Part shown: piece by piece, positions 1 to 60,946 of the stretch
How the letters are laid out: every line of letters starts with the position of its first letter
Position numbering within the stretch: the first letter of the stretch is position 1
Source of the DNA: an uncultured Moraxellaceae bacterium
Lineage (GTDB): Bacteria; Pseudomonadota; Gammaproteobacteria; Pseudomonadales; Moraxellaceae
Assembly (NCBI GenBank): GCA_913057715.1
Contig: CAJXOR010000004.1
Coordinates: 1 to 60,946 of the forward strand
Reading direction: 5' to 3'
DNA: 60,946 nt
Notes under the pieces: generated by a model
Databases searched by the model: none
Told to the model about the DNA's origin: nothing
What the model saw: the letters and a program-made list of their open reading frames with translations, nothing else
Position numbers and translations under genes: made by a program

Positions 1-47
1 GAGATCATGCCTAGTCTCGTGGGCTCGGAGATGTGTATAAGAGACAG
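1..47. other. Illumina Nextera i7 adapter remnant (artefact)
   Basis: Bases 14-47 match the Nextera transposase read-2 adapter, ending in the 19-bp Tn5 mosaic end (29-47, AGATGTGTATAAGAGACAG). Bases 1-5 (GAGAT) match the end of the P7 primer and bases 6-13 (CATGCCTA) match the i7 index sold as N706 in adapter orientation. This is library sequence left on a contig end, so genomic DNA starts at about base 48. Any reading frame beginning here is artificial. Confidence 0.97.
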
Positions 48-223
48 GATTAATATGGGGACTAAGCACTTAAGATTCAAGGAACTTTATTGGATAGCAA
101 GGGTAAGCTTATGTGCTAATTTTGGAGGGCTGATTGGCTCAAATCTGCCGCTTAAGTCAAATGTCTACGCTTGCAAGATCGCCACTAGGTTATGGCCTAG
201 CGAGCGAGGTGAGTCAAAAAGAA

Positions 224-817
224 TTAAAAAACCAACAAAGATAAGATAGCTGCCGTTAAGGCCAACATAATCAAGACAACCCAAAGGTTGGGACGTAGCA
301 GTGCCAACTTCATACGCGCAGATGCCATCTGTTCGGGATAATCCTGAGGGTCAACAATCTGTATTTGTGGGTTGGTGGCAATCGACTCAGCACTGCTTTC
401 AACAAAGACTTGAACCAGTTCAGCTGCCTGTGATTCAGACAGGTTGTATAAGTCATCGTGCATGGGGTCTACCCCCAAAAACTGCTTAATTTTAGAATCC
501 AAACTCACGTACTTTAAGCCCCAATCAGGGGCACGCTGCTCCTCGATCGGCTGATCAAACATGAGCTTGAATCCAACGTGGCGCGGATCAACCTGAATCG
601 TGTTGACCAATCGATCAATATTTTGTCTCGGGCCTTCCAAATACTGGAAAAATGATCCCTTATAATAGTAAAGAACACCGCCGATTCCTTGGCTCATGTT
701 GCGCTGAGTGGCCTCTGCGCGGATCTGCTCAATCGACTCAGCCAGCTCTTGATACTGCTGGCGATAGTCAAAAGCAGCATGACTAACATAAGCGATGGCA
801 CGGATGTCTTTATTCAT
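224..817 (-). CDS. BLUF-domain blue-light sensor with C-terminal membrane anchor
   Basis: A 197-residue protein whose first ~105 residues match the BLUF (sensor of blue light using FAD) fold. The photochemical residues are recognisable: Tyr10 in AYVS, Asn40 four residues before the GIGG turn, Gln58 in FFQYLEG and Trp99 in APDWGL. The spacings Asn-Gln (18) and Gln-Trp (41) equal those of AppA Asn45-Gln63-Trp104, although the first helix is about six residues longer than usual. Leu101 takes the place of the AppA methionine two after the Trp. No output domain follows: residues ~105-170 are polar, and residues ~174-197 form one hydrophobic helix ending the protein, so it is probably tail-anchored with BLUF in the cytoplasm. 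The ATG at 817 follows GAGAG; a TTG three bases upstream is less likely. It is divergent from lipA. Output partner unknown. Confidence 0.85.
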   Translation of the reverse strand: MNKDIRAIAYVSHAAFDYRQQYQELAESIEQIRAEATQRNMSQGIGGVLYYYKGSFFQYLEGPRQNIDRLVNTIQVDPRHVGFKLMFDQPIEEQRAPDWGLKYVSLDSKIKQFLGVDPMHDDLYNLSESQAAELVQVFVESSAESIATNPQIQIVDPQDYPEQMASARMKLALLRPNLWVVLIMLALTAAILSLLVF

Positions 818-852
818 CAAACACTCTCTATCTTAAGAAAATTACACACAGT

Positions 853-896
853 GTTAAATTAAATCAATAAGTAAAATTCGATTGATTTAATCAAAC
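853..896. promoter_or_regulatory. 16-bp inverted repeat between BLUF gene and lipA
   Basis: Two 16-base arms (853-868 and 881-896) are complementary at 14 positions; the inner 11 bases (ATTAAATCAAT / ATTGATTTAAT) match perfectly. The spacer is 12 bases. It lies 36 bases upstream of the BLUF start and could be an operator for a dimeric regulator or a hairpin in the leader. AT-rich composition makes chance pairing easier. Confidence 0.4.
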
Positions 897-1022
897 AGTC
901 TAACAGCATAACCCCTGCTCAAGTAAAATTTTGTTGATTCAGTGCCCAGCTCAGCGCCGATTAAGTTAGGCTAAACATGAAGAGATCTACCTGATATCAA
1001 TTACCTCAAGCGACACCGATCT

Positions 1023-2069
1023 ATGACGCAAGCACGCACTGAAAACACCGAGACATTGAACCCCACGAAGCCAGTCAAATCAGCTAGGCCTGCACCTGTT
1101 ATTGCCGGTGAGAAGTTGCGCGGTTTAGAAAAAGTGTCTCGCATACCGGTCAAAGTGATCCCAACCACTGAGCGCGTGCAGAAGCCAGACTGGATACGGG
1201 TGAAGATCGCTAAACCCGCTGAAGTGGCTCGCATCAAGGGGTTGCTACGCGATCAAAAACTCTCGACCGTTTGCGAAGAGGCGGCCTGCCCCAACTTGCC
1301 AGAGTGTTTCGGCGGCGGAACCGCAACCTTTATGATCATGGGCGAGATCTGCACGCGACGTTGTCCGTTTTGTGATGTCGCCCATGGCAGACCACTCGCC
1401 TTAGATGCTGAGGAACCGCTTCATCTGGCCGAGACGGTACAAAAATTGGGACTAAAATATGCGGTCATCACCTCTGTCGACCGCGATGATTTGCTCGACG
1501 GCGGAGCCGATCACTTTGCCCAGTGCATCAATCAAATACGCACACATTCTCCTGAAACCCTGATTGAAGTGTTGGTTCCCGACTTTAGGGGGCGGCTGAA
1601 ACCGGCGCTTGAGATCTTTGAGCAGACACCAGCCGATGTGTTTAACCACAACATAGAAACCGTGCCCAGACTGTATAAAGCCATGAGACCAGGTTCGGAC
1701 TACCAGCACTCACTGGATCTGCTTCAAAAGTACAAAGCACTTCGGCCCGACATCACCACCAAGTGTGGATTCATGGTTGGCTTAGGGGAAACCGAAGAGG
1801 AAGTTTATGAGCTGCTCAGCGATCTTCGTAAGCATGATGTAGAGCTGATCACCATCGGTCAGTACCTGCAGCCAAGCTTAAACCACGCTGCGGTTGAGCG
1901 GTTTGTGCACCCAGACGAGTTCGCCCGTTACACCGAATTTGGTCAGAAAATCGGCTTTAAAAACATCTGGGCTGCACCCATGGTCAGATCCAGCTACTTT
2001 GCTGATCGTCAATACCGAGGCGAGCCTTGTCCAGCTGTCAGACGCCGTGAAACCGCAGCGAGCTCATGA
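1023..2069 (+). CDS. lipA: Lipoyl synthase
   Basis: Radical-SAM enzyme that inserts two sulfurs into protein-bound octanoyl groups to form the lipoyl cofactor of 2-oxoacid dehydrogenases and the glycine cleavage system. The auxiliary-cluster cysteines are Cys84, Cys89 and Cys95 ([12 protein letters not shown]) and the SAM-cluster cysteines are Cys110, Cys114 and Cys117 (CTRRCPFC). At 348 residues it is slightly longer than the E. coli protein because of a ~60-residue polar N-terminal extension; the start therefore might lie further downstream. No strong ribosome binding site is visible before the ATG. The usual partner lipB is not adjacent here. Confidence 0.96.
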
Positions 2070-2098
2070 GCCAACCCTACGCTCTACACCCCTTGGTT

Positions 2099-2131
2099 AA
2101 TCGGCCATGGCGCCGTTGCGCGGCCAATTTT
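2099..2131 (+). terminator. Possible terminator after lipA
   Basis: An imperfect hairpin (AATCGGCC and GGCCAATT arms with an inner GCGC/GCGC stem) is followed by TTGTT. It starts 30 bases after the lipA stop. The stem has one mismatch and a three-base bulge, so the call is tentative. Confidence 0.4.
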
Positions 2132-2276
2132 GTTAGCAGTGACCCTGTGTTTAGCTCCTTAGGGTCAATTTAGAGTGAGCACAAATCGGACACAGAACCG
2201 TCCATGCTAATCAAGCCGTGGTCGCTTAAAGTAAAATTGAGCTATGCTGGAAGTCATTTGATACAGGTTACGTCTT

Positions 2277-2681
2277 TTGATTAAACTCTTAACGTCACTT
2301 ACGTGCACCAGCTTACTGCTGTCAGGTTGCCTAACTCACCGGGCCAGCGCCTATCCCAGTAGCGACTTTTATGAGCAAAGTTTTGCAGACATAGGAGATG
2401 CCTCCTACTACTCAGACCGCTTGCACGGCCGGAGCACCGCTAGCGGTGAACCTTATGACAAAGGCCAGTTGACCGGCGCCCACAAAACTCTAAAGTTTGG
2501 CACATGGGTTGAAGTCACCAATTTGCAAAATGACCAATCTGTCAGAATCAAGATCAATGATCGTGGCCCGTTCACTCCGGGCCGCATCGTTGATTTATCA
2601 AGAGCTGCCGCAGAGAGGATTGATCTGATTCGCCCTGGGCACGCACCGGTTAAAGTCACCATCATCGATCCGCAAAATTAA
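2277..2681 (+). CDS. RlpA-like double-psi beta-barrel lipoprotein
   Basis: A 134-residue protein with a lipoprotein signal peptide; the lipobox is LSGC with the modified cysteine at residue 18. Residues ~42-130 are the RlpA-type double-psi beta-barrel, recognised by ASYYSDRLHGRSTASGE, the central NDRGPF and DLSRAAAERI segments. RlpA proteins are outer-membrane lipoproteins that cleave or bind denuded peptidoglycan; E. coli RlpA is much longer and ends in a SPOR domain, which is absent here. The TTG start is supported because it gives a complete signal peptide; no ATG is suitably placed. The stop codon abuts the ATG of rsgA, indicating coupled expression. Confidence 0.8.
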   Translation: MIKLLTSLTCTSLLLSGCLTHRASAYPSSDFYEQSFADIGDASYYSDRLHGRSTASGEPYDKGQLTGAHKTLKFGTWVEVTNLQNDQSVRIKINDRGPFTPGRIVDLSRAAAERIDLIRPGHAPVKVTIIDPQN

Positions 2682-3722
2682 ATGAAGCTCATCCGCAAAA
2701 GAAAACTCAGCGATCACCAGAACCGACGGATCAAAACCCAACAACAAAGTAACATCGAACTCAGCAGCCAATCTTTGGCCAGAGGGTTGGTGGTTACGCA
2801 CTATGGTCGCCAGTTTGAAGTCAAACTGACTGAGCTACCAGAAGTCGCGATGATCCAACCCGACCCCATCGCTGGGGAGCCCGAATCCTTTTGGCTTGAA
2901 CCTGCAATCGGTGAAATCTGGCGCTGTCATGCACGCACCAATCTTGAGCCAGTCGCCACTGGAGATGAGATACGCTTAAGTCTTGATCCCAACACCGGAC
3001 AAGGCACGATTGAGGCGATACTGCCCAGACGCAGTGCGGTCATGCGCCCCGATCGCTACCACAACCTAAAGCCAGTGGCTGTGAATCTGGATCTGATGCT
3101 GATCGTCTACGCCCCACTTCCGGTGCCCTCAAGTGAGCTGATTGACCGCTACCTAGTGATTGCAAAGGTGAGTGAGTTGACGCCGGTACTGGTGCTGAAC
3201 AAGTCGGATCTGATCGAAGAAGACCAGCAAGCCCGCGGTTGGCTAGACGACTACGAATCCCTAGGTTTTCAGACCCTGATTACCTCCGCCAGCGGCGATT
3301 TAAGCGAGCTTGAAGCCCTGATCAAGGGTCAGACCGTGGTTTTCTTGGGCCAGTCTGGCGTGGGTAAAAGCTCGCTCATCAACACCTTGGAGCCTTTAGC
3401 TGCCCAGCGCATCAACCAGATCTCCGATAACTCTGATCTGGGCCAGCACACCACCACCACCTCTCGCCTGATTGATTTTAATCAGGGTGCACTCATCGAC
3501 TCTCCTGGGGTCAGAGAATACGGCGTTTGGCACTTAAAACCCGAACAGATCGATCTAGGGTTCCCTGAGATCAGTGAGATTGCGCAGCATTGCCGGTTTA
3601 GAAACTGCTCTCACGCCAAAGAACCTGGATGTGCCGTCAAAGCTGCTGTGACAGCTGGCGAGATTTTGGAGCGCAGGCTGCTCAGCTACGAGAAACTCCG
3701 AGCCGAGGCAGTAGCTTTTTGA
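2682..3722 (+). CDS. rsgA: Small ribosomal subunit biogenesis GTPase RsgA
   Basis: Circularly permuted GTPase that acts late in 30S maturation. The motifs appear in permuted order: G4 (NKSD), then G1 (GQSGVGKSS, around residue 222), then G3 (DSPGVRE). An OB-fold precedes the GTPase domain, and the C-terminal zinc-binding segment CRFRNCSH...GC is intact. Length (346 residues) is normal. The ATG follows directly after the stop codon of the lipoprotein gene with no intergenic base, so translation is probably coupled. Confidence 0.96.
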   Translation: MKLIRKRKLSDHQNRRIKTQQQSNIELSSQSLARGLVVTHYGRQFEVKLTELPEVAMIQPDPIAGEPESFWLEPAIGEIWRCHARTNLEPVATGDEIRLSLDPNTGQGTIEAILPRRSAVMRPDRYHNLKPVAVNLDLMLIVYAPLPVPSSELIDRYLVIAKVSELTPVLVLNKSDLIEEDQQARGWLDDYESLGFQTLITSASGDLSELEALIKGQTVVFLGQSGVGKSSLINTLEPLAAQRINQISDNSDLGQHTTTTSRLIDFNQGALIDSPGVREYGVWHLKPEQIDLGFPEISEIAQHCRFRNCSHAKEPGCAVKAAVTAGEILERRLLSYEKLRAEAVAF

Positions 3723-3793
3723 GCACTTTGCCCGCAGCCTTAAGTTTTGCAAACTCTTTGTCCCAGTGCTTATGCATCGCCGCCCACTTACGC

Positions 3794-3799
3794 TATAAT
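3794..3799 (+). promoter_or_regulatory. TATAAT -10 element before the rhodanese-grxC-secB genes
   Basis: A perfect TATAAT lies 27 bases before the rhodanese ATG, leaving a leader of about 20 bases that holds GGTGAG as ribosome binding site. No good -35 is seen at 17 bp spacing. Confidence 0.5.
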
Positions 3800-3825
3800 T
3801 CCCGCCTTTAGCTGGGTGAGTACCG

Positions 3826-4257
3826 ATGTCACGTTTTTTTGAATTTGCCAACAACCACCCCATACTGCTGGGTCTGCTGATCGCGCTCATCGTCGCTTTC
3901 TTTCTGCTTGAGTCACGTCGTCAAGGTGCCAAAGTCTCGCCGTCTGAACTTGGGATATTGACCAACAACCAAGGCGCCAAGGTTATCGATCTCAGAGAAC
4001 CCAAAGAATTCAACGCAGGCCACATCGCCGGCTCACAAAACATCCCCTTTTCGCGCTTAAGTGAAAACATTGACTCACTTAAAGCTACCGGCGCACCTTT
4101 GATCTTTGTCTGCAAAATGGGTACGGTAGCTGGCAGTGCGATTGTGAAGCTGGATCATCAAGATACTTATCGCTTAGCAGGCGGGATCATGAATTGGCAA
4201 TCCAGCGGCTTACCCTTAGTTACCCCCAAGTCATCTAAGACTAAGGTTAAGTCATAA
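3826..4257 (+). CDS. YibN-like membrane-anchored rhodanese
   Basis: A 143-residue protein with one N-terminal transmembrane helix (residues ~10-28) followed by a single rhodanese domain. The domain shows IDLREPKEFNAGHIAGSQNIP and the active-site loop with the catalytic cysteine in VCKMGT, so sulfurtransferase chemistry is possible. The order rhodanese-grxC-secB is the conserved yibN-grxC-secB arrangement of many gammaproteobacteria. The ATG is preceded by GGTGAG. The physiological substrate of this family is not settled. Confidence 0.88.
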   Translation: MSRFFEFANNHPILLGLLIALIVAFFLLESRRQGAKVSPSELGILTNNQGAKVIDLREPKEFNAGHIAGSQNIPFSRLSENIDSLKATGAPLIFVCKMGTVAGSAIVKLDHQDTYRLAGGIMNWQSSGLPLVTPKSSKTKVKS

Positions 4258-4315
4258 GCTAAGCAGCGCTCATACCAGTCAACGCTGACATTTTTAAGCC
4301 GATGAGGATCAACTG

Positions 4316-4639
4316 ATGAGTGATAATCAGACGAAACAAACGATCTCGCCTGTGGTGATCTACACAACCTCAACCTGTGGATTTTGCCACGCCGCCAAGC
4401 GTCTGCTTGAGCGCAAGCCTGTTGAGTTTAGGGAAATTAACCTAAGCCATGAAGATCCTAGTGTGCGAGAGGAGCTGATGTCACAGACGCAGCACCGCAC
4501 CGTGCCGCAGATTTTTATCAACGAAAACTTTATCGGTGGTTACGATCAGTTATATCAGCTCAACCAATCGGGTGAGCTTGATCGCATGCTGATCGATGAA
4601 ACCGCCCACAATCAACATAAAGCCCAATCAAAGGAGTGA
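4316..4639 (+). CDS. grxC: Glutaredoxin 3
   Basis: A 107-residue glutaredoxin with the thioredoxin fold. The active site is Cys-Gly-Phe-Cys (TCGFCHAAK), rather than the usual CPYC of GrxC; CGF is the start of the monothiol CGFS motif, but here the second cysteine is kept, so it remains dithiol. The cis-proline segment TVPQIF and the glutathione-binding GGYDQL turn are present. GAGGA precedes the ATG. It sits 58 bases after the rhodanese gene and three bases before secB, with which it is surely co-transcribed. Confidence 0.94.
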   Translation: MSDNQTKQTISPVVIYTTSTCGFCHAAKRLLERKPVEFREINLSHEDPSVREELMSQTQHRTVPQIFINENFIGGYDQLYQLNQSGELDRMLIDETAHNQHKAQSKE

Positions 4640-4642
4640 CCC

Positions 4643-5086
4643 ATGGCTGAAGAAAATCAAAACCCAAACCCGCGTCTGGTACTTGAGCGTATCTTTGTTA
4701 AAGACATGTCGATGGAAGTACCGAACACCTCGGTCTTTACTCAAGAGTGGCAGCCTGAGCTTGACATCAACCTGAGCAGCAACAGCACCAAAGTAGATGA
4801 CGTGCACTATGAGGTGATTTTAACAGTCACTGTCAACGCTAAAAACAAAGGAACTCAGGCATTTATCGCTGAAGTTCATCAGGCAGGTATATTCCTGATT
4901 GAAGGAATAGAGGGCGATCAACTGGGTCAGCTTTTAGGTGCGTACTGCCCTAATGTATTGTTCCCATTTGCACGTGAAGCGATCAGTGATGTCGTGACCA
5001 AAGGCAGCTTCCCGCAGTTGTTGCTGGCGCCCGTCAACTTTGATGCCGCCTACCAAGAAAGCCTGCAAAACAAGCCAGATGCTTGA
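4643..5086 (+). CDS. secB: Protein-export chaperone SecB
   Basis: Cytosolic tetrameric chaperone that keeps precursors unfolded and hands them to SecA. The 147-residue sequence has typical SecB segments: [18 protein letters not shown] and the conserved [15 protein letters not shown] near residue 105. A strong AGGAG precedes the ATG. It ends the block and is followed by a bidirectional terminator facing adk. Confidence 0.97.
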
Positions 5087-5098
5087 TTGTTGAGCCAT

Positions 5099-5125
5099 AA
5101 AAAAAGCCGCATTTGCGGCTTTTTT
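5099..5125. terminator. Bidirectional terminator between secB and adk
   Basis: A perfect stem AAAAAGCCGC / GCGGCTTTTT with a short loop and a T run on both strands lies between the convergent secB and adk genes. Confidence 0.92.
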
Positions 5126-5144
5126 TATACATGCCAAACAGTAC

Positions 5145-5780
5145 TTATCCCAAGATATCTTGAACCTGAGCTTTTACCTGATCAATAGGCTGAGTGCCGT
5201 CTACACGGTTGAACTCAACGGCCTGCTGATCACTGTAGAAGTTCACCAGTTGCTCGGTCTGAGCATGATAGGTGTTCAAGCGGTCCTTAACCACTTCAGG
5301 CTTATCATCTTCGCGCTGCACGATTGGCTCGCCGGTGACATCATCCACTCCAGGCTCTTTAGGCGGATTGTACTTGGTGTGATAGGTACGACCTGAGTCC
5401 ATGTGGAAGCGACGTCCCGACATCCGCTCGATGATACTTTCGTCCGGTACGGCAATCTCAAGCACGTGATCGATCTTCACACCCGCCTGATCTAAGGCTT
5501 CAGCCTGCGGGATCGTGCGCGGAAAACCATCAAAGATGCAGCCTTGCTCGCAGTCTGGCTGAGAGATGCGCTCTTTAACAAGATCAATGATCAGATCGTC
5601 AGATACCAGTTCACCAGCCTTGATCACTGCATCAACTTTCTGACCCAGCTCACTGCCCTGCTTGATCGCAGCGCGAAGCATATCGCCAGTTGAGATCTGA
5701 GGAATACCAAAAGTCTCGGTAATAAATTTGGCCTGTGTTCCCTTACCTGCACCTGGGGGACCCAGCAATATGATGCGCAT
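5145..5780 (-). CDS. adk: Adenylate kinase
   Basis: Catalyses 2 ADP to ATP + AMP. The P-loop [10 protein letters not shown] is at residues 7-16, followed by the AMP-binding STGDMLR and the FPRT segment. The LID (residues ~120-160) is long and lacks the four-cysteine zinc site. Length 211 is normal. GAGGAAT precedes the ATG. It lies 14 bases downstream of ccmI in the same direction, so it is probably the last gene of the ccm transcript, an uncommon partner for it. Confidence 0.97.
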
Positions 5781-5794
5781 GCGATTCCTCTTAT

Positions 5795-7153
5795 TTACTG
5801 TTTGAAGGACTCGTTAGAGTCCATGATCAATTCGATTGAGTCGACCTCGCCATCTAGCATGGCAGAGGTAATTGGTTTTTCAGCCATCAAGTCACTGGCC
5901 AAAGGCTCGACGCTATCCGACAAACTCAGTCTCGCCCTAAAAACGAGCGGTATCATATCATTTTTAGCTGAGCTGAGGGTTTGACTCGGTAGCATCGCAT
6001 CACCATCACTTAAACTCAACCGCAGTGTTCCCTGCATGAGCGGCGAGCGGACATCTGCCAGACTCATCCGCTTAACTGCATATGGAGGCCCTCCCGATGG
6101 ACTCACCGCATAGACAAACAAACTGGCGGTATCCGGCCAGCTTCTCACCATAGCTGCAGCAGAGTCGGTGAGCTTGATCTCAGCACTTAAGGCTACTGCA
6201 CCGCTACCCTGATCAATACTGAGCGTTTGCGTGAGCCTCTCCAAACTTTGCAGCGCCAAGGTACGATCACCTGGTTTTTGTGCGATCAGCGCTTTGATCT
6301 GACTCAGATAAACCTGCGCTTGCTCCATCTGCTTAAGCTTCACTGACTCTGCCAGCAGCAACATGATAACACCCTCGTGATTTGGGGTTTCCCGCAAGAT
6401 ACCCTGAAGCTCAGACTTCACATCAGGATCAAGCTCGCCCTGACCAAAAAATTGGGTTTGAGCCATCAGAAGTGTTGTGTTTTGATTGTCAGGCTCAAGC
6501 CTTGAGGCGCGCTGAAGTGCTATCAAAGCCGCTTCGATATCCCCTGTAGCAACATAAGCCTCAGACAGGCTAATCCAGTAATCGGCGTTCTCTGGTTGCT
6601 CATGAACCTCACGCTGCATCGCCGCGATCAAAACTCTGAGCTGCTGCCCACTGTCATCGCTCAAGGTTTGAGCGCTGGGTTCGCTGATTTGCCCACTTAA
6701 AAACTGCTGTGCTTCAGATTGCTTTGCTTCGATCGCGCTGATATCACTTAACCTTGTGATTCCATCGAAAACCAAAGCATAGAGGATCGCCGCCACCACT
6801 AGACATGCAAGCAACCAAGCTATTTTGACCCTGAGCGATAAACCCGCCCGGTGTGAGGGCTGAGAGCTCTGCGACTCAATGTCTGCAGATAAGTCTGAGC
6901 CCTGCTGTATCTGATTTCGGTTTTGTCCGAGCAACTCAAGCCCTAACTCATCAATCAACTGCTCGGTCTGATCCTGACTTTGCTCACCTTGAGTAGATCT
7001 CCTCAGCGCATCGACACGCTGTTGATAGAGCTCCAAGTTTTGCTGATCAAAATTCAGCACCTTGCCGCGCGTGCGACTCCTGACTAGTGTCAGCCCCACA
7101 ATCACAACGAAGCTCAGCAGCACCAAAAGTATAAACACACTCACGAAGTTCAT
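5795..7153 (-). CDS. ccmI: Cytochrome c biogenesis protein CcmI
   Basis: Apocytochrome c chaperone of the cytochrome c maturation system I. Two transmembrane helices (residues ~4-24 and ~108-128) flank a cytoplasmic loop; a periplasmic tetratricopeptide region (~175-275, with [17 protein letters not shown]) and a C-terminal beta domain follow. Such TPR domains bind the C-terminal helix of apocytochromes and present them to CcmF/CcmH. The ATG overlaps the ccmH stop by four bases (ATGA). Sequence outside the TPRs is poorly conserved, as usual in this family. Confidence 0.9.
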
Positions 7154-7623
7154 GGTTGATCTCCGGTTTTTCGCTCAGACTCAGTATCGATTAAGCGCTC
7201 TATCTGATCACGCTGATCTTGGGTGAGTGAAACCGAGTGGCTGACGCGCTTGTACCTCACCAGCCAGATCAGCAAAAACACCCCGAGCAGCAATGGAGGG
7301 AAAAACCACAGTACAAATGTCTGCCGGTTATAGGGCGGCTTGTAACTGATGAACTCACCATATCTTGAGATTAACCCCTGCTTGATCTGCTCAGGACTTT
7401 GTCCCGCTTCAAGCTGCTGCTTGATCAAGCTTTTCATGCTTTTAGAAATTTGCGAGTCAGAACCCGCCAAATTCTGGTTCTGACATTTAGGACAGCGCAG
7501 CTCTTGAGTCAGCGCCTCATAATCCTGCTGCATACTCGGGGTGCTGAGTAAATTGGGCTCGGCAGCCATCAATCCCGCCGGACCTGCGATCAGGCAAATC
7601 AACAACCATAGCTTATACATCAT
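7150..7623 (-). CDS. ccmH: Cytochrome c maturation protein CcmH
   Basis: Membrane-bound thiol oxidoreductase of the heme ligation complex. It has a cleavable signal sequence, the redox motif LRCPKCQNQ (CxxC) near residue 43, and one transmembrane helix near residues 104-123. This is the short form (157 residues), the TPR part being encoded separately as CcmI. The tandem ATGATG start overlaps the ccmG stop by four bases. Confidence 0.95.
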   Translation of the reverse strand: MMYKLWLLICLIAGPAGLMAAEPNLLSTPSMQQDYEALTQELRCPKCQNQNLAGSDSQISKSMKSLIKQQLEAGQSPEQIKQGLISRYGEFISYKPPYNRQTFVLWFFPPLLLGVFLLIWLVRYKRVSHSVSLTQDQRDQIERLIDTESERKTGDQP

Positions 7624-8219
7624 AAGCAGATCTCCTCTGCCTGTGCTGCTGGATCGGTGTCTCGCTGGGCTTGGCCGCCATCAAGCCAATTCAAACAAGG
7701 CTCGATACGCTGCTCCCACATAACCGGATCAATCGCACCCACGATGTGCTGATACACGCGCCGATCCGAACCAATCACATAAGTCTCAGGTGTCCCCGTT
7801 AAACCCAGCTCCACCGCATAAAGCCCCTGAGGGTCACTTAGGTGTTCAGACAAGTAAGGGTCACCCGCGTCGCTTAGATATGCGCGTGCCGTGTCAGCAT
7901 CATCTTGAAAATCCACACCCACGATCCTGACACCCTTGGCCGATAGATCCATGAGCAAGTCGTGCTCAATCCGGCAGGTAGGACACCAACTTGCCCAGAC
8001 ATTGAGTAAAAATGGCCCCTTTGGCAGATCCTCAGCGCTCAAGAGCTCACCTGGCTTGTTGAGATTTTCAAGACTAAAATCTGGCAGAAGCTCACGATCC
8101 AACTGAGAGGGAATGATCTGAGTTTCAGCGCCCAGTCGGTTATAGAGCAGAATACCCAGCACCACAAACAGCACAAGTGGCGTTAGCCACAGGGCTTTTT
8201 TCAAGCTATCTGAATTCAT
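7620..8219 (-). CDS. ccmG: Thiol:disulfide interchange protein CcmG/DsbE
   Basis: Periplasmic membrane-anchored thioredoxin that keeps apocytochrome CXXCH cysteines reduced for heme ligation. An N-terminal transmembrane helix (residues ~9-27) precedes a thioredoxin domain with WCPTC and the cis-proline loop TGTPETYVI. I take the ATG at 8219 because it overlaps the ccmF stop as ATGA, matching the other junctions in this operon; an upstream in-frame ATG at 8261 would overlap ccmF further. Confidence 0.94.
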   Translation of the reverse strand: MNSDSLKKALWLTPLVLFVVLGILLYNRLGAETQIIPSQLDRELLPDFSLENLNKPGELLSAEDLPKGPFLLNVWASWCPTCRIEHDLLMDLSAKGVRIVGVDFQDDADTARAYLSDAGDPYLSEHLSDPQGLYAVELGLTGTPETYVIGSDRRVYQHIVGAIDPVMWEQRIEPCLNWLDGGQAQRDTDPAAQAEEICL

Positions 8220-10174
8220 GGCGTGACCTCTTTGGCTTTTTGAAAGCTGCGCTTGTCCCAAGCACCCAAGATACCGCCAAAACCCATCAATAAAGACCCA
8301 AGCCAGAGCCAGTGAACGCCAGACTTGATACTGACCCTAACCGACCAACCCAAAAACTCTCCATCCTGAGTCAACGGCTCACCTAAAGAAACATACAGAT
8401 CACTGGCTAGCGTTGCATAGGTTGCCGCCTCAGTCATGCTCTGGTTGTCGACGACATAGCGGCGCTTCTCAGGCATCAAATCAGCCAACAAGTCGCCTTG
8501 CTTATAAACGCTAATCTGGGCGACATAAGCATCAAAGTTTTGAGCCTGACGCTCACCCAGCTTCTCCATCCTAAGCTCATAGGGACCAATCTCAAGGGTG
8601 TCGCCCACTCTGAGCGCCGCATCCCGATCCACGGACATTTGACTGGCTTGCATGACGCCAAGCGCGAGCACCAAAACCCCCAGATGACCCAAGCTCATGC
8701 TATAAAACTTGATCGGCAAGCGGCGGATACCAGCCCACTTAGAGGGCGCAAAGCGCAGGCGCAGATGCAGATCAAGCACCGAGAAACACAGTGCCCAGTA
8801 AACCAGCACCCAAGTGATCAGCACGTGCCAATTGAACTCAGGATAAAGCAGGCTGGTCGAAACCCCTAAGATCAACGAAATGCCAATCATGGCAGCCAGC
8901 GGTTTGTTGATCTGGCGAGTTTCTTTTTTCCAGCGCACGACGGGCGCGGCGGTCATGCCCACGATCAACAGCCAGCTCAGCGGCACAAACAGTGCGTTGA
9001 AGTATGGCGCGCCAACTGAGACCACACCCAGATCAAAGCCATCTGCGATGATCGGGTAGAGCGTGCCAAGCAGCACCACCAAAAGCGCGCCGGTAATCAA
9101 CAGATTGTTGTATGCCAGCATTGACTCTTTTGAGAGCAGCTCAAATCGTGTTTGCGTCTTAAGCTTAGGAGCCCTAAAGGTATACAGCAGCAGTGAAAAG
9201 CCCACCACCAACCCCAAGATCACGAGGATAAAGAACCCAAGCTTAGGATCTGAGGCAAAAGCATGGACTGAGGTCAGCACGCCTGAGCGCACCAAAAAAG
9301 TACCCAGCAAGCTCAAACTAAACGCCGCGATCGCAAGCAACAAAGTCCACGCCTTAAAGACACCCCGGGATTCGGTTGCGTAAAGCGAGTGCATGAGCGC
9401 CGTCACCGCAAGCCACGGCATGAGTGAAGCGTTTTCAACTGGGTCCCAGAACCACCAACCGCCCCAGCCAAGCTCGGTGTAAGCCCACCAAGCCCCAAGC
9501 GCGATACCAAAGGTCAGACAGCTCCAAGCAACCAACGTCCAAGGACGCATCCAGCGCGCCCAAGCAGAGTCCACTCGCCCAAGCCAGAGCGCCGCGATCG
9601 CAAAAGCAAACGGCACACTGGTGCCGACGTAACCCATATAAAGTATGGGTGGATGAAAGATCAGGCCAGGATCTTGCAAAAGCGGATTAAGGTCACGTCC
9701 GTCCACCGGAATCATCGGCAGTGTGCGCTCAAACGGGTTTGAAGTGATGATCAGCAGCAGCAGGATCATGATAGCGACGACATTTAGCGTCCAGATGATT
9801 CTGGATTTGAGTGCCTGAGGCAAATGTCCGCCCCATACAATCAGCGCCGCTATCCAGCCATACAGGATAGCCGACCACATAAGCAGAGAGCCGGCATGCC
9901 CGCCCCAGCTGGCAGAGACTTTGTAGAACCAAGGAGTCAAACTGCTGGACTGCGCCGCCACGTAGGCTAGCGAGAAGTCGTTGTGCAGGAAAGCGGCAAT
10001 CAGCAGAAAGAAGGAGATTAAGATTGCTAAAGCAGCAGCCAGACTCAGGCGCTCGCTCAGCTCCATCAAGTCAGCGCGATCACGCGCGATGCCAATTGAG
10101 CCTAGGAACAGATGCCCCAGACACAAACTCAGCGCCAAAACGATTAAAAAGTGACCCAGCTCAGCGTAAACCAA
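8216..10174 (-). CDS. ccmF: Heme lyase CcmF
   Basis: Large polytopic membrane protein of the cytochrome c heme ligation complex, 652 residues with about 15 predicted helices. The tryptophan-rich WWD signature appears as ELGWGGWWFWDPVENAS. It binds heme handed over by CcmE and attaches it to apocytochrome. The start is TTG, supported by a strong AGGAGA seven bases upstream and by the family N-terminus (ELGHFLIVLALSL). Upstream lies a DUF445 gene instead of ccmE, so ccmABCDE must be elsewhere if system I is complete. Confidence 0.96.
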   Translation of the reverse strand: MVYAELGHFLIVLALSLCLGHLFLGSIGIARDRADLMELSERLSLAAALAILISFFLLIAAFLHNDFSLAYVAAQSSSLTPWFYKVSASWGGHAGSLLMWSAILYGWIAALIVWGGHLPQALKSRIIWTLNVVAIMILLLLIITSNPFERTLPMIPVDGRDLNPLLQDPGLIFHPPILYMGYVGTSVPFAFAIAALWLGRVDSAWARWMRPWTLVAWSCLTFGIALGAWWAYTELGWGGWWFWDPVENASLMPWLAVTALMHSLYATESRGVFKAWTLLLAIAAFSLSLLGTFLVRSGVLTSVHAFASDPKLGFFILVILGLVVGFSLLLYTFRAPKLKTQTRFELLSKESMLAYNNLLITGALLVVLLGTLYPIIADGFDLGVVSVGAPYFNALFVPLSWLLIVGMTAAPVVRWKKETRQINKPLAAMIGISLILGVSTSLLYPEFNWHVLITWVLVYWALCFSVLDLHLRLRFAPSKWAGIRRLPIKFYSMSLGHLGVLVLALGVMQASQMSVDRDAALRVGDTLEIGPYELRMEKLGERQAQNFDAYVAQISVYKQGDLLADLMPEKRRYVVDNQSMTEAATYATLASDLYVSLGEPLTQDGEFLGWSVRVSIKSGVHWLWLGSLLMGFGGILGAWDKRSFQKAKEVTP

Positions 10175-10217
10175 GATGATCTCCTGTGTGACTTACCTTT
10201 TGGGTGTCGATCAGATG

Positions 10218-11531
10218 TTAGACAAAGGCGAGTATGAGGTGGATAAAACCAGCCATCGCTCCAGTAACTGCCCCAAGTATGATCAGTGTCAGCTCATCCT
10301 CTTTAAATGCCGGTCTGAGTAGGTTTTCAAACTCTTTGGGGGTCAATGCCAGTATTCGCTCTTTGAACAGATGATATATCTTTTGTCCGCGCGATTTGTT
10401 GAGCATCGGTGAGCTGATCGGCACCATAGAAACTTCGATAGAGCGGTCAATCAGATCAGATTTGAACTGTTTGTAGTCTCTTGGTCCCAGACTCAGGTTT
10501 AGTCCCGCGCTGACAACCGGTTGCTCCAACACCTTAAGCAAGTGTGATTTGAGCACCGCTCGGGTCTTGTCTTTGTGCTTGCCGTACATCATCTCGTGCA
10601 TGATGTTCTTCACGGTGACCAGATCTTCCACCACCACTGCTGAGAAAACCTCGGATACTTCTGCCTGACGCTTCATAAAAGCCCCTTGCAGCGTAATCAC
10701 GCCGATACAAGGTTTAACTGGCCTGACAAAAACCGGGTGTTTTTTGAACTCGAAAAACTTTGGGAATTTGACATAAATCGGCTCAAGCGGATTGAAAACC
10801 ATCAATATCGCTATCCAGTTGGTCAAAAATCCCCAGATTGCCGCAAACAGCGGTACCGTCTGGTGCTTCCACTCATCTGGCACAAATATATAGACGAACA
10901 TCTGAACGATGCCAAAGAAAAACCCGATCGCAGCACTGATGTGCCAAATAAAGTTGATCTCTTTTTGACCCACCCTGAGGAACATATTGACCATGAGCGC
11001 GCGGTCATTTTCCATGCGAGAGACAACCATCTCACGCATATCAACCAAGTGCTCAACGTTATAGGTGAGGTCAACCACTAGGTCTTTGAGTGTTTCAGGG
11101 AGCTGCTCACGGGCGGTTTGATACAGCCTGCGTTTGATCGCATAAGGAACTTTTTTCCAAACAGCTGGACGGCGCTCCAGCATCAGCTCATCAATGATTG
11201 TCTCGATGTTTTCATTGATGTCAGCACTCATCAACTCAGCCATCTCTTCAGGGTCCATCGCCTTGAAGAACTCTTCCAGAGACCCTAGCTTTGATAGTGT
11301 CTGATCTACGATGATTCCGGAGATCTTGCCCGCTTTACGCGGCACAATTCCTTGCCAACCCAGGATAGGCAAACCAAACGGCTTGAAACCCATATAGTGA
11401 ATAGGGTGAAACAGCATGTAGAGCGCCATCCATACGTGGGCCCACGTCACGAAAGCCGTTACTGGAGGAAGTGTCAGAATCGCCCAAAAATCAGGGCGTT
11501 CGATCAGGGCTGTCCAGAATTCAGTAAACAT
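10218..11531 (-). CDS. DUF445 family membrane protein
   Basis: A 437-residue protein with N-terminal, central and C-terminal membrane segments. The family features are the GWQGIVPRKAGKIS segment (~residues 58-72) and the duplicated-type motif AIWGFLTNWIAILMVFNPLEP near residue 240, followed by polar helices and a final hydrophobic helix. The function of DUF445 proteins is not known. It ends 43 bases before the ccmF ribosome binding site region and could be co-transcribed with ccmF, but no functional link is established. Confidence 0.8.
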   Translation of the reverse strand: MFTEFWTALIERPDFWAILTLPPVTAFVTWAHVWMALYMLFHPIHYMGFKPFGLPILGWQGIVPRKAGKISGIIVDQTLSKLGSLEEFFKAMDPEEMAELMSADINENIETIIDELMLERRPAVWKKVPYAIKRRLYQTAREQLPETLKDLVVDLTYNVEHLVDMREMVVSRMENDRALMVNMFLRVGQKEINFIWHISAAIGFFFGIVQMFVYIFVPDEWKHQTVPLFAAIWGFLTNWIAILMVFNPLEPIYVKFPKFFEFKKHPVFVRPVKPCIGVITLQGAFMKRQAEVSEVFSAVVVEDLVTVKNIMHEMMYGKHKDKTRAVLKSHLLKVLEQPVVSAGLNLSLGPRDYKQFKSDLIDRSIEVSMVPISSPMLNKSRGQKIYHLFKERILALTPKEFENLLRPAFKEDELTLIILGAVTGAMAGFIHLILAFV

Positions 11532-11701
11532 GAAGGATGATCAATGGTTTTCTCAAAAATCGCGCCAGATAAGGGAGTTGAGCACATCATATCTGCCTGG
11601 ACGCAGGGGCGGAAAATTCAACTGCTGCCATAGTAAAGGGCGCAGGGCTTATTTTCAAAGCTTTTGCGCCCCCATATCTCTAAACGACCCAAACCGACTT
11701 T

Positions 11702-12238
11702 TTAGAAAAAGCCGCCGCTCAAGTTCAAACTGAACATTGCTTGAACTTTTTCTGTTCTGTCGACGCCCAAATCGTCTTTGAACGTTTCACCCATGTAGAC
11801 ACCGACCGAAAGGGATGAAATCCGAGAAGCATCAAACCAAAGATAGGAGACATCCAGCCCCCCGCCCAATCGGTTTTTAAGCTTACCCTCGTCTTTTTCA
11901 GCTTCAACGTGACCCGCAAAACCGCCCAAGTAAACTCCGTTGTTGTCCTTACCGCTCAGTGCGACTGGGTATCGGTAACCCGCCTGGGCTGCCACGCCAT
12001 CACCGTCATAGAACTGACCGACTTTGGCGTAAAAGTTGCCATACTCTGTCGGCTTTACAGCCGTACCGTGCATCAACTCCTTGGTCAAGCCTCCGCCCAA
12101 GTAGATGGGGTGAGTGTTCTGAGGCAACTCAATCTTCATGCTTTTAGCATAAGGATCATCTTCAGCGGCATGCGCTGCACTGACGCCCATGATTAGAGTG
12201 GCTGAACCGAGCAAAATCCGGCTAAATACGTTGATCAT
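11702..12238 (-). CDS. Hypothetical small outer-membrane beta-barrel-like protein
   Basis: A 178-residue protein with a clear signal peptide ending AHA-A (about residue 24). The mature part alternates polar and hydrophobic residues and is rich in Gly and aromatic residues (GNFYAKVGQFYDGDG, VAAQAGYRYPVAL, DVSYLWFDAS), and it ends in Phe-Phe, as outer-membrane barrels usually end in an aromatic residue. I infer a small 8-strand-type barrel. AGGGAAG precedes the ATG. I do not recognise a specific family. It stands alone, divergent from mrdA. Confidence 0.6.
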   Translation of the reverse strand: MINVFSRILLGSATLIMGVSAAHAAEDDPYAKSMKIELPQNTHPIYLGGGLTKELMHGTAVKPTEYGNFYAKVGQFYDGDGVAAQAGYRYPVALSGKDNNGVYLGGFAGHVEAEKDEGKLKNRLGGGLDVSYLWFDASRISSLSVGVYMGETFKDDLGVDRTEKVQAMFSLNLSGGFF

Positions 12239-12332
12239 ATAACTTCCCTGTAGTGATCGATTGCGCTGACTAATTTTAGCAAAACTGAGCCCCCTTTACA
12301 CGAATCTATTTACAATCTGACCAGCGATAAAT

Positions 12333-12341
12333 TGCTAAGAT
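12333..12341 (+). promoter_or_regulatory. Possible extended -10 promoter of mrdA
   Basis: TGCTAAGAT forms an extended -10 (TGnTAAGAT) 36 bases before the mrdA ATG. No -35 with good spacing is seen. Confidence 0.35.
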
Positions 12342-12376
12342 ATGTGCAGCTTAAAACAGCGGGAATCTGGTAGTGC

Positions 12377-14302
12377 ATGGCAGCAAATAACTCTCGGCTC
12401 GAAGATGAAAAAACCACCTTTAAACGCCGTATTGTGGTGGCCATGGTTTTCATTTTACTGGGTTTTATGCTCCTTGGGGCAAGGTATGCTCACCTGCAGA
12501 TCAACCAGCATGAGCTGTATCAAACCGCCTCTGAAAACAACCGGATCAGATTGCAGCCCGTTGCCCCAACTCGGGGTTATATTTTTGATCGCAGCGGCAT
12601 CATCTTGGCAGATAACCGGCCAGTGTTCATGGCGATGCTGCAGCCAGAGATCATTGAAAATGACGACAAATTAGATGAGCTGCTCAGCTATCTGGTGCCG
12701 ATTTTTGATCTGACCGATGAGGACATCACCCAGGTCAAATCAGAAATCAGCAAGCAAAAAAATCCTCAACCGGTCACCCTCAAGATCGATCTGAGCGATG
12801 AACAAATGGCGCGATATGCGGCGCGCAAGCCCTTCCTTAAAGGGGTTTATATCGACAACAAGATGACCCGCGCCTACCCTCATGGCGGCCTGTTTGCTCA
12901 TGTGATCGGCTACGTTGGGCGTATCAACGACAAAGATCAGCAGTCGATCAAAGACGATGAGCTAGAGAAGCGCTACTTAGGTACTGAGCTGATAGGCAAA
13001 TTGGGGATTGAAAACTACTACGAAGATCTGCTGTTGGGCGATCCTGGTTACGAATCGATCGAAACCGACGCCTACGGCAAGATGATCCGCCCCCTGAGCC
13101 GCGAGGAACCCATCGCAGGCAACGATTTAACCCTCACTTTGGACTATGGCCTACAAAAAGTGGCCGATGAGGCGCTTGCCGGACGTCGCGGGGCGATCGT
13201 CGCAATCGATCCCAAAGACGGCGGGGTGTTGGCCTTTGTATCCAACCCCTCCTACGACCCCAACCCTTTTATCACCGGTATCAGCTTTAAAGATTACGGC
13301 GCGCTGCGCGACGATATCGATCAGCCACTATATAACCGGGCACTCCAGGGCATGTACCCACCCGCCTCTACCATCAAACCGATCGAGGGCTTGGGCGGTA
13401 TCCACTACGGCATCATCGACTGGGATACCAAAATCCAGGATCGCGGTTACTTCACCTTACCAGGTGATTCACACCGGTTTCGCGATTGGCGCAAATCCGG
13501 TCATGGCGTGGTTGATCTGGATAAATCAATCTGGATCTCGTGCGATACATTTTTTTACCAGCTAGCCAACAAAATGGGTATCGACCAATTCGCCGAGTGG
13601 ATGGCGCAATTTGGTTTTGGTCAAAAAACTGGCATTGATCTGCCTCATGAAAAGGCAGGAATCCTACCCTCTCGTGAATGGAAGATGGAGTCTCGCGGAG
13701 GCCAGTGGCGCCCTGGTGACACCATATCAGCCAGTATCGGCCAAGGTTACTTCTTAGCCACTCCGCTGCAGCTGGCGACCGCGACCGCGATCATGGCCAA
13801 CAAAGGCCAACACATCACCCCGCACTTGTTGCGCTCAACCACTGGGGTTCGCGAGCATAAAGTCATCACCAAACCTGACGGCTTGATTAAGTTCAACGGG
13901 ACCGAAACCGACTGGAACAAGATGCATAAAGCCATGCAAAATGTCGTCGATATCGGCACCGGCGGAATACTCAGACAAGGTCTTGAGGGATATAAGATCG
14001 CGGGTAAAACCGGCACAGCGCAGGTCAAAAGTATCGCTCAGGGCAAATCATACAACGCCGCCACCCTATCCGAGCGCCAGCTGGATCATGCCTGGTTCAT
14101 GGGATTTGCTCCGGCAGATGATCCACAAATCGCCGTCGCCGTGATAGTTGAAAACGGCAAACACGGCAGCTCAACCGCAGGACCCGTCGCTAAAGCACTG
14201 ATGGATTATGTGGTTCACCGCATGGACAAAGATCCAATTGAGCCGCCGCCGCCGGGTCAGATGCAGCAAAACGTCGCCGAAACTGCCACCTCACAAAGCT
14301 GA
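12377..14302 (+). CDS. mrdA: Penicillin-binding protein 2 (elongasome transpeptidase)
   Basis: D,D-transpeptidase that crosslinks peptidoglycan during lateral growth in rod-shaped cells. One N-terminal transmembrane helix (~19-36) anchors it; the pedestal domain follows, then the transpeptidase with Ser331-Thr-Ile-Lys334, Ser388-Cys-Asp390 (the SxN-equivalent) and Lys543-Thr-Gly545. Length 641 is normal. The usual partner rodA/mrdB is not adjacent; rsmD follows after five bases. Presence of PBP2 suggests a rod or coccobacillus. Confidence 0.96.
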   Translation: MAANNSRLEDEKTTFKRRIVVAMVFILLGFMLLGARYAHLQINQHELYQTASENNRIRLQPVAPTRGYIFDRSGIILADNRPVFMAMLQPEIIENDDKLDELLSYLVPIFDLTDEDITQVKSEISKQKNPQPVTLKIDLSDEQMARYAARKPFLKGVYIDNKMTRAYPHGGLFAHVIGYVGRINDKDQQSIKDDELEKRYLGTELIGKLGIENYYEDLLLGDPGYESIETDAYGKMIRPLSREEPIAGNDLTLTLDYGLQKVADEALAGRRGAIVAIDPKDGGVLAFVSNPSYDPNPFITGISFKDYGALRDDIDQPLYNRALQGMYPPASTIKPIEGLGGIHYGIIDWDTKIQDRGYFTLPGDSHRFRDWRKSGHGVVDLDKSIWISCDTFFYQLANKMGIDQFAEWMAQFGFGQKTGIDLPHEKAGILPSREWKMESRGGQWRPGDTISASIGQGYFLATPLQLATATAIMANKGQHITPHLLRSTTGVREHKVITKPDGLIKFNGTETDWNKMHKAMQNVVDIGTGGILRQGLEGYKIAGKTGTAQVKSIAQGKSYNAATLSERQLDHAWFMGFAPADDPQIAVAVIVENGKHGSSTAGPVAKALMDYVVHRMDKDPIEPPPPGQMQQNVAETATSQS

Positions 14303-14307
14303 CTCTC

Positions 14308-14901
14308 GTGGCAAAACCTACGCGCAAAAGTGCACATCCTGCCTCTAAACCTCGCTCAAGCTCGTTGCGAATCATCGGGGGATCGCTTAAGCGCAGGCTG
14401 ATACACTTTGAAGATGCCGAAGGTCTGAGGCCAACTCCTGATCGACTCAGAGAAACGCTGTTTAACTGGCTACAGTTTGATTTTAATCAAGCCCAGGTGC
14501 TGGATCTGTGTGCCGGTAGCGGCGCTTTGGGTTTTGAGAGCCTCTCGCGCGGGGCCGTTAGTTGCACTTTTGTTGAGCCCAACCCGCTTACCCTCAGCCA
14601 GATACGCGCCAACGCCGAGACGCTTGGGATAAGTGATCGTTGTCATTTTTCAGCGGTTACTGCTCAGCAGCAGATTTTGGAAACTGCTGAAGCTTTCGAC
14701 GTGGTTTTTATTGATCCGCCTTTTGGACTTGATCTGTGGCAAGAGCTTTTAAATCTACTGATTCAGTCTCAGCTCTTGCACCCAGCTAGCCTGATCTATG
14801 TTGAATCAGATCAGGCGCATGATTGGGTACCCAAAGAGCTTACGCAGTTAAACCATAAAAAGCTTGGCTCAATCTATGCGGCGATCTACACCCCTTGCTG
14901 A
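14308..14901 (+). CDS. rsmD: 16S rRNA (guanine966-N2)-methyltransferase
   Basis: Class I SAM methyltransferase modifying G966 of 16S rRNA. The SAM loop is LDLCAGSGALGFE and the catalytic DPPF motif appears as FIDPPFGLD. The RIIGGSLKRR and RPTPDRLRETLFNWL segments are typical of RsmD. The start codon is GTG, five bases after mrdA. The last 16 bases overlap the 3' end of the convergent AraC-type gene. Confidence 0.94.
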   Translation: MAKPTRKSAHPASKPRSSSLRIIGGSLKRRLIHFEDAEGLRPTPDRLRETLFNWLQFDFNQAQVLDLCAGSGALGFESLSRGAVSCTFVEPNPLTLSQIRANAETLGISDRCHFSAVTAQQQILETAEAFDVVFIDPPFGLDLWQELLNLLIQSQLLHPASLIYVESDQAHDWVPKELTQLNHKKLGSIYAAIYTPC

Positions 14902-15929
14902 GCGGAGGTTTTAAGCAGTTTTTCTCGGTAGGCTCTGGGGGTGCTCTTAGTCCAGCGCTTGAATGCGCGAGTAAAGGCACTTTGGTCTGAATAGCCCAGT
15001 AGTTGAGCAACATCAATCAGTTGCAGCCGCTCGTCCTTTAAGAACTGCTCAGCCAAGGTGAGCTGAGAACGCTCGATCAAATCTTTAAAGCCATATCCGT
15101 GATCAGTCAGACGACGCTGCAAAGTGCGACCGGAGATGTTGAGCTGTGAGGCCACATCCTCAAGCGTCGGTAAGCCATGTTGGCTCATGGAGATGATCAC
15201 CGAGTGCACTTTGAGCAAAAACTGATCGTCGCTCGGGATTTCTTTGAGCGCCAACTGAGCTTGCTGCTCAAGGATGCTGAGCAGGTTTTCGTCTGGCTGG
15301 CGAAGAGGAAGATTTAAGTTGCTGGCCTTGATATCCAGCCCCACTTTAGCGTGACCAAAGTGAGGCATAACGCCGTAAAACTCCCGGTACTGCTGCGGAT
15401 CTCCGATCGCTTCATGCACGAAGTAAACCGCTTCAACACTCTGATTAACCCCAGTCAAATTGCGAGCAAATTCAACAAAAACCCCCACACCCACTTCGGC
15501 ATATAAAGACTTATAAGTTTCATCGGGTGGCAGAGGCCAGCTGATGTTAAGCACATCTCCGCTCATGCCGATTTGCATAAAAAAACCGCGATCAACCAGT
15601 TTGGCGTAGCGCTCCAGCCGCATGAGCGCCGCACCCAAGTTCGGGCAAGCGAGCAGCACATAACCCAAAACACCCAAATGTGCCGCCGTGATGTGCCGCG
15701 CAATCTCATGCCCCTGAAGGGGCTTGACGGTCAGCTGATCAATTCGATTCAGTAGCTCAGCGAACTCATCGCGCGAGATAGTGACATTGGTTTGCCCTTG
15801 CAGCGCTCCCTCAATCTTTTTTAGCTGACTAAATTCAGACCGATTGAGCACAGCAGGCGTATAAAGTCCGTTTGCCTTCATATAATCAATCAGGATAGAG
15901 GCATATCGGGTGATAATCTGTGAAGGCAT
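14886..15929 (-). CDS. AraC-family transcriptional regulator
   Basis: A 347-residue regulator. Residues ~20-200 form the N-terminal ligand-sensing domain found in OruR/ArgR-like AraC proteins (PF12625 type), and residues ~250-340 contain the two helix-turn-helix motifs (LEDVASQLNISGRTLQRRL and IDVAQLLGYSDQSAFTRAFKRW). I start at 15929 because AGGAAG lies just upstream; an ATG at 15944 would overlap that signal. It is divergent from the PF10118 gene with a 206-bp gap and is its likely regulator. Confidence 0.9.
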   Translation of the reverse strand: MPSQIITRYASILIDYMKANGLYTPAVLNRSEFSQLKKIEGALQGQTNVTISRDEFAELLNRIDQLTVKPLQGHEIARHITAAHLGVLGYVLLACPNLGAALMRLERYAKLVDRGFFMQIGMSGDVLNISWPLPPDETYKSLYAEVGVGVFVEFARNLTGVNQSVEAVYFVHEAIGDPQQYREFYGVMPHFGHAKVGLDIKASNLNLPLRQPDENLLSILEQQAQLALKEIPSDDQFLLKVHSVIISMSQHGLPTLEDVASQLNISGRTLQRRLTDHGYGFKDLIERSQLTLAEQFLKDERLQLIDVAQLLGYSDQSAFTRAFKRWTKSTPRAYREKLLKTSAQQGV

Positions 15930-16135
15930 CTGGCTTCCTTTCATGCTTGCAGCACTAAATTTACCCGATTTGTCGCCTTTTGACCATTTTTAATCAGAGA
16001 CAGCATCTGAAAATGCAACTCATCCAATGTTAGGACTGTCACTTATAGTATAAAAAATGTCTGCTATTGCCCAAACTACAGTAGCGGCAGTTGCTATATT
16101 GAGATACGAATAAGCAATTATTAGCAGGAGTTCAG

Positions 16136-17044
16136 ATGAACACCATCACTAAAGCATTTGATTCAGCACAAGTTGAAAACGCCGAAAAACAGATTACTGT
16201 CCGTAAAAACATGGACTTTTCACAAAACGACATCCCCAAATATTGGTTCGCCGGTAGTCCATTTAAGACCAGAGTCGCCGATTCCTTGCAGATGACCTTC
16301 CCTGTGGGAGAGCGCTACTTTATTGAGAGCGTACGAGCTTACCGTGACGACATCACCGATGACAAACTCAAGTCCGAAGTCAAAGATTTTATCATGCAAG
16401 AAGCTCAGCACGGGATCTCGCATGAGCAGATCAACGATCTGCTTCGCGCTCAGGGCATGCCGATCGACAAGATGGAAAAAAGGCTCAAAAGTATCTTGAA
16501 CAACCACACCAAAAAACTTTCACGTGAGTTCAATATCGCACATACCGCAGCAACCGAGCACTTAACCGCCCTCATGGCAAAAGCTTTTTTCCACTATCGC
16601 TCTACCATGCAAGGCGTCGACCCCAACATGCGCGGACTACTTGCTTGGCATGCGGTCGAGGAGATGGAACACCGCGCTGTTGCTTTTGATGTGATGCGTC
16701 ATGCCTCTAAGGCAAGTGAAGCTCAGCGTTACACCGCTATGGCACTGGTCAGCACCCTCATGCCGCTGTTTACGCTCGCACGCGCGGTGATCATGTTGCG
16801 CGTCGATGGCTACACATCTTTCCAGATCGCTCGCATGATGGTCTCAAAAGACGGTCTGCCCTGGCTTTTTGCTAAAGAGGGAATCTTGCGCGGGATTACC
16901 AGCGAATACGCTGACTGGTATCGCCGTGATTTCCATCCCAACATGCACCCGATGGTTCACAACTATCAAGATTGGGTTGACGTTTACGAGAAAACTGGCG
17001 ATCCGATTGAGGCAGGTAACGCGATGTGGGCTGCTGGTTACTAA
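16136..17044 (+). CDS. PF10118-type predicted metal-dependent hydrolase (ferritin-like diiron signature)
   Basis: A 302-residue protein of the family annotated as predicted metal-dependent hydrolase. Possible diiron ligands are visible as two ExxH motifs, Glu89-Ala-Gln-His92 and Glu176-Met-Glu-His179, with acidic Glu59 and Glu63 upstream, arranged as in four-helix-bundle carboxylate diiron proteins. Its reaction is unknown; homologues often lie near AraC-type regulators and lipid genes. A strong CAGGAG precedes the ATG. The divergent AraC-type gene suggests inducible expression. Confidence 0.8.
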   Translation: MNTITKAFDSAQVENAEKQITVRKNMDFSQNDIPKYWFAGSPFKTRVADSLQMTFPVGERYFIESVRAYRDDITDDKLKSEVKDFIMQEAQHGISHEQINDLLRAQGMPIDKMEKRLKSILNNHTKKLSREFNIAHTAATEHLTALMAKAFFHYRSTMQGVDPNMRGLLAWHAVEEMEHRAVAFDVMRHASKASEAQRYTAMALVSTLMPLFTLARAVIMLRVDGYTSFQIARMMVSKDGLPWLFAKEGILRGITSEYADWYRRDFHPNMHPMVHNYQDWVDVYEKTGDPIEAGNAMWAAGY

Positions 17045-17082
17045 CGCCTCTTTTTCGCACAAAACTCAAAGACCTTTGAAGT

Positions 17083-17111
17083 CATGCAAAATGACATTTT
17101 GCATGGTTTTT
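17083..17111 (+). terminator. AT-rich palindrome/terminator after the PF10118 gene
   Basis: A perfect 11-bp inverted repeat (CATGCAAAATG / CATTTTGCATG) with a single-base centre is followed by GTTTTTT. It lies 38 bases after the stop codon and fits a rho-independent terminator, though the stem is GC-poor and near-perfect palindromy would also suit a protein site. Confidence 0.65.
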
Positions 17112-17140
17112 TACGTGCCAAACTAAGCCCTAAGGGATGC

Positions 17141-18148
17141 TTAGCGACTGCTGGGCTTTCCGCTTCTGATCCGGCGATTAGAAGTAAGAAGCGCCTCCTC
17201 CTCTTCACTTTGAATTAACTGCCTGGCCACGTGCATGATCAACTGGCGAAGCCAGCGATGCGCCGGATTATGCTGCAAGAGCGGCGACCACGCCATGGTG
17301 AGCTCAAACTCAGGGATATAAAAAGGAGGCTCGCTCATCACGATATCGTCGTTACCCGACTGCATCTGCGCGACCCGAGTGGGCAAGGTGGCGATCAGAT
17401 CGGCGTTCGCCGCCAAAAGAGCCGGCATCTGATAGTGGCGAGTAAACACCGAGATATTGCGCTTAAAACCTAAGCGCTTAAGTGACTGATCGATCCAGCC
17501 CAAACCGCCTGCCTGATCTGGGTTCATACCAAACCCCGCCCCCAAACCGGTTTTACTCACCCAAATATGCTGAGCCCCAATATAGTTTTTAAAGTTCAGC
17601 TCCCCTGCGATCGGCGACTTAGCACTGATTAAGCAACTATAAGAGTCGTGCCAAACCACCACTTGGTGAAAACTCTGCGGGATCTCGTTGAACCGGTTGA
17701 TCGCGAGGTCAATCCTTCCCTGTTCCATGTCAACATAAGAGACGTCGGACGGCGTCAAGAAATCCAACACCACGTTGGGCGCCTCAGATCTCACCGCTTT
17801 CACCATGCGCGGCACTAAAGTAGCCTCAGCATAGTCAGAGGTCATGATCCGAAACACGCGCTTGGAAGTGAGCGGTTTGAACTCACTCATCGGCTCTAGT
17901 AAAGAGTCGATGCTGGCGAGCGCCTGACGCACCAGCGGCTCGAGCTCACGCGCGCGCTCGGTTGGCGTCATGCCTTCGCTTGAGCGGATAAGCAGCGGAT
18001 CGTTAAAGGTTTTACGAAGCCGCCTTAGGATATTGCTCATCGCAGGCTGAGTGATGTTTAGGCTCTCAGCCGCCCGAGTGACATTTTTCTCACGCATCAG
18101 CACGTCAAAGTGCACCAGCAGGTTTAAATCAACCGACGCTAAATTCAT
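17141..18148 (-). CDS. LysR-type transcriptional regulator
   Basis: A 335-residue LysR protein. The winged helix-turn-helix is at residues ~8-66 (LLVHFDVLMREKNVTRAAESLNITQPAMSN), and residues ~95-310 are the substrate-binding domain. It is divergent from aceA across a 298-bp gap with nested inverted repeats, so it may control isocitrate lyase, the usual arrangement for LysR regulators and their targets. The effector is unknown; N-terminal sequence resembles the NodD/SyrM/LinR-type subgroup (DLNLLVHFD). Confidence 0.9.
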   Translation of the reverse strand: MNLASVDLNLLVHFDVLMREKNVTRAAESLNITQPAMSNILRRLRKTFNDPLLIRSSEGMTPTERARELEPLVRQALASIDSLLEPMSEFKPLTSKRVFRIMTSDYAEATLVPRMVKAVRSEAPNVVLDFLTPSDVSYVDMEQGRIDLAINRFNEIPQSFHQVVVWHDSYSCLISAKSPIAGELNFKNYIGAQHIWVSKTGLGAGFGMNPDQAGGLGWIDQSLKRLGFKRNISVFTRHYQMPALLAANADLIATLPTRVAQMQSGNDDIVMSEPPFYIPEFELTMAWSPLLQHNPAHRWLRQLIMHVARQLIQSEEEEALLTSNRRIRSGKPSSR

Positions 18149-18208
18149 GGTTTTGAGTCCCTATAAGCGAAAAAGGCAGGTAAAATGTCTCTCGATTTAC
18201 CGGCTTGC

Positions 18209-18265
18209 CCCTGATTTATCTTACTACTATCACATAGATAAATACCGAAAATCAGGGTGATAAAT
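18209..18265. promoter_or_regulatory. Nested inverted repeats between LysR gene and aceA
   Basis: Outer arms CCCTGATTT (18209-18217) and AAATCAGGG (18249-18257) match perfectly. Inner arms ATTTATCT (18214-18221) and AGATAAAT (18236-18243) also match perfectly with a 14-base spacer. A further TGATAAAT copy lies at 18258-18265. The position 61 bases from the LysR start fits a LysR activation/autorepression site. This is inference from symmetry and location. Confidence 0.55.
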
Positions 18266-18446
18266 TAGCTAAATTATGGTCTTTTTTTTACAATGCCACG
18301 ACAGTCGGTGCCCGATCAGCCGTCCTGACCCCGGACTCTGAGCTTAAATTTGGCGAATCTGCCAGTTAGCACCTACGACACTTCAATCGGTTTTAAAGCA
18401 ACCGGCCAGAGTGTACTTAACCCTCTATCCACTTTAAGGAGTCAAT

Positions 18447-20030
18447 ATGACAACTTATTTATCAGCTGTAGAACACGTTCGCCAGATTAAAGAGAAATTC
18501 GGTTCTACTTGGGCTGACATCAGTGCTGAAGATGCAGGCCGCATGATCGTTCAAAACCGCTTCAAAACCGGTCTGGACATCGCTAAGTACACCGCCGCTA
18601 TCATGCGTAAAGACATGGCAGAGTATGACGCTGACACGTCACAGTACACTCAGTCACTCGGTTGCTGGCATGGTTTTGTTGCCCAGCAAAAGATGATCGC
18701 CAACAAAAAATATTTCGGCACCACCAGCAAAAAGTACCTGTACTTGTCAGGCTGGATGGTTGCAGCATTGCGTTCTGAGTTTGGCCCACTGCCTGACCAG
18801 TCTATGCACGAAAAAACTTCTGTGCCTAAGTTGATCGAAGAGCTATACACCTTCCTTCGTCAAGCGGACGCTAAAGAGTTAAACGACTTGTTCCGTCAAT
18901 TGAACAACGCTAGTGGCAGCGACGCTAAAGCAATCCAAGACAAAATCGACAACTTCGAAACTCATGTGGTTCCAGTGATCGCCGATATCGATGCCGGTTT
19001 CGGTAACGAAGAAGCGACTTACCTGTTGACCAAAAAGATGATCGAAGCTGGTGCTTGTGCGATCCAGGTTGAAAACCAAGTGTCTGACGCGAAACAGTGT
19101 GGTCACCAAGCGGGTAAAGTTACTGTGCCGCATGAAGACTTCCTGTCAAAAATCAACGCTATCCGTTATGCGTTTCTTGAGCTGGGTGTTGACGAAGGCG
19201 TGATCGTTGCACGTACTGACTCTGAAGGCGCTTCACTGACTCAAAAGATCCCCGTATCTAACGAGCCAGGTGATTTGGCTTCTCAGTACATCAGCTTCTT
19301 GGACACTGAAGAAGTGAACATTGCTGATGCTAAAGAAGACGAAGTTCTGATCAAACGTGACGGCAAGCTGCATCGTCCTAAGCGTCTGGCTTCTGGCTTG
19401 TTCCAGTTCCGCGAAGACACCAACATCGACCGCGTTGTGCTTGACTGCGTAACTTCACTGCAAAACGGTGCTGATCTGCTTTGGATCGAGACTCCAACTC
19501 CAGACGTAGGCGTGATCGCTCACATGGTTAACCGTGTTAAAGAGCAAGTTCCAGACGCTAAACTGGTTTACAACAACTCTCCAAGCTTCAACTGGACGCT
19601 GAACTTCCGTCAGCAAGCTTTTGATCGCTGGAGCGAAGCAGGTAAAGATCTGTCTGATTACGACCGCGCTGATTTGATGAACGCTAAGTATGACGGAACT
19701 GAATTGGCTGCAGACGCAGACGACAAGATCCGCACTTTCCAAGCTGACTCAGCTCGTGAAGCTGGTGTATTCCATCACTTGATCACACTGCCGACTTACC
19801 ACACGACTGCTCTGCACATGCATGAGCTGTCTGAAGGTTACTTCGGTGATCAAGGCATGTTGGCTTATGTTGCTGGCGTACAGCGTAAAGAAATCCGTAA
19901 GGGCGTCTCTTGCGTGAAGCACCAAGCGATGGCTGGTTCTGACATCGGCGATGATCACAAAGAGATCTTCTCTGGTGACCAAGCTCTGAAAGCTGGTGAC
20001 GACGCTAAAAACACCATGAACCAGTTCTAA
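18447..20030 (+). CDS. aceA: Isocitrate lyase
   Basis: Cleaves isocitrate to succinate and glyoxylate, the first step of the glyoxylate shunt needed on acetate and fatty acids. The active-site loop is KQCGHQAGK with catalytic Cys218. At 527 residues it belongs to the longer subgroup typified by Pseudomonas aeruginosa rather than the 434-residue E. coli enzyme. A strong AAGGAG precedes the ATG. Codons are strongly biased (GCT, GGT, AAC, GAC, CGT), unlike the neighbouring genes, which points to high expression. Malate synthase is not nearby. Confidence 0.96.
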   Translation: MTTYLSAVEHVRQIKEKFGSTWADISAEDAGRMIVQNRFKTGLDIAKYTAAIMRKDMAEYDADTSQYTQSLGCWHGFVAQQKMIANKKYFGTTSKKYLYLSGWMVAALRSEFGPLPDQSMHEKTSVPKLIEELYTFLRQADAKELNDLFRQLNNASGSDAKAIQDKIDNFETHVVPVIADIDAGFGNEEATYLLTKKMIEAGACAIQVENQVSDAKQCGHQAGKVTVPHEDFLSKINAIRYAFLELGVDEGVIVARTDSEGASLTQKIPVSNEPGDLASQYISFLDTEEVNIADAKEDEVLIKRDGKLHRPKRLASGLFQFREDTNIDRVVLDCVTSLQNGADLLWIETPTPDVGVIAHMVNRVKEQVPDAKLVYNNSPSFNWTLNFRQQAFDRWSEAGKDLSDYDRADLMNAKYDGTELAADADDKIRTFQADSAREAGVFHHLITLPTYHTTALHMHELSEGYFGDQGMLAYVAGVQRKEIRKGVSCVKHQAMAGSDIGDDHKEIFSGDQALKAGDDAKNTMNQF

Positions 20031-20046
20031 GACTGAATCATGTGTG

Positions 20047-20074
20047 AAAAACCCGCCGTAAGGCGGGTTTTTTT
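20047..20074 (+). terminator. aceA terminator
   Basis: A stem AAAAACCCGCC / GGCGGGTTTTT with GTAA loop and seven Ts follows the aceA stop by 17 bases. Confidence 0.95.
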
Positions 20075-20566
20075 GTGCCTGTTTTTAGCAAAATGCACCC
20101 AATAGTCAGATCTCCCGCAACCACCACGATCAACTCGACAGTTAAGGCCATAATTATTTAAGGAGCCGACAATTAATTAATTAAAACTAAGCACCACGGA
20201 ATTTTAAAGCTGCTAATCCACTCTGACCGTTCCATCAGAACTGCATATAAAGCCTGCTTCATTATCAGGACTAATTTGAGCCTCCTGATGAGTGCAACCT
20301 TAAAGTCGAACTCGTGCATTGTCGACATTTGAATAAACCTACAAAAAACTTTGCTGCCCCAGTATCTACCCTCCTCACCGCCTTACAGTAAAGCTGCGTC
20401 CAGTCAGCTCAAGCTAGCGGGCCACATAACGGGAGCTACAATTAACCTAATAGCACTAATTCAAACCACTTAAGCTCGATGAGCTACACAGCCTCAACAC
20501 AGCCTCACTTGTGATCTTGGCGACGGATTATCACTATTAACACATAGAAGAAAAAACTGGGTTTAG
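20075..20566. other. Gene-free stretch between aceA and egtB
   Basis: About 490 bases without a convincing gene. On the minus strand, 20213-20299 reads as a short open tail with two cysteines (GCTHQEAQIS...GFICSSDGTVRVD then stop) but an in-frame stop sits just upstream. It could be the remnant of a lost gene or chance. A TTAATTAATTAA tract lies near 20171-20183. No tRNA-like structure was seen. The egtB promoter should lie in the right-hand part, but no clear -35/-10 pair was recognised. Confidence 0.5.
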
Positions 20567-21754
20567 ATGACCACTCATCAACACATAGACTTTGATACGC
20601 CCACCAACCTATCGCATCGCTTCGATAGTTGCCGCGCGCATAGTCTTAGGATTTGTCGCAACCTGACGCCTGAGGACTCAGTCCCGCAAGTGGCAGAGTT
20701 TGTGTCCCCCATGAAGTGGCACTTGGCTCACACTACTTGGTTTTTTGAAACTTTCATCTTAAAGCCACACCTGAGTGGATATAGCGAGTTTGATCCTGAG
20801 TTTGCTTTTCTGTTTAACAGCTACTACGTCAGTGCTGGTAAACGGCACACCCGTAACCTACGCGGACTGATCACCAGACCCGATTTGGCGCAAGTTTATG
20901 CTTATCGCACTTACGTAGATGAGCACATGGGCCGCCTGCTTGAGCAAAACTGCTCAGATGCAGAGCAACTGACCGAACTTGGGATCAATCACGAGCAACA
21001 ACACCAAGAGTTGATGCTCACCGATCTAAAGTACTTGTTTTGGCATAACCCCCTGCTGCCGGCTTATGACCAACAACTTCGGTTACAGCGTCAGGTAGGC
21101 TCCGATGCGCCCATGGTCGACATAAGCGAGGGGATTTATGAAATCGGTCACGCAGGCGCAGGTTTCGCCTACGACAACGAATCACCCAAGCACCGGGTTT
21201 TTCTATCAGAAGCTAAGCTCTGCTCGGAAGTTGCTTCAAATCAGCTGATGTTGGATTTTATCGAAAACGGGGGTTACCAGAACCCACTGCTCTGGCATGA
21301 CGCAGGCTATGCTTGGGTCCAGCAAAGCCAGCAAACCTGCCCGCTTTATTGGTACGAGCAAGATGACGGCGCGCGCCTCAGCTATCACTTAAGCGGCGCT
21401 GAGCCAATTGACCCAACTGGCGTACTGACCCACATCAACGCGTTTGAAGCCCATGCGCTCGCTGAGTTTTCCGGCATGCGCCTGCCAACAGAGTTTGAAC
21501 ACGAGGTAGCCGCCTCAAAGCTGGCAGTTGGTAAATGTTGGGAGTGGACCAGCTCAAGCTACCTTCCTTATCCAGGATTCAAGGCGGCCGAGGGAGCACT
21601 TGGCGAATACAACGGAAAATTCATGATCAACCAAAGCGTACTTCGCGGTTTTTCAGCAGCAACCAGTCCTGGTCATAACCGATCTACTTACCGAAACTTT
21701 TTCCCCACCGATGCCAGCTGGCAATTTACCGGCCTGCGCTTAGCTGCCCGATAA
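20567..21754 (+). CDS. egtB: Ergothioneine biosynthesis sulfoxide synthase EgtB
   Basis: Non-heme iron enzyme that couples hercynine to a thiol donor with oxygen to give a sulfoxide intermediate of ergothioneine. The N-terminal DinB-like domain holds the three-histidine facial ligands, here His55 (KWHLAH) and His142/His146 (HEQQHQEL). The C-terminal formylglycine-generating-enzyme fold (~180-395) ends in the typical TYRNFFPTDASWQFTGLRLA. At 395 residues it is slightly shorter than many homologues. No methyltransferase fusion is present, arguing against OvoA. egtD follows after eight bases. EgtA and EgtC are absent nearby, so cysteine may be the direct thiol donor; the C-S lyase (EgtE role) is also not seen. 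Confidence 0.93.
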   Translation: MTTHQHIDFDTPTNLSHRFDSCRAHSLRICRNLTPEDSVPQVAEFVSPMKWHLAHTTWFFETFILKPHLSGYSEFDPEFAFLFNSYYVSAGKRHTRNLRGLITRPDLAQVYAYRTYVDEHMGRLLEQNCSDAEQLTELGINHEQQHQELMLTDLKYLFWHNPLLPAYDQQLRLQRQVGSDAPMVDISEGIYEIGHAGAGFAYDNESPKHRVFLSEAKLCSEVASNQLMLDFIENGGYQNPLLWHDAGYAWVQQSQQTCPLYWYEQDDGARLSYHLSGAEPIDPTGVLTHINAFEAHALAEFSGMRLPTEFEHEVAASKLAVGKCWEWTSSSYLPYPGFKAAEGALGEYNGKFMINQSVLRGFSAATSPGHNRSTYRNFFPTDASWQFTGLRLAAR

Positions 21755-21762
21755 GGATACGC

Positions 21763-22737
21763 ATGAACCAAGCACTCAAGAGCGATCCCAGTTTTGATCC
21801 ACACTTTTTGCAAAGTGTCACTGAGGGTCTTGGTTGGGCTGAAAAATGTCTGAGCTCTCGATATTTCTACGATGATCGTGGCTCTGAGCTGTTTGCTCAG
21901 ATCATGAAGTTACCTGAGTATTATCTGACACGATCAGAGATGCAGATCTTCACCGAACAATCAAACTTGATCTGCCAATCGCTTGATATTAAGGCAGATA
22001 AGCTTGAGGTAGTGGAGCTGGGCGCAGGAGATGGCAGTAAAACTCAGCACCTTCTCAAGCAGCTGCTTAAATCCGATGCGCAGATCACCTATCGACCGAT
22101 CGATATCTCATCTGGCGCCTTGAGCTCCTTAAAGCAACAGATGCACACCGCACTACCTGATCTGACCATCCAGATCCTCTGCGGAGACTACTTTGAGAAG
22201 CTTGAGCAGCTACAAGAGACAGTTCAGCAAAAACTCGTGTTATTTATCGGCTCAAACCTTGGTAACCTCGACGACACTCAAGCCAAAAGCTTTATCCAGC
22301 GCTTAAGTAACACCCTAAATCCCGGGGATTACTTAATGTTGGGTCTAGATATGATCAAACCTGAGCAGATCGTACTACCCGCTTACTCCGACGCAGCAGG
22401 AATCACCGCTGAGTTTAATTTAAACCTACTTAGGCGCATCAACCGTGAGCTCGACGCCAACTTTGATCTTGGCAGCTTTAAGCACGTCGCTGAGTATCAA
22501 GAATCCGAAGGGTTTGCTAGAAGCTACCTGCAAAGCCTGAAACATCAAACCGTGACCTTAGGCGCTAGCGGTGATCAGTTTACCTTCCAACAGGGTGAGA
22601 AGATCCACACCGAGATCTCACGTAAGTACAGCGATGAGCTCTTAGCTGAGCTGATTCAAGGGTGTCAGCTGACATTGGAGCGTAAATTCACCGACACCAA
22701 GGGTTACTTTGCCGATTACCTACTTCAAAAAAGCTAA
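21763..22737 (+). CDS. egtD: L-histidine N-alpha-methyltransferase EgtD
   Basis: SAM-dependent enzyme that trimethylates histidine to hercynine, the substrate of EgtB. The 324-residue protein has the family N-terminus (RYFYDDRGSELFAQI, LPEYYLTRSE), the SAM loop ELGAGDGSKT near residue 87, and FIGSNLGNL. Length and motifs are normal. AAGGA precedes the ATG eight bases after egtB, so the two form one transcription unit. Confidence 0.95.
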   Translation: MNQALKSDPSFDPHFLQSVTEGLGWAEKCLSSRYFYDDRGSELFAQIMKLPEYYLTRSEMQIFTEQSNLICQSLDIKADKLEVVELGAGDGSKTQHLLKQLLKSDAQITYRPIDISSGALSSLKQQMHTALPDLTIQILCGDYFEKLEQLQETVQQKLVLFIGSNLGNLDDTQAKSFIQRLSNTLNPGDYLMLGLDMIKPEQIVLPAYSDAAGITAEFNLNLLRRINRELDANFDLGSFKHVAEYQESEGFARSYLQSLKHQTVTLGASGDQFTFQQGEKIHTEISRKYSDELLAELIQGCQLTLERKFTDTKGYFADYLLQKS

Positions 22738-22788
22738 ATCAAGCGGCTGCTTAGTCTGTATCTGGCCGCCCTGTCGCTCTGAGTTCGC

Positions 22789-23565
22789 ATGAGCCAGTTT
22801 TTCTTGCAGTTAGATCCAGCTTCAAATCAGCTCTATCAGCACTTGATCACTGAGCTACAGACATGCCCAATCAATCAACCATCGCCTAAAGAAAGTGCCA
22901 ACGCCGTCAAAAAATCATTTGCATCATCCGCACTGAGCCAGCAAAACATACCCGCGCGCGCATGCACGAATTGGCCGGTAAACTTTGATCAGATCAACGC
23001 TTATCTACCCGATCAAGACAAACCCCTGCGCGCCTTGCTTGAACCTTTATCCACTGAGCTGATTGAGGCGGGCGCAACTTGTGTGCTGATCCCCAACATC
23101 ACCTTGAGTTTGGTTTTTAGGCGCTTGAGGTTACTTCAAGCACAGCTCGTTGATCCTGTGAGCTTGTTGCAAAAGCACCTAAGTGATTTGAGCAGCTCAT
23201 CCCATCAAACCAATCATAAAAACAACCACCAGTTCAGGGTTTTTGGCGGGAAACACACGGCGCGCTCTAAAGTCTGGTCACAGGCAACTGAACAGAGCAC
23301 ATGGACATTTTGCCCAAGTGAAAAAGAGGAAAGTGAGCGAGTTGATGAAATCAGGCGCGTAACTTTTACTAAAGCCTCAGATGATGAAGGCTGGCTCAAA
23401 TCAGCAGCGGTTGAGCTGGCCAGTCTCATGGAACAAGACCACTCCAAGATGAGCCTACTGGCATGCAGCGAGCTCTCTCGGATCTTTCAACAAAACCGCA
23501 ACTGCTTTAGTGGCTTGAGAGTTATTGATGTGGCAGAGCTTCAGGCAGCAGCTTTTATTCGGTAA
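22789..23565 (+). CDS. Degenerate aspartate/glutamate racemase-like protein downstream of egtD
   Basis: I do not recognise this 258-residue protein as a named gene. Two segments resemble the Asp/Glu racemase superfamily (PF01177): LIEAGATCVLIPNITLS (~92-108), matching the first catalytic region where the family has IPCNT, and MSLLACSELS...GLRVIDVAELQAAAF (~221-256), matching GCTE and its following strand. The first catalytic cysteine is replaced by Asn103 while Cys226 is kept, so normal two-base racemisation is unlikely. The usual N-terminal GGMGP loop is missing, and a Ser/His/Asn-rich linker occupies ~134-150. It lies 51 bases after egtD, same direction, with only a weak ribosome binding site. 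A role beside ergothioneine is inference from position. Confidence 0.6.
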   Translation: MSQFFLQLDPASNQLYQHLITELQTCPINQPSPKESANAVKKSFASSALSQQNIPARACTNWPVNFDQINAYLPDQDKPLRALLEPLSTELIEAGATCVLIPNITLSLVFRRLRLLQAQLVDPVSLLQKHLSDLSSSSHQTNHKNNHQFRVFGGKHTARSKVWSQATEQSTWTFCPSEKEESERVDEIRRVTFTKASDDEGWLKSAAVELASLMEQDHSKMSLLACSELSRIFQQNRNCFSGLRVIDVAELQAAAFIR

Positions 23566-23596
23566 ACTTAAGAATATCTCCTGATGGACTGACCCC

Positions 23597-24829
23597 ATGA
23601 ATGCCAAGCGAAGGATCGCAGCCTTTTTCAGATTAATCACCCTAACGTGTCTAACCATCATAGCCAGCCAGACCACGCTGGCGTTTGAGTTCAATCCGCC
23701 GCCGCTAAAGCCCATGAGCGCCGATCTGGTGAAAAAAACCGTGGCGATGGTCAACAACCCGAAAACTTGGGAGCGGATACCCAGCTCAACTACGATCTGC
23801 ATGTACGTCCCCGGAGGGGCCAGAGGGGATCTTTTTAAACTATCGAAAGCCTATCTTGATCAAATCCCCACGCTCACTCAAGGACTCAAAAAACAAGGGG
23901 TTCACCTCGATATCACCTCGACCAGCCCAACTGAGTATCAGTTCAAACTCAGATCCGACAAGCTAAATCGCGAGAAAGTGACCCAAGTGAAGCTGCGCCT
24001 GTACACAAGCGAAGCAGTGGTGGCAAATGACTTCCGCTCTAAGCGCTGCGACGGCGCCATGATGAGTAACATGCGCGCCAGGGTGTTTAACCCCTTTGTG
24101 GGCAGTCTGGATGCAATCGGAGCCCTACCCAGCAACAAAGCCATGGACATGGCAGTTCAAGTATTGGCTAAACCTCAGCTGCAGTCCATGATGAAGAATC
24201 TGGGCACCGAAGTCGTCGGTATCGTGCCCCTCGGTGCGGCCTATATCTTTGTTAACGATCGCAAGATCAACTCAGTCGATAAAGCTGCCGGCAAAAAAGT
24301 CGCCGTGCTCAGTTTTGATCCCTCCCAACAAAAGATGATCTCAACACTCGGCGCCCAACCCGTTGCTGCTGAAGTCACCAGTTTCGGTCCCATGTTCACC
24401 AGCGGCGCAGTTGATATCATCGCGGCGCCTGCCATCTTGTTTGAGCCTTTTGAACTTCATAAAGGCATGACCAAAGGCAACAAAGTCACCGGCGGTATCG
24501 CCCGCTTTCCGATCATGCAGCTCAGCGTCGTTAGCCTGATCCAAGAAAACCGCTACCCCGAAGGTCTGGGGCAGTTGATGCGAGAGATTGGTGCACAAAA
24601 TGCCAGCATAGCCAGCTCCTTCTCACTGGCAAGTGAAAAGGCCATTCCAGATAAATACTGGTTCGATGTTTCCCCAAGTGACAAAGCCAGCTATCAGAAG
24701 CTCATGCGCGAGATACGCATCAGCATGACCAAAGAAGGGTTTTACGATCCCAAGATGATGCGCCTGCTCAAAAAGATCCGCTGCGAGCTTAACCCCACTA
24801 ACTATGAATGTTCGATGAGCATCGAATAA
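23597..24829 (+). CDS. AdeT1/2-like putative periplasmic solute-binding protein
   Basis: A 410-residue exported protein with a signal peptide ending near LAF (about residue 30). It resembles the AdeT family (TRAP-DctP-like fold) annotated as putative solute-binding protein: CMYVPGGARGDLFKLSKAYL, RCDGAMMSNMRARVFNPFVGSLDAIGALPS, GIVPLGAAYIFVNDRKIN and KYWFDVSPSDK...LTKEGFYD are the recognisable blocks. AdeT proteins were once called efflux components, but ligand and role are uncertain. The gene begins 31 bases after the racemase-like gene and ends at a strong terminator, so it could share the egt transcript. Confidence 0.78.
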   Translation: MNAKRRIAAFFRLITLTCLTIIASQTTLAFEFNPPPLKPMSADLVKKTVAMVNNPKTWERIPSSTTICMYVPGGARGDLFKLSKAYLDQIPTLTQGLKKQGVHLDITSTSPTEYQFKLRSDKLNREKVTQVKLRLYTSEAVVANDFRSKRCDGAMMSNMRARVFNPFVGSLDAIGALPSNKAMDMAVQVLAKPQLQSMMKNLGTEVVGIVPLGAAYIFVNDRKINSVDKAAGKKVAVLSFDPSQQKMISTLGAQPVAAEVTSFGPMFTSGAVDIIAAPAILFEPFELHKGMTKGNKVTGGIARFPIMQLSVVSLIQENRYPEGLGQLMREIGAQNASIASSFSLASEKAIPDKYWFDVSPSDKASYQKLMREIRISMTKEGFYDPKMMRLLKKIRCELNPTNYECSMSIE

Positions 24830-24837
24830 ATCACTAT

Positions 24838-24867
24838 AAAAAAACCCAGATTAATCTGGGTTTTTTT
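24838..24867. terminator. Bidirectional terminator after the AdeT-like gene
   Basis: A perfect stem AAAACCCAGATT / AATCTGGGTTTT flanked by A and T runs lies between two convergent genes and can serve both. Confidence 0.93.
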
Positions 24868-24883
24868 ATGCGCTTTAACTATT

Positions 24884-26080
24884 TTAATCACGATCAAAAG
24901 ATGAGTTAATCACGTTACCCGTCATCTGTTTACCCAAGAAGGCTGAGTTCTTTCCTTGCGAGTGCATGCTCTCTCGGGTCAACTCACTTGATTTAAAGGG
25001 ATCGACCAAAACCCACTCTGACGTGCCCACCTCAAGCCCGGCGATCTGCGCTGGCGCTGTACTGATCTTATCAACCAACTCACTGGCGCTGAGCACGCCC
25101 TCACTGACCAACTGACAGGCCAGCGGCATAAAGGTATCAAAGGTGCTCATGCCAGGCAGGGTGTCGGCAAAGGGGGCATTTTTACTTGAAGCTGTGAGCG
25201 GCTCATGGTGGGAGCAGATTGCATCGATCGTGCCGTCTTTGAGCCCCTCTCTGAGCGCCTTTTGATCCGAGTGACCTCGTAGCGGGGGCAGCACGTGCGC
25301 CATGGTGTTAAAGCCCGTCAGCAGATCGTCAGTCAAAAACAACTGATGCATGGCGACATCGCAAGTCACCGGCAGCCCTTTGAACTTAGCCAAGCGAATC
25401 AAATCCACACTGCCCTTGCAGCTAAGCTGAGAGAAGTGAGCGCTCACGCCGACCTCTTGAATCATCAGTAGCTGCTTGGCAAGCGCGGTGGTTTCTGCGA
25501 TCCACGGGATGCCTCTTAGGCCATGACGTGAGGCCACATACCCATCGTGAGCACAGCCGCCGCTCGACAAACTCGGTTCATCTGGGTAGAAAAAAACCTT
25601 CATATCTAAGGTTTTGGCGTACTCAAGCACTCCAAGCAAAGCCTGATCACTGACAAAGCCGCGCCTAGCGTTGGTGACACCCACCGCTCCGCCTTGTTTG
25701 AGACCAGCTATGTTGGCAGGGGTTGCGCCTTTTAAGTCCTCGGTCATAGCTCCTAAGATATGCAGGTGGATGCCCGCGTCTTGCCAAGCCTTTTGTCTCA
25801 GGCCATCTAGCAGAGGACCGCTTTGCAATATCGGATGGGTATCGGGCGGGGTTAAGACATGCAAGAAGCCATTTTTAAGGGCAGCACGGCCCTCGGTTGC
25901 CAGCGTCCCATGCTGCTGAAAACCCGGCTCACGCAGACGCGCGCACAAATCAACTAAGGGCGGCATGACCCATAACGTGCGGCTTGCGGAGTGCTGGCTT
26001 ATCGCCGGACTGAGTCCGGTTAGGTTTTTAAGTGCGTCGTCACTTAGGCCAGGTATCAGATTGATGGTTTGAGTACTCAT
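24884..26080 (-). CDS. pyrX: Non-catalytic dihydroorotase-like protein (PyrC')
   Basis: A 398-residue amidohydrolase-fold protein. The zinc-binding DxHxH motif of true dihydroorotase reads Asp44-Leu-Cys46-Ala-Arg48-Leu-Arg-Glu-Pro-Gly, so both histidines are lost and catalysis is not expected. In Pseudomonas the equivalent inactive PyrC' is needed to assemble active aspartate transcarbamoylase as a dodecamer with PyrB. The ATG overlaps the pyrB stop by four bases (ATGA), supporting a stoichiometric complex. A catalytic pyrC should exist elsewhere. Confidence 0.9.
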
Positions 26081-27075
26081 AGAGGTACCTCGCTAGCCGA
26101 CTGCTCTATGGCTGACTCACTCTGACCGGCATGGGTCATCGCCATCACCGCCATGCGCACCGCGATACCGTAGTTCACCTGTTTCAAGATCACCGATTGC
26201 GCAGAATCAGCAACGCTAGAGGCGATCTCAACCCCGCGGTTCATTGGACCTGGGTGCATGACGATGGCGTCCGGCTTAGCCAGCGCTAGGCGTTGCTCGC
26301 TCAGACCGTAAAGCTTATAAAACTCTTCTTTGGTAGATAGCAGCGCCGATCCCAAGCGCTCGTTTTGAATTCTAAGCGCGATCACCACATCGACGTCTTT
26401 GATCCCCTGCTCCATTTGGTGGAAAACCTGCACACCAAAGCGCTCGATCCCCTTTGGCATCAGGGTTCTGGGGCCTATGACCCGTATGTCCTTGACCCCG
26501 AGTAGTTTCAAAGCAGCTATGTCGGAGCGCGCTACCCTTGAGTGCTTGATATCACCAATCAGTGCGACGCTGAGCTCACTAAAGGGACGCGGCGCCTCAC
26601 GCTGGATGGTCAGCATATCGAGCATCGCTTGGGTTGGGTGAGCGTGCCAGCCGTCCCCTCCGTTGATGATTGGGATCGTCGGACAAACCTTTTCCGCCAT
26701 AAAGCGCGCCGCGCCCGATGAGCCATGACGCACCACAAACATATCAGCGCTCATGGCCTCAAGGTTCTGCAGCATATCTAAGAGCGACTCACCCTTGGTG
26801 GTTGAGGATCTGGCAATATCAATATTGATCACGTCGGCAGAGAGCCTTTTGGCGGCGACTTCAAAGGTGGTGCGTGTACGGGTAGAAGGCTCAAAAAAAA
26901 GGTTCATCACCGTGGTGCCAGCAAGATCGGGGCGGTTGATGATTTCCCCCTGCGGGCCAAGGTAGCCATTTGCCTGAGTCAAGATAGCCTCAAGGTGCGC
27001 TGTGGTTAATCCATCGAAATCTATAAAATGCCTAAGTTGGCCACTTGGGGTAAGCTGAATCTCGGGTTGCCGCAC
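26077..27075 (-). CDS. pyrB: Aspartate carbamoyltransferase catalytic subunit
   Basis: Condenses carbamoyl phosphate and aspartate in pyrimidine synthesis. The carbamoyl-phosphate loop is [13 protein letters not shown] (~55-67), with MHPGPMNRG near residue 275. The 332-residue length matches the pseudomonad class that works with PyrC' rather than with PyrI. The GTG start is preceded by TAGGAG. Divergent from fbp. Confidence 0.96.
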
Positions 27076-27158
27076 GACTTACTCCTAACCATTTATAAAG
27101 CGCTGGGCATAGTTTAAAGTATGCACAACTTCAAATGCCACTATTGCAGGATTTGCTC

Positions 27159-28139
27159 ATGACTTCACTCAACCAGTGGCTAAACCAACAACCTAATCAA
27201 GATTTAGGTGCGCTGATCGACTCCTTAGCTCAAGTTTGCACTGAGATTTGCACCTTGGTTCGCCGCGGGCCACTAGCAGAATTTCAAGGCGCTGCAGGCA
27301 ACACCAACGTGCAAGGTGAAGACCAACAAAAACTAGATGTCATCACCAATGACATGCTGATTGCTGCTTTGAAACAGACACCCAGCTGCCGCGCAATCGC
27401 AAGCGAAGAGATGGATCATGCGATTGAAGCAAATCCCAATGGCCAGTTTTTGGTGGTTTTCGATCCCTTAGATGGCTCAAGCAACATCGACATCAATATG
27501 CCGACCGGCACCATCTTTTCTGTATTGGCTGATTTACCCGATGCTTCGCTAGATGATAAATTTCTGCAGGCCGGCACCAAACAGTTGGCTGCAGGCTATG
27601 TGCTTTATGGCACAGCCACGATTCTGGCGCTCACCCTTGGTAGCGGTACCCACTTTTTTTGCCTAGATCCTGCCACTGGCGTGTTTGAGCTCACTGAGTC
27701 AAATGTCAGCATCGCCGCGCAAACTCAGGAGTTTGCAATCAACGCCTCAAATCAACGCTTTTGGGAAGCGCCAATGCAACAGTACATCGCCCAGTGTTTG
27801 GCTGGAGCAGAGGGTGCGCGCGGCAAAAACTTCAACATGCGCTGGGTCGCGGCTATGGTCGGTGACGTCCACCGTATCTTGTGTAGAGGCGGCGTCTTTA
27901 ACTACCCCTTTGACCACAAAGATCCAAGTAAAGCTGGCAAACTCAGATTGCTGTATGAAGCTAACCCCATGGGCCTTCTGATCGAACAAGCGGGAGGCAA
28001 ATGCACCACGGCAAGACAGCGGATACTTGAGATCGAGCCCAGCAGTTTGCACCAGAGAGTCCCAGTGGTTTTAGGCAGTCTTGAGGAAGTTAATCTGATC
28101 GGCGAGCTGCACCGCCAGTTCGACGCTAAGAAAGCTTGA
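27159..28139 (+). CDS. fbp: Fructose-1,6-bisphosphatase class I
   Basis: Gluconeogenic phosphatase. The metal site [13 protein letters not shown] is intact, with the upstream SEE acidic pair (IASEEMD) and the C-terminal FNYPFDHKD...[10 protein letters not shown] segment. I choose the ATG at 27159 because AGGA stands seven bases before it; an in-frame ATG at 27135 has no ribosome binding site. Together with aceA it supports growth on two-carbon or lipid carbon sources. Confidence 0.95.
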
Positions 28140-28149
28140 GTTAACGCTT

Positions 28150-28941
28150 TTGAAAACCATCGCCTCACCTGAAAACCCTCAGTACCGTCAGTTAATTCAG
28201 CTTCAACAAAGCAGCCGCGCGAGAAAAAAACTGCAGCTTTATGTCTGTGAGGGCAACTCTTTGGTGCAAGCGCTTGCTGACAGCAGCTGTCAAATCGATC
28301 AAATTTGGATCGGTATCGATCTGAGCGCTTCACCTGAGACGGTGTCAACTCAGGTCAATCAAGCACTTTCTTCGTTGAACCTAGATAACTCGGTTAGCGT
28401 TTATGGTGTTAGCCCGCAGATGCTCCATAAGGCCAGTACGCTTGATCAGACGACGGGCCCCATAGCGGTTTTCAAAGTGCCATCCGTCTTGAGACAGGCA
28501 GGCGATCTACTGGTACTTGATCAAATACAAGATCCAGGTAATTTGGGCACCATCTTGCGCTCAGCCGCTGCTGCTGGTGTTCACAACCTCCACCTAAGCA
28601 AAGGCTGCGTTAGTGCTTGGTCACCCAAAAGCTTGCGCGCCGGCATGGGGGCGCAATTTTCACTCAACATTTGCGAGCAAGTCAGTATCGACCAGCTAAT
28701 CCCTAAAACTGGTTTTCAGGTCTTTTCAGCAAGCTCACACGCGCAAAACAGTATCTACGACACTGACTTAAGAGATCCAATTTGCTGGGTGTTTGGTAAC
28801 GAGGGAAATGGCGTCTCTGAGCAGATCCTCATGGAGACCGTACCTCTTAAGATCCCCCAACCCGGGGGTCAGGAGAGTCTAAACGTCGCCGTTGCAGCTT
28901 CAATTTGTATGTTTGAGATGTGTCGTCAGCGGCAAACCTAA
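28150..28941 (+). CDS. TrmH/SpoU-family RNA 2'-O-methyltransferase
   Basis: SPOUT-fold methyltransferase with the three family motifs: DQIQDPGNLGTILRSAAAAG (motif 1), CWVFGNEGNGVS (motif 2) and IPQPGGQESLNVAVAASICMFE (motif 3). Residues ~1-95 form the RNA-binding L30-like N-terminal domain. The target RNA position cannot be told from sequence. The start is TTG, ten bases after fbp, with GAG ten bases upstream; no in-frame ATG is better placed. Confidence 0.9.
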   Translation: MKTIASPENPQYRQLIQLQQSSRARKKLQLYVCEGNSLVQALADSSCQIDQIWIGIDLSASPETVSTQVNQALSSLNLDNSVSVYGVSPQMLHKASTLDQTTGPIAVFKVPSVLRQAGDLLVLDQIQDPGNLGTILRSAAAAGVHNLHLSKGCVSAWSPKSLRAGMGAQFSLNICEQVSIDQLIPKTGFQVFSASSHAQNSIYDTDLRDPICWVFGNEGNGVSEQILMETVPLKIPQPGGQESLNVAVAASICMFEMCRQRQT

Positions 28942-28943
28942 AA

Positions 28944-29525
28944 TTAGGGCTGAACTACGCTGCGAATATACTGCTTCTCTGTCTCGTTGGTCTGACTCCA
29001 GATCAGCTCAAAACTCTTAAGCAAATCCTCTCGAGCTGCTGTGCTTTGCCCTCCAGAGTCACCCAATGATATTTCTGAGGTGACTTGATTCACTAGGTTG
29101 CCTAGTGCTGCCACGATACTGGTGTTGTTACTGTCAGCAGTTGTGGTCTGAATCACAGTGCCATTTTTAATCACACTGATACTGGCATTTTCAGCAAATT
29201 CCTTAGCAGCATCAAGCTTCATCGGATTTTGGGTTGGTTTGAGCTCAAATCGATCGGTAGGCTCATCAACAGTGATCAGCGCCACCATCGACTTTGAACG
29301 AACAAACTCATGTTCATCAGCACTAGGCTCAAACAGCCGGTCGTACCGGTAAGCGATCGAGTGCACGCCAGGCTCAAGGGTAAATTGCCGCGTCTCACTT
29401 AAGACAGAGGTTTGAGCTGAGCGCGTATCGATGTCCGTGATCAACACCGAAGGAGCGGCCACTAAAGTGGCCGCCTGTATTGAGCTTGCTGCAAATACAG
29501 CAACGAACGATAAGTACTTTATCAA
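28944..29525 (-). CDS. DUF2057 (YccT-like) exported protein
   Basis: A 193-residue protein with a signal peptide ending IQA-A. The start of the mature protein (LVAAPSVLITDID...RQFTLEPGVHSIAYRYDRLFE) resembles the DUF2057/YccT family of uncharacterised periplasmic proteins. The TTG start is supported by AAGGG upstream and by the signal peptide. It begins three bases after the upstream CSLREA-protein gene in the same direction, so it is likely to be co-transcribed with that pair. Function unknown. Confidence 0.7.
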   Translation of the reverse strand: MIKYLSFVAVFAASSIQAATLVAAPSVLITDIDTRSAQTSVLSETRQFTLEPGVHSIAYRYDRLFEPSADEHEFVRSKSMVALITVDEPTDRFELKPTQNPMKLDAAKEFAENASISVIKNGTVIQTTTADSNNTSIVAALGNLVNQVTSEISLGDSGGQSTAAREDLLKSFELIWSQTNETEKQYIRSVVQP

Positions 29526-29528
29526 GGC

Positions 29529-32168
29529 TTAGCCCTTTTTGATCTGATGTCTGGAGCGCCTAGTAAATACCAAAAGTGACAGAAATCCAAGTACCCAAGG
29601 AGCCATATAACCACCGCCAGAGAACACTGAGGTTGCATCCACTAGATTGCTGTTGCCTTTACCAGCAGTGATGGTCACTTCGGCAGGTTCAGAAGCTACT
29701 GAGCCGACAACTTGCCCGTTAGTCAGTGCGCCGCCGTCATAAACGACATACTGGAAGCTGTCGGTAAAGTTAGAAAGCAAGTTATCGCGAACATACCGAA
29801 CATAGGGCGGATAACAGATTGCATCTCCTAACTGGTTAGCGTTTGCAACGGGGCAATCGATACCGGCACTGATGGTGTTAAATGACGGGTCGCTTGAGAA
29901 CTCTAATCGTCCAAGTTCAGGCTCCTGTGTTACCTGCACAAATGCTTCTACACCGGTTGGTGAGCGGTAAAACTCAGGTATCTGAAGCTCTTGGTCAACC
30001 AAAATTGGGTTGTCTTGATCATCGAGCTGAGGATTACCGTTAGCGTCCAGTAGAGGAGTTTTTAATCTGGGTCTGACTGGACCATCACCATCGTCGTTGA
30101 TTGAACCAAGCAGGCTGAAGTTTACCGCAACCTCATCTCCTTTAGTCTTGATGGTCAAATCCTCTGCGTTAGGTGCGATATTGATAAACTCAAAAGCGAT
30201 ATAACTTGTGGTGCTGATACTATCGTCACTTTTCAAGGTAATGGTGTATTCACAGAAATCAAACTCGCCAGAGGGAGTCGTTGATCCGTCGTTGCGATAC
30301 GCAATCACATCAGCAAGATTTTCATCATATTTACAAGTCAAATTATCATTCACGTCCAGTTCAGACGTATCCAGTTCGCCAGCCTCAGTGAAAGTCAATT
30401 CAGGGCCACTTCCGACGACTCTGACTTCGATGTCATAATTCTCAGCGCCACTGACCACATAGTTCCCATTTTCATAGGCAATCAAACGTGGCAGCAGCTG
30501 GATATCTGGTAGATCGCCCTCTGCTCCTTCATATGGAACATCGTTGTCAAACGCCAGAGCAAAAGTCGCTCGGTAATTCTCATTTAGAAGTTCCGTGTAA
30601 GCTCGCAAGAAAGCTTGATCGAAATTTTGTGCATTGGTTACAATTTCTGGACCTTGGGGCTCATCATCAAAGTCGTTTGGATCTCTATCCAAGCTATCCT
30701 CTAAACGTTGAACAATTGTCGTGAAGTTATCGTTACTGATTGGACCATCCGGCACGGCGATCAGATTGGCTCGGTTAATTGCCCCTTTATAACAATAGCC
30801 ACCTGGAGGAGTGATAAATCTTGCTACTGGCAGATTTCTAAATAGGCCCCTTTGATCAACACCAGTACAGCTGGCGTTTGATTCATTTTCATTCAGGATG
30901 GGGGATTGAGGCTCGAGTCTTTTAGGGAGGTACCCTAAAGAGGCCAGACCATAATCCTTAAGTTCCTTTTCAAAAAAGTCTGTAAATACTGAATTAACGA
31001 CATAGGAATTTGAGGTGTTAGCTGTGGGGGTGGTAACACCCTTATCATCAGTGCTGCTCAGTTGAAAAACCTGACATGGATTAGCATTGCCTGTGTCCGA
31101 TTCGCCAAGCAAAAAGCTGTTAGCTACCGCTAGGGTTCGCTGTGCGTTTATGTTATTTCCAACGTAATCACAATCAAGAACTGAGTTATAAGCCAACACA
31201 CTGTTCTCAACATCTATGATGCCGATGTCGCCATATGAAATACCTACGGTATTTTGACTGAGCGTAACGTAGTCCACTGAAAGTCTCGGCGGTACAAGCC
31301 TATCACCATCTGAAAATTCACCGACTTCTTCAAAATCTATTGCTGGTCCGCCTGTGTTTTCAGCAATGGTAGTGTTTTCGATAGTTGCATTGGGCGTACC
31401 GCAAAGTTTAATTGCACTTGGGCCGTTATTTTGGACAATGCTAGACTGATCAATCAAGATGACACGATTGTCTGTGGTTAGGTTATCAAAACAGCTCTCA
31501 CCTATCGCTGAACCCGATTCTGTAGCTTCGTTACCAGACAATTCAGTTCGGGTTAATTCAATCGAACTCTCACTACCCTCTAAGAAAAAAGCACCGCCTA
31601 CTCGAGCACTACCACCGGTGACTTTAGAGTCATTTAACGTCAGCTCGCCGCCAACATTGATGGCGCCGCCTTGATCAACAAAGCCCGACCCACGAAGCTC
31701 TATGCCGGTGAACTCAAGCCCGACACGATCCTGACTAGAATCAAAGATGCTTTGGTTGTTAGCCGCACGTATGATCGGACGGTTGATGATAATCTTGCCT
31801 GGTAAGCCGGTAACGGAGTTGCGCTGTGAATAATCCAACTGTTGATCTGAATCTAAACGAACTGATGAAACTCGGCTGTTGAGTTGTTTATTTAAAACGA
31901 TGGTCGAGTTCAGCTGGTAGGTCTCACCCGATTTAAGATTGATGGTATCAATCACACCGACACGCGTATCGCCAATTCGAGCACAGCCACCGATATTGGT
32001 TTGCCGTAATGCTGTCTTGACTGCCTCTCGAATCGAACAGGCAGATGAGTTGACCACATCCTCATCTGTTGTGGTCGTTACCTCAATCGTAGCAGCATGC
32101 GCACTGACCGAAAAGATCAAAGCAGCACCGAGAAAACTCAGAGTAGAAAAACTTGTTAACAATTTCAT
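29529..32168 (-). CDS. CSLREA-domain exported protein with GlyGly-CTERM-like tail (copy 1)
   Basis: An 879-residue secreted or surface protein. A signal peptide ends AHA-A (~residue 26); the CSLREA domain follows as IEVTTTTDEDV...CSIREAV (44-50). Residues ~90-400 read like a parallel beta-helix (GSGFVDQGGAINVGGELTLNDSKVTGG and similar turns), then come acidic beta-rich regions to ~850. The C-terminus is Gly-Gly-Gly, a hydrophobic helix and a basic tail (RRSRHQIKK), as in GlyGly-CTERM proteins processed by rhombosortase. AAGGAC before the ATG at 32168 supports this start. The next gene upstream is a paralogue of the same layout. Adhesin or matrix role is inference. Confidence 0.8.
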   Translation of the reverse strand: MKLLTSFSTLSFLGAALIFSVSAHAATIEVTTTTDEDVVNSSACSIREAVKTALRQTNIGGCARIGDTRVGVIDTINLKSGETYQLNSTIVLNKQLNSRVSSVRLDSDQQLDYSQRNSVTGLPGKIIINRPIIRAANNQSIFDSSQDRVGLEFTGIELRGSGFVDQGGAINVGGELTLNDSKVTGGSARVGGAFFLEGSESSIELTRTELSGNEATESGSAIGESCFDNLTTDNRVILIDQSSIVQNNGPSAIKLCGTPNATIENTTIAENTGGPAIDFEEVGEFSDGDRLVPPRLSVDYVTLSQNTVGISYGDIGIIDVENSVLAYNSVLDCDYVGNNINAQRTLAVANSFLLGESDTGNANPCQVFQLSSTDDKGVTTPTANTSNSYVVNSVFTDFFEKELKDYGLASLGYLPKRLEPQSPILNENESNASCTGVDQRGLFRNLPVARFITPPGGYCYKGAINRANLIAVPDGPISNDNFTTIVQRLEDSLDRDPNDFDDEPQGPEIVTNAQNFDQAFLRAYTELLNENYRATFALAFDNDVPYEGAEGDLPDIQLLPRLIAYENGNYVVSGAENYDIEVRVVGSGPELTFTEAGELDTSELDVNDNLTCKYDENLADVIAYRNDGSTTPSGEFDFCEYTITLKSDDSISTTSYIAFEFINIAPNAEDLTIKTKGDEVAVNFSLLGSINDDGDGPVRPRLKTPLLDANGNPQLDDQDNPILVDQELQIPEFYRSPTGVEAFVQVTQEPELGRLEFSSDPSFNTISAGIDCPVANANQLGDAICYPPYVRYVRDNLLSNFTDSFQYVVYDGGALTNGQVVGSVASEPAEVTITAGKGNSNLVDATSVFSGGGYMAPWVLGFLSLLVFTRRSRHQIKKG

Positions 32169-32191
32169 CGACACGTCCTTGTGTATGATTC

Positions 32192-34168
32192 TCAACGCAG
32201 CTTGACAGCTAGGCGACGACCCAACCCGATCAGAGTTAAGGCAAATAACCAAACCGGTGCATTTGAGCCACCGCCATCCCCAAAGATGCCAATAGTATCT
32301 GAATCAATTCCAGACTTGGGGTCTTGCAAGATTTGCGTGGTTATCGTCAAAAACTTTTCGTTATTTGCTCCTGAGAAGCGTGAAGTGGTGGTTACCACTC
32401 GGTATTGAAAGGTATCAGTTCCTTGATAGTTGCTACCCGGAGTGTATTGAATCAAACCGTTAGCCAACACTTCAACACTGCCTTTTTGCGGAGCGTTTCC
32501 ACGAACAAATCTCAGGCAGCCGTCGGTAAAACCGCTGGACATATTATCGCCTGTTGGCAGCGTCTCTTGATCGGTTTGCGCTAAAGGCAACATGAGATCA
32601 GCACAAAACTCTGCAGGTACCAGCTGCCCATCGCCAATTGCAGTAGCCAGATTTAACGTAGCGAGCTCACCAAAGAAGATATCCTCATTTACCGAGTTGT
32701 TAAGCGCTCCTTCGCCAAACACGACCAACTCAAAAGATCCGATATCGCATATTGGACGGGCTTGCCCTCTTATGTCATCAGGTTGGCATGACAAAGCTAG
32801 AGGGCTTTGGGTGCCGGCACTCAGTCCGCTATTGACTATCGATGATTCATCGAGTGATTCATATGTTAAAAACAATCGTGGTTTTATTGTCGGTAAATAC
32901 TCGCCTTCAATACGGATTAGAGGACAAAACAGACCGATCTCACTTCCGATTTGCGGAATACGGCAGATCTCGACCATCTCGCCGTTGATCTCAACGGTTT
33001 GAGCGGCTATCAGCCCATCCAGCTGATCATCAGTTAAACCTATGTCATTTAGATTTTCGGATCGAGCTGTGTTTGACGCATCAAAACCACCCGATAGATT
33101 GTCGAAAACCAAATGATTTAAGTAAATCTTATCTTGGGTAGTCGCGCTCAGATCATATTCTGCATTGCCAAGTAGAACCGAGTTGGCCAGGCGGCTGATG
33201 ATAGAGATCCTATTGCCTTCGTTGGCGATGGCTTGAGCTGCATCAAATTTAACGCCGCGGTCATTGCTGATAACGGTCAAATTGTTAGCTGAAATAGATG
33301 GATTGAGTAAGACGGCGCCGGTGCGATTGTCAAAAAATAATACATTTCTCAGAAGGCTAGCATCTAATCCCGGTGAAATCGTCACTGGCTCTGCGTTAGC
33401 ATCAGGCTCTGCGGGGTAACTTGGAATTGAGGGAGTCTCAAGATAGATGCTGAAGCCATCAGCTGCTGGATCAATTTGACCATTATTGACGATACTGACC
33501 TGGCTGATATTTAAACCAAATGACTCAGAATAAACCGCCGCACCTTGATCAGCATAATTGCGCTCAAAAAGCACTTGAGACACTTCAAGTACTGCATCTA
33601 AAGATGAGTTATAAACAGCCCCTCCTTCTTTGGCAACTCCACCACTCAGGGTCACGCGATCCAGCGATAGCAACTCTCGGTTAAAGATCAATCCGCCTTG
33701 CTCTTGAGCCGTAAATCCATCTGCAACATCTGACTCTGCGGCCACACCCAAGATGCGAAGCCCGCTTAAAATAACAACAGAAGGCTCTGGAAAGGCTGAG
33801 CCGTCGTCAATTAAAAATGCGCGTCCCATTGCCTTGATGATGGGCTGTTCATCGGCTGGTTGATCACGGACACCAAAAACATTGTCTGCCTGAATCGTCA
33901 TGCCAGCTTTGATTAGCAGCGCACTGTTCAGTGTGTAAGTTTCGGTGTTGTCCAAAGTGATAACGGCGTTAGCCTCATCGTCTTCAGGCTTACAGTCACC
34001 CTCAGCATCCCTCTGATCAGCATTGATATAGTTGACTGCTTCTCGCAAAGAACACTCGCCGTCAGAGGCGATTCGATCGATTGGCGTGGTGACAATGATG
34101 TCAGCGGCAGCGAAGGCAAACGTACTGCACAAACACAATGCCATCGCTGAAGCTATACGGTAAACCAT
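32192..34168 (-). CDS. CSLREA-domain exported protein with GlyGly-CTERM-like tail (copy 2)
   Basis: A 658-residue paralogue of the downstream gene. Signal peptide ending AFA-A (~residue 21); CSLREA motif ECSLREAVNYINA at 38-50; beta-helix-like repeats to ~350 (SLDRVTLSGGVAKEGGAVYNSSLDAVLEVSQVLF-type turns); a late beta-sandwich segment YQGTDTFQYRVV. It ends GGGSNAPVWLFALTLIGLGRRLAVKLR-like: Gly/Ser patch, helix, basic tail. AGGAG precedes the ATG. The two genes are 23 bases apart and share one promoter region. Confidence 0.8.
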   Translation of the reverse strand: MVYRIASAMALCLCSTFAFAAADIIVTTPIDRIASDGECSLREAVNYINADQRDAEGDCKPEDDEANAVITLDNTETYTLNSALLIKAGMTIQADNVFGVRDQPADEQPIIKAMGRAFLIDDGSAFPEPSVVILSGLRILGVAAESDVADGFTAQEQGGLIFNRELLSLDRVTLSGGVAKEGGAVYNSSLDAVLEVSQVLFERNYADQGAAVYSESFGLNISQVSIVNNGQIDPAADGFSIYLETPSIPSYPAEPDANAEPVTISPGLDASLLRNVLFFDNRTGAVLLNPSISANNLTVISNDRGVKFDAAQAIANEGNRISIISRLANSVLLGNAEYDLSATTQDKIYLNHLVFDNLSGGFDASNTARSENLNDIGLTDDQLDGLIAAQTVEINGEMVEICRIPQIGSEIGLFCPLIRIEGEYLPTIKPRLFLTYESLDESSIVNSGLSAGTQSPLALSCQPDDIRGQARPICDIGSFELVVFGEGALNNSVNEDIFFGELATLNLATAIGDGQLVPAEFCADLMLPLAQTDQETLPTGDNMSSGFTDGCLRFVRGNAPQKGSVEVLANGLIQYTPGSNYQGTDTFQYRVVTTTSRFSGANNEKFLTITTQILQDPKSGIDSDTIGIFGDGGGSNAPVWLFALTLIGLGRRLAVKLR

Positions 34169-34247
34169 GACGACTCCTTGTCGCTTATCTTAAGATATGT
34201 CCTTTTGCGCTTAACTGAGCTGATAAACGCAACATCTTTGAGGCCAG

Positions 34248-34277
34248 ATTATAGCACTCCAAGATTGTCGCATTATA
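34248..34277 (-). promoter_or_regulatory. Promoter region of the CSLREA operon
   Basis: On the minus strand two TATAAT hexamers occur, at 34277-34272 and 34253-34248. The second is preceded by TGC, giving a perfect extended -10 (TGCTATAAT) about 80 bases before the ATG. No strong -35 is seen for either. Confidence 0.55.
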
Positions 34278-34320
34278 GTGATTAAATCAAGTCTTTAGAG
34301 CCGGGATATCCACCCAGTCA

Positions 34321-35082
34321 TCAGTGGGATTGGGCAATCACCAGTTCGATCTGCTTGATCTGATCAGCTGAGAGCTTCTTAAACGGTTTACCCGCCAGTA
34401 TTAGTTCGACCTCTAAAATCATACGGGTCATGCCTCCACTGGTTATAGGACCTTCTTGGGCGATCAGGCGACAAAGCCTATTTGAGAATTTCAAATGTCT
34501 GAGCTTTGCCGTCTGCTCTATAAAATCCATCCTTTCTTCCCATGTGCTCATCACCGGAAGCTCAAACCTTGCTCCCTGCATCAATCTTGATCGAAGATCC
34601 TGTATGTGACAGTTAAACTCAGCATCTTGTGAGCTTAGCAGCAGTTTTTGCTCTAAGGATTTAGCACGGTTAATGAAGTCAAATAACAAACTTTCAGCAG
34701 GCGTTTGGAGTATTTGGTCAATGTCATCTAAAGCGATGAAATCAAACATACTGATGTCGGCTAGCAAGTTGGAGGGATCATCGGCTTGTAATTGAAGTAC
34801 GCAGGCACTCAATCCGCTGTGTTTAGCCGCCCTTACCGCTGCGTAGCACAAATGAGACTTTCCTGTCTGATCTGCTCCAAAACAAACCAACTGATCCAAC
34901 TGCCCGTTGATCAGCTGCTCCACAAAACTGATCACGCCACTTTGAGCGGTGTGGTTGAAGTCAGCCAAACTTGCGCTGGCAGGCATACGCACGTTGAGCT
35001 GATATTGCTCCGCATCAAGAGGCCGAGCCAGTCTAGGCTCACTACTCAGATGTTCGCCAAGTTTTTTATCAACAGGACTCAT
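34321..35082 (-). CDS. hda: DnaA regulatory inactivator Hda
   Basis: AAA+ protein homologous to DnaA that, with the sliding clamp, stimulates hydrolysis of DnaA-bound ATP after initiation. The N-terminal QYQLNVRMPASASLADF contains the QL(N)V clamp-binding-like motif; Walker A is degenerate as GADQTGKSHL, Walker B is ALDDID, and sensor motifs lie in RSRLMQGARFELP. The ATG at 35082 follows the perM stop by three bases. perM-hda adjacency opposite purM is conserved in gammaproteobacteria. Confidence 0.9.
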   Translation of the reverse strand: MSPVDKKLGEHLSSEPRLARPLDAEQYQLNVRMPASASLADFNHTAQSGVISFVEQLINGQLDQLVCFGADQTGKSHLCYAAVRAAKHSGLSACVLQLQADDPSNLLADISMFDFIALDDIDQILQTPAESLLFDFINRAKSLEQKLLLSSQDAEFNCHIQDLRSRLMQGARFELPVMSTWEERMDFIEQTAKLRHLKFSNRLCRLIAQEGPITSGGMTRMILEVELILAGKPFKKLSADQIKQIELVIAQSH

Positions 35083-35085
35083 CAA

Positions 35086-36294
35086 TCAGGCTTGATCACC
35101 GCTTTTGTCCAGTTTTTTAAGCCAAGGCGGATCTTGATCTATGTCTGGCTGTGTCTGGAGCAGATTGACTCCAGCGTCACCTTCGGGCGATACACAGGAT
35201 TCTTGCTTGGTATCAATACGTTCCAGATACCAGTGGGAAGACAGGTAAAGCTCATACAACCGGCCAAGCAAGACCTTGAGTACCGCGGCGACAGGAAGTG
35301 CTATCAACATACCTCCTAAGCCCATCAATTTAGCACCAGCCAGGACCGAGAAGATGACGACCACTGGATTTAAGCCAATACGATCACCCAGCAACTTCGG
35401 CTGCAGTACGTAACCTTCCATCATTTGACCAAAAACGAAGACACCCAAAATCAGTGCCAAAGAGAGCGGATCAAACCCCATCTGAAACAGGCCAGCCACG
35501 ATGGCCGCTGTTAGACCAACCGCAAAACCAACATAAGGGATGATGCTGCTGAGACCCGCGACCATGCCGATGATCAACCCCAAATCAAGACCAACTAACT
35601 CAAGACCGACCGCATAAATAAGTCCCAAACAGACCATAACCGTCAGCTGCCCTTTGATAAACGCACTGAGTACGCCGTGGCAATCTTTCATGAGGAGCGC
35701 AAAAGACGCTTCATGTCTTCTAGGGATCAGGCCAGAGAGGCTATCTAGCATCTGCTCCCAATCAACCAAAAAGTAACAGGCCACGATGGGAATCAACACC
35801 GTCAAGCCAGCGATATTTGCCAAACTCAGACCGGACTGGGTCAACCAATTGATGAGGTTACCCGTGCCATCGGAGTTGTAGTTGCTTTGCAAATACTCAA
35901 TCACAGAGTCGCCTAGCGAGTTTAGATCAACCAAGGGGATATCCAAACCCAGCTTCTGGTTTAACCAAGGCAACAGACTCATATTGATCCAATTCAAAAA
36001 GTCTGGCCAATTTTGCTGCGCATAGCGGATTTGCTCAAAGATCAGTGGTATTAGCCAGCTTAGTGCCAATACCAAGGCAAAGATGAGTGCAACCAACACC
36101 AGTATGATTGACGTGCCCCGAGCAAAACCACGATTTTTGAGCATAACAATCATGGGGTTGAGCAGATAGGCAAGCACCAAGGCCAGCAAAAAAGGCACGA
36201 TCACCGGCATCAACTCATAGATCAGCCATACGAACAAAGCGATACCCACAATTAGGTAAATGCGCCTTAAAACTGGGTCTTGGATAAGATTCAT
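35086..36294 (-). CDS. perM: AI-2E/PerM family membrane protein
   Basis: A 402-residue polytopic protein with about eight helices (pairs near 10-50, 62-85, and a cluster from ~160 to ~350), the profile of PF01594. Family features such as PFLLALVLAYLLNP and GLSSIIPYVGFAVG are present. Family members export small molecules or ions (autoinducer-2, Na+), but the substrate cannot be assigned. A charged cytosolic tail of ~45 residues ends the protein. Precedes hda directly. Confidence 0.88.
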   Translation of the reverse strand: MNLIQDPVLRRIYLIVGIALFVWLIYELMPVIVPFLLALVLAYLLNPMIVMLKNRGFARGTSIILVLVALIFALVLALSWLIPLIFEQIRYAQQNWPDFLNWINMSLLPWLNQKLGLDIPLVDLNSLGDSVIEYLQSNYNSDGTGNLINWLTQSGLSLANIAGLTVLIPIVACYFLVDWEQMLDSLSGLIPRRHEASFALLMKDCHGVLSAFIKGQLTVMVCLGLIYAVGLELVGLDLGLIIGMVAGLSSIIPYVGFAVGLTAAIVAGLFQMGFDPLSLALILGVFVFGQMMEGYVLQPKLLGDRIGLNPVVVIFSVLAGAKLMGLGGMLIALPVAAVLKVLLGRLYELYLSSHWYLERIDTKQESCVSPEGDAGVNLLQTQPDIDQDPPWLKKLDKSGDQA

Positions 36295-36552
36295 GGTGTC
36301 CTTGGTGTTGGTCTGGGTGTCAGCGACATTTAATTAGGTTTATATGATTATATGAGAGCGCCCTTGGCGGGCTAGAGTCACTAAAGAGTGACATTTGTGA
36401 GTGTATTTTAATGCCAAATGCAACAAATCACACCCCATAAGATCACCTGCTGAAACACAGTGAGTCTAATCAAGCATGCGCCTTTAGGCAGCAGTTTGAG
36501 TTTAAAAAAGCTATACTGCCCCGAAAATGATGACACCTTAAGTGAGCCGCTC

Positions 36553-37602
36553 ATGTCGCAGACGCCCAATACCCCAACCACGCCGCTAACTTATAAAGAC
36601 GCCGGTGTTGATATCGCTGCTGGCGATGAATTGGTCAACCGGATCAAGTCCGCCGCCAAAAGCACTGCCCGAGCAGAAGTGATGGGAGGTCTGGGTGGTT
36701 TTGGCGCCTTATTTAAACTGCCGAGCGGTTATCAAGAACCGGTTTTGGTGTCTGGGACTGATGGCGTGGGCACCAAACTTAAATTGGCAATTGAGTATGC
36801 TCGCCACGAACACATCGGTCAGGACTTGGTTGCGATGTGCGTCAACGACTTAGTGGTCTGCGGCGCCGAGCCTTTGTTTTTCTTAGACTACTACGCAACT
36901 GCCAAACTTGAGCAGGATGTCGCTGCCAGCGTGATCGAAGGAATCGCTGACGGCTGCAAACTGGCCGGCTGTGCGCTGGTAGGTGGAGAGACCGCTGAGA
37001 TGCCCGGCATGTATCAAGCCGGTGATTATGATCTGGCGGGTTTTTGTACCGGAATCGTTGAACAATCTAAAATCATCGATGGCAGCCAAGTACAAGACTC
37101 TGACGTGCTGATCGCACTGGCTTCAAGCGGCGCTCACTCAAACGGCTACTCACTGATCCGCAAGGTAATCGAAGTCAGCAGCACTGATCCAACTACCGAA
37201 CAACTTAAATCAGGCAGCCTGCTGGATGCGCTCATGCAGCCCACCCGCATTTATGTCAAAAACATGCTCAAGCTGATCTCTGAGGTAAATGTCCACGCGA
37301 TCGCGCACATCACCGGCGGCGGACTAACCGAAAACCTCCCGCGCGTCCTACCCGACTCGCTCAGCGCAGAGATAGACTTATCCAGCTGGCAGATGCCCGA
37401 GCTGTTTGGCTGGTTAGCCACTAAAGGTGGGATAGAGCAAAGCGAGATGCTCAAAACCTTTAACTGCGGTGTTGGCATGGTGATCGTGGTCAGCGCTCAG
37501 GATCAGCAGCAAGCACTAAGCGAGCTTCACGCCAGCGGCGAGCAAGCGTTTGTGATCGGCAAGATCACTCATCGGGACAGCGCTGCGGTCACTTACCGCT
37601 GA
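36553..37602 (+). CDS. purM: Phosphoribosylformylglycinamidine cyclo-ligase
   Basis: ATP-dependent AIR synthetase, step five of purine synthesis. Recognised by [53 protein letters not shown] and [11 protein letters not shown]. The ATG at 36553 gives 349 residues, close to the family norm; a longer reading frame starting at 36460 has no support. purN follows after 59 bases. Confidence 0.95.
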
Positions 37603-37661
37603 AGTTTGTCAGCCTTGTTAACTTTGCTGCGCCAGATGCCTATGACCTTGAGCCCTAATTC

Positions 37662-38300
37662 ATGAGCAACCCCAAGAAGATCGCGGTGATGGTCTCTGGC
37701 AGTGGCAGCAATTTGCAAGCCATCATGGATCACCCGCTGCTGCAGCAAAAACTCGAGCTCTGCGGCGTGATCAGCAATCAGCCAGAGGCGCTGGCACTAG
37801 GTCGCGCGCGCGATCGGGGTATTGAAGGCATTTTTTTTAGTTCAAAGAAACTAGAGTATGAGCCGCTGATCCTCAAGCAGTTAGGCGAGTGGCAAGTTGA
37901 TCTGGTGGTGTTGGCTGGTTTCATGCGGGTGTTGAGTCAGGATTTTATCGAGCGCTGCCCCGCGCCCCTGATTAACCTGCACCCCTCACTGCTGCCCGCC
38001 TACAAAGGCCTAAACACACATGGGCGTGTGATTGAATCCGGTGATCGACTGCACGGCTGTAGTGTTCATGCGGTCACCCCTGAACTTGATGATGGGCAGC
38101 TGCTCTCGCAGAGTCTGCTAGCAGTCAGCAGTAGCGATACGGCGCAGACGCTCCAAACTAGGGTGCAAAGCCTTGAGCACCGACTGCTTTGTGATGTACT
38201 GATTCAATTTGCTCATGATCGGCTTAGTTTCACTCAAGATCACTGGCAACTCGATGGCGGCCACACCAGCTTACCTATACGGTTTTATGATCCTGCTTAA
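37662..38300 (+). CDS. purN: Phosphoribosylglycinamide formyltransferase
   Basis: Transfers formyl from 10-formyl-THF to GAR. The glycine-rich SGSGSNLQAI loop, catalytic Asn-His pair in INLHPSLLPAYKG and Asp in TPELDDG are present. Length 212 is normal. Its last 14 bases are shared with the start of ggt in another frame. Confidence 0.95.
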   Translation: MSNPKKIAVMVSGSGSNLQAIMDHPLLQQKLELCGVISNQPEALALGRARDRGIEGIFFSSKKLEYEPLILKQLGEWQVDLVVLAGFMRVLSQDFIERCPAPLINLHPSLLPAYKGLNTHGRVIESGDRLHGCSVHAVTPELDDGQLLSQSLLAVSSSDTAQTLQTRVQSLEHRLLCDVLIQFAHDRLSFTQDHWQLDGGHTSLPIRFYDPA

Positions 38301-40038
38301 ACCCTGTTTTGCACTGTTACTGGTGATGATAGGGATCAGTGCAGCCGCTCAATCGACCGATAGGTCTGAACCTGAAAAAGCTTACGCTGAGAAAAAACCG
38401 GTTTCTAGCGTGCATTATCAAGCTGGGGGCGTATGTGTCAGCGCCAACCCCTATGCATCAAAAACCTGTCTTGGGATCCTGCGCGCTGGGGGGAGTGCTG
38501 CTGACGCTGCCATCGCAGCCGCTTTTGTACTGGGCTTGGTTGAGCCTCAATCCTCGGGGCTTGGAGGCGGCGGATACGCACTTTATCGCAACGCAAACAC
38601 GGTGCTCAGTTATGACGGGCGCGAAATCGCCCCCATAAGCGCCAAAGATTCACGGTTTTTAGACTCCTCTGGCGCACCGCTTAGCTTCACTCAAGCAGTG
38701 CATTCCCCGCTATCGATTGGGGTTCCCGGCATGAGCGCGCTCATGAAGTCACTGCATGAGCGCGAAGGTAAACTTGACTGGAGCGCCTTGCTTGCGCCTG
38801 CCATCTTACTTGCCACTCAAGGCTTTACCGTCTCTGAGCGCATGAGCCAGTCAATTGCAAGCAGTCCAGAGCTTAAGCTTACCGAAGCCAAAAATGTCTT
38901 CTATGTAGACGATCAGCCCCTGCCAATAGGCTTTCTATTCAAAAACCCATCGTATGCCCGAACCTTAAGCGCACTCACCCAAGACCCGAAAAGCTTATAC
39001 ACCGGCGCACTATCTCAAAGCCTTCTAGCATTTTTAAATCAAATCAGCAGTGACATCAGTGCAGCCGATCTGGGCAGCTACGCAGTTAAGATAAAGCCTG
39101 CTCTGTGCCGGAAGCTACCCAAAACTGACCCAGCTGATCCGATCAAGCTCTGCGCTGCCCCGCCCTCAACCTCAGGCGGCATCGCCTTGCTGCAGATCAT
39201 GCAAAGTCTGCCTGCTGATCTTGATCTCAATTCAGTGCAGGGGCTGACCACGCTCACCAACGCACAAGCCCTAAGTTTTGCTGATCGCGGACTGTGGGTT
39301 GGCGACGATGAGTTTTTTGAGGTACCGGTTGATTTACTGCTCAGTCACGCTTACTTAGACACCCGGGGTAAGTTGAGTCAGCAGGCATTTTCAATCCCTC
39401 AAGATCAAGTGCTGAGCGGGATTGAGCCACTTGAGAGCGCCCCAGCAAAAGACACCCCTAACACGACGCACATCAGTGTCGTCGATGCCTGGGGGGAGGC
39501 GATCAGCATGACCCTGTCAGTCGAATCCGCGTTTGGCAGTAAATACTACGCGAGCGACTTAGGTTTTATCCTCAACAACGAATTAACCGATTTTGACTTC
39601 ACTCCTAACTCAGCGATCGGGCCCGCAGCCAACCGAGTAGAGGGCGGCAAGCGACCGCGCTCCAGCATGACGCCGATCATCACCCTTGACTCATCAGGCA
39701 AGGTGCTGGGAGTTGTGGGCTCACCAGGCGGGAGTCGCATCATCGGTTTCGTCACCTCCGCACTGCTTCGTCTGACTCAGGGCTCAAGTGTTGAGCATTC
39801 AGTCAGCGCTCCACTGGTACTCAGACGGTTTGTCCAGACGGAGGTTGAGCCAGAATTAGGCAGCGAGATGATCCTCAAGCTCAAAGACACAGGTCACACA
39901 CTTAAGATTGAGCCCATGGCAAGCGGGCTTGCTGTAATATGGCGCTCGACTAAATCAACCACTACCCACCCCACTTTTGACGGTGCTGCAGACCCCAGAC
40001 GTGAGGGCCTTGCACTAGGAATCCCGGAGGCTCCATGA
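38287..40038 (+). CDS. ggt: Gamma-glutamyltransferase
   Basis: Periplasmic N-terminal-nucleophile enzyme that cleaves or transfers the gamma-glutamyl group of glutathione. The self-processing site is at NTTHISVVD, where the second Thr becomes the nucleophile of the small subunit; SSGLGGGGYAL and the late GSPGGSRII loop are typical. I start at the ATG at 38287, overlapping purN by 14 bases, because it yields a signal peptide (MILLKPCFALLLVMIGISAAAQ). This gives 583 residues. Coupling to purN is unusual. Confidence 0.93.
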   Translation: MILLKPCFALLLVMIGISAAAQSTDRSEPEKAYAEKKPVSSVHYQAGGVCVSANPYASKTCLGILRAGGSAADAAIAAAFVLGLVEPQSSGLGGGGYALYRNANTVLSYDGREIAPISAKDSRFLDSSGAPLSFTQAVHSPLSIGVPGMSALMKSLHEREGKLDWSALLAPAILLATQGFTVSERMSQSIASSPELKLTEAKNVFYVDDQPLPIGFLFKNPSYARTLSALTQDPKSLYTGALSQSLLAFLNQISSDISAADLGSYAVKIKPALCRKLPKTDPADPIKLCAAPPSTSGGIALLQIMQSLPADLDLNSVQGLTTLTNAQALSFADRGLWVGDDEFFEVPVDLLLSHAYLDTRGKLSQQAFSIPQDQVLSGIEPLESAPAKDTPNTTHISVVDAWGEAISMTLSVESAFGSKYYASDLGFILNNELTDFDFTPNSAIGPAANRVEGGKRPRSSMTPIITLDSSGKVLGVVGSPGGSRIIGFVTSALLRLTQGSSVEHSVSAPLVLRRFVQTEVEPELGSEMILKLKDTGHTLKIEPMASGLAVIWRSTKSTTTHPTFDGAADPRREGLALGIPEAP

Positions 40039-41012
40039 GTTTGATATCCAGTTTACTGTTGGCCGTTGTCGCGCTTGTTATCTTGGCCTTTAGTGCCGAT
40101 AAATTTGTTGAGCTGGCCGGTAGAATCGCCAAATCAGTGGGCATACCCAGCTTTGTGATCGGAGCACTGATACTGGGTTTTGGCACCTCCGCCCCCGAGA
40201 TGATTGTCAGTGTGCTATCGGCGCTTGAGGAAGCTCCTGAGCTTGCCTTTGGAAATGCCATCGGATCCAACATCACCAACTTGGCTTTGGTTTTAGGGGT
40301 GACCCTGCTCTTTGGAAGCATCAGTATCCAGCCGCAAGTGCTTAAGCGCGATATGTCCCTGCTGCTGCTCATCAGTGTTTTCATGATTTATCTGCTTTGG
40401 GATCTGAGGCTTTCAGCCATCGAGGGATATGTGCTGATGTTGCTACTGGTGGGCTATGTTGCTCTGAGTCTGTATCGCTCCGAGCAAGACCCTGCAATCA
40501 AAGAGCTTGATGAGCAGCTTGAGGCTGAGCAGCCAGCGGCTGAGCGGTCTCGGCTAGCCGGGTCATTTATCATGATCTTTTGGTTAGCACTGATGTTGAT
40601 CAGCTCGCAGATGCTGGTCACCGGCGCGGTCAGTATCGCCACCACGCTCAACGTATCTGAGCTGATCATAGGGCTCACAGTGGTTGCGGTCGGCACATCA
40701 ATGCCAGAGCTGGTGGCCAGTGTCGCAGCAGCAAGGCGAGGCGATCAGCAGATGGCATTGGGCAACATCGTGGGATCCAATATATTTAACACCCTCGGCG
40801 TGGTTGGTCTAGCAGTGGCCGTCCAGCCTTTCGGCGTTCCGCAATTAGCGCTGGATCGAGACATGGTGTTGTGCACGCTGCTCACACTGGCGGTGCTGGC
40901 CATCTCTGCTGTGGCTTATAAGCGCGGCAAATCGCTGGGCAAGCTGACGGGTGTGGCACTGTTAAGTGCCTTCGTTGGCTACACTACCCTGCTCGTTGTC
41001 ACTGCGGCTTAA
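40035..41012 (+). CDS. Calcium/sodium antiporter (YrbG-like)
   Basis: A 325-residue member of the Ca2+:cation antiporter superfamily with ten helices in two inverted halves. The alpha repeats are GFGTSAPEMIVSV...GNAIGSNITNLAL and AVGTSMPELVASV...GNIVGSNIFNTLG. GGAGG precedes the ATG, which overlaps the ggt stop as ATGA. A strong bidirectional terminator follows. Confidence 0.93.
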   Translation: MSLISSLLLAVVALVILAFSADKFVELAGRIAKSVGIPSFVIGALILGFGTSAPEMIVSVLSALEEAPELAFGNAIGSNITNLALVLGVTLLFGSISIQPQVLKRDMSLLLLISVFMIYLLWDLRLSAIEGYVLMLLLVGYVALSLYRSEQDPAIKELDEQLEAEQPAAERSRLAGSFIMIFWLALMLISSQMLVTGAVSIATTLNVSELIIGLTVVAVGTSMPELVASVAAARRGDQQMALGNIVGSNIFNTLGVVGLAVAVQPFGVPQLALDRDMVLCTLLTLAVLAISAVAYKRGKSLGKLTGVALLSAFVGYTTLLVVTAA

Positions 41013-41055
41013 CACTGTGTGTCCTATGAGGCAAAATGCCTTCTAATTAAAACCC

Positions 41056-41087
41056 AATAAAAAACCCGCCTAGGCGGGTTTTTTATT
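41056..41087. terminator. Bidirectional terminator between antiporter and etfA
   Basis: A perfect 15-bp stem (AATAAAAAACCCGCC and its complement) with a two-base centre and flanking A/T runs lies between convergent genes. Confidence 0.95.
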
Positions 41088-41097
41088 TAGTCCAAAC

Positions 41098-42030
41098 TTA
41101 AAGTTTAGACGTCATCTCAGGAACCGCTTGGAACAGATCGGCTTCAAGGTAGTAATCAGCGATGCTCGCGATTGGCGCTTCAGGATCTGTGTTGATCGCA
41201 GCGATCACTTTAGAATCCTTCATGCCTGCCAAGTGCTGGATCGCACCCGAGATCCCGCACGCCAAGTACAGATCAGGAGCAACGATCTTACCGGTTTGAC
41301 CAACCTGCATGTCGTTTGGTACATAACCCGCATCTACCGCAGCGCGTGACGCACCAACAGCAGCGCCCATCTTGTCAGCTAAGCTATACAGCAGCTCGAA
41401 GTTTTCTGAGTTAGCCAATGCACGGCCACCAGATACCACGATTGAAGCAGAAGTCAACTCAGGACGGTCAGACTTCGCCAGCTCTTCGCCAACAAAGCTA
41501 GACACGCCAGCATCATGCGCAGCGTCAACCGATTCAACTGAAGCAGAACCACCCTCTTCGGCTACTGCATCAAACGCAGTGGCTCGAACGCTGATCACTT
41601 TTTTGCTTTCGCTGGTCTTTACCGTGGCGATCGCGTTGCCGGCGTAGATCGGACGCTCAAAAGTATCTGCAGAGATCACCGCGGTGATTTCAGAGAGCAT
41701 GTTGACGTCGAGCAGCGCAGCCGTGCGCGGGAGGAAGTTTTTACCGGTCGTGGTTGCTGGAGATAGCACGTACTCGTAATCAGCAGCCAACTCAGCGACA
41801 AGTGGAGCGATGTTTTCACCCAATTGGTGCTCGTAAGCGGCGTTGTCAGCCAGCAGCACTTTAGAGACGCCACTGATTTTGGCGGCCGCGTCAGCAGCTG
41901 CAGAGCAATTTAAACCGGCAACCAGTACCGTGATATCTCCGCCAATTTCTTGCGCAGCAGCGATGGTGCAAAGGGTCGCTTTTTTGATTGAAGCGTTATC
42001 GTGTTCAGCAAATACTAATATAGACATCAT
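41098..42030 (-). CDS. etfA: Electron transfer flavoprotein alpha subunit
   Basis: FAD-binding subunit of the heterodimer that carries electrons from acyl-CoA and other dehydrogenases to ETF:quinone oxidoreductase. The C-terminal FAD-binding signature is [33 protein letters not shown]-like, and VVSGGRAL precedes it. Two ATG codons stand in tandem at the start, with AAGGA upstream; the first is taken. It lies 47 bases after etfB. Confidence 0.96.
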
Positions 42031-42077
42031 TTATCCTTAATCGAATTGATCGTCAAATTGATCGAAGTCAGTAACAA

Positions 42078-42830
42078 TTAACCCAGCACTTTGGCTTCGT
42101 TTTTGAGCTTGTCAATCAACTCATCAACTGAACCAACCGTCACGCCTTCTGAACGCTCAGGTGGCGGGCTTACTTTAGTCACTTGAATTTTGCTCGCCGC
42201 ATCAACACCAAAGTCACTAGGCGCCTTCATCTCGAGTGGTTTTTTACGAGCTTTCATGATGTTAGGCAAAGCAGCATAGCGCGGCTCGTTCAGACGCAAA
42301 TCAGTGGTAACAATCGCGGGTAACTTCAGCTCAACCGTTTGCAAGCCGCCATCAACTTCACGGGTGACATTCATCTTGCCGCCATCGACAACTACTTCTG
42401 AGGCAAATGTCCCTTGACCAACACCCATCAGGGCAGCCAGCATCTGGCCGGTTTGGTTGTTGTCGTCATCAATCGCTTGTTTACCTAACAGGATTACCTG
42501 AGCATCTTCAGCTTCAGCGATGCTTTTAAGGATTTTGGCAATCTCAAGTGGACGTACAGCATCGCTGCTCTCAACCAAGATAGCTCGATCTGCACCCAGT
42601 GCCATTGCGCTACGCAGTTGCTCTTGAGCTTCTTTAGGGCCGACTGTGACAACGATGATCTCAGAAACAACGCCTTTTTCTTTTAAGCGAACCGCTTCTT
42701 CAACAGCAATCTCACAAAAAGGGTTGATAGACATCTTAACGTTTGCGAGCTCTACACCTGACTCATCAGCTTTTACGCGAACTTTAACGTTGTAATCAAC
42801 AACGCGTTTTACGGCAACCAGTGCTTTCAT
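42078..42830 (-). CDS. etfB: Electron transfer flavoprotein beta subunit
   Basis: AMP-binding partner of EtfA, 250 residues. Recognised by [56 protein letters not shown] and the ETF beta signature in [39 protein letters not shown] precedes the ATG. ETF dehydrogenase is not adjacent. Confidence 0.96.
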
Positions 42831-42932
42831 ACGGATTCCTTAATTAAGTAAATCAAATTCAGACAGTATCTAAAATAACTGCCGGGCAGCTCTAAAACAG
42901 TGGCCTTATGATGCCGATCAGGGACATTTTGG

Positions 42933-43733
42933 TCAAGGCAAATGCTCAAGTTCCAGCTCACTTAGGATCAGTTGGGCAATTTGATCCGGGTATTCATGGA
43001 TAAACATATGTCCGCCAGCAGCCACCTTGTAGGGGATGCCGCAGGACTTCTCAAACGCCTGCGGATAACCACGTTTAAAGAAAATACTCTCAGAACCGGT
43101 GACTTGAAGCACAGGAACGCTGGGTTTCCTGCAATCGCGCCAAAAAAAATCAGGATTGGTTCTAAAGATCGCCGTCTCTGCTTCACGGCTGATCAAGAGC
43201 TCAACTCCGCGCTCAGAGTCCACCAAAGCATGGTCGATGTAAGCCTGAAAGCAGCGCTCATCAAAAGGCCTAAAAAGAGACTTTTGGCGCAGCGACTCAT
43301 AAGCGGTTGCCCGATCCGGCCAATGATCACGGCGCTTTTTGGAGAGCCCTGAAGGAGCCAACTTATCGACAAAGCGGTTGCCCAGTCGTTTTAGGATCCA
43401 CATCGCTAAAGAAGCCGAGCCGACAAACATGGGCGGATCTAACATGATCACACGTGAAAACAAATCGGGGCGCTCATAAGCTGCAAGATAAGTGCAAAGC
43501 GCCCCTAAGGAGTGCCCCACTCCAATCACCGGTTGTCCGCCGCCAAAAGACTGGACAGAGTCAATCACTTGCGAGGTTAAACTCTTCCAGTTCTGGTCAA
43601 CAGGATAGCCAGCTGTCGCCCCCAAAGGAGTAATTGCGGCGACCTCTAATTGGTCGCGTAGCACCGACAAAAAGGGTTCATAAACTGGCGATGGAACCCC
43701 GTTTGCATGAGCGAAGTGGAGTTTTGGCTTCAT
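42933..43733 (-). CDS. Alpha/beta hydrolase
   Basis: A 266-residue alpha/beta-hydrolase with the nucleophile elbow GVGHSLGAL near residue 73 and a late His in AAGGHMFIHEYP. The HANGVPSPVY near the N-terminus is the oxyanion-hole HGxP-like strand of this fold, with Asn replacing Gly. Substrate unknown. The ATG shares one base with the sppA stop (TGATG), so translation is coupled to sppA. Confidence 0.85.
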   Translation of the reverse strand: MKPKLHFAHANGVPSPVYEPFLSVLRDQLEVAAITPLGATAGYPVDQNWKSLTSQVIDSVQSFGGGQPVIGVGHSLGALCTYLAAYERPDLFSRVIMLDPPMFVGSASLAMWILKRLGNRFVDKLAPSGLSKKRRDHWPDRATAYESLRQKSLFRPFDERCFQAYIDHALVDSERGVELLISREAETAIFRTNPDFFWRDCRKPSVPVLQVTGSESIFFKRGYPQAFEKSCGIPYKVAAGGHMFIHEYPDQIAQLILSELELEHLP

Positions 43734-44779
43734 CAGTTCAGTTGGGGCTGATCAGTATCACCCAGTTTACTACTGAGCTCGTGCGCCATCGCACCGGCAA
43801 GCTGCTGCTGAAAACTCAAACCCAGCCCTGAGAACAACTCCTGAAGAGGATCGGCAGGCATATAGTTGATCGCTGTATCGATATCCAAATCTTTTTTGAT
43901 CTCAGTGAGACCGCCTGGCTTATCAGCCAACCCAAGCAAGATCGCCTGATCGCCGCTCCAGAACAACCCACTGAACAGCTCGTTACCGACCGGATCAACC
44001 AGTTTATCGCCGCGTCCGGTTTGAACTGCATTGATGAAGTGAGCGTGGACATTGTCAAGTACCGACATCACATGTGCTTTGTCTTGATCACTGATTGGCG
44101 CGGTGAAACTCAGCAGGTTCTTGTTATCACCTGCAGTCAATGTCCTGTCCTTGACGCCCAGTTTGTCTGCCAGACCCCTCAAGTCATAATTTGGCATGAT
44201 CACACCGATCGATCCAACCAAACTGGATGGGTTGACGTAGATCTCATCTGCCGCTGAAGCGACATAGTAAGCGCCCGATGCCCCTATATCCTCGATCACC
44301 GCATAGACTTTTTTAGCGCCCGCTTGTTCTTGGTAATTGCGGATTTGCTTCCAGATTTCATCTGACTGCACGGGTGATCCGCCAGGAGAGTTAATCTTGA
44401 TCACCACCGCTTTAGCACTGGAGGAATCAAAGGCCTCTTTAAGCGCTTTTCCTACTCGCTCAGCGCTGGCATCTGAATCAGCAGCGATTGCTCCGTAAAC
44501 TTCTACGACTGCGATATGATCATCGCTAATCCCGCCCATCACAGAGCTCTCAGAACCAGTGGATGTGCAAGACTTGACCAGTAAGATCAGCACCACGCCT
44601 AAGTACAAAAATGTCAGCCCTTTAAACACCAAGCTCCAGCGACGTGACCGACGCTGCTCTTCGACGTTAGCAAGCAGGGTGTTCTGGATGACTTCCCACT
44701 CCTTACCGGCAGGTGGGCGAGACTGAGTTTCGTTTGGGGAGGAGCTGCTCGCGTTGGGTTTAGGCGGCCAATCAGACAT
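43733..44779 (-). CDS. sppA: Signal peptide peptidase SppA-type serine protease
   Basis: Membrane-anchored Clp-fold protease that degrades cleaved signal peptides. A polar N-terminus precedes one transmembrane helix (~48-66); the protease domain contains INSPGGSPVQSDEIW, the nucleophile region DIGASGAYYVASAADEIYVNP, SLVGSIGV and the candidate general-base Lys in TAGDNKNLL. At 348 residues it is the short single-domain type (B. subtilis-like), not the 618-residue E. coli form. Confidence 0.9.
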   Translation of the reverse strand: MSDWPPKPNASSSSPNETQSRPPAGKEWEVIQNTLLANVEEQRRSRRWSLVFKGLTFLYLGVVLILLVKSCTSTGSESSVMGGISDDHIAVVEVYGAIAADSDASAERVGKALKEAFDSSSAKAVVIKINSPGGSPVQSDEIWKQIRNYQEQAGAKKVYAVIEDIGASGAYYVASAADEIYVNPSSLVGSIGVIMPNYDLRGLADKLGVKDRTLTAGDNKNLLSFTAPISDQDKAHVMSVLDNVHAHFINAVQTGRGDKLVDPVGNELFSGLFWSGDQAILLGLADKPGGLTEIKKDLDIDTAINYMPADPLQELFSGLGLSFQQQLAGAMAHELSSKLGDTDQPQLN

Positions 44780-44853
44780 GTCTAGTAGAACCTGTGACTA
44801 AAACCGGATTATACCAAAGCAGCTCAATTAATCCTTCACAGTTTAGGGCGTTT

Positions 44854-47580
44854 TTAAGGCAGCTGAGTAACGGTAAGCCAAGGCTTACCCGCCCGATAAG
44901 CATGCAGCTTAACTTCTTCATCGCCAAATACGGCGGTGATCTGCCCGGCCTCTCGCAGGTTAATCAGGTGGGCATTTACCGCCTCAGTTTGAGCAAAATG
45001 TCTAGGTTGACTGCCTTGCGAGAGGTTTTGACTCAGCCGCTCTTTAGGGTTTTTAGATAAACCAGTGAGCTGCTCGGATTGCCAGCTCCAGCTCGGCGCT
45101 CGGCCTGTGAAGCTTAGCGCATGAACCAACCAATCCTTTTCAGTGGAGACACTGTCCAGCTCCTCAAGCACCTCTTTAGAAGTCGATGCTGGGAAAACCG
45201 TCATTTTGGCGTCTGGCAGTAGGCACATCTGCGCCAGTATCTGCACCGAGGTAGTTGCTTTGTCCGGCAGGAGCAGCGCCAATTGTTGGTTATCCTTTCT
45301 CCAGCTGACCACGCAGCCAGCCCCATCACCTGTATCTAGATCACCCCAAGGCGCCAAAAACTCAAGAGTGCCTGCACCAAAGCCGAGCCGCGTGCCCGAT
45401 TCGCATGTCGATGATAGGACGTCGTCGCTAAAAGACCCATCCGTCTGATTACTGATCACCCGATTAACTTGCAGCTCAGGCATGAGAGCGGTCAGCTGCT
45501 GCCAAGACGCGGTTTGCTGCGCTTCAGAGACGATCAGTCGCCAATGCTCGGAGCGCTGCAGGAGCTGCTGACTCAGCGAGGACAACTCATACGTCAAGTT
45601 TTTATCAGATTGACCGCCCAGCTTTGGTAGGTCACTGATCACCAGCCACGGCGTTTGGTTGGCGCTGATCAGCGCGGTGGCAGTAAAGCTTAAGCCGTCA
45701 AACACAATTAATTGATCAGGTTTGGGTTGTTTGGGGACCAGCACCAGTAAGATGAGCAGCAAGCCCATCAGCTTTGCTCTGCCGGTAAAAACCAACAGGA
45801 TAATCAATGCCAGTAGCGTCATCAGCAGCTCCATGCCAGTCCAGTCAGATTGTATCAAGGCGCTTGGCGTCAGCTTTTGCACCCAAAAAAGCAGCTGATC
45901 AAACTGGTCAATCAGCCAGATATTGGTCGTAAAGATCAAGTTGGCTGCGGCAGGCGACACGGCAAGCAGCAGATAGCCAAGCAGATTTAGGGGCACAACC
46001 ACCAAACCAATCACCGCGACGGCGATCAAGTTGGCGGGTATAGCAAGGGCAGAGAACTCCCCAAAAAAGCCCAGCGTAATCGGCAGCAGCAGAGCAAAAA
46101 TCATGGCCTGCACGATCACCGCGCGCGTAATCAGTGAGCGAAGCTTTGCCAGCATGGGCATTTGTCTATCTGACACATCGGCGTGGCCAGACAACATGCG
46201 GCTGATCATCATCAACGCGCTCACGCCGGCCAGTGACAACCAAAAACCCACCTCAAAAATACTGAGCGGACGTAAAAGTAAGATGATCGCGGCACAAAGC
46301 GCGAGGATCTGAGAAACACTCAGTGACCCCACGCGCAAACCTGCACCCGCTAGCGCAAACATGATCAATGTCCTAAGCGCAGGCACATCTAGGCCGCTCA
46401 GCCACGCATAAGCGCCAGCCGCCAAGATAGCGCCCGGTGCAATCCAGCTGCCCCGATCCATCAGGCGATAAGTGAGCGGCATCAGGTTCAGTAGTAGCTT
46501 GATCAACACTGAAAAAACCAGCGCAGCAAACAGCACGTGTGGCCCCGATATCGCCAGCAGGTGACTGATCCCAAAGTGCTGGTACAGCTCGGTGAGCTTG
46601 GGCTCAAGTACCCCTCGATCCCCTGTCAGTAACGATAAGCTCAGTCCGGACGCCTCCGGCTTGTTGGCCCAGACACCCAGCATCAGCTCGCGCAAATTCA
46701 TGCGATGCTGATTGACCTTGAGATTCAAGCGTTCAAACCAACCAAGCGTTGGATCGGACGCACTCAAGAAAACTTGGCCACCTGCCCGATAAGTGCTCAG
46801 CTCAGTCTCAGTGGAGTCAGCGCTCAAACCCAGTAAGGATGCAGTAACTTCAGCTCGCTCAATCTGCGCGCCCGCGTCTGCTATCTGCTGTGCCTCAAGC
46901 AGGTAACCTGTGGCTACGACTTCCTCTGGCAAGAGCCACTTCTCTTGGGAAAATGCCGGGCTAGCAGAGGATCGTATGGGGTTTAATTTGAGCTGCAATC
47001 GATACCACTGACCCAAAGCCTCGTGCGCCAGCGTCTCGCTTGAGCTGCCCAGATAAACCAACACCTTGGGCTGTCCGTTTAACCCTTGGATCCTTTGGGA
47101 CCCCAGGTCATAGCCCATCAGGGTAAATTCTTGGCGATAACCGCTTGGTGTTTGCGCAGGTAATCCCGTACTGATCGCGATCACATCAGCGGTCTGAGGC
47201 AGCCAAAGCCGGCTCTCTAGGTTACTGTCGATTGCGCGCTCTATCTGGTTTGCGCCGAGCAAAAAACCAGCAAAGAGCAATACCGCGATCACGCTTTTGC
47301 GGCTCTTAAAAACCCACCCGACCATCACAGTGATCAGCAGCAAAACCACGCTTTCAAGCAGGCTAAGCTCAGGCAACTTACCCAGCGTCAGTACGCCTAG
47401 GCAAAACCCAGCCGCAACTAGGCTTACCGCTGTGCTGGCGGCAAAAGCAGGTGCTGTCGAGCGTTTAAGCAGATGAAAATCCAGAGGTTTTCTGGGGTCT
47501 TTGGTGCGCGGAGTTTTAGATTTGAGTACCGGTTGGTTTCTAGCAGTGTCACTAGAGCTGGGCAATTGGGACTGTGACAT
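44854..47580 (-). CDS. comEC: ComEC/Rec2-like DNA uptake channel, C-terminal domain degenerate
   Basis: A 908-residue polytopic protein matching ComEC: an N-terminal OB-like region (~110-220), then the competence domain (~300-590) with HFGISHLLAISGPHVLFAA, in place of the common LAISGLHVG, and many helices. ComEC moves single-stranded DNA across the inner membrane in natural transformation. The C-terminal metallo-beta-lactamase-like region (~640-860) lacks the SHxDxDHxGG metal motif; LPKLGGQSDKN stands where it would be expected. No other competence gene is nearby. Whether it still works in uptake is open. Confidence 0.85.
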   Translation of the reverse strand: MSQSQLPSSSDTARNQPVLKSKTPRTKDPRKPLDFHLLKRSTAPAFAASTAVSLVAAGFCLGVLTLGKLPELSLLESVVLLLITVMVGWVFKSRKSVIAVLLFAGFLLGANQIERAIDSNLESRLWLPQTADVIAISTGLPAQTPSGYRQEFTLMGYDLGSQRIQGLNGQPKVLVYLGSSSETLAHEALGQWYRLQLKLNPIRSSASPAFSQEKWLLPEEVVATGYLLEAQQIADAGAQIERAEVTASLLGLSADSTETELSTYRAGGQVFLSASDPTLGWFERLNLKVNQHRMNLRELMLGVWANKPEASGLSLSLLTGDRGVLEPKLTELYQHFGISHLLAISGPHVLFAALVFSVLIKLLLNLMPLTYRLMDRGSWIAPGAILAAGAYAWLSGLDVPALRTLIMFALAGAGLRVGSLSVSQILALCAAIILLLRPLSIFEVGFWLSLAGVSALMMISRMLSGHADVSDRQMPMLAKLRSLITRAVIVQAMIFALLLPITLGFFGEFSALAIPANLIAVAVIGLVVVPLNLLGYLLLAVSPAAANLIFTTNIWLIDQFDQLLFWVQKLTPSALIQSDWTGMELLMTLLALIILLVFTGRAKLMGLLLILLVLVPKQPKPDQLIVFDGLSFTATALISANQTPWLVISDLPKLGGQSDKNLTYELSSLSQQLLQRSEHWRLIVSEAQQTASWQQLTALMPELQVNRVISNQTDGSFSDDVLSSTCESGTRLGFGAGTLEFLAPWGDLDTGDGAGCVVSWRKDNQQLALLLPDKATTSVQILAQMCLLPDAKMTVFPASTSKEVLEELDSVSTEKDWLVHALSFTGRAPSWSWQSEQLTGLSKNPKERLSQNLSQGSQPRHFAQTEAVNAHLINLREAGQITAVFGDEEVKLHAYRAGKPWLTVTQLP

Positions 47581-47694
47581 CTATGCATCACTCATGTGCA
47601 TCACTCAATTTTTATTGTTAGGGAGCCACTGATGAGGCTTCTCGTGCATGGTTCTGTTTTTTATCTACCTTGGCTAAGATAAGTCTACATCAGC

Positions 47695-47739
47695 AAAAAG
47701 CCTCAAAGCAGCTAAAGATCAACCGATTTGAGGCTTTTT
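47695..47739. terminator. Bidirectional terminator after lolD
   Basis: Arms AAAAAGCCTCAAA (47695-47707) and TTTGAGGCTTTTT (47727-47739) are perfectly complementary with a 19-base loop. It follows the lolD stop on the minus strand and precedes comEC. Confidence 0.8.
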
Positions 47740-47758
47740 AAATATCAATCAAACTGAG

Positions 47759-48469
47759 TTAAGCCCAGCCACCGTCCTGCAGCATCTTGACCGAACCCAT
47801 GTGCTTGGCGAGTGAATCATCGTGAGTAACCAGCACCAGCGCCAAATCATGCTCTTGTTGCAGCGCTGAGAGCATCTCAAACACACTCATGGCGTTGGTG
47901 TGATCCAAGTTGCCGGTCGGCTCATCCGCCAGAAGCAACTTAGGCTGATTCACCAGCGCTCGCGCGATCGCAACGCGCTGGCGCTCACCGCCTGACAACA
48001 TGCCGGGTTTGTGATTTTCACGGTGAGAAAGTCCCACTTCTTTAAGTTTTTGAGCGGCGATCGCTCTGACCTCGTCCAGCGCTATGTCTCCGGCAATTAA
48101 CAGCGGCATGGCGACATTTTCAAGGGCGCAAAACTCTGGCAACAGATGGTGGAACTGATACACAAAACCGATATCTGAGTTCCTGGTCTGACACAGATCC
48201 GCCTCGCTCAAACCGCTTACCTGTTTGCCTGAGATCAACACCTCGCCGCTGCTGGGCTCATCAAGGCCGCCAAGCAAGTGCAAAAGCGTACTCTTGCCTG
48301 ATCCACTCGCCCCCATGATTGCAAGCGACTCACCTTTTAAAACCTTAAGGTTCAGCTGGTCGATCACGCGGATTTGACTGGCGCCATCTGCAAAGGTTTT
48401 GCACAAGTTGCGCGCTTCTAAAACCGGATCTACCGAACTCACCGGATTGCTCATAACAGCCTCACTCAT
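47759..48469 (-). CDS. lolD: Lipoprotein-releasing ABC transporter ATPase LolD
   Basis: ATPase that powers release of outer-membrane lipoproteins from the inner membrane to LolA. Walker A GASGSGKST, Q-loop VYQFHHLLPEF, signature LSGGERQRVAIARAL, Walker B LLADEPTG and the H-loop VTHD are all present. The ATG at 48469 overlaps the permease gene by eight bases; a second ATG at 48454 with GAGG upstream is also possible. Confidence 0.95.
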   Translation of the reverse strand: MSEAVMSNPVSSVDPVLEARNLCKTFADGASQIRVIDQLNLKVLKGESLAIMGASGSGKSTLLHLLGGLDEPSSGEVLISGKQVSGLSEADLCQTRNSDIGFVYQFHHLLPEFCALENVAMPLLIAGDIALDEVRAIAAQKLKEVGLSHRENHKPGMLSGGERQRVAIARALVNQPKLLLADEPTGNLDHTNAMSVFEMLSALQQEHDLALVLVTHDDSLAKHMGSVKMLQDGGWA

Positions 48470-49712
48470 AGCGCAGTGCCTCAGCAGGTTTGACCTTGGC
48501 CGCACGGGCAGCCGGATAAATCGTGGCCAGAAAACTCAAGGTGATGGTAGCTGAGCACACCAGTGCCACGTCAAACCAATCCAGTTTTGAGGGCAGATAA
48601 TTAATAAAGTAAGCATCGAGTAGATTCAGCCCCAGCCCAGTATTCACCCAAGCAAAAAAGTCACTGATCGTCAGCGCAAAGATTACCCCAAACACTCCAC
48701 CAATCAAGGTGCCAGTCAGTCCCACGATCACCCCTTGAATCATAAACACACGGCGGATCAACCTTGGTGTCGCCCCCATGGTTCGAAGGATCGCGATATC
48801 GGATTGCTTTTCGCTCACCGCCATAACTAAGCTTGACACGATATTAAACGCCGCCACCAAGATGATGAAAAACAGCAGCAATCCAACCATGGCTTTTTCC
48901 ATCTTAATCGCGCCAAACAGATTGCCGTGAGTCTGCGTCCAGTCAGCCGGATACAGCGGCATGCCCGACACATCAACTAGGTTGAGCGCAGCCTGAGGAG
49001 CCTGAAAAATGTCCTCAAGCTTCATCCTCACCCCTTGAGCGCCGTCAGGGAGTCTGAGCAGTGTCGATGCGTCGTTTAAGCTGATATAGACGATGGATGA
49101 GTCCACTTCAGGGCTGATATTAAAAACCCCAGTGATGGTGAAGCGCTTAAAGCGCGGCACCACGCCAGCCGCTGAGGCTGAGGCTTCTGGCAACACCATG
49201 GTGATCTTATCGCCGATGGATAAGCCCAAACCGCGTGCTAGCTGCTCACCCACCACCATAGAGAAGGGCGCCAGATCCAGTGATTCGAGTGAGCCATCGA
49301 TCATGTGATCGCCCAAGATCGAGACTCGGTTCTCAAAAACCGGCTCGATCCCGTTGATCAGGGCGCCGGTTACTTGGCCGTTGGCGGTGAGCATGCCCTG
49401 CATCTGGGTAAATGGCGCCGCGCCAAGGACATTTGGCTGATCTTCTGCAATCTCAACCAGTGGCTGCCAATCACTGATCAGATCAGGGCTGTACACACTG
49501 GCCTGAGAAACCGTGCCCAAAATTCGGGTGCGCAGTTCATAGTCAAAACCGTTCATGACCGATAGTACGGTGATCAGCACGGCAACGCCGAGCATCAGCC
49601 CCAAAGTCGAGATGAGCGAGATAAACGATAAAAACCGGTTGTTTTTTTCAGCGCGGGTGTATCGCATGCCCAAATACAAGCTGAGCGGGCGAAACATCGA
49701 AGGTTTTTTCAT
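48462..49712 (-). CDS. Lipoprotein-releasing permease (LolC/LolE/LolF type)
   Basis: A 416-residue MacB-fold permease with one helix near residue 28-50, a large periplasmic domain (~50-270) and three C-terminal helices, ending ATIYPAARAAKVKPAEALRYE as in LolC/E. Only one permease gene accompanies lolD, so the organism may use a homodimeric LolF-type system rather than LolC plus LolE. No second copy is seen in this window. The start could also be the ATG at 49697; neither has a good ribosome binding site. Confidence 0.9.
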   Translation of the reverse strand: MKKPSMFRPLSLYLGMRYTRAEKNNRFLSFISLISTLGLMLGVAVLITVLSVMNGFDYELRTRILGTVSQASVYSPDLISDWQPLVEIAEDQPNVLGAAPFTQMQGMLTANGQVTGALINGIEPVFENRVSILGDHMIDGSLESLDLAPFSMVVGEQLARGLGLSIGDKITMVLPEASASAAGVVPRFKRFTITGVFNISPEVDSSIVYISLNDASTLLRLPDGAQGVRMKLEDIFQAPQAALNLVDVSGMPLYPADWTQTHGNLFGAIKMEKAMVGLLLFFIILVAAFNIVSSLVMAVSEKQSDIAILRTMGATPRLIRRVFMIQGVIVGLTGTLIGGVFGVIFALTISDFFAWVNTGLGLNLLDAYFINYLPSKLDWFDVALVCSATITLSFLATIYPAARAAKVKPAEALRYE

Positions 49713-50070
49713 GAAGCCAGTCTCAGGCCATGGATCAGGGGCGCTATACTAGCATGAGCGAGGCACGCAGCTGCGCAGTTTGCCGTAGCGCTTTGGTTGC
49801 TTAATTTTAAAGATCGCTCAATCCTCAATATTCCTCCTTTTAAGAGCACTCCAAGTCTTAATAGTTCAATTCTTAGCGTTATGCTAGCTATGAGAATTTG
49901 AAGGTTTAGCTTTAGGGTTGCTAAGAGATCTAACACTCAAGCTGAGATCTTCGGCTCACAACTCCAATTAAAAGCTTGGTAAGTTTGCAAGTCTCTGAAA
50001 CAGCTCCCTTTAAAAACTTGCTTGAGGCCTCATATAAGCTTTATGCACGACTTAAGCCAAGCGAGAACCC
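49713..50070. promoter_or_regulatory. Intergenic stretch with candidate promoter for the 315-aa gene
   Basis: No gene is visible in these 358 bases. On the plus strand TTAAAA (50010-50015) and TATAAG (50033-50038) are spaced by 17 bp, a plausible sigma-70 promoter starting transcription about 25 bases before the ATG at 50071. The rest holds no repeat or RNA gene that I can support. Confidence 0.4.
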
Positions 50071-51018
50071 ATGACTGATACTGAGCACGCAACCGCCAAC
50101 ACTCATCACCAAAAGCCCGCTCAAACCAAAAACAAAAGCATCACGTTGTCTCAAGGCTTTCCGGGTCATGAAGCGCACTGGCGAGCCTTAATTGGCGATC
50201 AAGCCCCCACAGAGTGGATACACCAAGCACTTGAGGAAGTCAGCGCCCAAAGTCCCACTGATTCAGCTAAGTTCTGCTTGCTATCCAACCATCAAGCAAT
50301 TTCAACCCAGTTAGTCTTTGAGCTGAGCGATCAAGCTGAACCCAGCCGCTTAGTGTTTGCCGTGCCTGCCATCGGATCACCTCACCGCTATCAGGCTCAA
50401 TTACTCAAAATTTGGGGGACACCGTTAGCCGAACAGTCTTTACTGGAGCTAGATTTGGGCGGCGATATCAAAGTGTTTGCCTATAATCTTGATCACCTTC
50501 GCCAGAAACTCGACTGGAATCAGATCGAACATCTTGAAGTCAGTTTGTCTGGTCTGGCTCTGGATCTTGAGTGTTCCGAGGAGGGGCAACTGCTGCACAT
50601 ACGTGACGCCAAAAGTATCGAGCAGCACCGGGCACTGATTGAAATCTTACTGCAAAACGAAGCGCACCTGCCAAGTGATTCTCGGGCAAAGATTAAGGCC
50701 TTAATCGATGAAGGGAAGCTTCCAAAAGAACCCATCACCCTGAGCCTAGATCAGATGTGCGCCTATCTGTACAGTGATGAATTGGGCCAGCAAGATGAGG
50801 CCTGGTGCCGCGGAGAGGTCATTGGCAAACAATTAGTTACAATTTTTTCTAAAAACTTCTTGTTACTAGATATAGTGGTTTTGAGAGATCCGGACACACT
50901 ACCTGTGGTAATAAGGATAGCTGTAAACGAAGATTTAGCACCTAAACCCTTAAAAGTAGGGGATTTTGTTCAGGGCAATATTTGGCTACAAGCCAGTATC
51001 TGTGTTAAACCTGGTTAA
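50071..51018 (+). CDS. Unknown 315-residue protein
   Basis: I do not recognise this protein. It has no signal peptide or membrane helix. Residues 1-30 are polar, ~31-245 look like a soluble alpha/beta region with a charged helical segment around 195-240, and the end (VGDFVQGNIWLQASI) looks like a closing beta strand pair. From codon 251 (base 50821) codon use changes: ATA x3, GTA x3, CTA x3, AGA and AGG appear within about 65 codons, whereas these are scarce before. This may mark a joined or transferred segment. A weak GAG stands before the ATG. It is followed by a small membrane protein gene. Confidence 0.75.
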   Translation: MTDTEHATANTHHQKPAQTKNKSITLSQGFPGHEAHWRALIGDQAPTEWIHQALEEVSAQSPTDSAKFCLLSNHQAISTQLVFELSDQAEPSRLVFAVPAIGSPHRYQAQLLKIWGTPLAEQSLLELDLGGDIKVFAYNLDHLRQKLDWNQIEHLEVSLSGLALDLECSEEGQLLHIRDAKSIEQHRALIEILLQNEAHLPSDSRAKIKALIDEGKLPKEPITLSLDQMCAYLYSDELGQQDEAWCRGEVIGKQLVTIFSKNFLLLDIVVLRDPDTLPVVIRIAVNEDLAPKPLKVGDFVQGNIWLQASICVKPG

Positions 51019-51049
51019 ATTTTGTACAAATCACCGATTTGGTGCACTT

Positions 51050-51244
51050 ATGATCCCAGCTCAACCAGTTACGAAAACCAGTGACACGCAAGCGCCAGCC
51101 GTGGAACACCCTAAAACTTTGATGGGTTTTTTATCACAGATAACTGGCCTGAAATTGGGCAAAGAGCCCACCCTTCATGAGTACTGTTTCAACGCTGTTT
51201 TTTTCTCAGCAGGAGCACTGATGATGATCGGGGTCTTTCACTAA
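51050..51244 (+). CDS. Hypothetical 64-residue membrane protein
   Basis: A short open frame with one hydrophobic segment at its C-terminus (FNAVFFSAGALMMIGVF, ~47-63) after a polar N-terminus containing GFLSQITGLKLGKEPTLHEYC. The ATG at 51050 lies 31 bases after the preceding gene. No strong ribosome binding site is seen, so reality of the gene is uncertain; composition resembles coding DNA. Confidence 0.5.
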   Translation: MIPAQPVTKTSDTQAPAVEHPKTLMGFLSQITGLKLGKEPTLHEYCFNAVFFSAGALMMIGVFH

Positions 51245-51386
51245 TCGAGATCTTTCACTAATCAGTTTGCTTCCAACAACAAACTCAATCATCAGATCGA
51301 TCAACTTCTAAGCACTATCCAAAAGCCTGCACTCGTTCCAGGCTTTTCACATTCAATCCAAGCGCATCTAGAGCACTCACCTCACC

Positions 51387-51785
51387 CTAAGGTAGGGTGA
51401 TCGCTTTTACCTGCTCCAAGAGCGCTTTGTGCTGAGCAGTTGGCTTAAAAGATTGGGCGGCCATCAACTGAGTGATGTCACCCTGCACTCGAACCCGTCC
51501 CGTCATAAACCGCTCAATCAAATCTGAAGGGTCCTGGTCTATCAACGCCATCTTGAGAGCAGAGGCATCATCCACGCATACCGTCGTAGTCGCGTCACTG
51601 ACCGGGGTGCGATAAAACAAACCCCCTTTGAGCGCGAACTTCTTAGGCGCGTCTGGCTCATCAACCTCAAAATTGATACACAGTGCCGCAATCTTGGAGG
51701 GTAGTTGCAACTCTCCGTGCTGCTCTATCAGTTGCTCCAACTGATCAAACCAAGCATCGCTTAAAAACTCTTGTTGGGCGGCCAT
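51387..51785 (-). CDS. SCP2 sterol-carrier-domain protein
   Basis: A 132-residue single-domain protein matching the SCP2 sterol/lipid-binding fold: FEVDEPDAPKKFALKGG, a central hydrophobic strand-helix region, and the family end block ERFMTGRVRVQGDITQLMAAQ. SCP2 proteins bind acyl lipids in a hydrophobic tunnel. GGAG five bases before the ATG at 51785 fixes the start over an upstream TTG. It is divergent from ccoN. Confidence 0.8.
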   Translation of the reverse strand: MAAQQEFLSDAWFDQLEQLIEQHGELQLPSKIAALCINFEVDEPDAPKKFALKGGLFYRTPVSDATTTVCVDDASALKMALIDQDPSDLIERFMTGRVRVQGDITQLMAAQSFKPTAQHKALLEQVKAITLP

Positions 51786-51888
51786 AAATCTCCAAAACTC
51801 AGACAATAATCAACCTGATCGGTCGGGGGATTTACCATAGCACGCTTTATCGCAGTCGCCGAGTACAGGATCTAATCACCTGATATTC

Positions 51889-51911
51889 CCTGCAAATGGG
51901 CATTTTGCAGG
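51889..51911. promoter_or_regulatory. Palindrome upstream of ccoN
   Basis: CCTGCAAA and TTTGCAGG form a perfect 8-bp inverted repeat around TGGGCAT, 137 bases before ccoN and 104 bases before the SCP2 start. Its TGCAAA...CATTTTGCA core resembles the palindrome at 17083-17105. No TTGAT-N4-ATCAA FNR/ANR box was found in this gap. Confidence 0.4.
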
Positions 51912-52048
51912 ATGATTTTGTAAAGGGGCTGGTGTAAACTAAGCGCCAAATCGCTCATAGATTGACTAAGCGAGCTAGTTTAGCGCTTGTAGGCTTGAGC
52001 GTTTCTTTTGTGTATCCCTAAGTACACCCCCAATTAAGGACATGCTGC

Positions 52049-53527
52049 ATGAGTGCACCCTCTTTAGTTACCAACAACTCCACACTATCCAATACAGCAT
52101 TGGGTTATGAAAATGAGCTGATCAAGCTTTTCACCATAGCCGCTGTGTTCTGGGGAATTGTTGGTATGAGTCTGGGCGTTTATATCGCCTGTCAGCTGGC
52201 TTTTCCTGAGTTCATGAGCTGGCAGCAATCTTGGCTACACTTTGGCCGGATTCGCCCGCTGCACACGAACGCAGTGATCTTTGCCTTCGGGGGAAATGCC
52301 CTCTTTGCAACTTCTTACTACATTGTTCAGCGCACCTCTAAGCGCAAACTTTACTCGCCTTACCTGGCCTGGTTTACCTTTTGGGGTTGGCAAGCCGTCC
52401 TGATTGGTGCGGTGATTACCCTACCCATGGGCATGACCAGCACCAAAGAGTACGCTGAGCTTGAGTGGCCCATCGATATCCTGATTGCGCTGGTGTGGTT
52501 CAGCTATGCCGTGGTGTTTTTTGGCACACTCATTAACCGCAAAACCTCGCACATCTATGTGGCCAACTGGTTTTTCGCTGCGTTTATCATCACGATTGGA
52601 CTGCTGCACGTGGTCAACTCGATGGCGGTTCCACTGTCGGCATTTAAATCTTACTCACTGTTTAGCGGCGCAACCGATGCGATGATCCAGTGGTGGTACG
52701 GACACAATGCGGTTGGTTTTTATCTAACCGCCGCTTTTCTGGGGATGATGTACTACTTCATCCCGATTCAGGCACAGCGCCCCATCTACTCGTATCGCCT
52801 ATCGATCGTTCACTTCTGGGCGCTGATCGCAGCTTACATGTGGGCTGGTGCTCACCACTTGCACTACTCTGCCCTACCAGACTGGACTCAGTCTCTTGGT
52901 ATGGTGTTCTCACTGATTTTGTTTGCACCCAGCTGGGGCGGCATGATTAACGGCGTGCTCACGCTGTCTGGCCAGTGGGACAAACTGCGCACCGATCCGA
53001 TCTTGAAGTTCTTGATTGTGGCGCTGTCTTTCTATGCCATGTCGACCTTTGAAGGTCCCATGATGTCAATTAAGACGGTTAACGCCTTGTCGCACAACAC
53101 CGACTGGACCATCGGCCACGTTCACTCAGGTGCTTTGGGTTGGGTGGGTATGATCACCATCGGCTCGCTATACGTGCTGATTCCACGAGTGTTTAACCGC
53201 AAGAGCATGTACTCAATCTCATTGATCAATCGCCACTTTCAGTTGGCTGTCACCGGGACTCTTTTTTACATCGTCTCCATGTGGATCTCAGGGATTGGAC
53301 AGGGCTGGATGTGGCGTGCAACCGACACCGACGGTTCTCTGATTTATAGCTTCGTACAAGTGGTTGAGTTTTCACACTGGCCTTATGTGGGACGCGCTTT
53401 TGGTGGTTTCTTATATGTGAGCGGTATGTTCATCATGGCTTACAACTTCTATAAAACCGTGACTGCCACTGAGCTTCAGGAAGATGAAGTTTCTGAAACT
53501 CAAGCCACTCACACGACCAGCGCTTAA
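52049..53527 (+). CDS. ccoN: cbb3-type cytochrome c oxidase subunit I
   Basis: Catalytic heme-copper subunit of the high-affinity cbb3 oxidase, 492 residues with about twelve helices. Heme and copper ligand histidines are seen in [29 protein letters not shown] and [11 protein letters not shown]. Reduces O2 with electrons from CcoO/CcoP and pumps protons. Starts the ccoNOQP operon; AAGGA lies upstream of the ATG. Confidence 0.97.
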
Positions 53528-53539
53528 GGAGAGTTCAAC

Positions 53540-54160
53540 ATGGCTGGATCAGCTCACGAGATTGTCGAAAAAAACACTGGTTTATTGGTGGTCTTTATCA
53601 TGGTGGCAATCAGTTTTGCGACCTTGGTTGAGATCGTACCGCTGATGTACCAAAAAGATCTAAACAACCCTGTTCCAAGCATGAAACCTTGGAGCGCGCT
53701 TGAGATGGAAGGCCGAGATATCTATATCCGTGAAGGCTGCCACGTTTGTCACACACAAATGGTTCGCCCGCTGCGTGCTGAGGTTGAGCGCTATGGTCCT
53801 TACTCTCGTGCCGGAGAGTCTACTTGGGATCACCCCTTCCTTTGGGGCTCAAAACGCACCGGGCCAGATTTGGCTCGAGTTGGCGGCCGCTACTCTGACG
53901 ACTGGCAGCGCCAGCACTTAATTAATCCACGCTCGCTCGTGCCTGAGTCGGTCATGCCAGCCTATCCTTGGCTTGCTGAAACTACGCTTGATGGTGAACA
54001 GACTGCCGCTAAACTTAATCTGTTTAAGACTCGCTTTGGGCTACCTTACTCAGATACTCAGATTGAATTGGCAAAAGATGAAGTTCAAGGCAAAACTGAG
54101 TTAGACGCACTGGTAGCTTATCTGCAACAACTCGGTCACGCTATGAAGGGTCAGCGCTGA
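53540..54160 (+). CDS. ccoO: cbb3-type cytochrome c oxidase subunit II
   Basis: Membrane-anchored monoheme cytochrome c of the cbb3 oxidase. One N-terminal helix (~13-35) is followed by the heme motif CHVCHTQM near residue 67 and a distal Met ligand region ([11 protein letters not shown]). Heme attachment would depend on the ccm system whose late genes lie in this window. AGGAG precedes the ATG. Confidence 0.97.
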
Positions 54161-54351
54161 TGGACTGGGGTCTTTATCACAGTATTGCTACCGTAGCTGC
54201 CTTTATCAGCTTCATTGGTGTTTGTTGGTGGGCCTACTCACCCAAAAACAAAAAGCGCTTTCAACAAGACGCTCAGCTGGTTTTTGACGACCCAGCCGAG
54301 TCAGATCAACAAGATCAAGATGATCAACCGACTGGAGACAGACATTCATGA
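54160..54351 (+). CDS. ccoQ: cbb3-type oxidase small subunit CcoQ
   Basis: A 63-residue protein with one helix (~8-27) ending in the WAYSPKNKKRFQQDA motif of CcoQ. It stabilises the complex. Its ATG shares one base with the ccoO stop (TGATG) and its stop overlaps the ccoP start (ATGA). Confidence 0.92.
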   Translation: MDWGLYHSIATVAAFISFIGVCWWAYSPKNKKRFQQDAQLVFDDPAESDQQDQDDQPTGDRHS

Positions 54352-55406
54352 CATTTTGGAGTTCATGGGTCACCATCATCTCGCTAGGCTGCTGGGTATT
54401 TATCGCTGGCGTACTGCTTCTCACCCTTAAAAAGTGGAAGCCAACCCTAGAAGAGGACGGCACCACCGGCCACGAATACGACGGTGTTAAAGAATTTGAT
54501 AAGCCGATGCCTAAGTGGTGGCTGGTTATCTTCTTCGGCTCGCTCGCCTGGGGCTTAGTTTATATGGCGCTCTACCCCAGCATCGTGCCTTACTTCTGGA
54601 AGGGCTTAAGTTCAGTGGAAGTTGGAGGTGAGCAAGTTCACTGGACCAGTAAAACTGAGTTGGCCAGCAACCTTGAAGCCAACAACCGCGTGTTTATGGA
54701 CAACTTCAACAACAAGCTGCTCGTCAACCCAGCTGCCAGAGCTGAGCTTGATGAGCTTGAGCGCATGCAGGTGAGCTTTTATGACCAAACAGAAGAGTCA
54801 AATGTCACCCAGGCCGACCTTGACGCTCAGGTGGCTAAGCTTGGTCCTGCGGTCATGGCGATGGTTAACGAACCCCGCGCCATCAAAGCCGGTGCCAAAC
54901 TGTTTCAGCAAAACTGTTCGGTCTGTCATGGCAGTGCAGCCAAAGGAAGTAAAGGCTATCCCAACTTAACTGACGAAAGTTGGCTGTATGGCGGTAAAGC
55001 TAGCGATATCTTACTCACACTGCATAACGGCCGTGTCGCCGCCATGCCAGCTTGGCAAGCTGACTTAGGCGAAACAGGTATCGCTGCTGCGGTAGAGCAT
55101 GTTTACTCTTACACCCACAGTGAAGACATCAATCCGACGCTTGCCGCTCAAGGCAAGGCGCTGTTTGAAGCGAACTGTAGCGTCTGTCACGGTAAAGACG
55201 GCAAGGGATCACAAGCAATTGGCGCTCCCAACCTAACCGATGATATCTGGCTGTACGGCGGTGATCGTGACACGCTCAAAGAAACTTTGCGCTATGGCCG
55301 CAACGGCGTTATGCCAGCTTGGCAGCAGAAACTAGGTAACGAGCGCATCATGCTGCTGTCAGCCTATGTCTACCAACTCTCGGATCACACCGGTCCCGGA
55401 AGTTAA
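54348..55406 (+). CDS. ccoP: cbb3-type cytochrome c oxidase subunit III (diheme)
   Basis: Diheme cytochrome c that passes electrons from soluble cytochromes to CcoO. Two N-terminal helices (~6-26 and ~60-82) precede two class I cytochrome c domains with CSVCHGS and CSVCHGK heme motifs and Met ligands in AAMPAWQ and GVMPAWQ. The long form with two helices, as in gammaproteobacteria. 352 residues. Confidence 0.97.
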   Translation: MTFWSSWVTIISLGCWVFIAGVLLLTLKKWKPTLEEDGTTGHEYDGVKEFDKPMPKWWLVIFFGSLAWGLVYMALYPSIVPYFWKGLSSVEVGGEQVHWTSKTELASNLEANNRVFMDNFNNKLLVNPAARAELDELERMQVSFYDQTEESNVTQADLDAQVAKLGPAVMAMVNEPRAIKAGAKLFQQNCSVCHGSAAKGSKGYPNLTDESWLYGGKASDILLTLHNGRVAAMPAWQADLGETGIAAAVEHVYSYTHSEDINPTLAAQGKALFEANCSVCHGKDGKGSQAIGAPNLTDDIWLYGGDRDTLKETLRYGRNGVMPAWQQKLGNERIMLLSAYVYQLSDHTGPGS

Positions 55407-55434
55407 GTTCTGCTCTTGTGACAATCAACACAAT

Positions 55435-55460
55435 AGGCCGCTTTTAAAGCGGCCTTTTTA
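55435..55460 (+). terminator. Terminator after ccoP
   Basis: AGGCCGCTTT / AAAGCGGCCT stem followed by TTTTA; only two bases separate it from the TATAAT of the next gene. Confidence 0.9.
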
Positions 55461-55461
55461 G

Positions 55462-55467
55462 TATAAT
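55462..55467 (+). promoter_or_regulatory. TATAAT placed for a leaderless ccoG transcript
   Basis: A perfect TATAAT ends six bases before the ccoG ATG, so transcription would begin at about the A of ATG. No ribosome binding site precedes ccoG. No clear -35 is present at the expected position (CGCTTT, inside the terminator stem). Confidence 0.5.
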
Positions 55468-55473
55468 CAGCGC

Positions 55474-56889
55474 ATGAATCAGATTCCCACGCAAACGCTT
55501 GATCCCGATCAACATCAGCGCATCTTTACCCGACTGATTACCGGTTTCTATCAAAATATTCGCTTGCTCAGCATGTACGGCCTGCTGATTTTATTTTTTA
55601 TCCTACCCTTCTTTAGATATGACGGCAGACAAGCGCTTTGGTTCGATATCCCAACTCAGCACTTCTATATCTTTGGGCTGACATTTTTCCCTCAAGACTT
55701 GTTCTACTTAGCTTGGCTACTGATTCTGGCTGCGATCGTGCTCTTTGCCGTCACTGTTTTTACCGGCCGTGTGTTTTGCGGCTATGCCTGCCCACAAACT
55801 ATATGGACTCACCTCTACATGAGTGTTGAGCGCTTGTTTCAAGGGCCGCGCCACCAGCGCATCCGCCTGAGCAAACAGCCGATGAACGCCAGCAAGCTGT
55901 TTAAGCTTAGCGCAACCCACCTGGTTTGGATCGTGATTAGTGTGGCGACCGCGCTCAGCTTCATCAGCTATGTCGTGGGTACCGACGCGCTGTACAGCAG
56001 CTTAAGCCCAGTTAATTGGCTGGGTATGGGTATGTGGCTGCCCGAGATCTCGGTGATCACTTGGGTGTTTTTTGCTATCTTCTCCATCGCAACCTACCTG
56101 AACGCCGGCTTCATGCGGGAGCAGATGTGTTTTTACATCTGCCCCTACGGTCGCTTCCAAAGCGTGATGCTGGATAAAGACTCGTTGATCGTGTCATACG
56201 ATCCAGCTCGCGGCGAGCCGCGCGGCAAGAAAAAATTAGCCGCCGAAGTCGCAACTGGTGACTGCATCGACTGCTCGATGTGTGTTCAGGTCTGTCCCAC
56301 TGGTATCGACATCCGCGATGGCCTGCAGATGGAGTGTATCCAGTGCGCGGCCTGCGTTGACGCTTGCAACGACATCATGGATAAGGTCGGTTCCCCTCGC
56401 GGCTTGATCCGCTACACCACTGAGCGCAACCTCTCCCCAAGTGAAGGCGCCACGCGAATCTTCCGCCCCAAGCTGGGCGTTTATCTGATTGCCATATCCC
56501 TCATGAGCTGTATCTTTATCTATGCTTTGCTTGGGCGAGTACCGCTTGAAGTTGACGTGATGCGTGACCGAACCACCAATTATCGCATCACTCAAGGCCT
56601 CGTTGAAAATGACTACCTGCTCAGCATCAGCAACAAAACCCAGATCGCCGATGTTTATGACATTCGAGTCGAGGGTAATCCAGCGCTGACTCTAAATTCA
56701 CGCTGGGGCAAGATGCCCATGGACGCCGGTGAAAACTTCACCTTTCCTGTGTCTGTTGCCACCCTTCAAGATCAAGCGCAAAGCAACACCCCTTTTGAGT
56801 TTGTGATCACCAGCAGCAACAACCCTGACACTCAGGTTAAGCGCGCGACCGTATTCATCGCACCAGAAATCAATGGAGATCAATCTTGA
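55474..56889 (+). CDS. ccoG: Cytochrome c oxidase accessory protein CcoG (RdxA/FixG)
   Basis: Polyferredoxin-like membrane protein thought to reduce copper for cbb3 oxidase assembly. About five helices, the CGYACPQTIW and CFYICPYGRFQ motifs, and two ferredoxin clusters CIDCSMCVQVCP and CIQCAACVDACN are present; a periplasmic C-terminal Ig-like domain follows. 471 residues, normal. Its start lies directly after a terminator and TATAAT, suggesting separate transcription from ccoNOQP. Confidence 0.95.
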   Translation: MNQIPTQTLDPDQHQRIFTRLITGFYQNIRLLSMYGLLILFFILPFFRYDGRQALWFDIPTQHFYIFGLTFFPQDLFYLAWLLILAAIVLFAVTVFTGRVFCGYACPQTIWTHLYMSVERLFQGPRHQRIRLSKQPMNASKLFKLSATHLVWIVISVATALSFISYVVGTDALYSSLSPVNWLGMGMWLPEISVITWVFFAIFSIATYLNAGFMREQMCFYICPYGRFQSVMLDKDSLIVSYDPARGEPRGKKKLAAEVATGDCIDCSMCVQVCPTGIDIRDGLQMECIQCAACVDACNDIMDKVGSPRGLIRYTTERNLSPSEGATRIFRPKLGVYLIAISLMSCIFIYALLGRVPLEVDVMRDRTTNYRITQGLVENDYLLSISNKTQIADVYDIRVEGNPALTLNSRWGKMPMDAGENFTFPVSVATLQDQAQSNTPFEFVITSSNNPDTQVKRATVFIAPEINGDQS

Positions 56890-57419
56890 GTGATTCTGTG
56901 AAAACACCGAAACGCTGGTATCAAGTTAAGATGGTATGGGTGGTGTTGATCATCCCTCTGGTTGCTGTCGTGCTCAGCATGGGTTACATGACGCTATCCG
57001 TGGTTGGGGCAGACACCACGGTGCGGGACGACTGGTACATGGATGGCAAAGCCCTGCAGCAAGATTTAAGCCGCGATACGCTGGCTGCTAAGCTTAAACT
57101 AAATGCCAACTTAAACTTAAATCTGCAAAGTGGACAGGTTGAGCTTAAAAGTGAGCAGCCTATTGCTGAGCCACTGAAGTTGATCTTCTCTCATGCGGCG
57201 GATAAAACCAAAGATTTTACCGTTGAGCTATCAGCTACCCCTTACACCAAACAAGCCAGCTTAACGCCAAGCCAGATCAAGCTGCTTGAAGCACCTAACA
57301 AATTTTATGTTGAGCTGAGCGCTGATCAGTGGCGGCTCAGACAGATCGCTATGGCGCCAGATGCCACTAGCAACTTACTTTTTACGCCACTACCCGCCTT
57401 CACTCAGTTGTTTGATTAA
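56886..57419 (+). CDS. ccoH: FixH-family cbb3 oxidase assembly protein CcoH
   Basis: A 177-residue protein with one N-terminal helix (~17-38) and a periplasmic FixH-type domain including DDWYMDGKALQQDLSRD. CcoH binds the oxidase complex during assembly. The TTG start overlaps the ccoG stop as TTGA and is preceded by GGAG at good spacing. Confidence 0.88.
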   Translation: MSDSVKTPKRWYQVKMVWVVLIIPLVAVVLSMGYMTLSVVGADTTVRDDWYMDGKALQQDLSRDTLAAKLKLNANLNLNLQSGQVELKSEQPIAEPLKLIFSHAADKTKDFTVELSATPYTKQASLTPSQIKLLEAPNKFYVELSADQWRLRQIAMAPDATSNLLFTPLPAFTQLFD

Positions 57420-57537
57420 CTGTCGCACTCAGCTGCACACTGCTCGTGACTGAGACTAAAACTGAGTTGGCGCGTCATCCCCGAAAACTTAACCTGTCTA
57501 CTCCAGCTAAAGCACCTGGCCCCAGCCAACTGCAGAC

Positions 57538-58416
57538 TTACAACCCCTGAAAATCAAACAGTGATCGATCAAGTAAGTGCGAAGGCGTGATATTGCCCAG
57601 CGCCGCTGCCATGCTGCGCAAGCGCTCTGGATGAGTGAGCTCCCACTCCCTGAGCAACTGATTGGTTTGAGCGCGCTGTAAGTTTGGCTGTGAGCCGCAT
57701 AGATTGCAGGGAATGATGGGGAACTCTTGCGCTTCGGCATAGGCGACGATGTCACGCTCTGCCACATAAGCCAGCGGCCTGATCACCGTATTGAACCCAT
57801 CGTCTGATCTGAGCTTGGGCGGCATCGCCTTGAGTGAGCCGCCATGAAAAAAATTCAGCATAAACGTCGCCAAGATATCGTCTCGGTGGTGGCCCAGCGC
57901 CACTTTAGTGCAACCGAGTTTGCGTGCAGCACCGTAAAGCGTCCCGCGCCTGAGCCTTGAGCAAACTGCACAATACGCTTGTCCCTCTGGTGTCAGCTCC
58001 TTGGTAATCGAAAATGTGTCTTTATTGATGATCTCAAAATTCACACCTTTGGCACTTAAGTAATCTGGCAAGATTTGCGCATCGAACCCTGGCTGCTTTT
58101 GATCTAAATTCACCGCGATCAGGTTAAATTCAATCGGTGCAACTGCTTTTAAGTGCAGCAGCATCTCAAGTAGGGTGTAGCTGTCTTTTCCACCCGATAG
58201 GCAAACCATGATCCGATCACCCGCCTCAATCATCCCATAATCAGTGACAGCCCTAGCGGTCTGCTTCTGCATACGTCGCTCAAGCTTCTTAAAAGGCTCA
58301 GCAGCGGCATCGGCAGGCAAATTGCTCGTACCATGATCGGTTAGGTCTCTTAAGCCCCCATCCAGGCTTCTAAGCCCAAACTCTTCGCTTAAGTTTTTGA
58401 TCGGTATTTGCTTCAT
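57538..58416 (-). CDS. ttcA: tRNA 2-thiocytidine(32) synthetase TtcA
   Basis: Iron-sulfur PP-loop enzyme that thiolates C32 of certain tRNAs. The PP-loop is [15 protein letters not shown]; the cluster cysteines are in [11 protein letters not shown] and the later [11 protein letters not shown] choose the ATG at 58416 (292 residues); a GTG at 58434 is possible. The gene faces ccoH convergently. Confidence 0.95.
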
Positions 58417-58494
58417 GTTGGCTGCTGGGATCACGATTTGGGTGGCATTTTACCTCATCACTGCAACCAGTTACCCCCTGGGTTGGGCAGAAAA

Positions 58495-58524
58495 AAATGT
58501 CAAGTTAACTAAATGTTGACATTT
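58495..58524. promoter_or_regulatory. 9-bp inverted repeat upstream of ttcA
   Basis: AAATGTCAA (58495-58503) and TTGACATTT (58516-58524) are perfect complements around a 12-base spacer, 79 bases upstream of ttcA. Could be an operator for ttcA or a -35 box (TTGACA) facing right. Confidence 0.45.
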
Positions 58525-58591
58525 ATCGATGCTTTTACTCCGCTCAAGTGCCAAATTCTCCAATCACTTTACAGATCAACAGCTTAGATCG

Positions 58592-58614
58592 ATTTCCACA
58601 AAGACTGTGGATAA
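58592..58614. promoter_or_regulatory. Inverted pair of DnaA boxes
   Basis: TGTGGATAA at 58606-58614 is a perfect DnaA R-type box (TTATCCACA) on the minus strand. ATTTCCACA at 58592-58600 on the plus strand matches seven of nine bases. They face each other across five bases. Confidence 0.5.
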
Positions 58615-58900
58615 CCCTGGGTAAAATGCACTTCTTGACAGCCTTCCTCGCTGCCATATCGAGGGATCCTAACGTTTTGTTTAAATTTTCACCACTTTAA
58701 ATTATCTTTAAATTCAATGGCTTATTAGTTTTTTAATTTTTTTCTATTTTTTTTAGTCTCAAAAAACACTGTCATGAATCTGACACTTGATCAAGCCTTT
58801 TAACTGGTTATATTTTGACAAAAACCTATAAATTAGGCTGAGATCATCTATCTTTATTCAACCGTTTATGTCAAGGATGGCCGGTTCATCGTGCGACGCG

Positions 58901-58929
58901 TTAACCTGCCACTAACATTCTGCTATGCT
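58901..58929 (+). promoter_or_regulatory. Sigma-70-like promoter of the transglycosylase gene
   Basis: TTAACC (58901-58906) and TATGCT (58924-58929) are spaced by 17 bp; TGC before the -10 gives an extended -10. The start site would fall near 58936, leaving a leader of about 37 bases to the ATG. Confidence 0.55.
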
Positions 58930-58972
58930 GTATGAAATCAAAGTTTACGCACGGTAACTGGTGCACGTTTAT

Positions 58973-59815
58973 ATGATCAACTCGACTCGCTTGCTTCTCA
59001 CGCTTATGTTGTCACTTCCTCTGATTGCTCAGGCAGGTCAGATGTATGTGTTTAAAGACAAAAGCGGTCAGTTTTTGCTGACCAACAAGGTCGATGGCAA
59101 AACGAAACCAAGTGAAAGTAAGTTCCAACACTTTGATCAAAAAGTTCAGGTGACCTACTACCCGGACACCAACGTGCATGAATACAAAGACTGGGGCGCA
59201 TCAAAAGCCTCGGTCCTTCCTAGCTTTGCCAAAAACAAAGATGCGTTTGATGATTTGATTCAGGCAGCGGCAACCCGTCACGGAGTCGACGCTGGGCTCA
59301 TGAAGGCGATCATGCACACCGAGTCAAGCTTCAACCCTAACGCTCGCTCTCCCGTTGGCGCACAAGGACTGATGCAACTCATGCCAGCCACCGCTCAGCG
59401 CTTTGGCGTCACCAACGCCTGGGATCCCGCCCAAAATATCGAGGGTTCTGCCAAGTACCTCAAGTACTTAACTAAGCGCTTCTCCGGTAAAAAAGAAAAC
59501 ATACTGGCCGGCTATAACGCCGGTGAGGGAAATGTCGACAAATACGGCGGCATCCCCCCTTTCAAGGAAACCCAAAACTACGTAGTCAAAGTGCTGGGTC
59601 GATACGATCAACTCTATCGCCAGCTGGGATCGAGATCGGTGAGCGGCTCTTATTCAGCCAACACCTATAAAGTTATCTCACCGTCATCAAGCTCTAACAA
59701 CCGCCTCATCGTCAGCTCTAGTGGCAGAAACTCGAGCGGCAGAGCCTCAACCGTGAGTAGTTCAGGTGGAAGCAGTAGCGCCTATACAAAAAGTGCATTT
59801 AACTCGCTTCGATAA
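58973..59815 (+). CDS. Lytic transglycosylase with DUF4124 domain
   Basis: Exported peptidoglycan lytic transglycosylase of the Slt type. A signal peptide (ends AQA) precedes a DUF4124-like segment (MYVFKDKSGQFLLTNKV); the SLT domain spans ~85-210 with the catalytic Glu in AIMHTESSFNP, then VGAQGLMQLMPATA and AGYNAGEGNV. The last ~60 residues are Ser/Arg/Asn-rich low complexity. The ATG at 58973 is chosen; a GTG twelve bases upstream is possible. Confidence 0.9.
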   Translation: MINSTRLLLTLMLSLPLIAQAGQMYVFKDKSGQFLLTNKVDGKTKPSESKFQHFDQKVQVTYYPDTNVHEYKDWGASKASVLPSFAKNKDAFDDLIQAAATRHGVDAGLMKAIMHTESSFNPNARSPVGAQGLMQLMPATAQRFGVTNAWDPAQNIEGSAKYLKYLTKRFSGKKENILAGYNAGEGNVDKYGGIPPFKETQNYVVKVLGRYDQLYRQLGSRSVSGSYSANTYKVISPSSSSNNRLIVSSSGRNSSGRASTVSSSGGSSSAYTKSAFNSLR

Positions 59816-59949
59816 CTCTCCTATAGCCAGTCCTTTGTGCGGGTTCCCGCCCACTCTTTATTAGAATAAAACGATGCTTTTGGTATTGTTTTTTGCCATC
59901 GATGCCCCCATATTATCCACCAACCATACGCTCAACTTAAGAGGTTAAT

Positions 59950-60822
59950 ATGCTGCGGATCGTTCTGTTTTTAGCCACCAACATCGCGGTGATCGCGGTG
60001 GTCAGTATCATCATGGCAGTTTTGGGTATCGACTCTCAAAGCACCACGGGTTTGCTGATCATGTGTGGCCTGTTCGGTATGATCGGCTCGATCATCTCGC
60101 TACTGCTGTCAAAACCCATCGCTAAGCGCAGCACCAAAACTCAGCTGATTGAAAACCCCGCCAACGAAACTGAGCGCTGGTTGGTTGATACCGTGCGCCG
60201 CCTTAGCGATAAAGCGGGTATCGGCATGCCAGATGTGGGTGTTTTTCCCAGCGCTCAGCCAAACGCCTTTGCCACCGGATGGAACAAAAATAAAGCCCTG
60301 GTCGCGGTATCCAGCGGTATCGTGACGCACATGAGCCGCGATGAGCTAGAGGCTGTACTCGCTCATGAGATCGGTCACGTAGCCAACGGCGACATGGTGA
60401 CGCTCGCCCTAATCCAAGGCGTGGTGAACACCTTTGTCATGTTCTTTGCGCGAATTGCAGCAGGTTTCATCAACCAAGTGGTATTTAAATCCGAAGAGCG
60501 CGGCGGCATGGCTTACTTTGCGATCGTGATCGTCCTGCAGATTGTCTTTGGTATCTTGGCCAGTGTGATTGTTGCTTGGTTCTCGCGTCACCGTGAATTT
60601 AAAGCCGATGAAGCGGGTGCAAGACTCGCCTCTAAAGCTGGCATGATCGGCGCACTTGAGCGTTTAAAAGTCACCGCAAATGCCCCTGAACAGATGCCTG
60701 AGCAGATGCAGGCCTTTGCGATCGCTGAAGGTAAGAAAGAAGGCTTCAACCTCAAGGCAATGTTTGCCAGCCACCCTCCTTTAGATGTACGTATCGCGGC
60801 GCTTAAAAACAACGCTTACTGA
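59950..60822 (+). CDS. htpX: Protease HtpX
   Basis: Membrane-bound zinc metalloprotease that removes misfolded membrane proteins. Four hydrophobic segments, the HEIGH zinc motif in [14 protein letters not shown], and the downstream zinc-ligand Glu in [11 protein letters not shown] are present. GAGG precedes the ATG. 290 residues, normal. Typically heat- or envelope-stress induced, though no such promoter is recognised here. Confidence 0.96.
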
Positions 60823-60835
60823 TTAGCCCAAAACC

Positions 60836-60865
60836 AAAAAACCAGCCTTAAGGCTGGTTTTTTTT
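60836..60865. terminator. Bidirectional terminator after htpX
   Basis: AAAAAACCAGCCTT / AAGGCTGGTTTTTT perfect stem with T run. It lies between htpX and the minus-strand gene entering from the right edge. Confidence 0.93.
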
Positions 60866-60902
60866 GCACTGCGATCTTGGGTACTCAAGCTGGTGGGTAA
60901 GA

Positions 60903-60946
60903 CTACCCTTTTAGGCGGGCGTTTAGATCATCGATGGCCATCGCCC
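60903..60946 (-). CDS. 3' end of a further minus-strand gene (partial)
   Basis: On the minus strand the last 44 bases read AMAIDDLNARLKG followed by TAG, a plausible charged C-terminus, and a bidirectional terminator lies 38 bases beyond. Too short to identify; the 5' end is outside the window. Confidence 0.4.
   Translation of the reverse strand, partial: AMAIDDLNARLKG

Follow-up and report, generated by a model that had tools for sequence, protein, structure and literature searches.

The systems closest to the locus considered here have been described in Vibrio and Acinetobacter. In Vibrio, retention of VesB at the cell surface needs rhombosortase, and the C-terminal glycine of VesB bears a mass consistent with glycerophosphoethanolamine (PMC6219818); the GlyGly-CTERM region acts there as an independent targeting motif (PMC13393428). 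For Acinetobacter, Haft and Varghese listed genomes with two GlyGly-CTERM proteins each (PMC3237569), and a neighboring pair of A. nosocomialis M2, termed GlyGly-CTERM and rhombosortase in that work, depends on the type II secretion system (T2SS) (PMC4713064). A. baumannii UPAB1 has a CSLREA protein among its T2SS effectors (PMC9245377), the structure of rhombotarget A (RbtA) has been published (PMC12643943), and in the vesicles of a LOS-deficient strain rhombotarget A and the product of the adjacent locus tag drop together (PMC11395390). Judging by their adjacent locus tags, M215_02250/02255 of A. nosocomialis M2 probably represent RbtA and its paralogue, here called P880, and the protein that falls together with rhombotarget A in vesicles is presumably also P880. 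A third described relative is CsgI of Escherichia coli, a periplasmic protein that inhibits or delays CsgA polymerization in vitro (PMC10002515).

The locus described here was found in a 60,946-nucleotide stretch of DNA from an uncultured Moraxellaceae bacterium, referred to below as the window, and is a locus of the known Acinetobacter kind in a distant relative. It shares with the Acinetobacter pair (A. baumannii rbtA, 9CDU/9CDV) the two-gene tandem, the site after perM/hda, the domain layout and a rhombosortase in the genome. It differs in that the proteins are about 25–34% identical and that a DUF2057 gene follows the pair in the window, whereas this gene lies elsewhere in Acinetobacter. 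The VesB/RssP system of Vibrio cholerae has the signal peptide, the tail of Gly-rich motif, helix and basic residues, the rhombosortase and the T2SS in common with the window, but VesB is a serine protease, whereas the window proteins are beta-helix proteins in which no enzyme domain was identified. CsgI (YccT) of E. coli belongs to the same Pfam family as the DUF2057 protein of the window and is likewise exported; however, the two are 11% identical, and E. coli has no rhombosortase over the cut-off and no RbtA. An earlier note on this DNA had held that no known system combines these three genes. The tandem itself is not new, because a T2SS-dependent GlyGly-CTERM pair and the RbtA structure were already reported in Acinetobacter (PMC4713064, PMC3237569, PMC12643943), but no literature joining DUF2057-type genes to RbtA was found among open-licence papers.

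Locus layout and the RbtA–P880 pair

Three adjacent genes, located on the minus strand at 34168-28944, encode RbtA, P880 and the DUF2057 protein (Table 1). The earlier note had described two large paralogues and a small exported DUF2057 protein three bases further on, and both the three open reading frames and the gap are as described, the DUF2057 start at 29525 being 3 bases past the P880 stop. Signal peptides had been proposed as well, and by sequence reading they end in A-x-A in all three proteins, without a lipobox cysteine. Promoter and terminator scans at the locus gave results no better than shuffles. At the start of the window, bases 1-47 look like an untrimmed Illumina Nextera adapter, with an exact transposase end at 29-47 and the read-2 adapter before it. 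Open reading frames entering these bases are artifacts, and other contig ends in the assembly translate to similar adapter peptides.

Table 1. Features of the rbtA locus in the window, its upstream anchor, and the fused reading frames of genus g3
Feature	Position	Strand	Evidence or remark
RbtA (rhombotarget A), 658 aa	32192..34168	-	TIGR04212 305.6 bits; phmmer to 9CDU/9CDV
RbtA signal peptide, about 21 aa, ...AFA/A	34106..34168	-	sequence reading
CSLREA motif of RbtA	34037..34054	-	literal CSLREA; TIGR04214 20.6 bits, below cut-off 25
RbtA tail GDGGGS-hydrophobic-RRLAVKLR, GlyGly-CTERM-like	32195..32281	-	alignment to relatives' tails
P880, RbtA paralogue, 879 aa, ATG 32168	29529..32168	-	TIGR04214 match; orthologues beside RbtA; tree
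P880 beta-helix body (approximate)	30732..32090	-	AlphaFold model and Foldseek
P880 tail SGGGY-hydrophobic-RRSRHQIKKG, GlyGly-CTERM-like	29532..29621	-	tail alignment; AlphaFold C-terminal helix 858-879
DUF2057 protein, 193 aa, TTG start	28944..29525	-	PF09829 54.6 bits; signal peptide 29472-29525
Hda-like protein	34321..35085	-	syntenic anchor upstream of rbtA, 152-bp gap; outside the unit
Fused rbtA–P880 frame, g3	L066:3091-7620
Fused rbtA–P880 frame, g3	L067:3907-8361
Fused rbtA–P880 frame, g3	L069:7009-11469

RbtA exceeds the TIGR04212 cut-off of 295 bits over its whole length (residues 8-649 against profile positions 7-602 of 605), and a phmmer search of the PDB matches its body to the crystal structure 9CDU/9CDV (E 5.9e-29). 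The CSLREA domain, which had been claimed for both large proteins, is present in RbtA as the literal motif with a score below the cut-off of the CSLREA model TIGR04214. In P880 the motif reads CSIREA and the same model is passed with 26.1 bits against 25. P880 is best read from the ATG at 32168, which has AAGGA upstream; a 907-residue version from the TTG at 32252 would overlap RbtA and is less likely. The computations on P880 used a start at 32171, and thus one extra N-terminal residue. Its match to TIGR04212 is partial and reaches 42 bits; P880 is therefore an RbtA paralogue and not RbtA itself.

The AlphaFold model of P880 (mean pLDDT 74) ends in a helix, and its best Foldseek matches in the PDB are 9cdu/9cdv (E 4.8e-14, target TM 0.66), followed by weaker cadherin-like ones. 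P880 is thus predicted to share the beta-helix fold of RbtA, and the beta-helix bodies suggested earlier for the two proteins are supported by a sequence match in one case and by a structural model in the other.

The family of the window genome is Moraxellaceae, whose named members include Acinetobacter (g15), Agitococcus (g5) and Fluviicoccus (g13), the window genus being g1. In every locus examined, RbtA and P880 lie side by side or are fused; where the contig also includes perM and hda, these precede the pair, in the conserved order perM-hda-rbtA-P880. The type strain of Acinetobacter baylyi (L120) is among the carriers of the pair. The unfused genes mostly overlap by 4 nt or are separated by gaps of less than 15 nt; in L059 and L062, P880 was recovered by profile search. 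Such an arrangement is kept across genera far beyond chance. One disrupted case is L140 (Acinetobacter ursingii DSM 16037), where an opposite-strand frame of 320 aa, possibly an insertion sequence, splits the rbtA frame and leaves the paralogue intact. In a tree of the N-terminal parts the RbtA and P880 sides split with support of 98/91, and the genus order is broadly repeated on each side. Because of this split and the parallel order, the two proteins appear to derive from one old duplication, and a local duplication of RbtA in the window genome was rejected.

DUF2057 as a frequent neighbor

The DUF2057 protein exceeds the PF09829 gathering score of 24.2 bits over profile positions 1-131 of 192. 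Its AlphaFold model has a pLDDT of 84, and a PDB fold search with this model gave no match at E <= 0.001. Comparison with E. coli CsgI/YccT yielded a profile probability of 98.4% (E 4e-15) over 171 columns. In a tree of DUF2057 the window copy has a long branch.

In g1, g5, g8, g12, g13 and g14 the gene comes directly after P880 in the same orientation; the measured distance, which varies with the start chosen, runs from -98 to 231 nt, and protein identities are near 25%. One isolate with all three genes is Agitococcus lubricus DSM 5822 (L112). In Acinetobacter and g10 the gene occupies another place in the genome, and it was not found in g3, g4 and g6, which keep the RbtA–P880 pair. The order perM-hda-DUF2057 was seen in one genome each of g2, g7, g9 and g11, genera without the pair. 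Across the family genomes, DUF2057 and RbtA presence (29/8/26/10) show no association (Fisher p=0.6), so that the co-occurrence which the earlier note had proposed to look for did not appear. The same note had regarded the lack of a rhombosortase and a DUF2057 gene unlinked to such genes in relatives as findings against its reading; neither applies, since a rhombosortase is present and the DUF2057 gene directly follows the pair in six genera. As DUF2057 does not track RbtA and sits behind hda in four genera without it, it is a conserved and frequent neighbor, not an obligate partner, and the pair itself is the unit.

The simplest history starts from an ancestral perM-hda-rbtA-P880-DUF2057 order, with the pair and the rhombosortase lost in some lineages and DUF2057 moved in others; alternatively, the pair may have been inserted between hda and DUF2057. 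One reading, for which the chances are about even, refines the preferred explanation: DUF2057 would be an ancestral neighbor of hda, the pair would have been inserted or kept between the two, and the linkage would be functionally meaningless for the pair. The gene order of the genera without the pair, the missing association of presence and the DUF2057 tree, which follows the genera, point in this direction. The tight same-strand packing in g1, g5 and g13, with short gaps or overlaps, points the other way; it suggests co-translation, and therefore at least shared expression.

It is improbable, on the other hand, that the three genes form one dedicated unit, with DUF2057 serving the RbtA pair as its specific periplasmic chaperone or assembly factor. 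Such a role would fit the position behind P880 in the six genera listed above and the studied relative CsgI, by which the polymerization of a beta-rich secreted protein is delayed in vitro (PMC10002515). It agrees poorly with a DUF2057 presence that is independent of RbtA, with the gene standing directly behind hda in g2, g7, g9 and g11, and with its other location or apparent absence in genera that keep the pair. The role of DUF2057 is speculative, being drawn from the distant homology to CsgI and from the gene order. A periplasmic homologue of CsgI, it most likely has an envelope role of its own and perhaps keeps exported beta-rich proteins soluble; in many genera it is probably transcribed together with the pair, which would not require it.

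Two further observations concern the DUF2057 family. A lipobox-like cysteine is present at the end of the signal peptide in L058-L065 (g14) and in L085, L086, L089 and L091, a set which includes order-level relatives, and is absent from the window copy. The location of the protein may therefore differ among lineages, with soluble and lipoprotein forms in one family. In L084 (5140-6416), two tandem DUF2057 copies stand away from the rbtA locus; this is a g12 genome whose rbtA pair has no downstream copy.

Tails, rhombosortase and type II secretion

The C-termini of RbtA and P880 each consist of a Gly-rich motif, a hydrophobic stretch and basic residues. They align with those of 10 relatives, two Gly columns and one Arg column being invariant, and the TIGR04212 match of RbtA, ending at profile position 602, runs into the tail. 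The curated GlyGly-CTERM model TIGR03501, a C-terminal model of 22 positions, finds nothing above its cut-off of 15.5 bits in RbtA or P880; the orthologues that it does report from relatives have scores of 14.3-18.3 bits, around this value. Since these orthologous tails align with the window tails, the latter are treated as GlyGly-CTERM-like, with the reservation that TIGR03501 is not passed. The three-part ending proposed in the earlier note is thus present in both proteins, but the curated model does not recognize it. A profile built from 12 family tails found no third tail in the window genome; as both window tails are part of that profile, the absence of a third one is its informative part.

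One rhombosortase over the cut-off is encoded in the window genome (C14:2052-2483, TIGR03902 96.7 vs 84 bits), and by sequence reading it has GLSGVLHG and, later, AHLDG. Two more rhomboids are weaker matches. The rhombosortase-like gene at C21:20215-20676 was rejected as the processing enzyme, as it reaches 55 of 84 bits and matches a general rhomboid Pfam family. The type II secretin GspD is located at C2:8498-10342 (522.7 vs 351 bits), adjoined by a weak GspC match (21.4 bits, cut-off 27). The genome search for rhombosortase and type II secretion genes, suggested in the earlier note, therefore found a rhombosortase and a secretin. RbtA, DUF2057 and the rhombosortase over the cut-off each occur in one copy.

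Within the family, the presence of RbtA follows that of rhombosortase with almost no exceptions. The 73 family genomes were counted by hand from the RbtA and rhombosortase searches: 34 have both, 3 RbtA only, 1 rhombosortase only and 35 neither, so that the two agree in 69/73 (Fisher 4e-16, a value that indicates only direction, as the genomes are related). Counted by genus, the association is 10/11 vs 0/5 (p=0.0014). G014 and G047, two genomes of the Acinetobacter group without RbtA, are also without a rhombosortase over the cut-off. In G007, G017 and G029, RbtA or the fusion is present and a rhombosortase over the cut-off was not found, owing either to draft gaps or to another processing enzyme; in G003 the rhombosortase is present and RbtA was not detected. 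That RbtA and P880 are ordinary membrane-anchored proteins, with tails that are plain anchors and undergo no rhombosortase processing, is improbable, for the missing TIGR03501 matches of the window tails and the three RbtA-bearing genomes without detected rhombosortase are outweighed by this strong co-occurrence, by orthologous tails that meet or graze TIGR03501 and by the T2SS-dependent release of Acinetobacter members (PMC4713064).

The hypothesis of processing by rhombosortase finds good support in gene content and co-occurrence. The analysis establishes which genes are present, how they are related by homology and paralogy, their synteny and co-occurrence, and a predicted fold. Cleavage, lipid anchoring and T2SS export are carried over from Vibrio VesB and from Acinetobacter secretomes, and by analogy would proceed as follows. 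Sec would export RbtA and P880, and their C-terminal helix would keep them in the inner membrane. The single rhombosortase would then cut after the Gly-rich motif, and a lipid-derived anchor would probably be added to the C-terminus so exposed. Finally, the type II system would move both proteins to the cell surface, where they may act as a pair of beta-helix/Ig-like proteins. It is likely that the Moraxellaceae rhombotarget locus works in this manner, as a Sec-exported, rhombosortase-cut and T2SS-surfaced beta-helix pair, with DUF2057 as a neighbor that is not required. The surface unit processed by rhombosortase, as the earlier note had conceived it, accordingly keeps its enzyme, its secretin and its co-occurrence, and loses DUF2057 as a member.

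The fused form of genus g3 and the meaning of the pair

In g3, rbtA and the paralogue form a single reading frame of 1,484-1,509 aa in 3/3 genomes, and the three proteins are 64-85% identical among themselves. The fusion begins with the RbtA half, to which the RbtA profile matches to the end, and continues with a tail, then a further hydrophobic stretch that resembles a signal sequence, and lastly an entire P880 half, which has a tail too. In L069 the part from the first helix to the mature second half contains no in-frame ATG, GTG or TTG, so that P880 is unlikely to be initiated separately. Such a structure suggests that the product may be a polyprotein, which rhombosortase and signal peptidase could cut in two. 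Rhombosortase was found in 1/3 g3 genomes, the other two being drafts that are 91-94% complete. A fused form in which the internal tail and the second signal sequence are retained is new, and no rhombosortase polyprotein was found in the literature among open-licence papers.

The fusion is also an argument that RbtA and P880 act together. A more far-reaching reading, which is unlikely to hold as a whole, would make RbtA and P880 an obligate surface pair produced in equal amounts, the g3 fusion a true polyprotein split into two anchored proteins, and DUF2057 their periplasmic anti-aggregation factor where it is co-transcribed. The g3 fusion is the most interesting lead; it offers a natural substrate for asking whether an internal tail is cut by rhombosortase.

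DUF2057 is a widespread family of little known function, for which the locus offers candidate clients, yet it also shows that the two need not go together. In Acinetobacter, RbtA is exposed at the surface, its structure has been solved and binders have been designed for it; no report of its function was found. Its description as one member of a pair that arose, as the tree indicates, from one old duplication, whose members are almost never apart and are tied to rhombosortase, makes a two-component surface structure a concrete, testable hypothesis.
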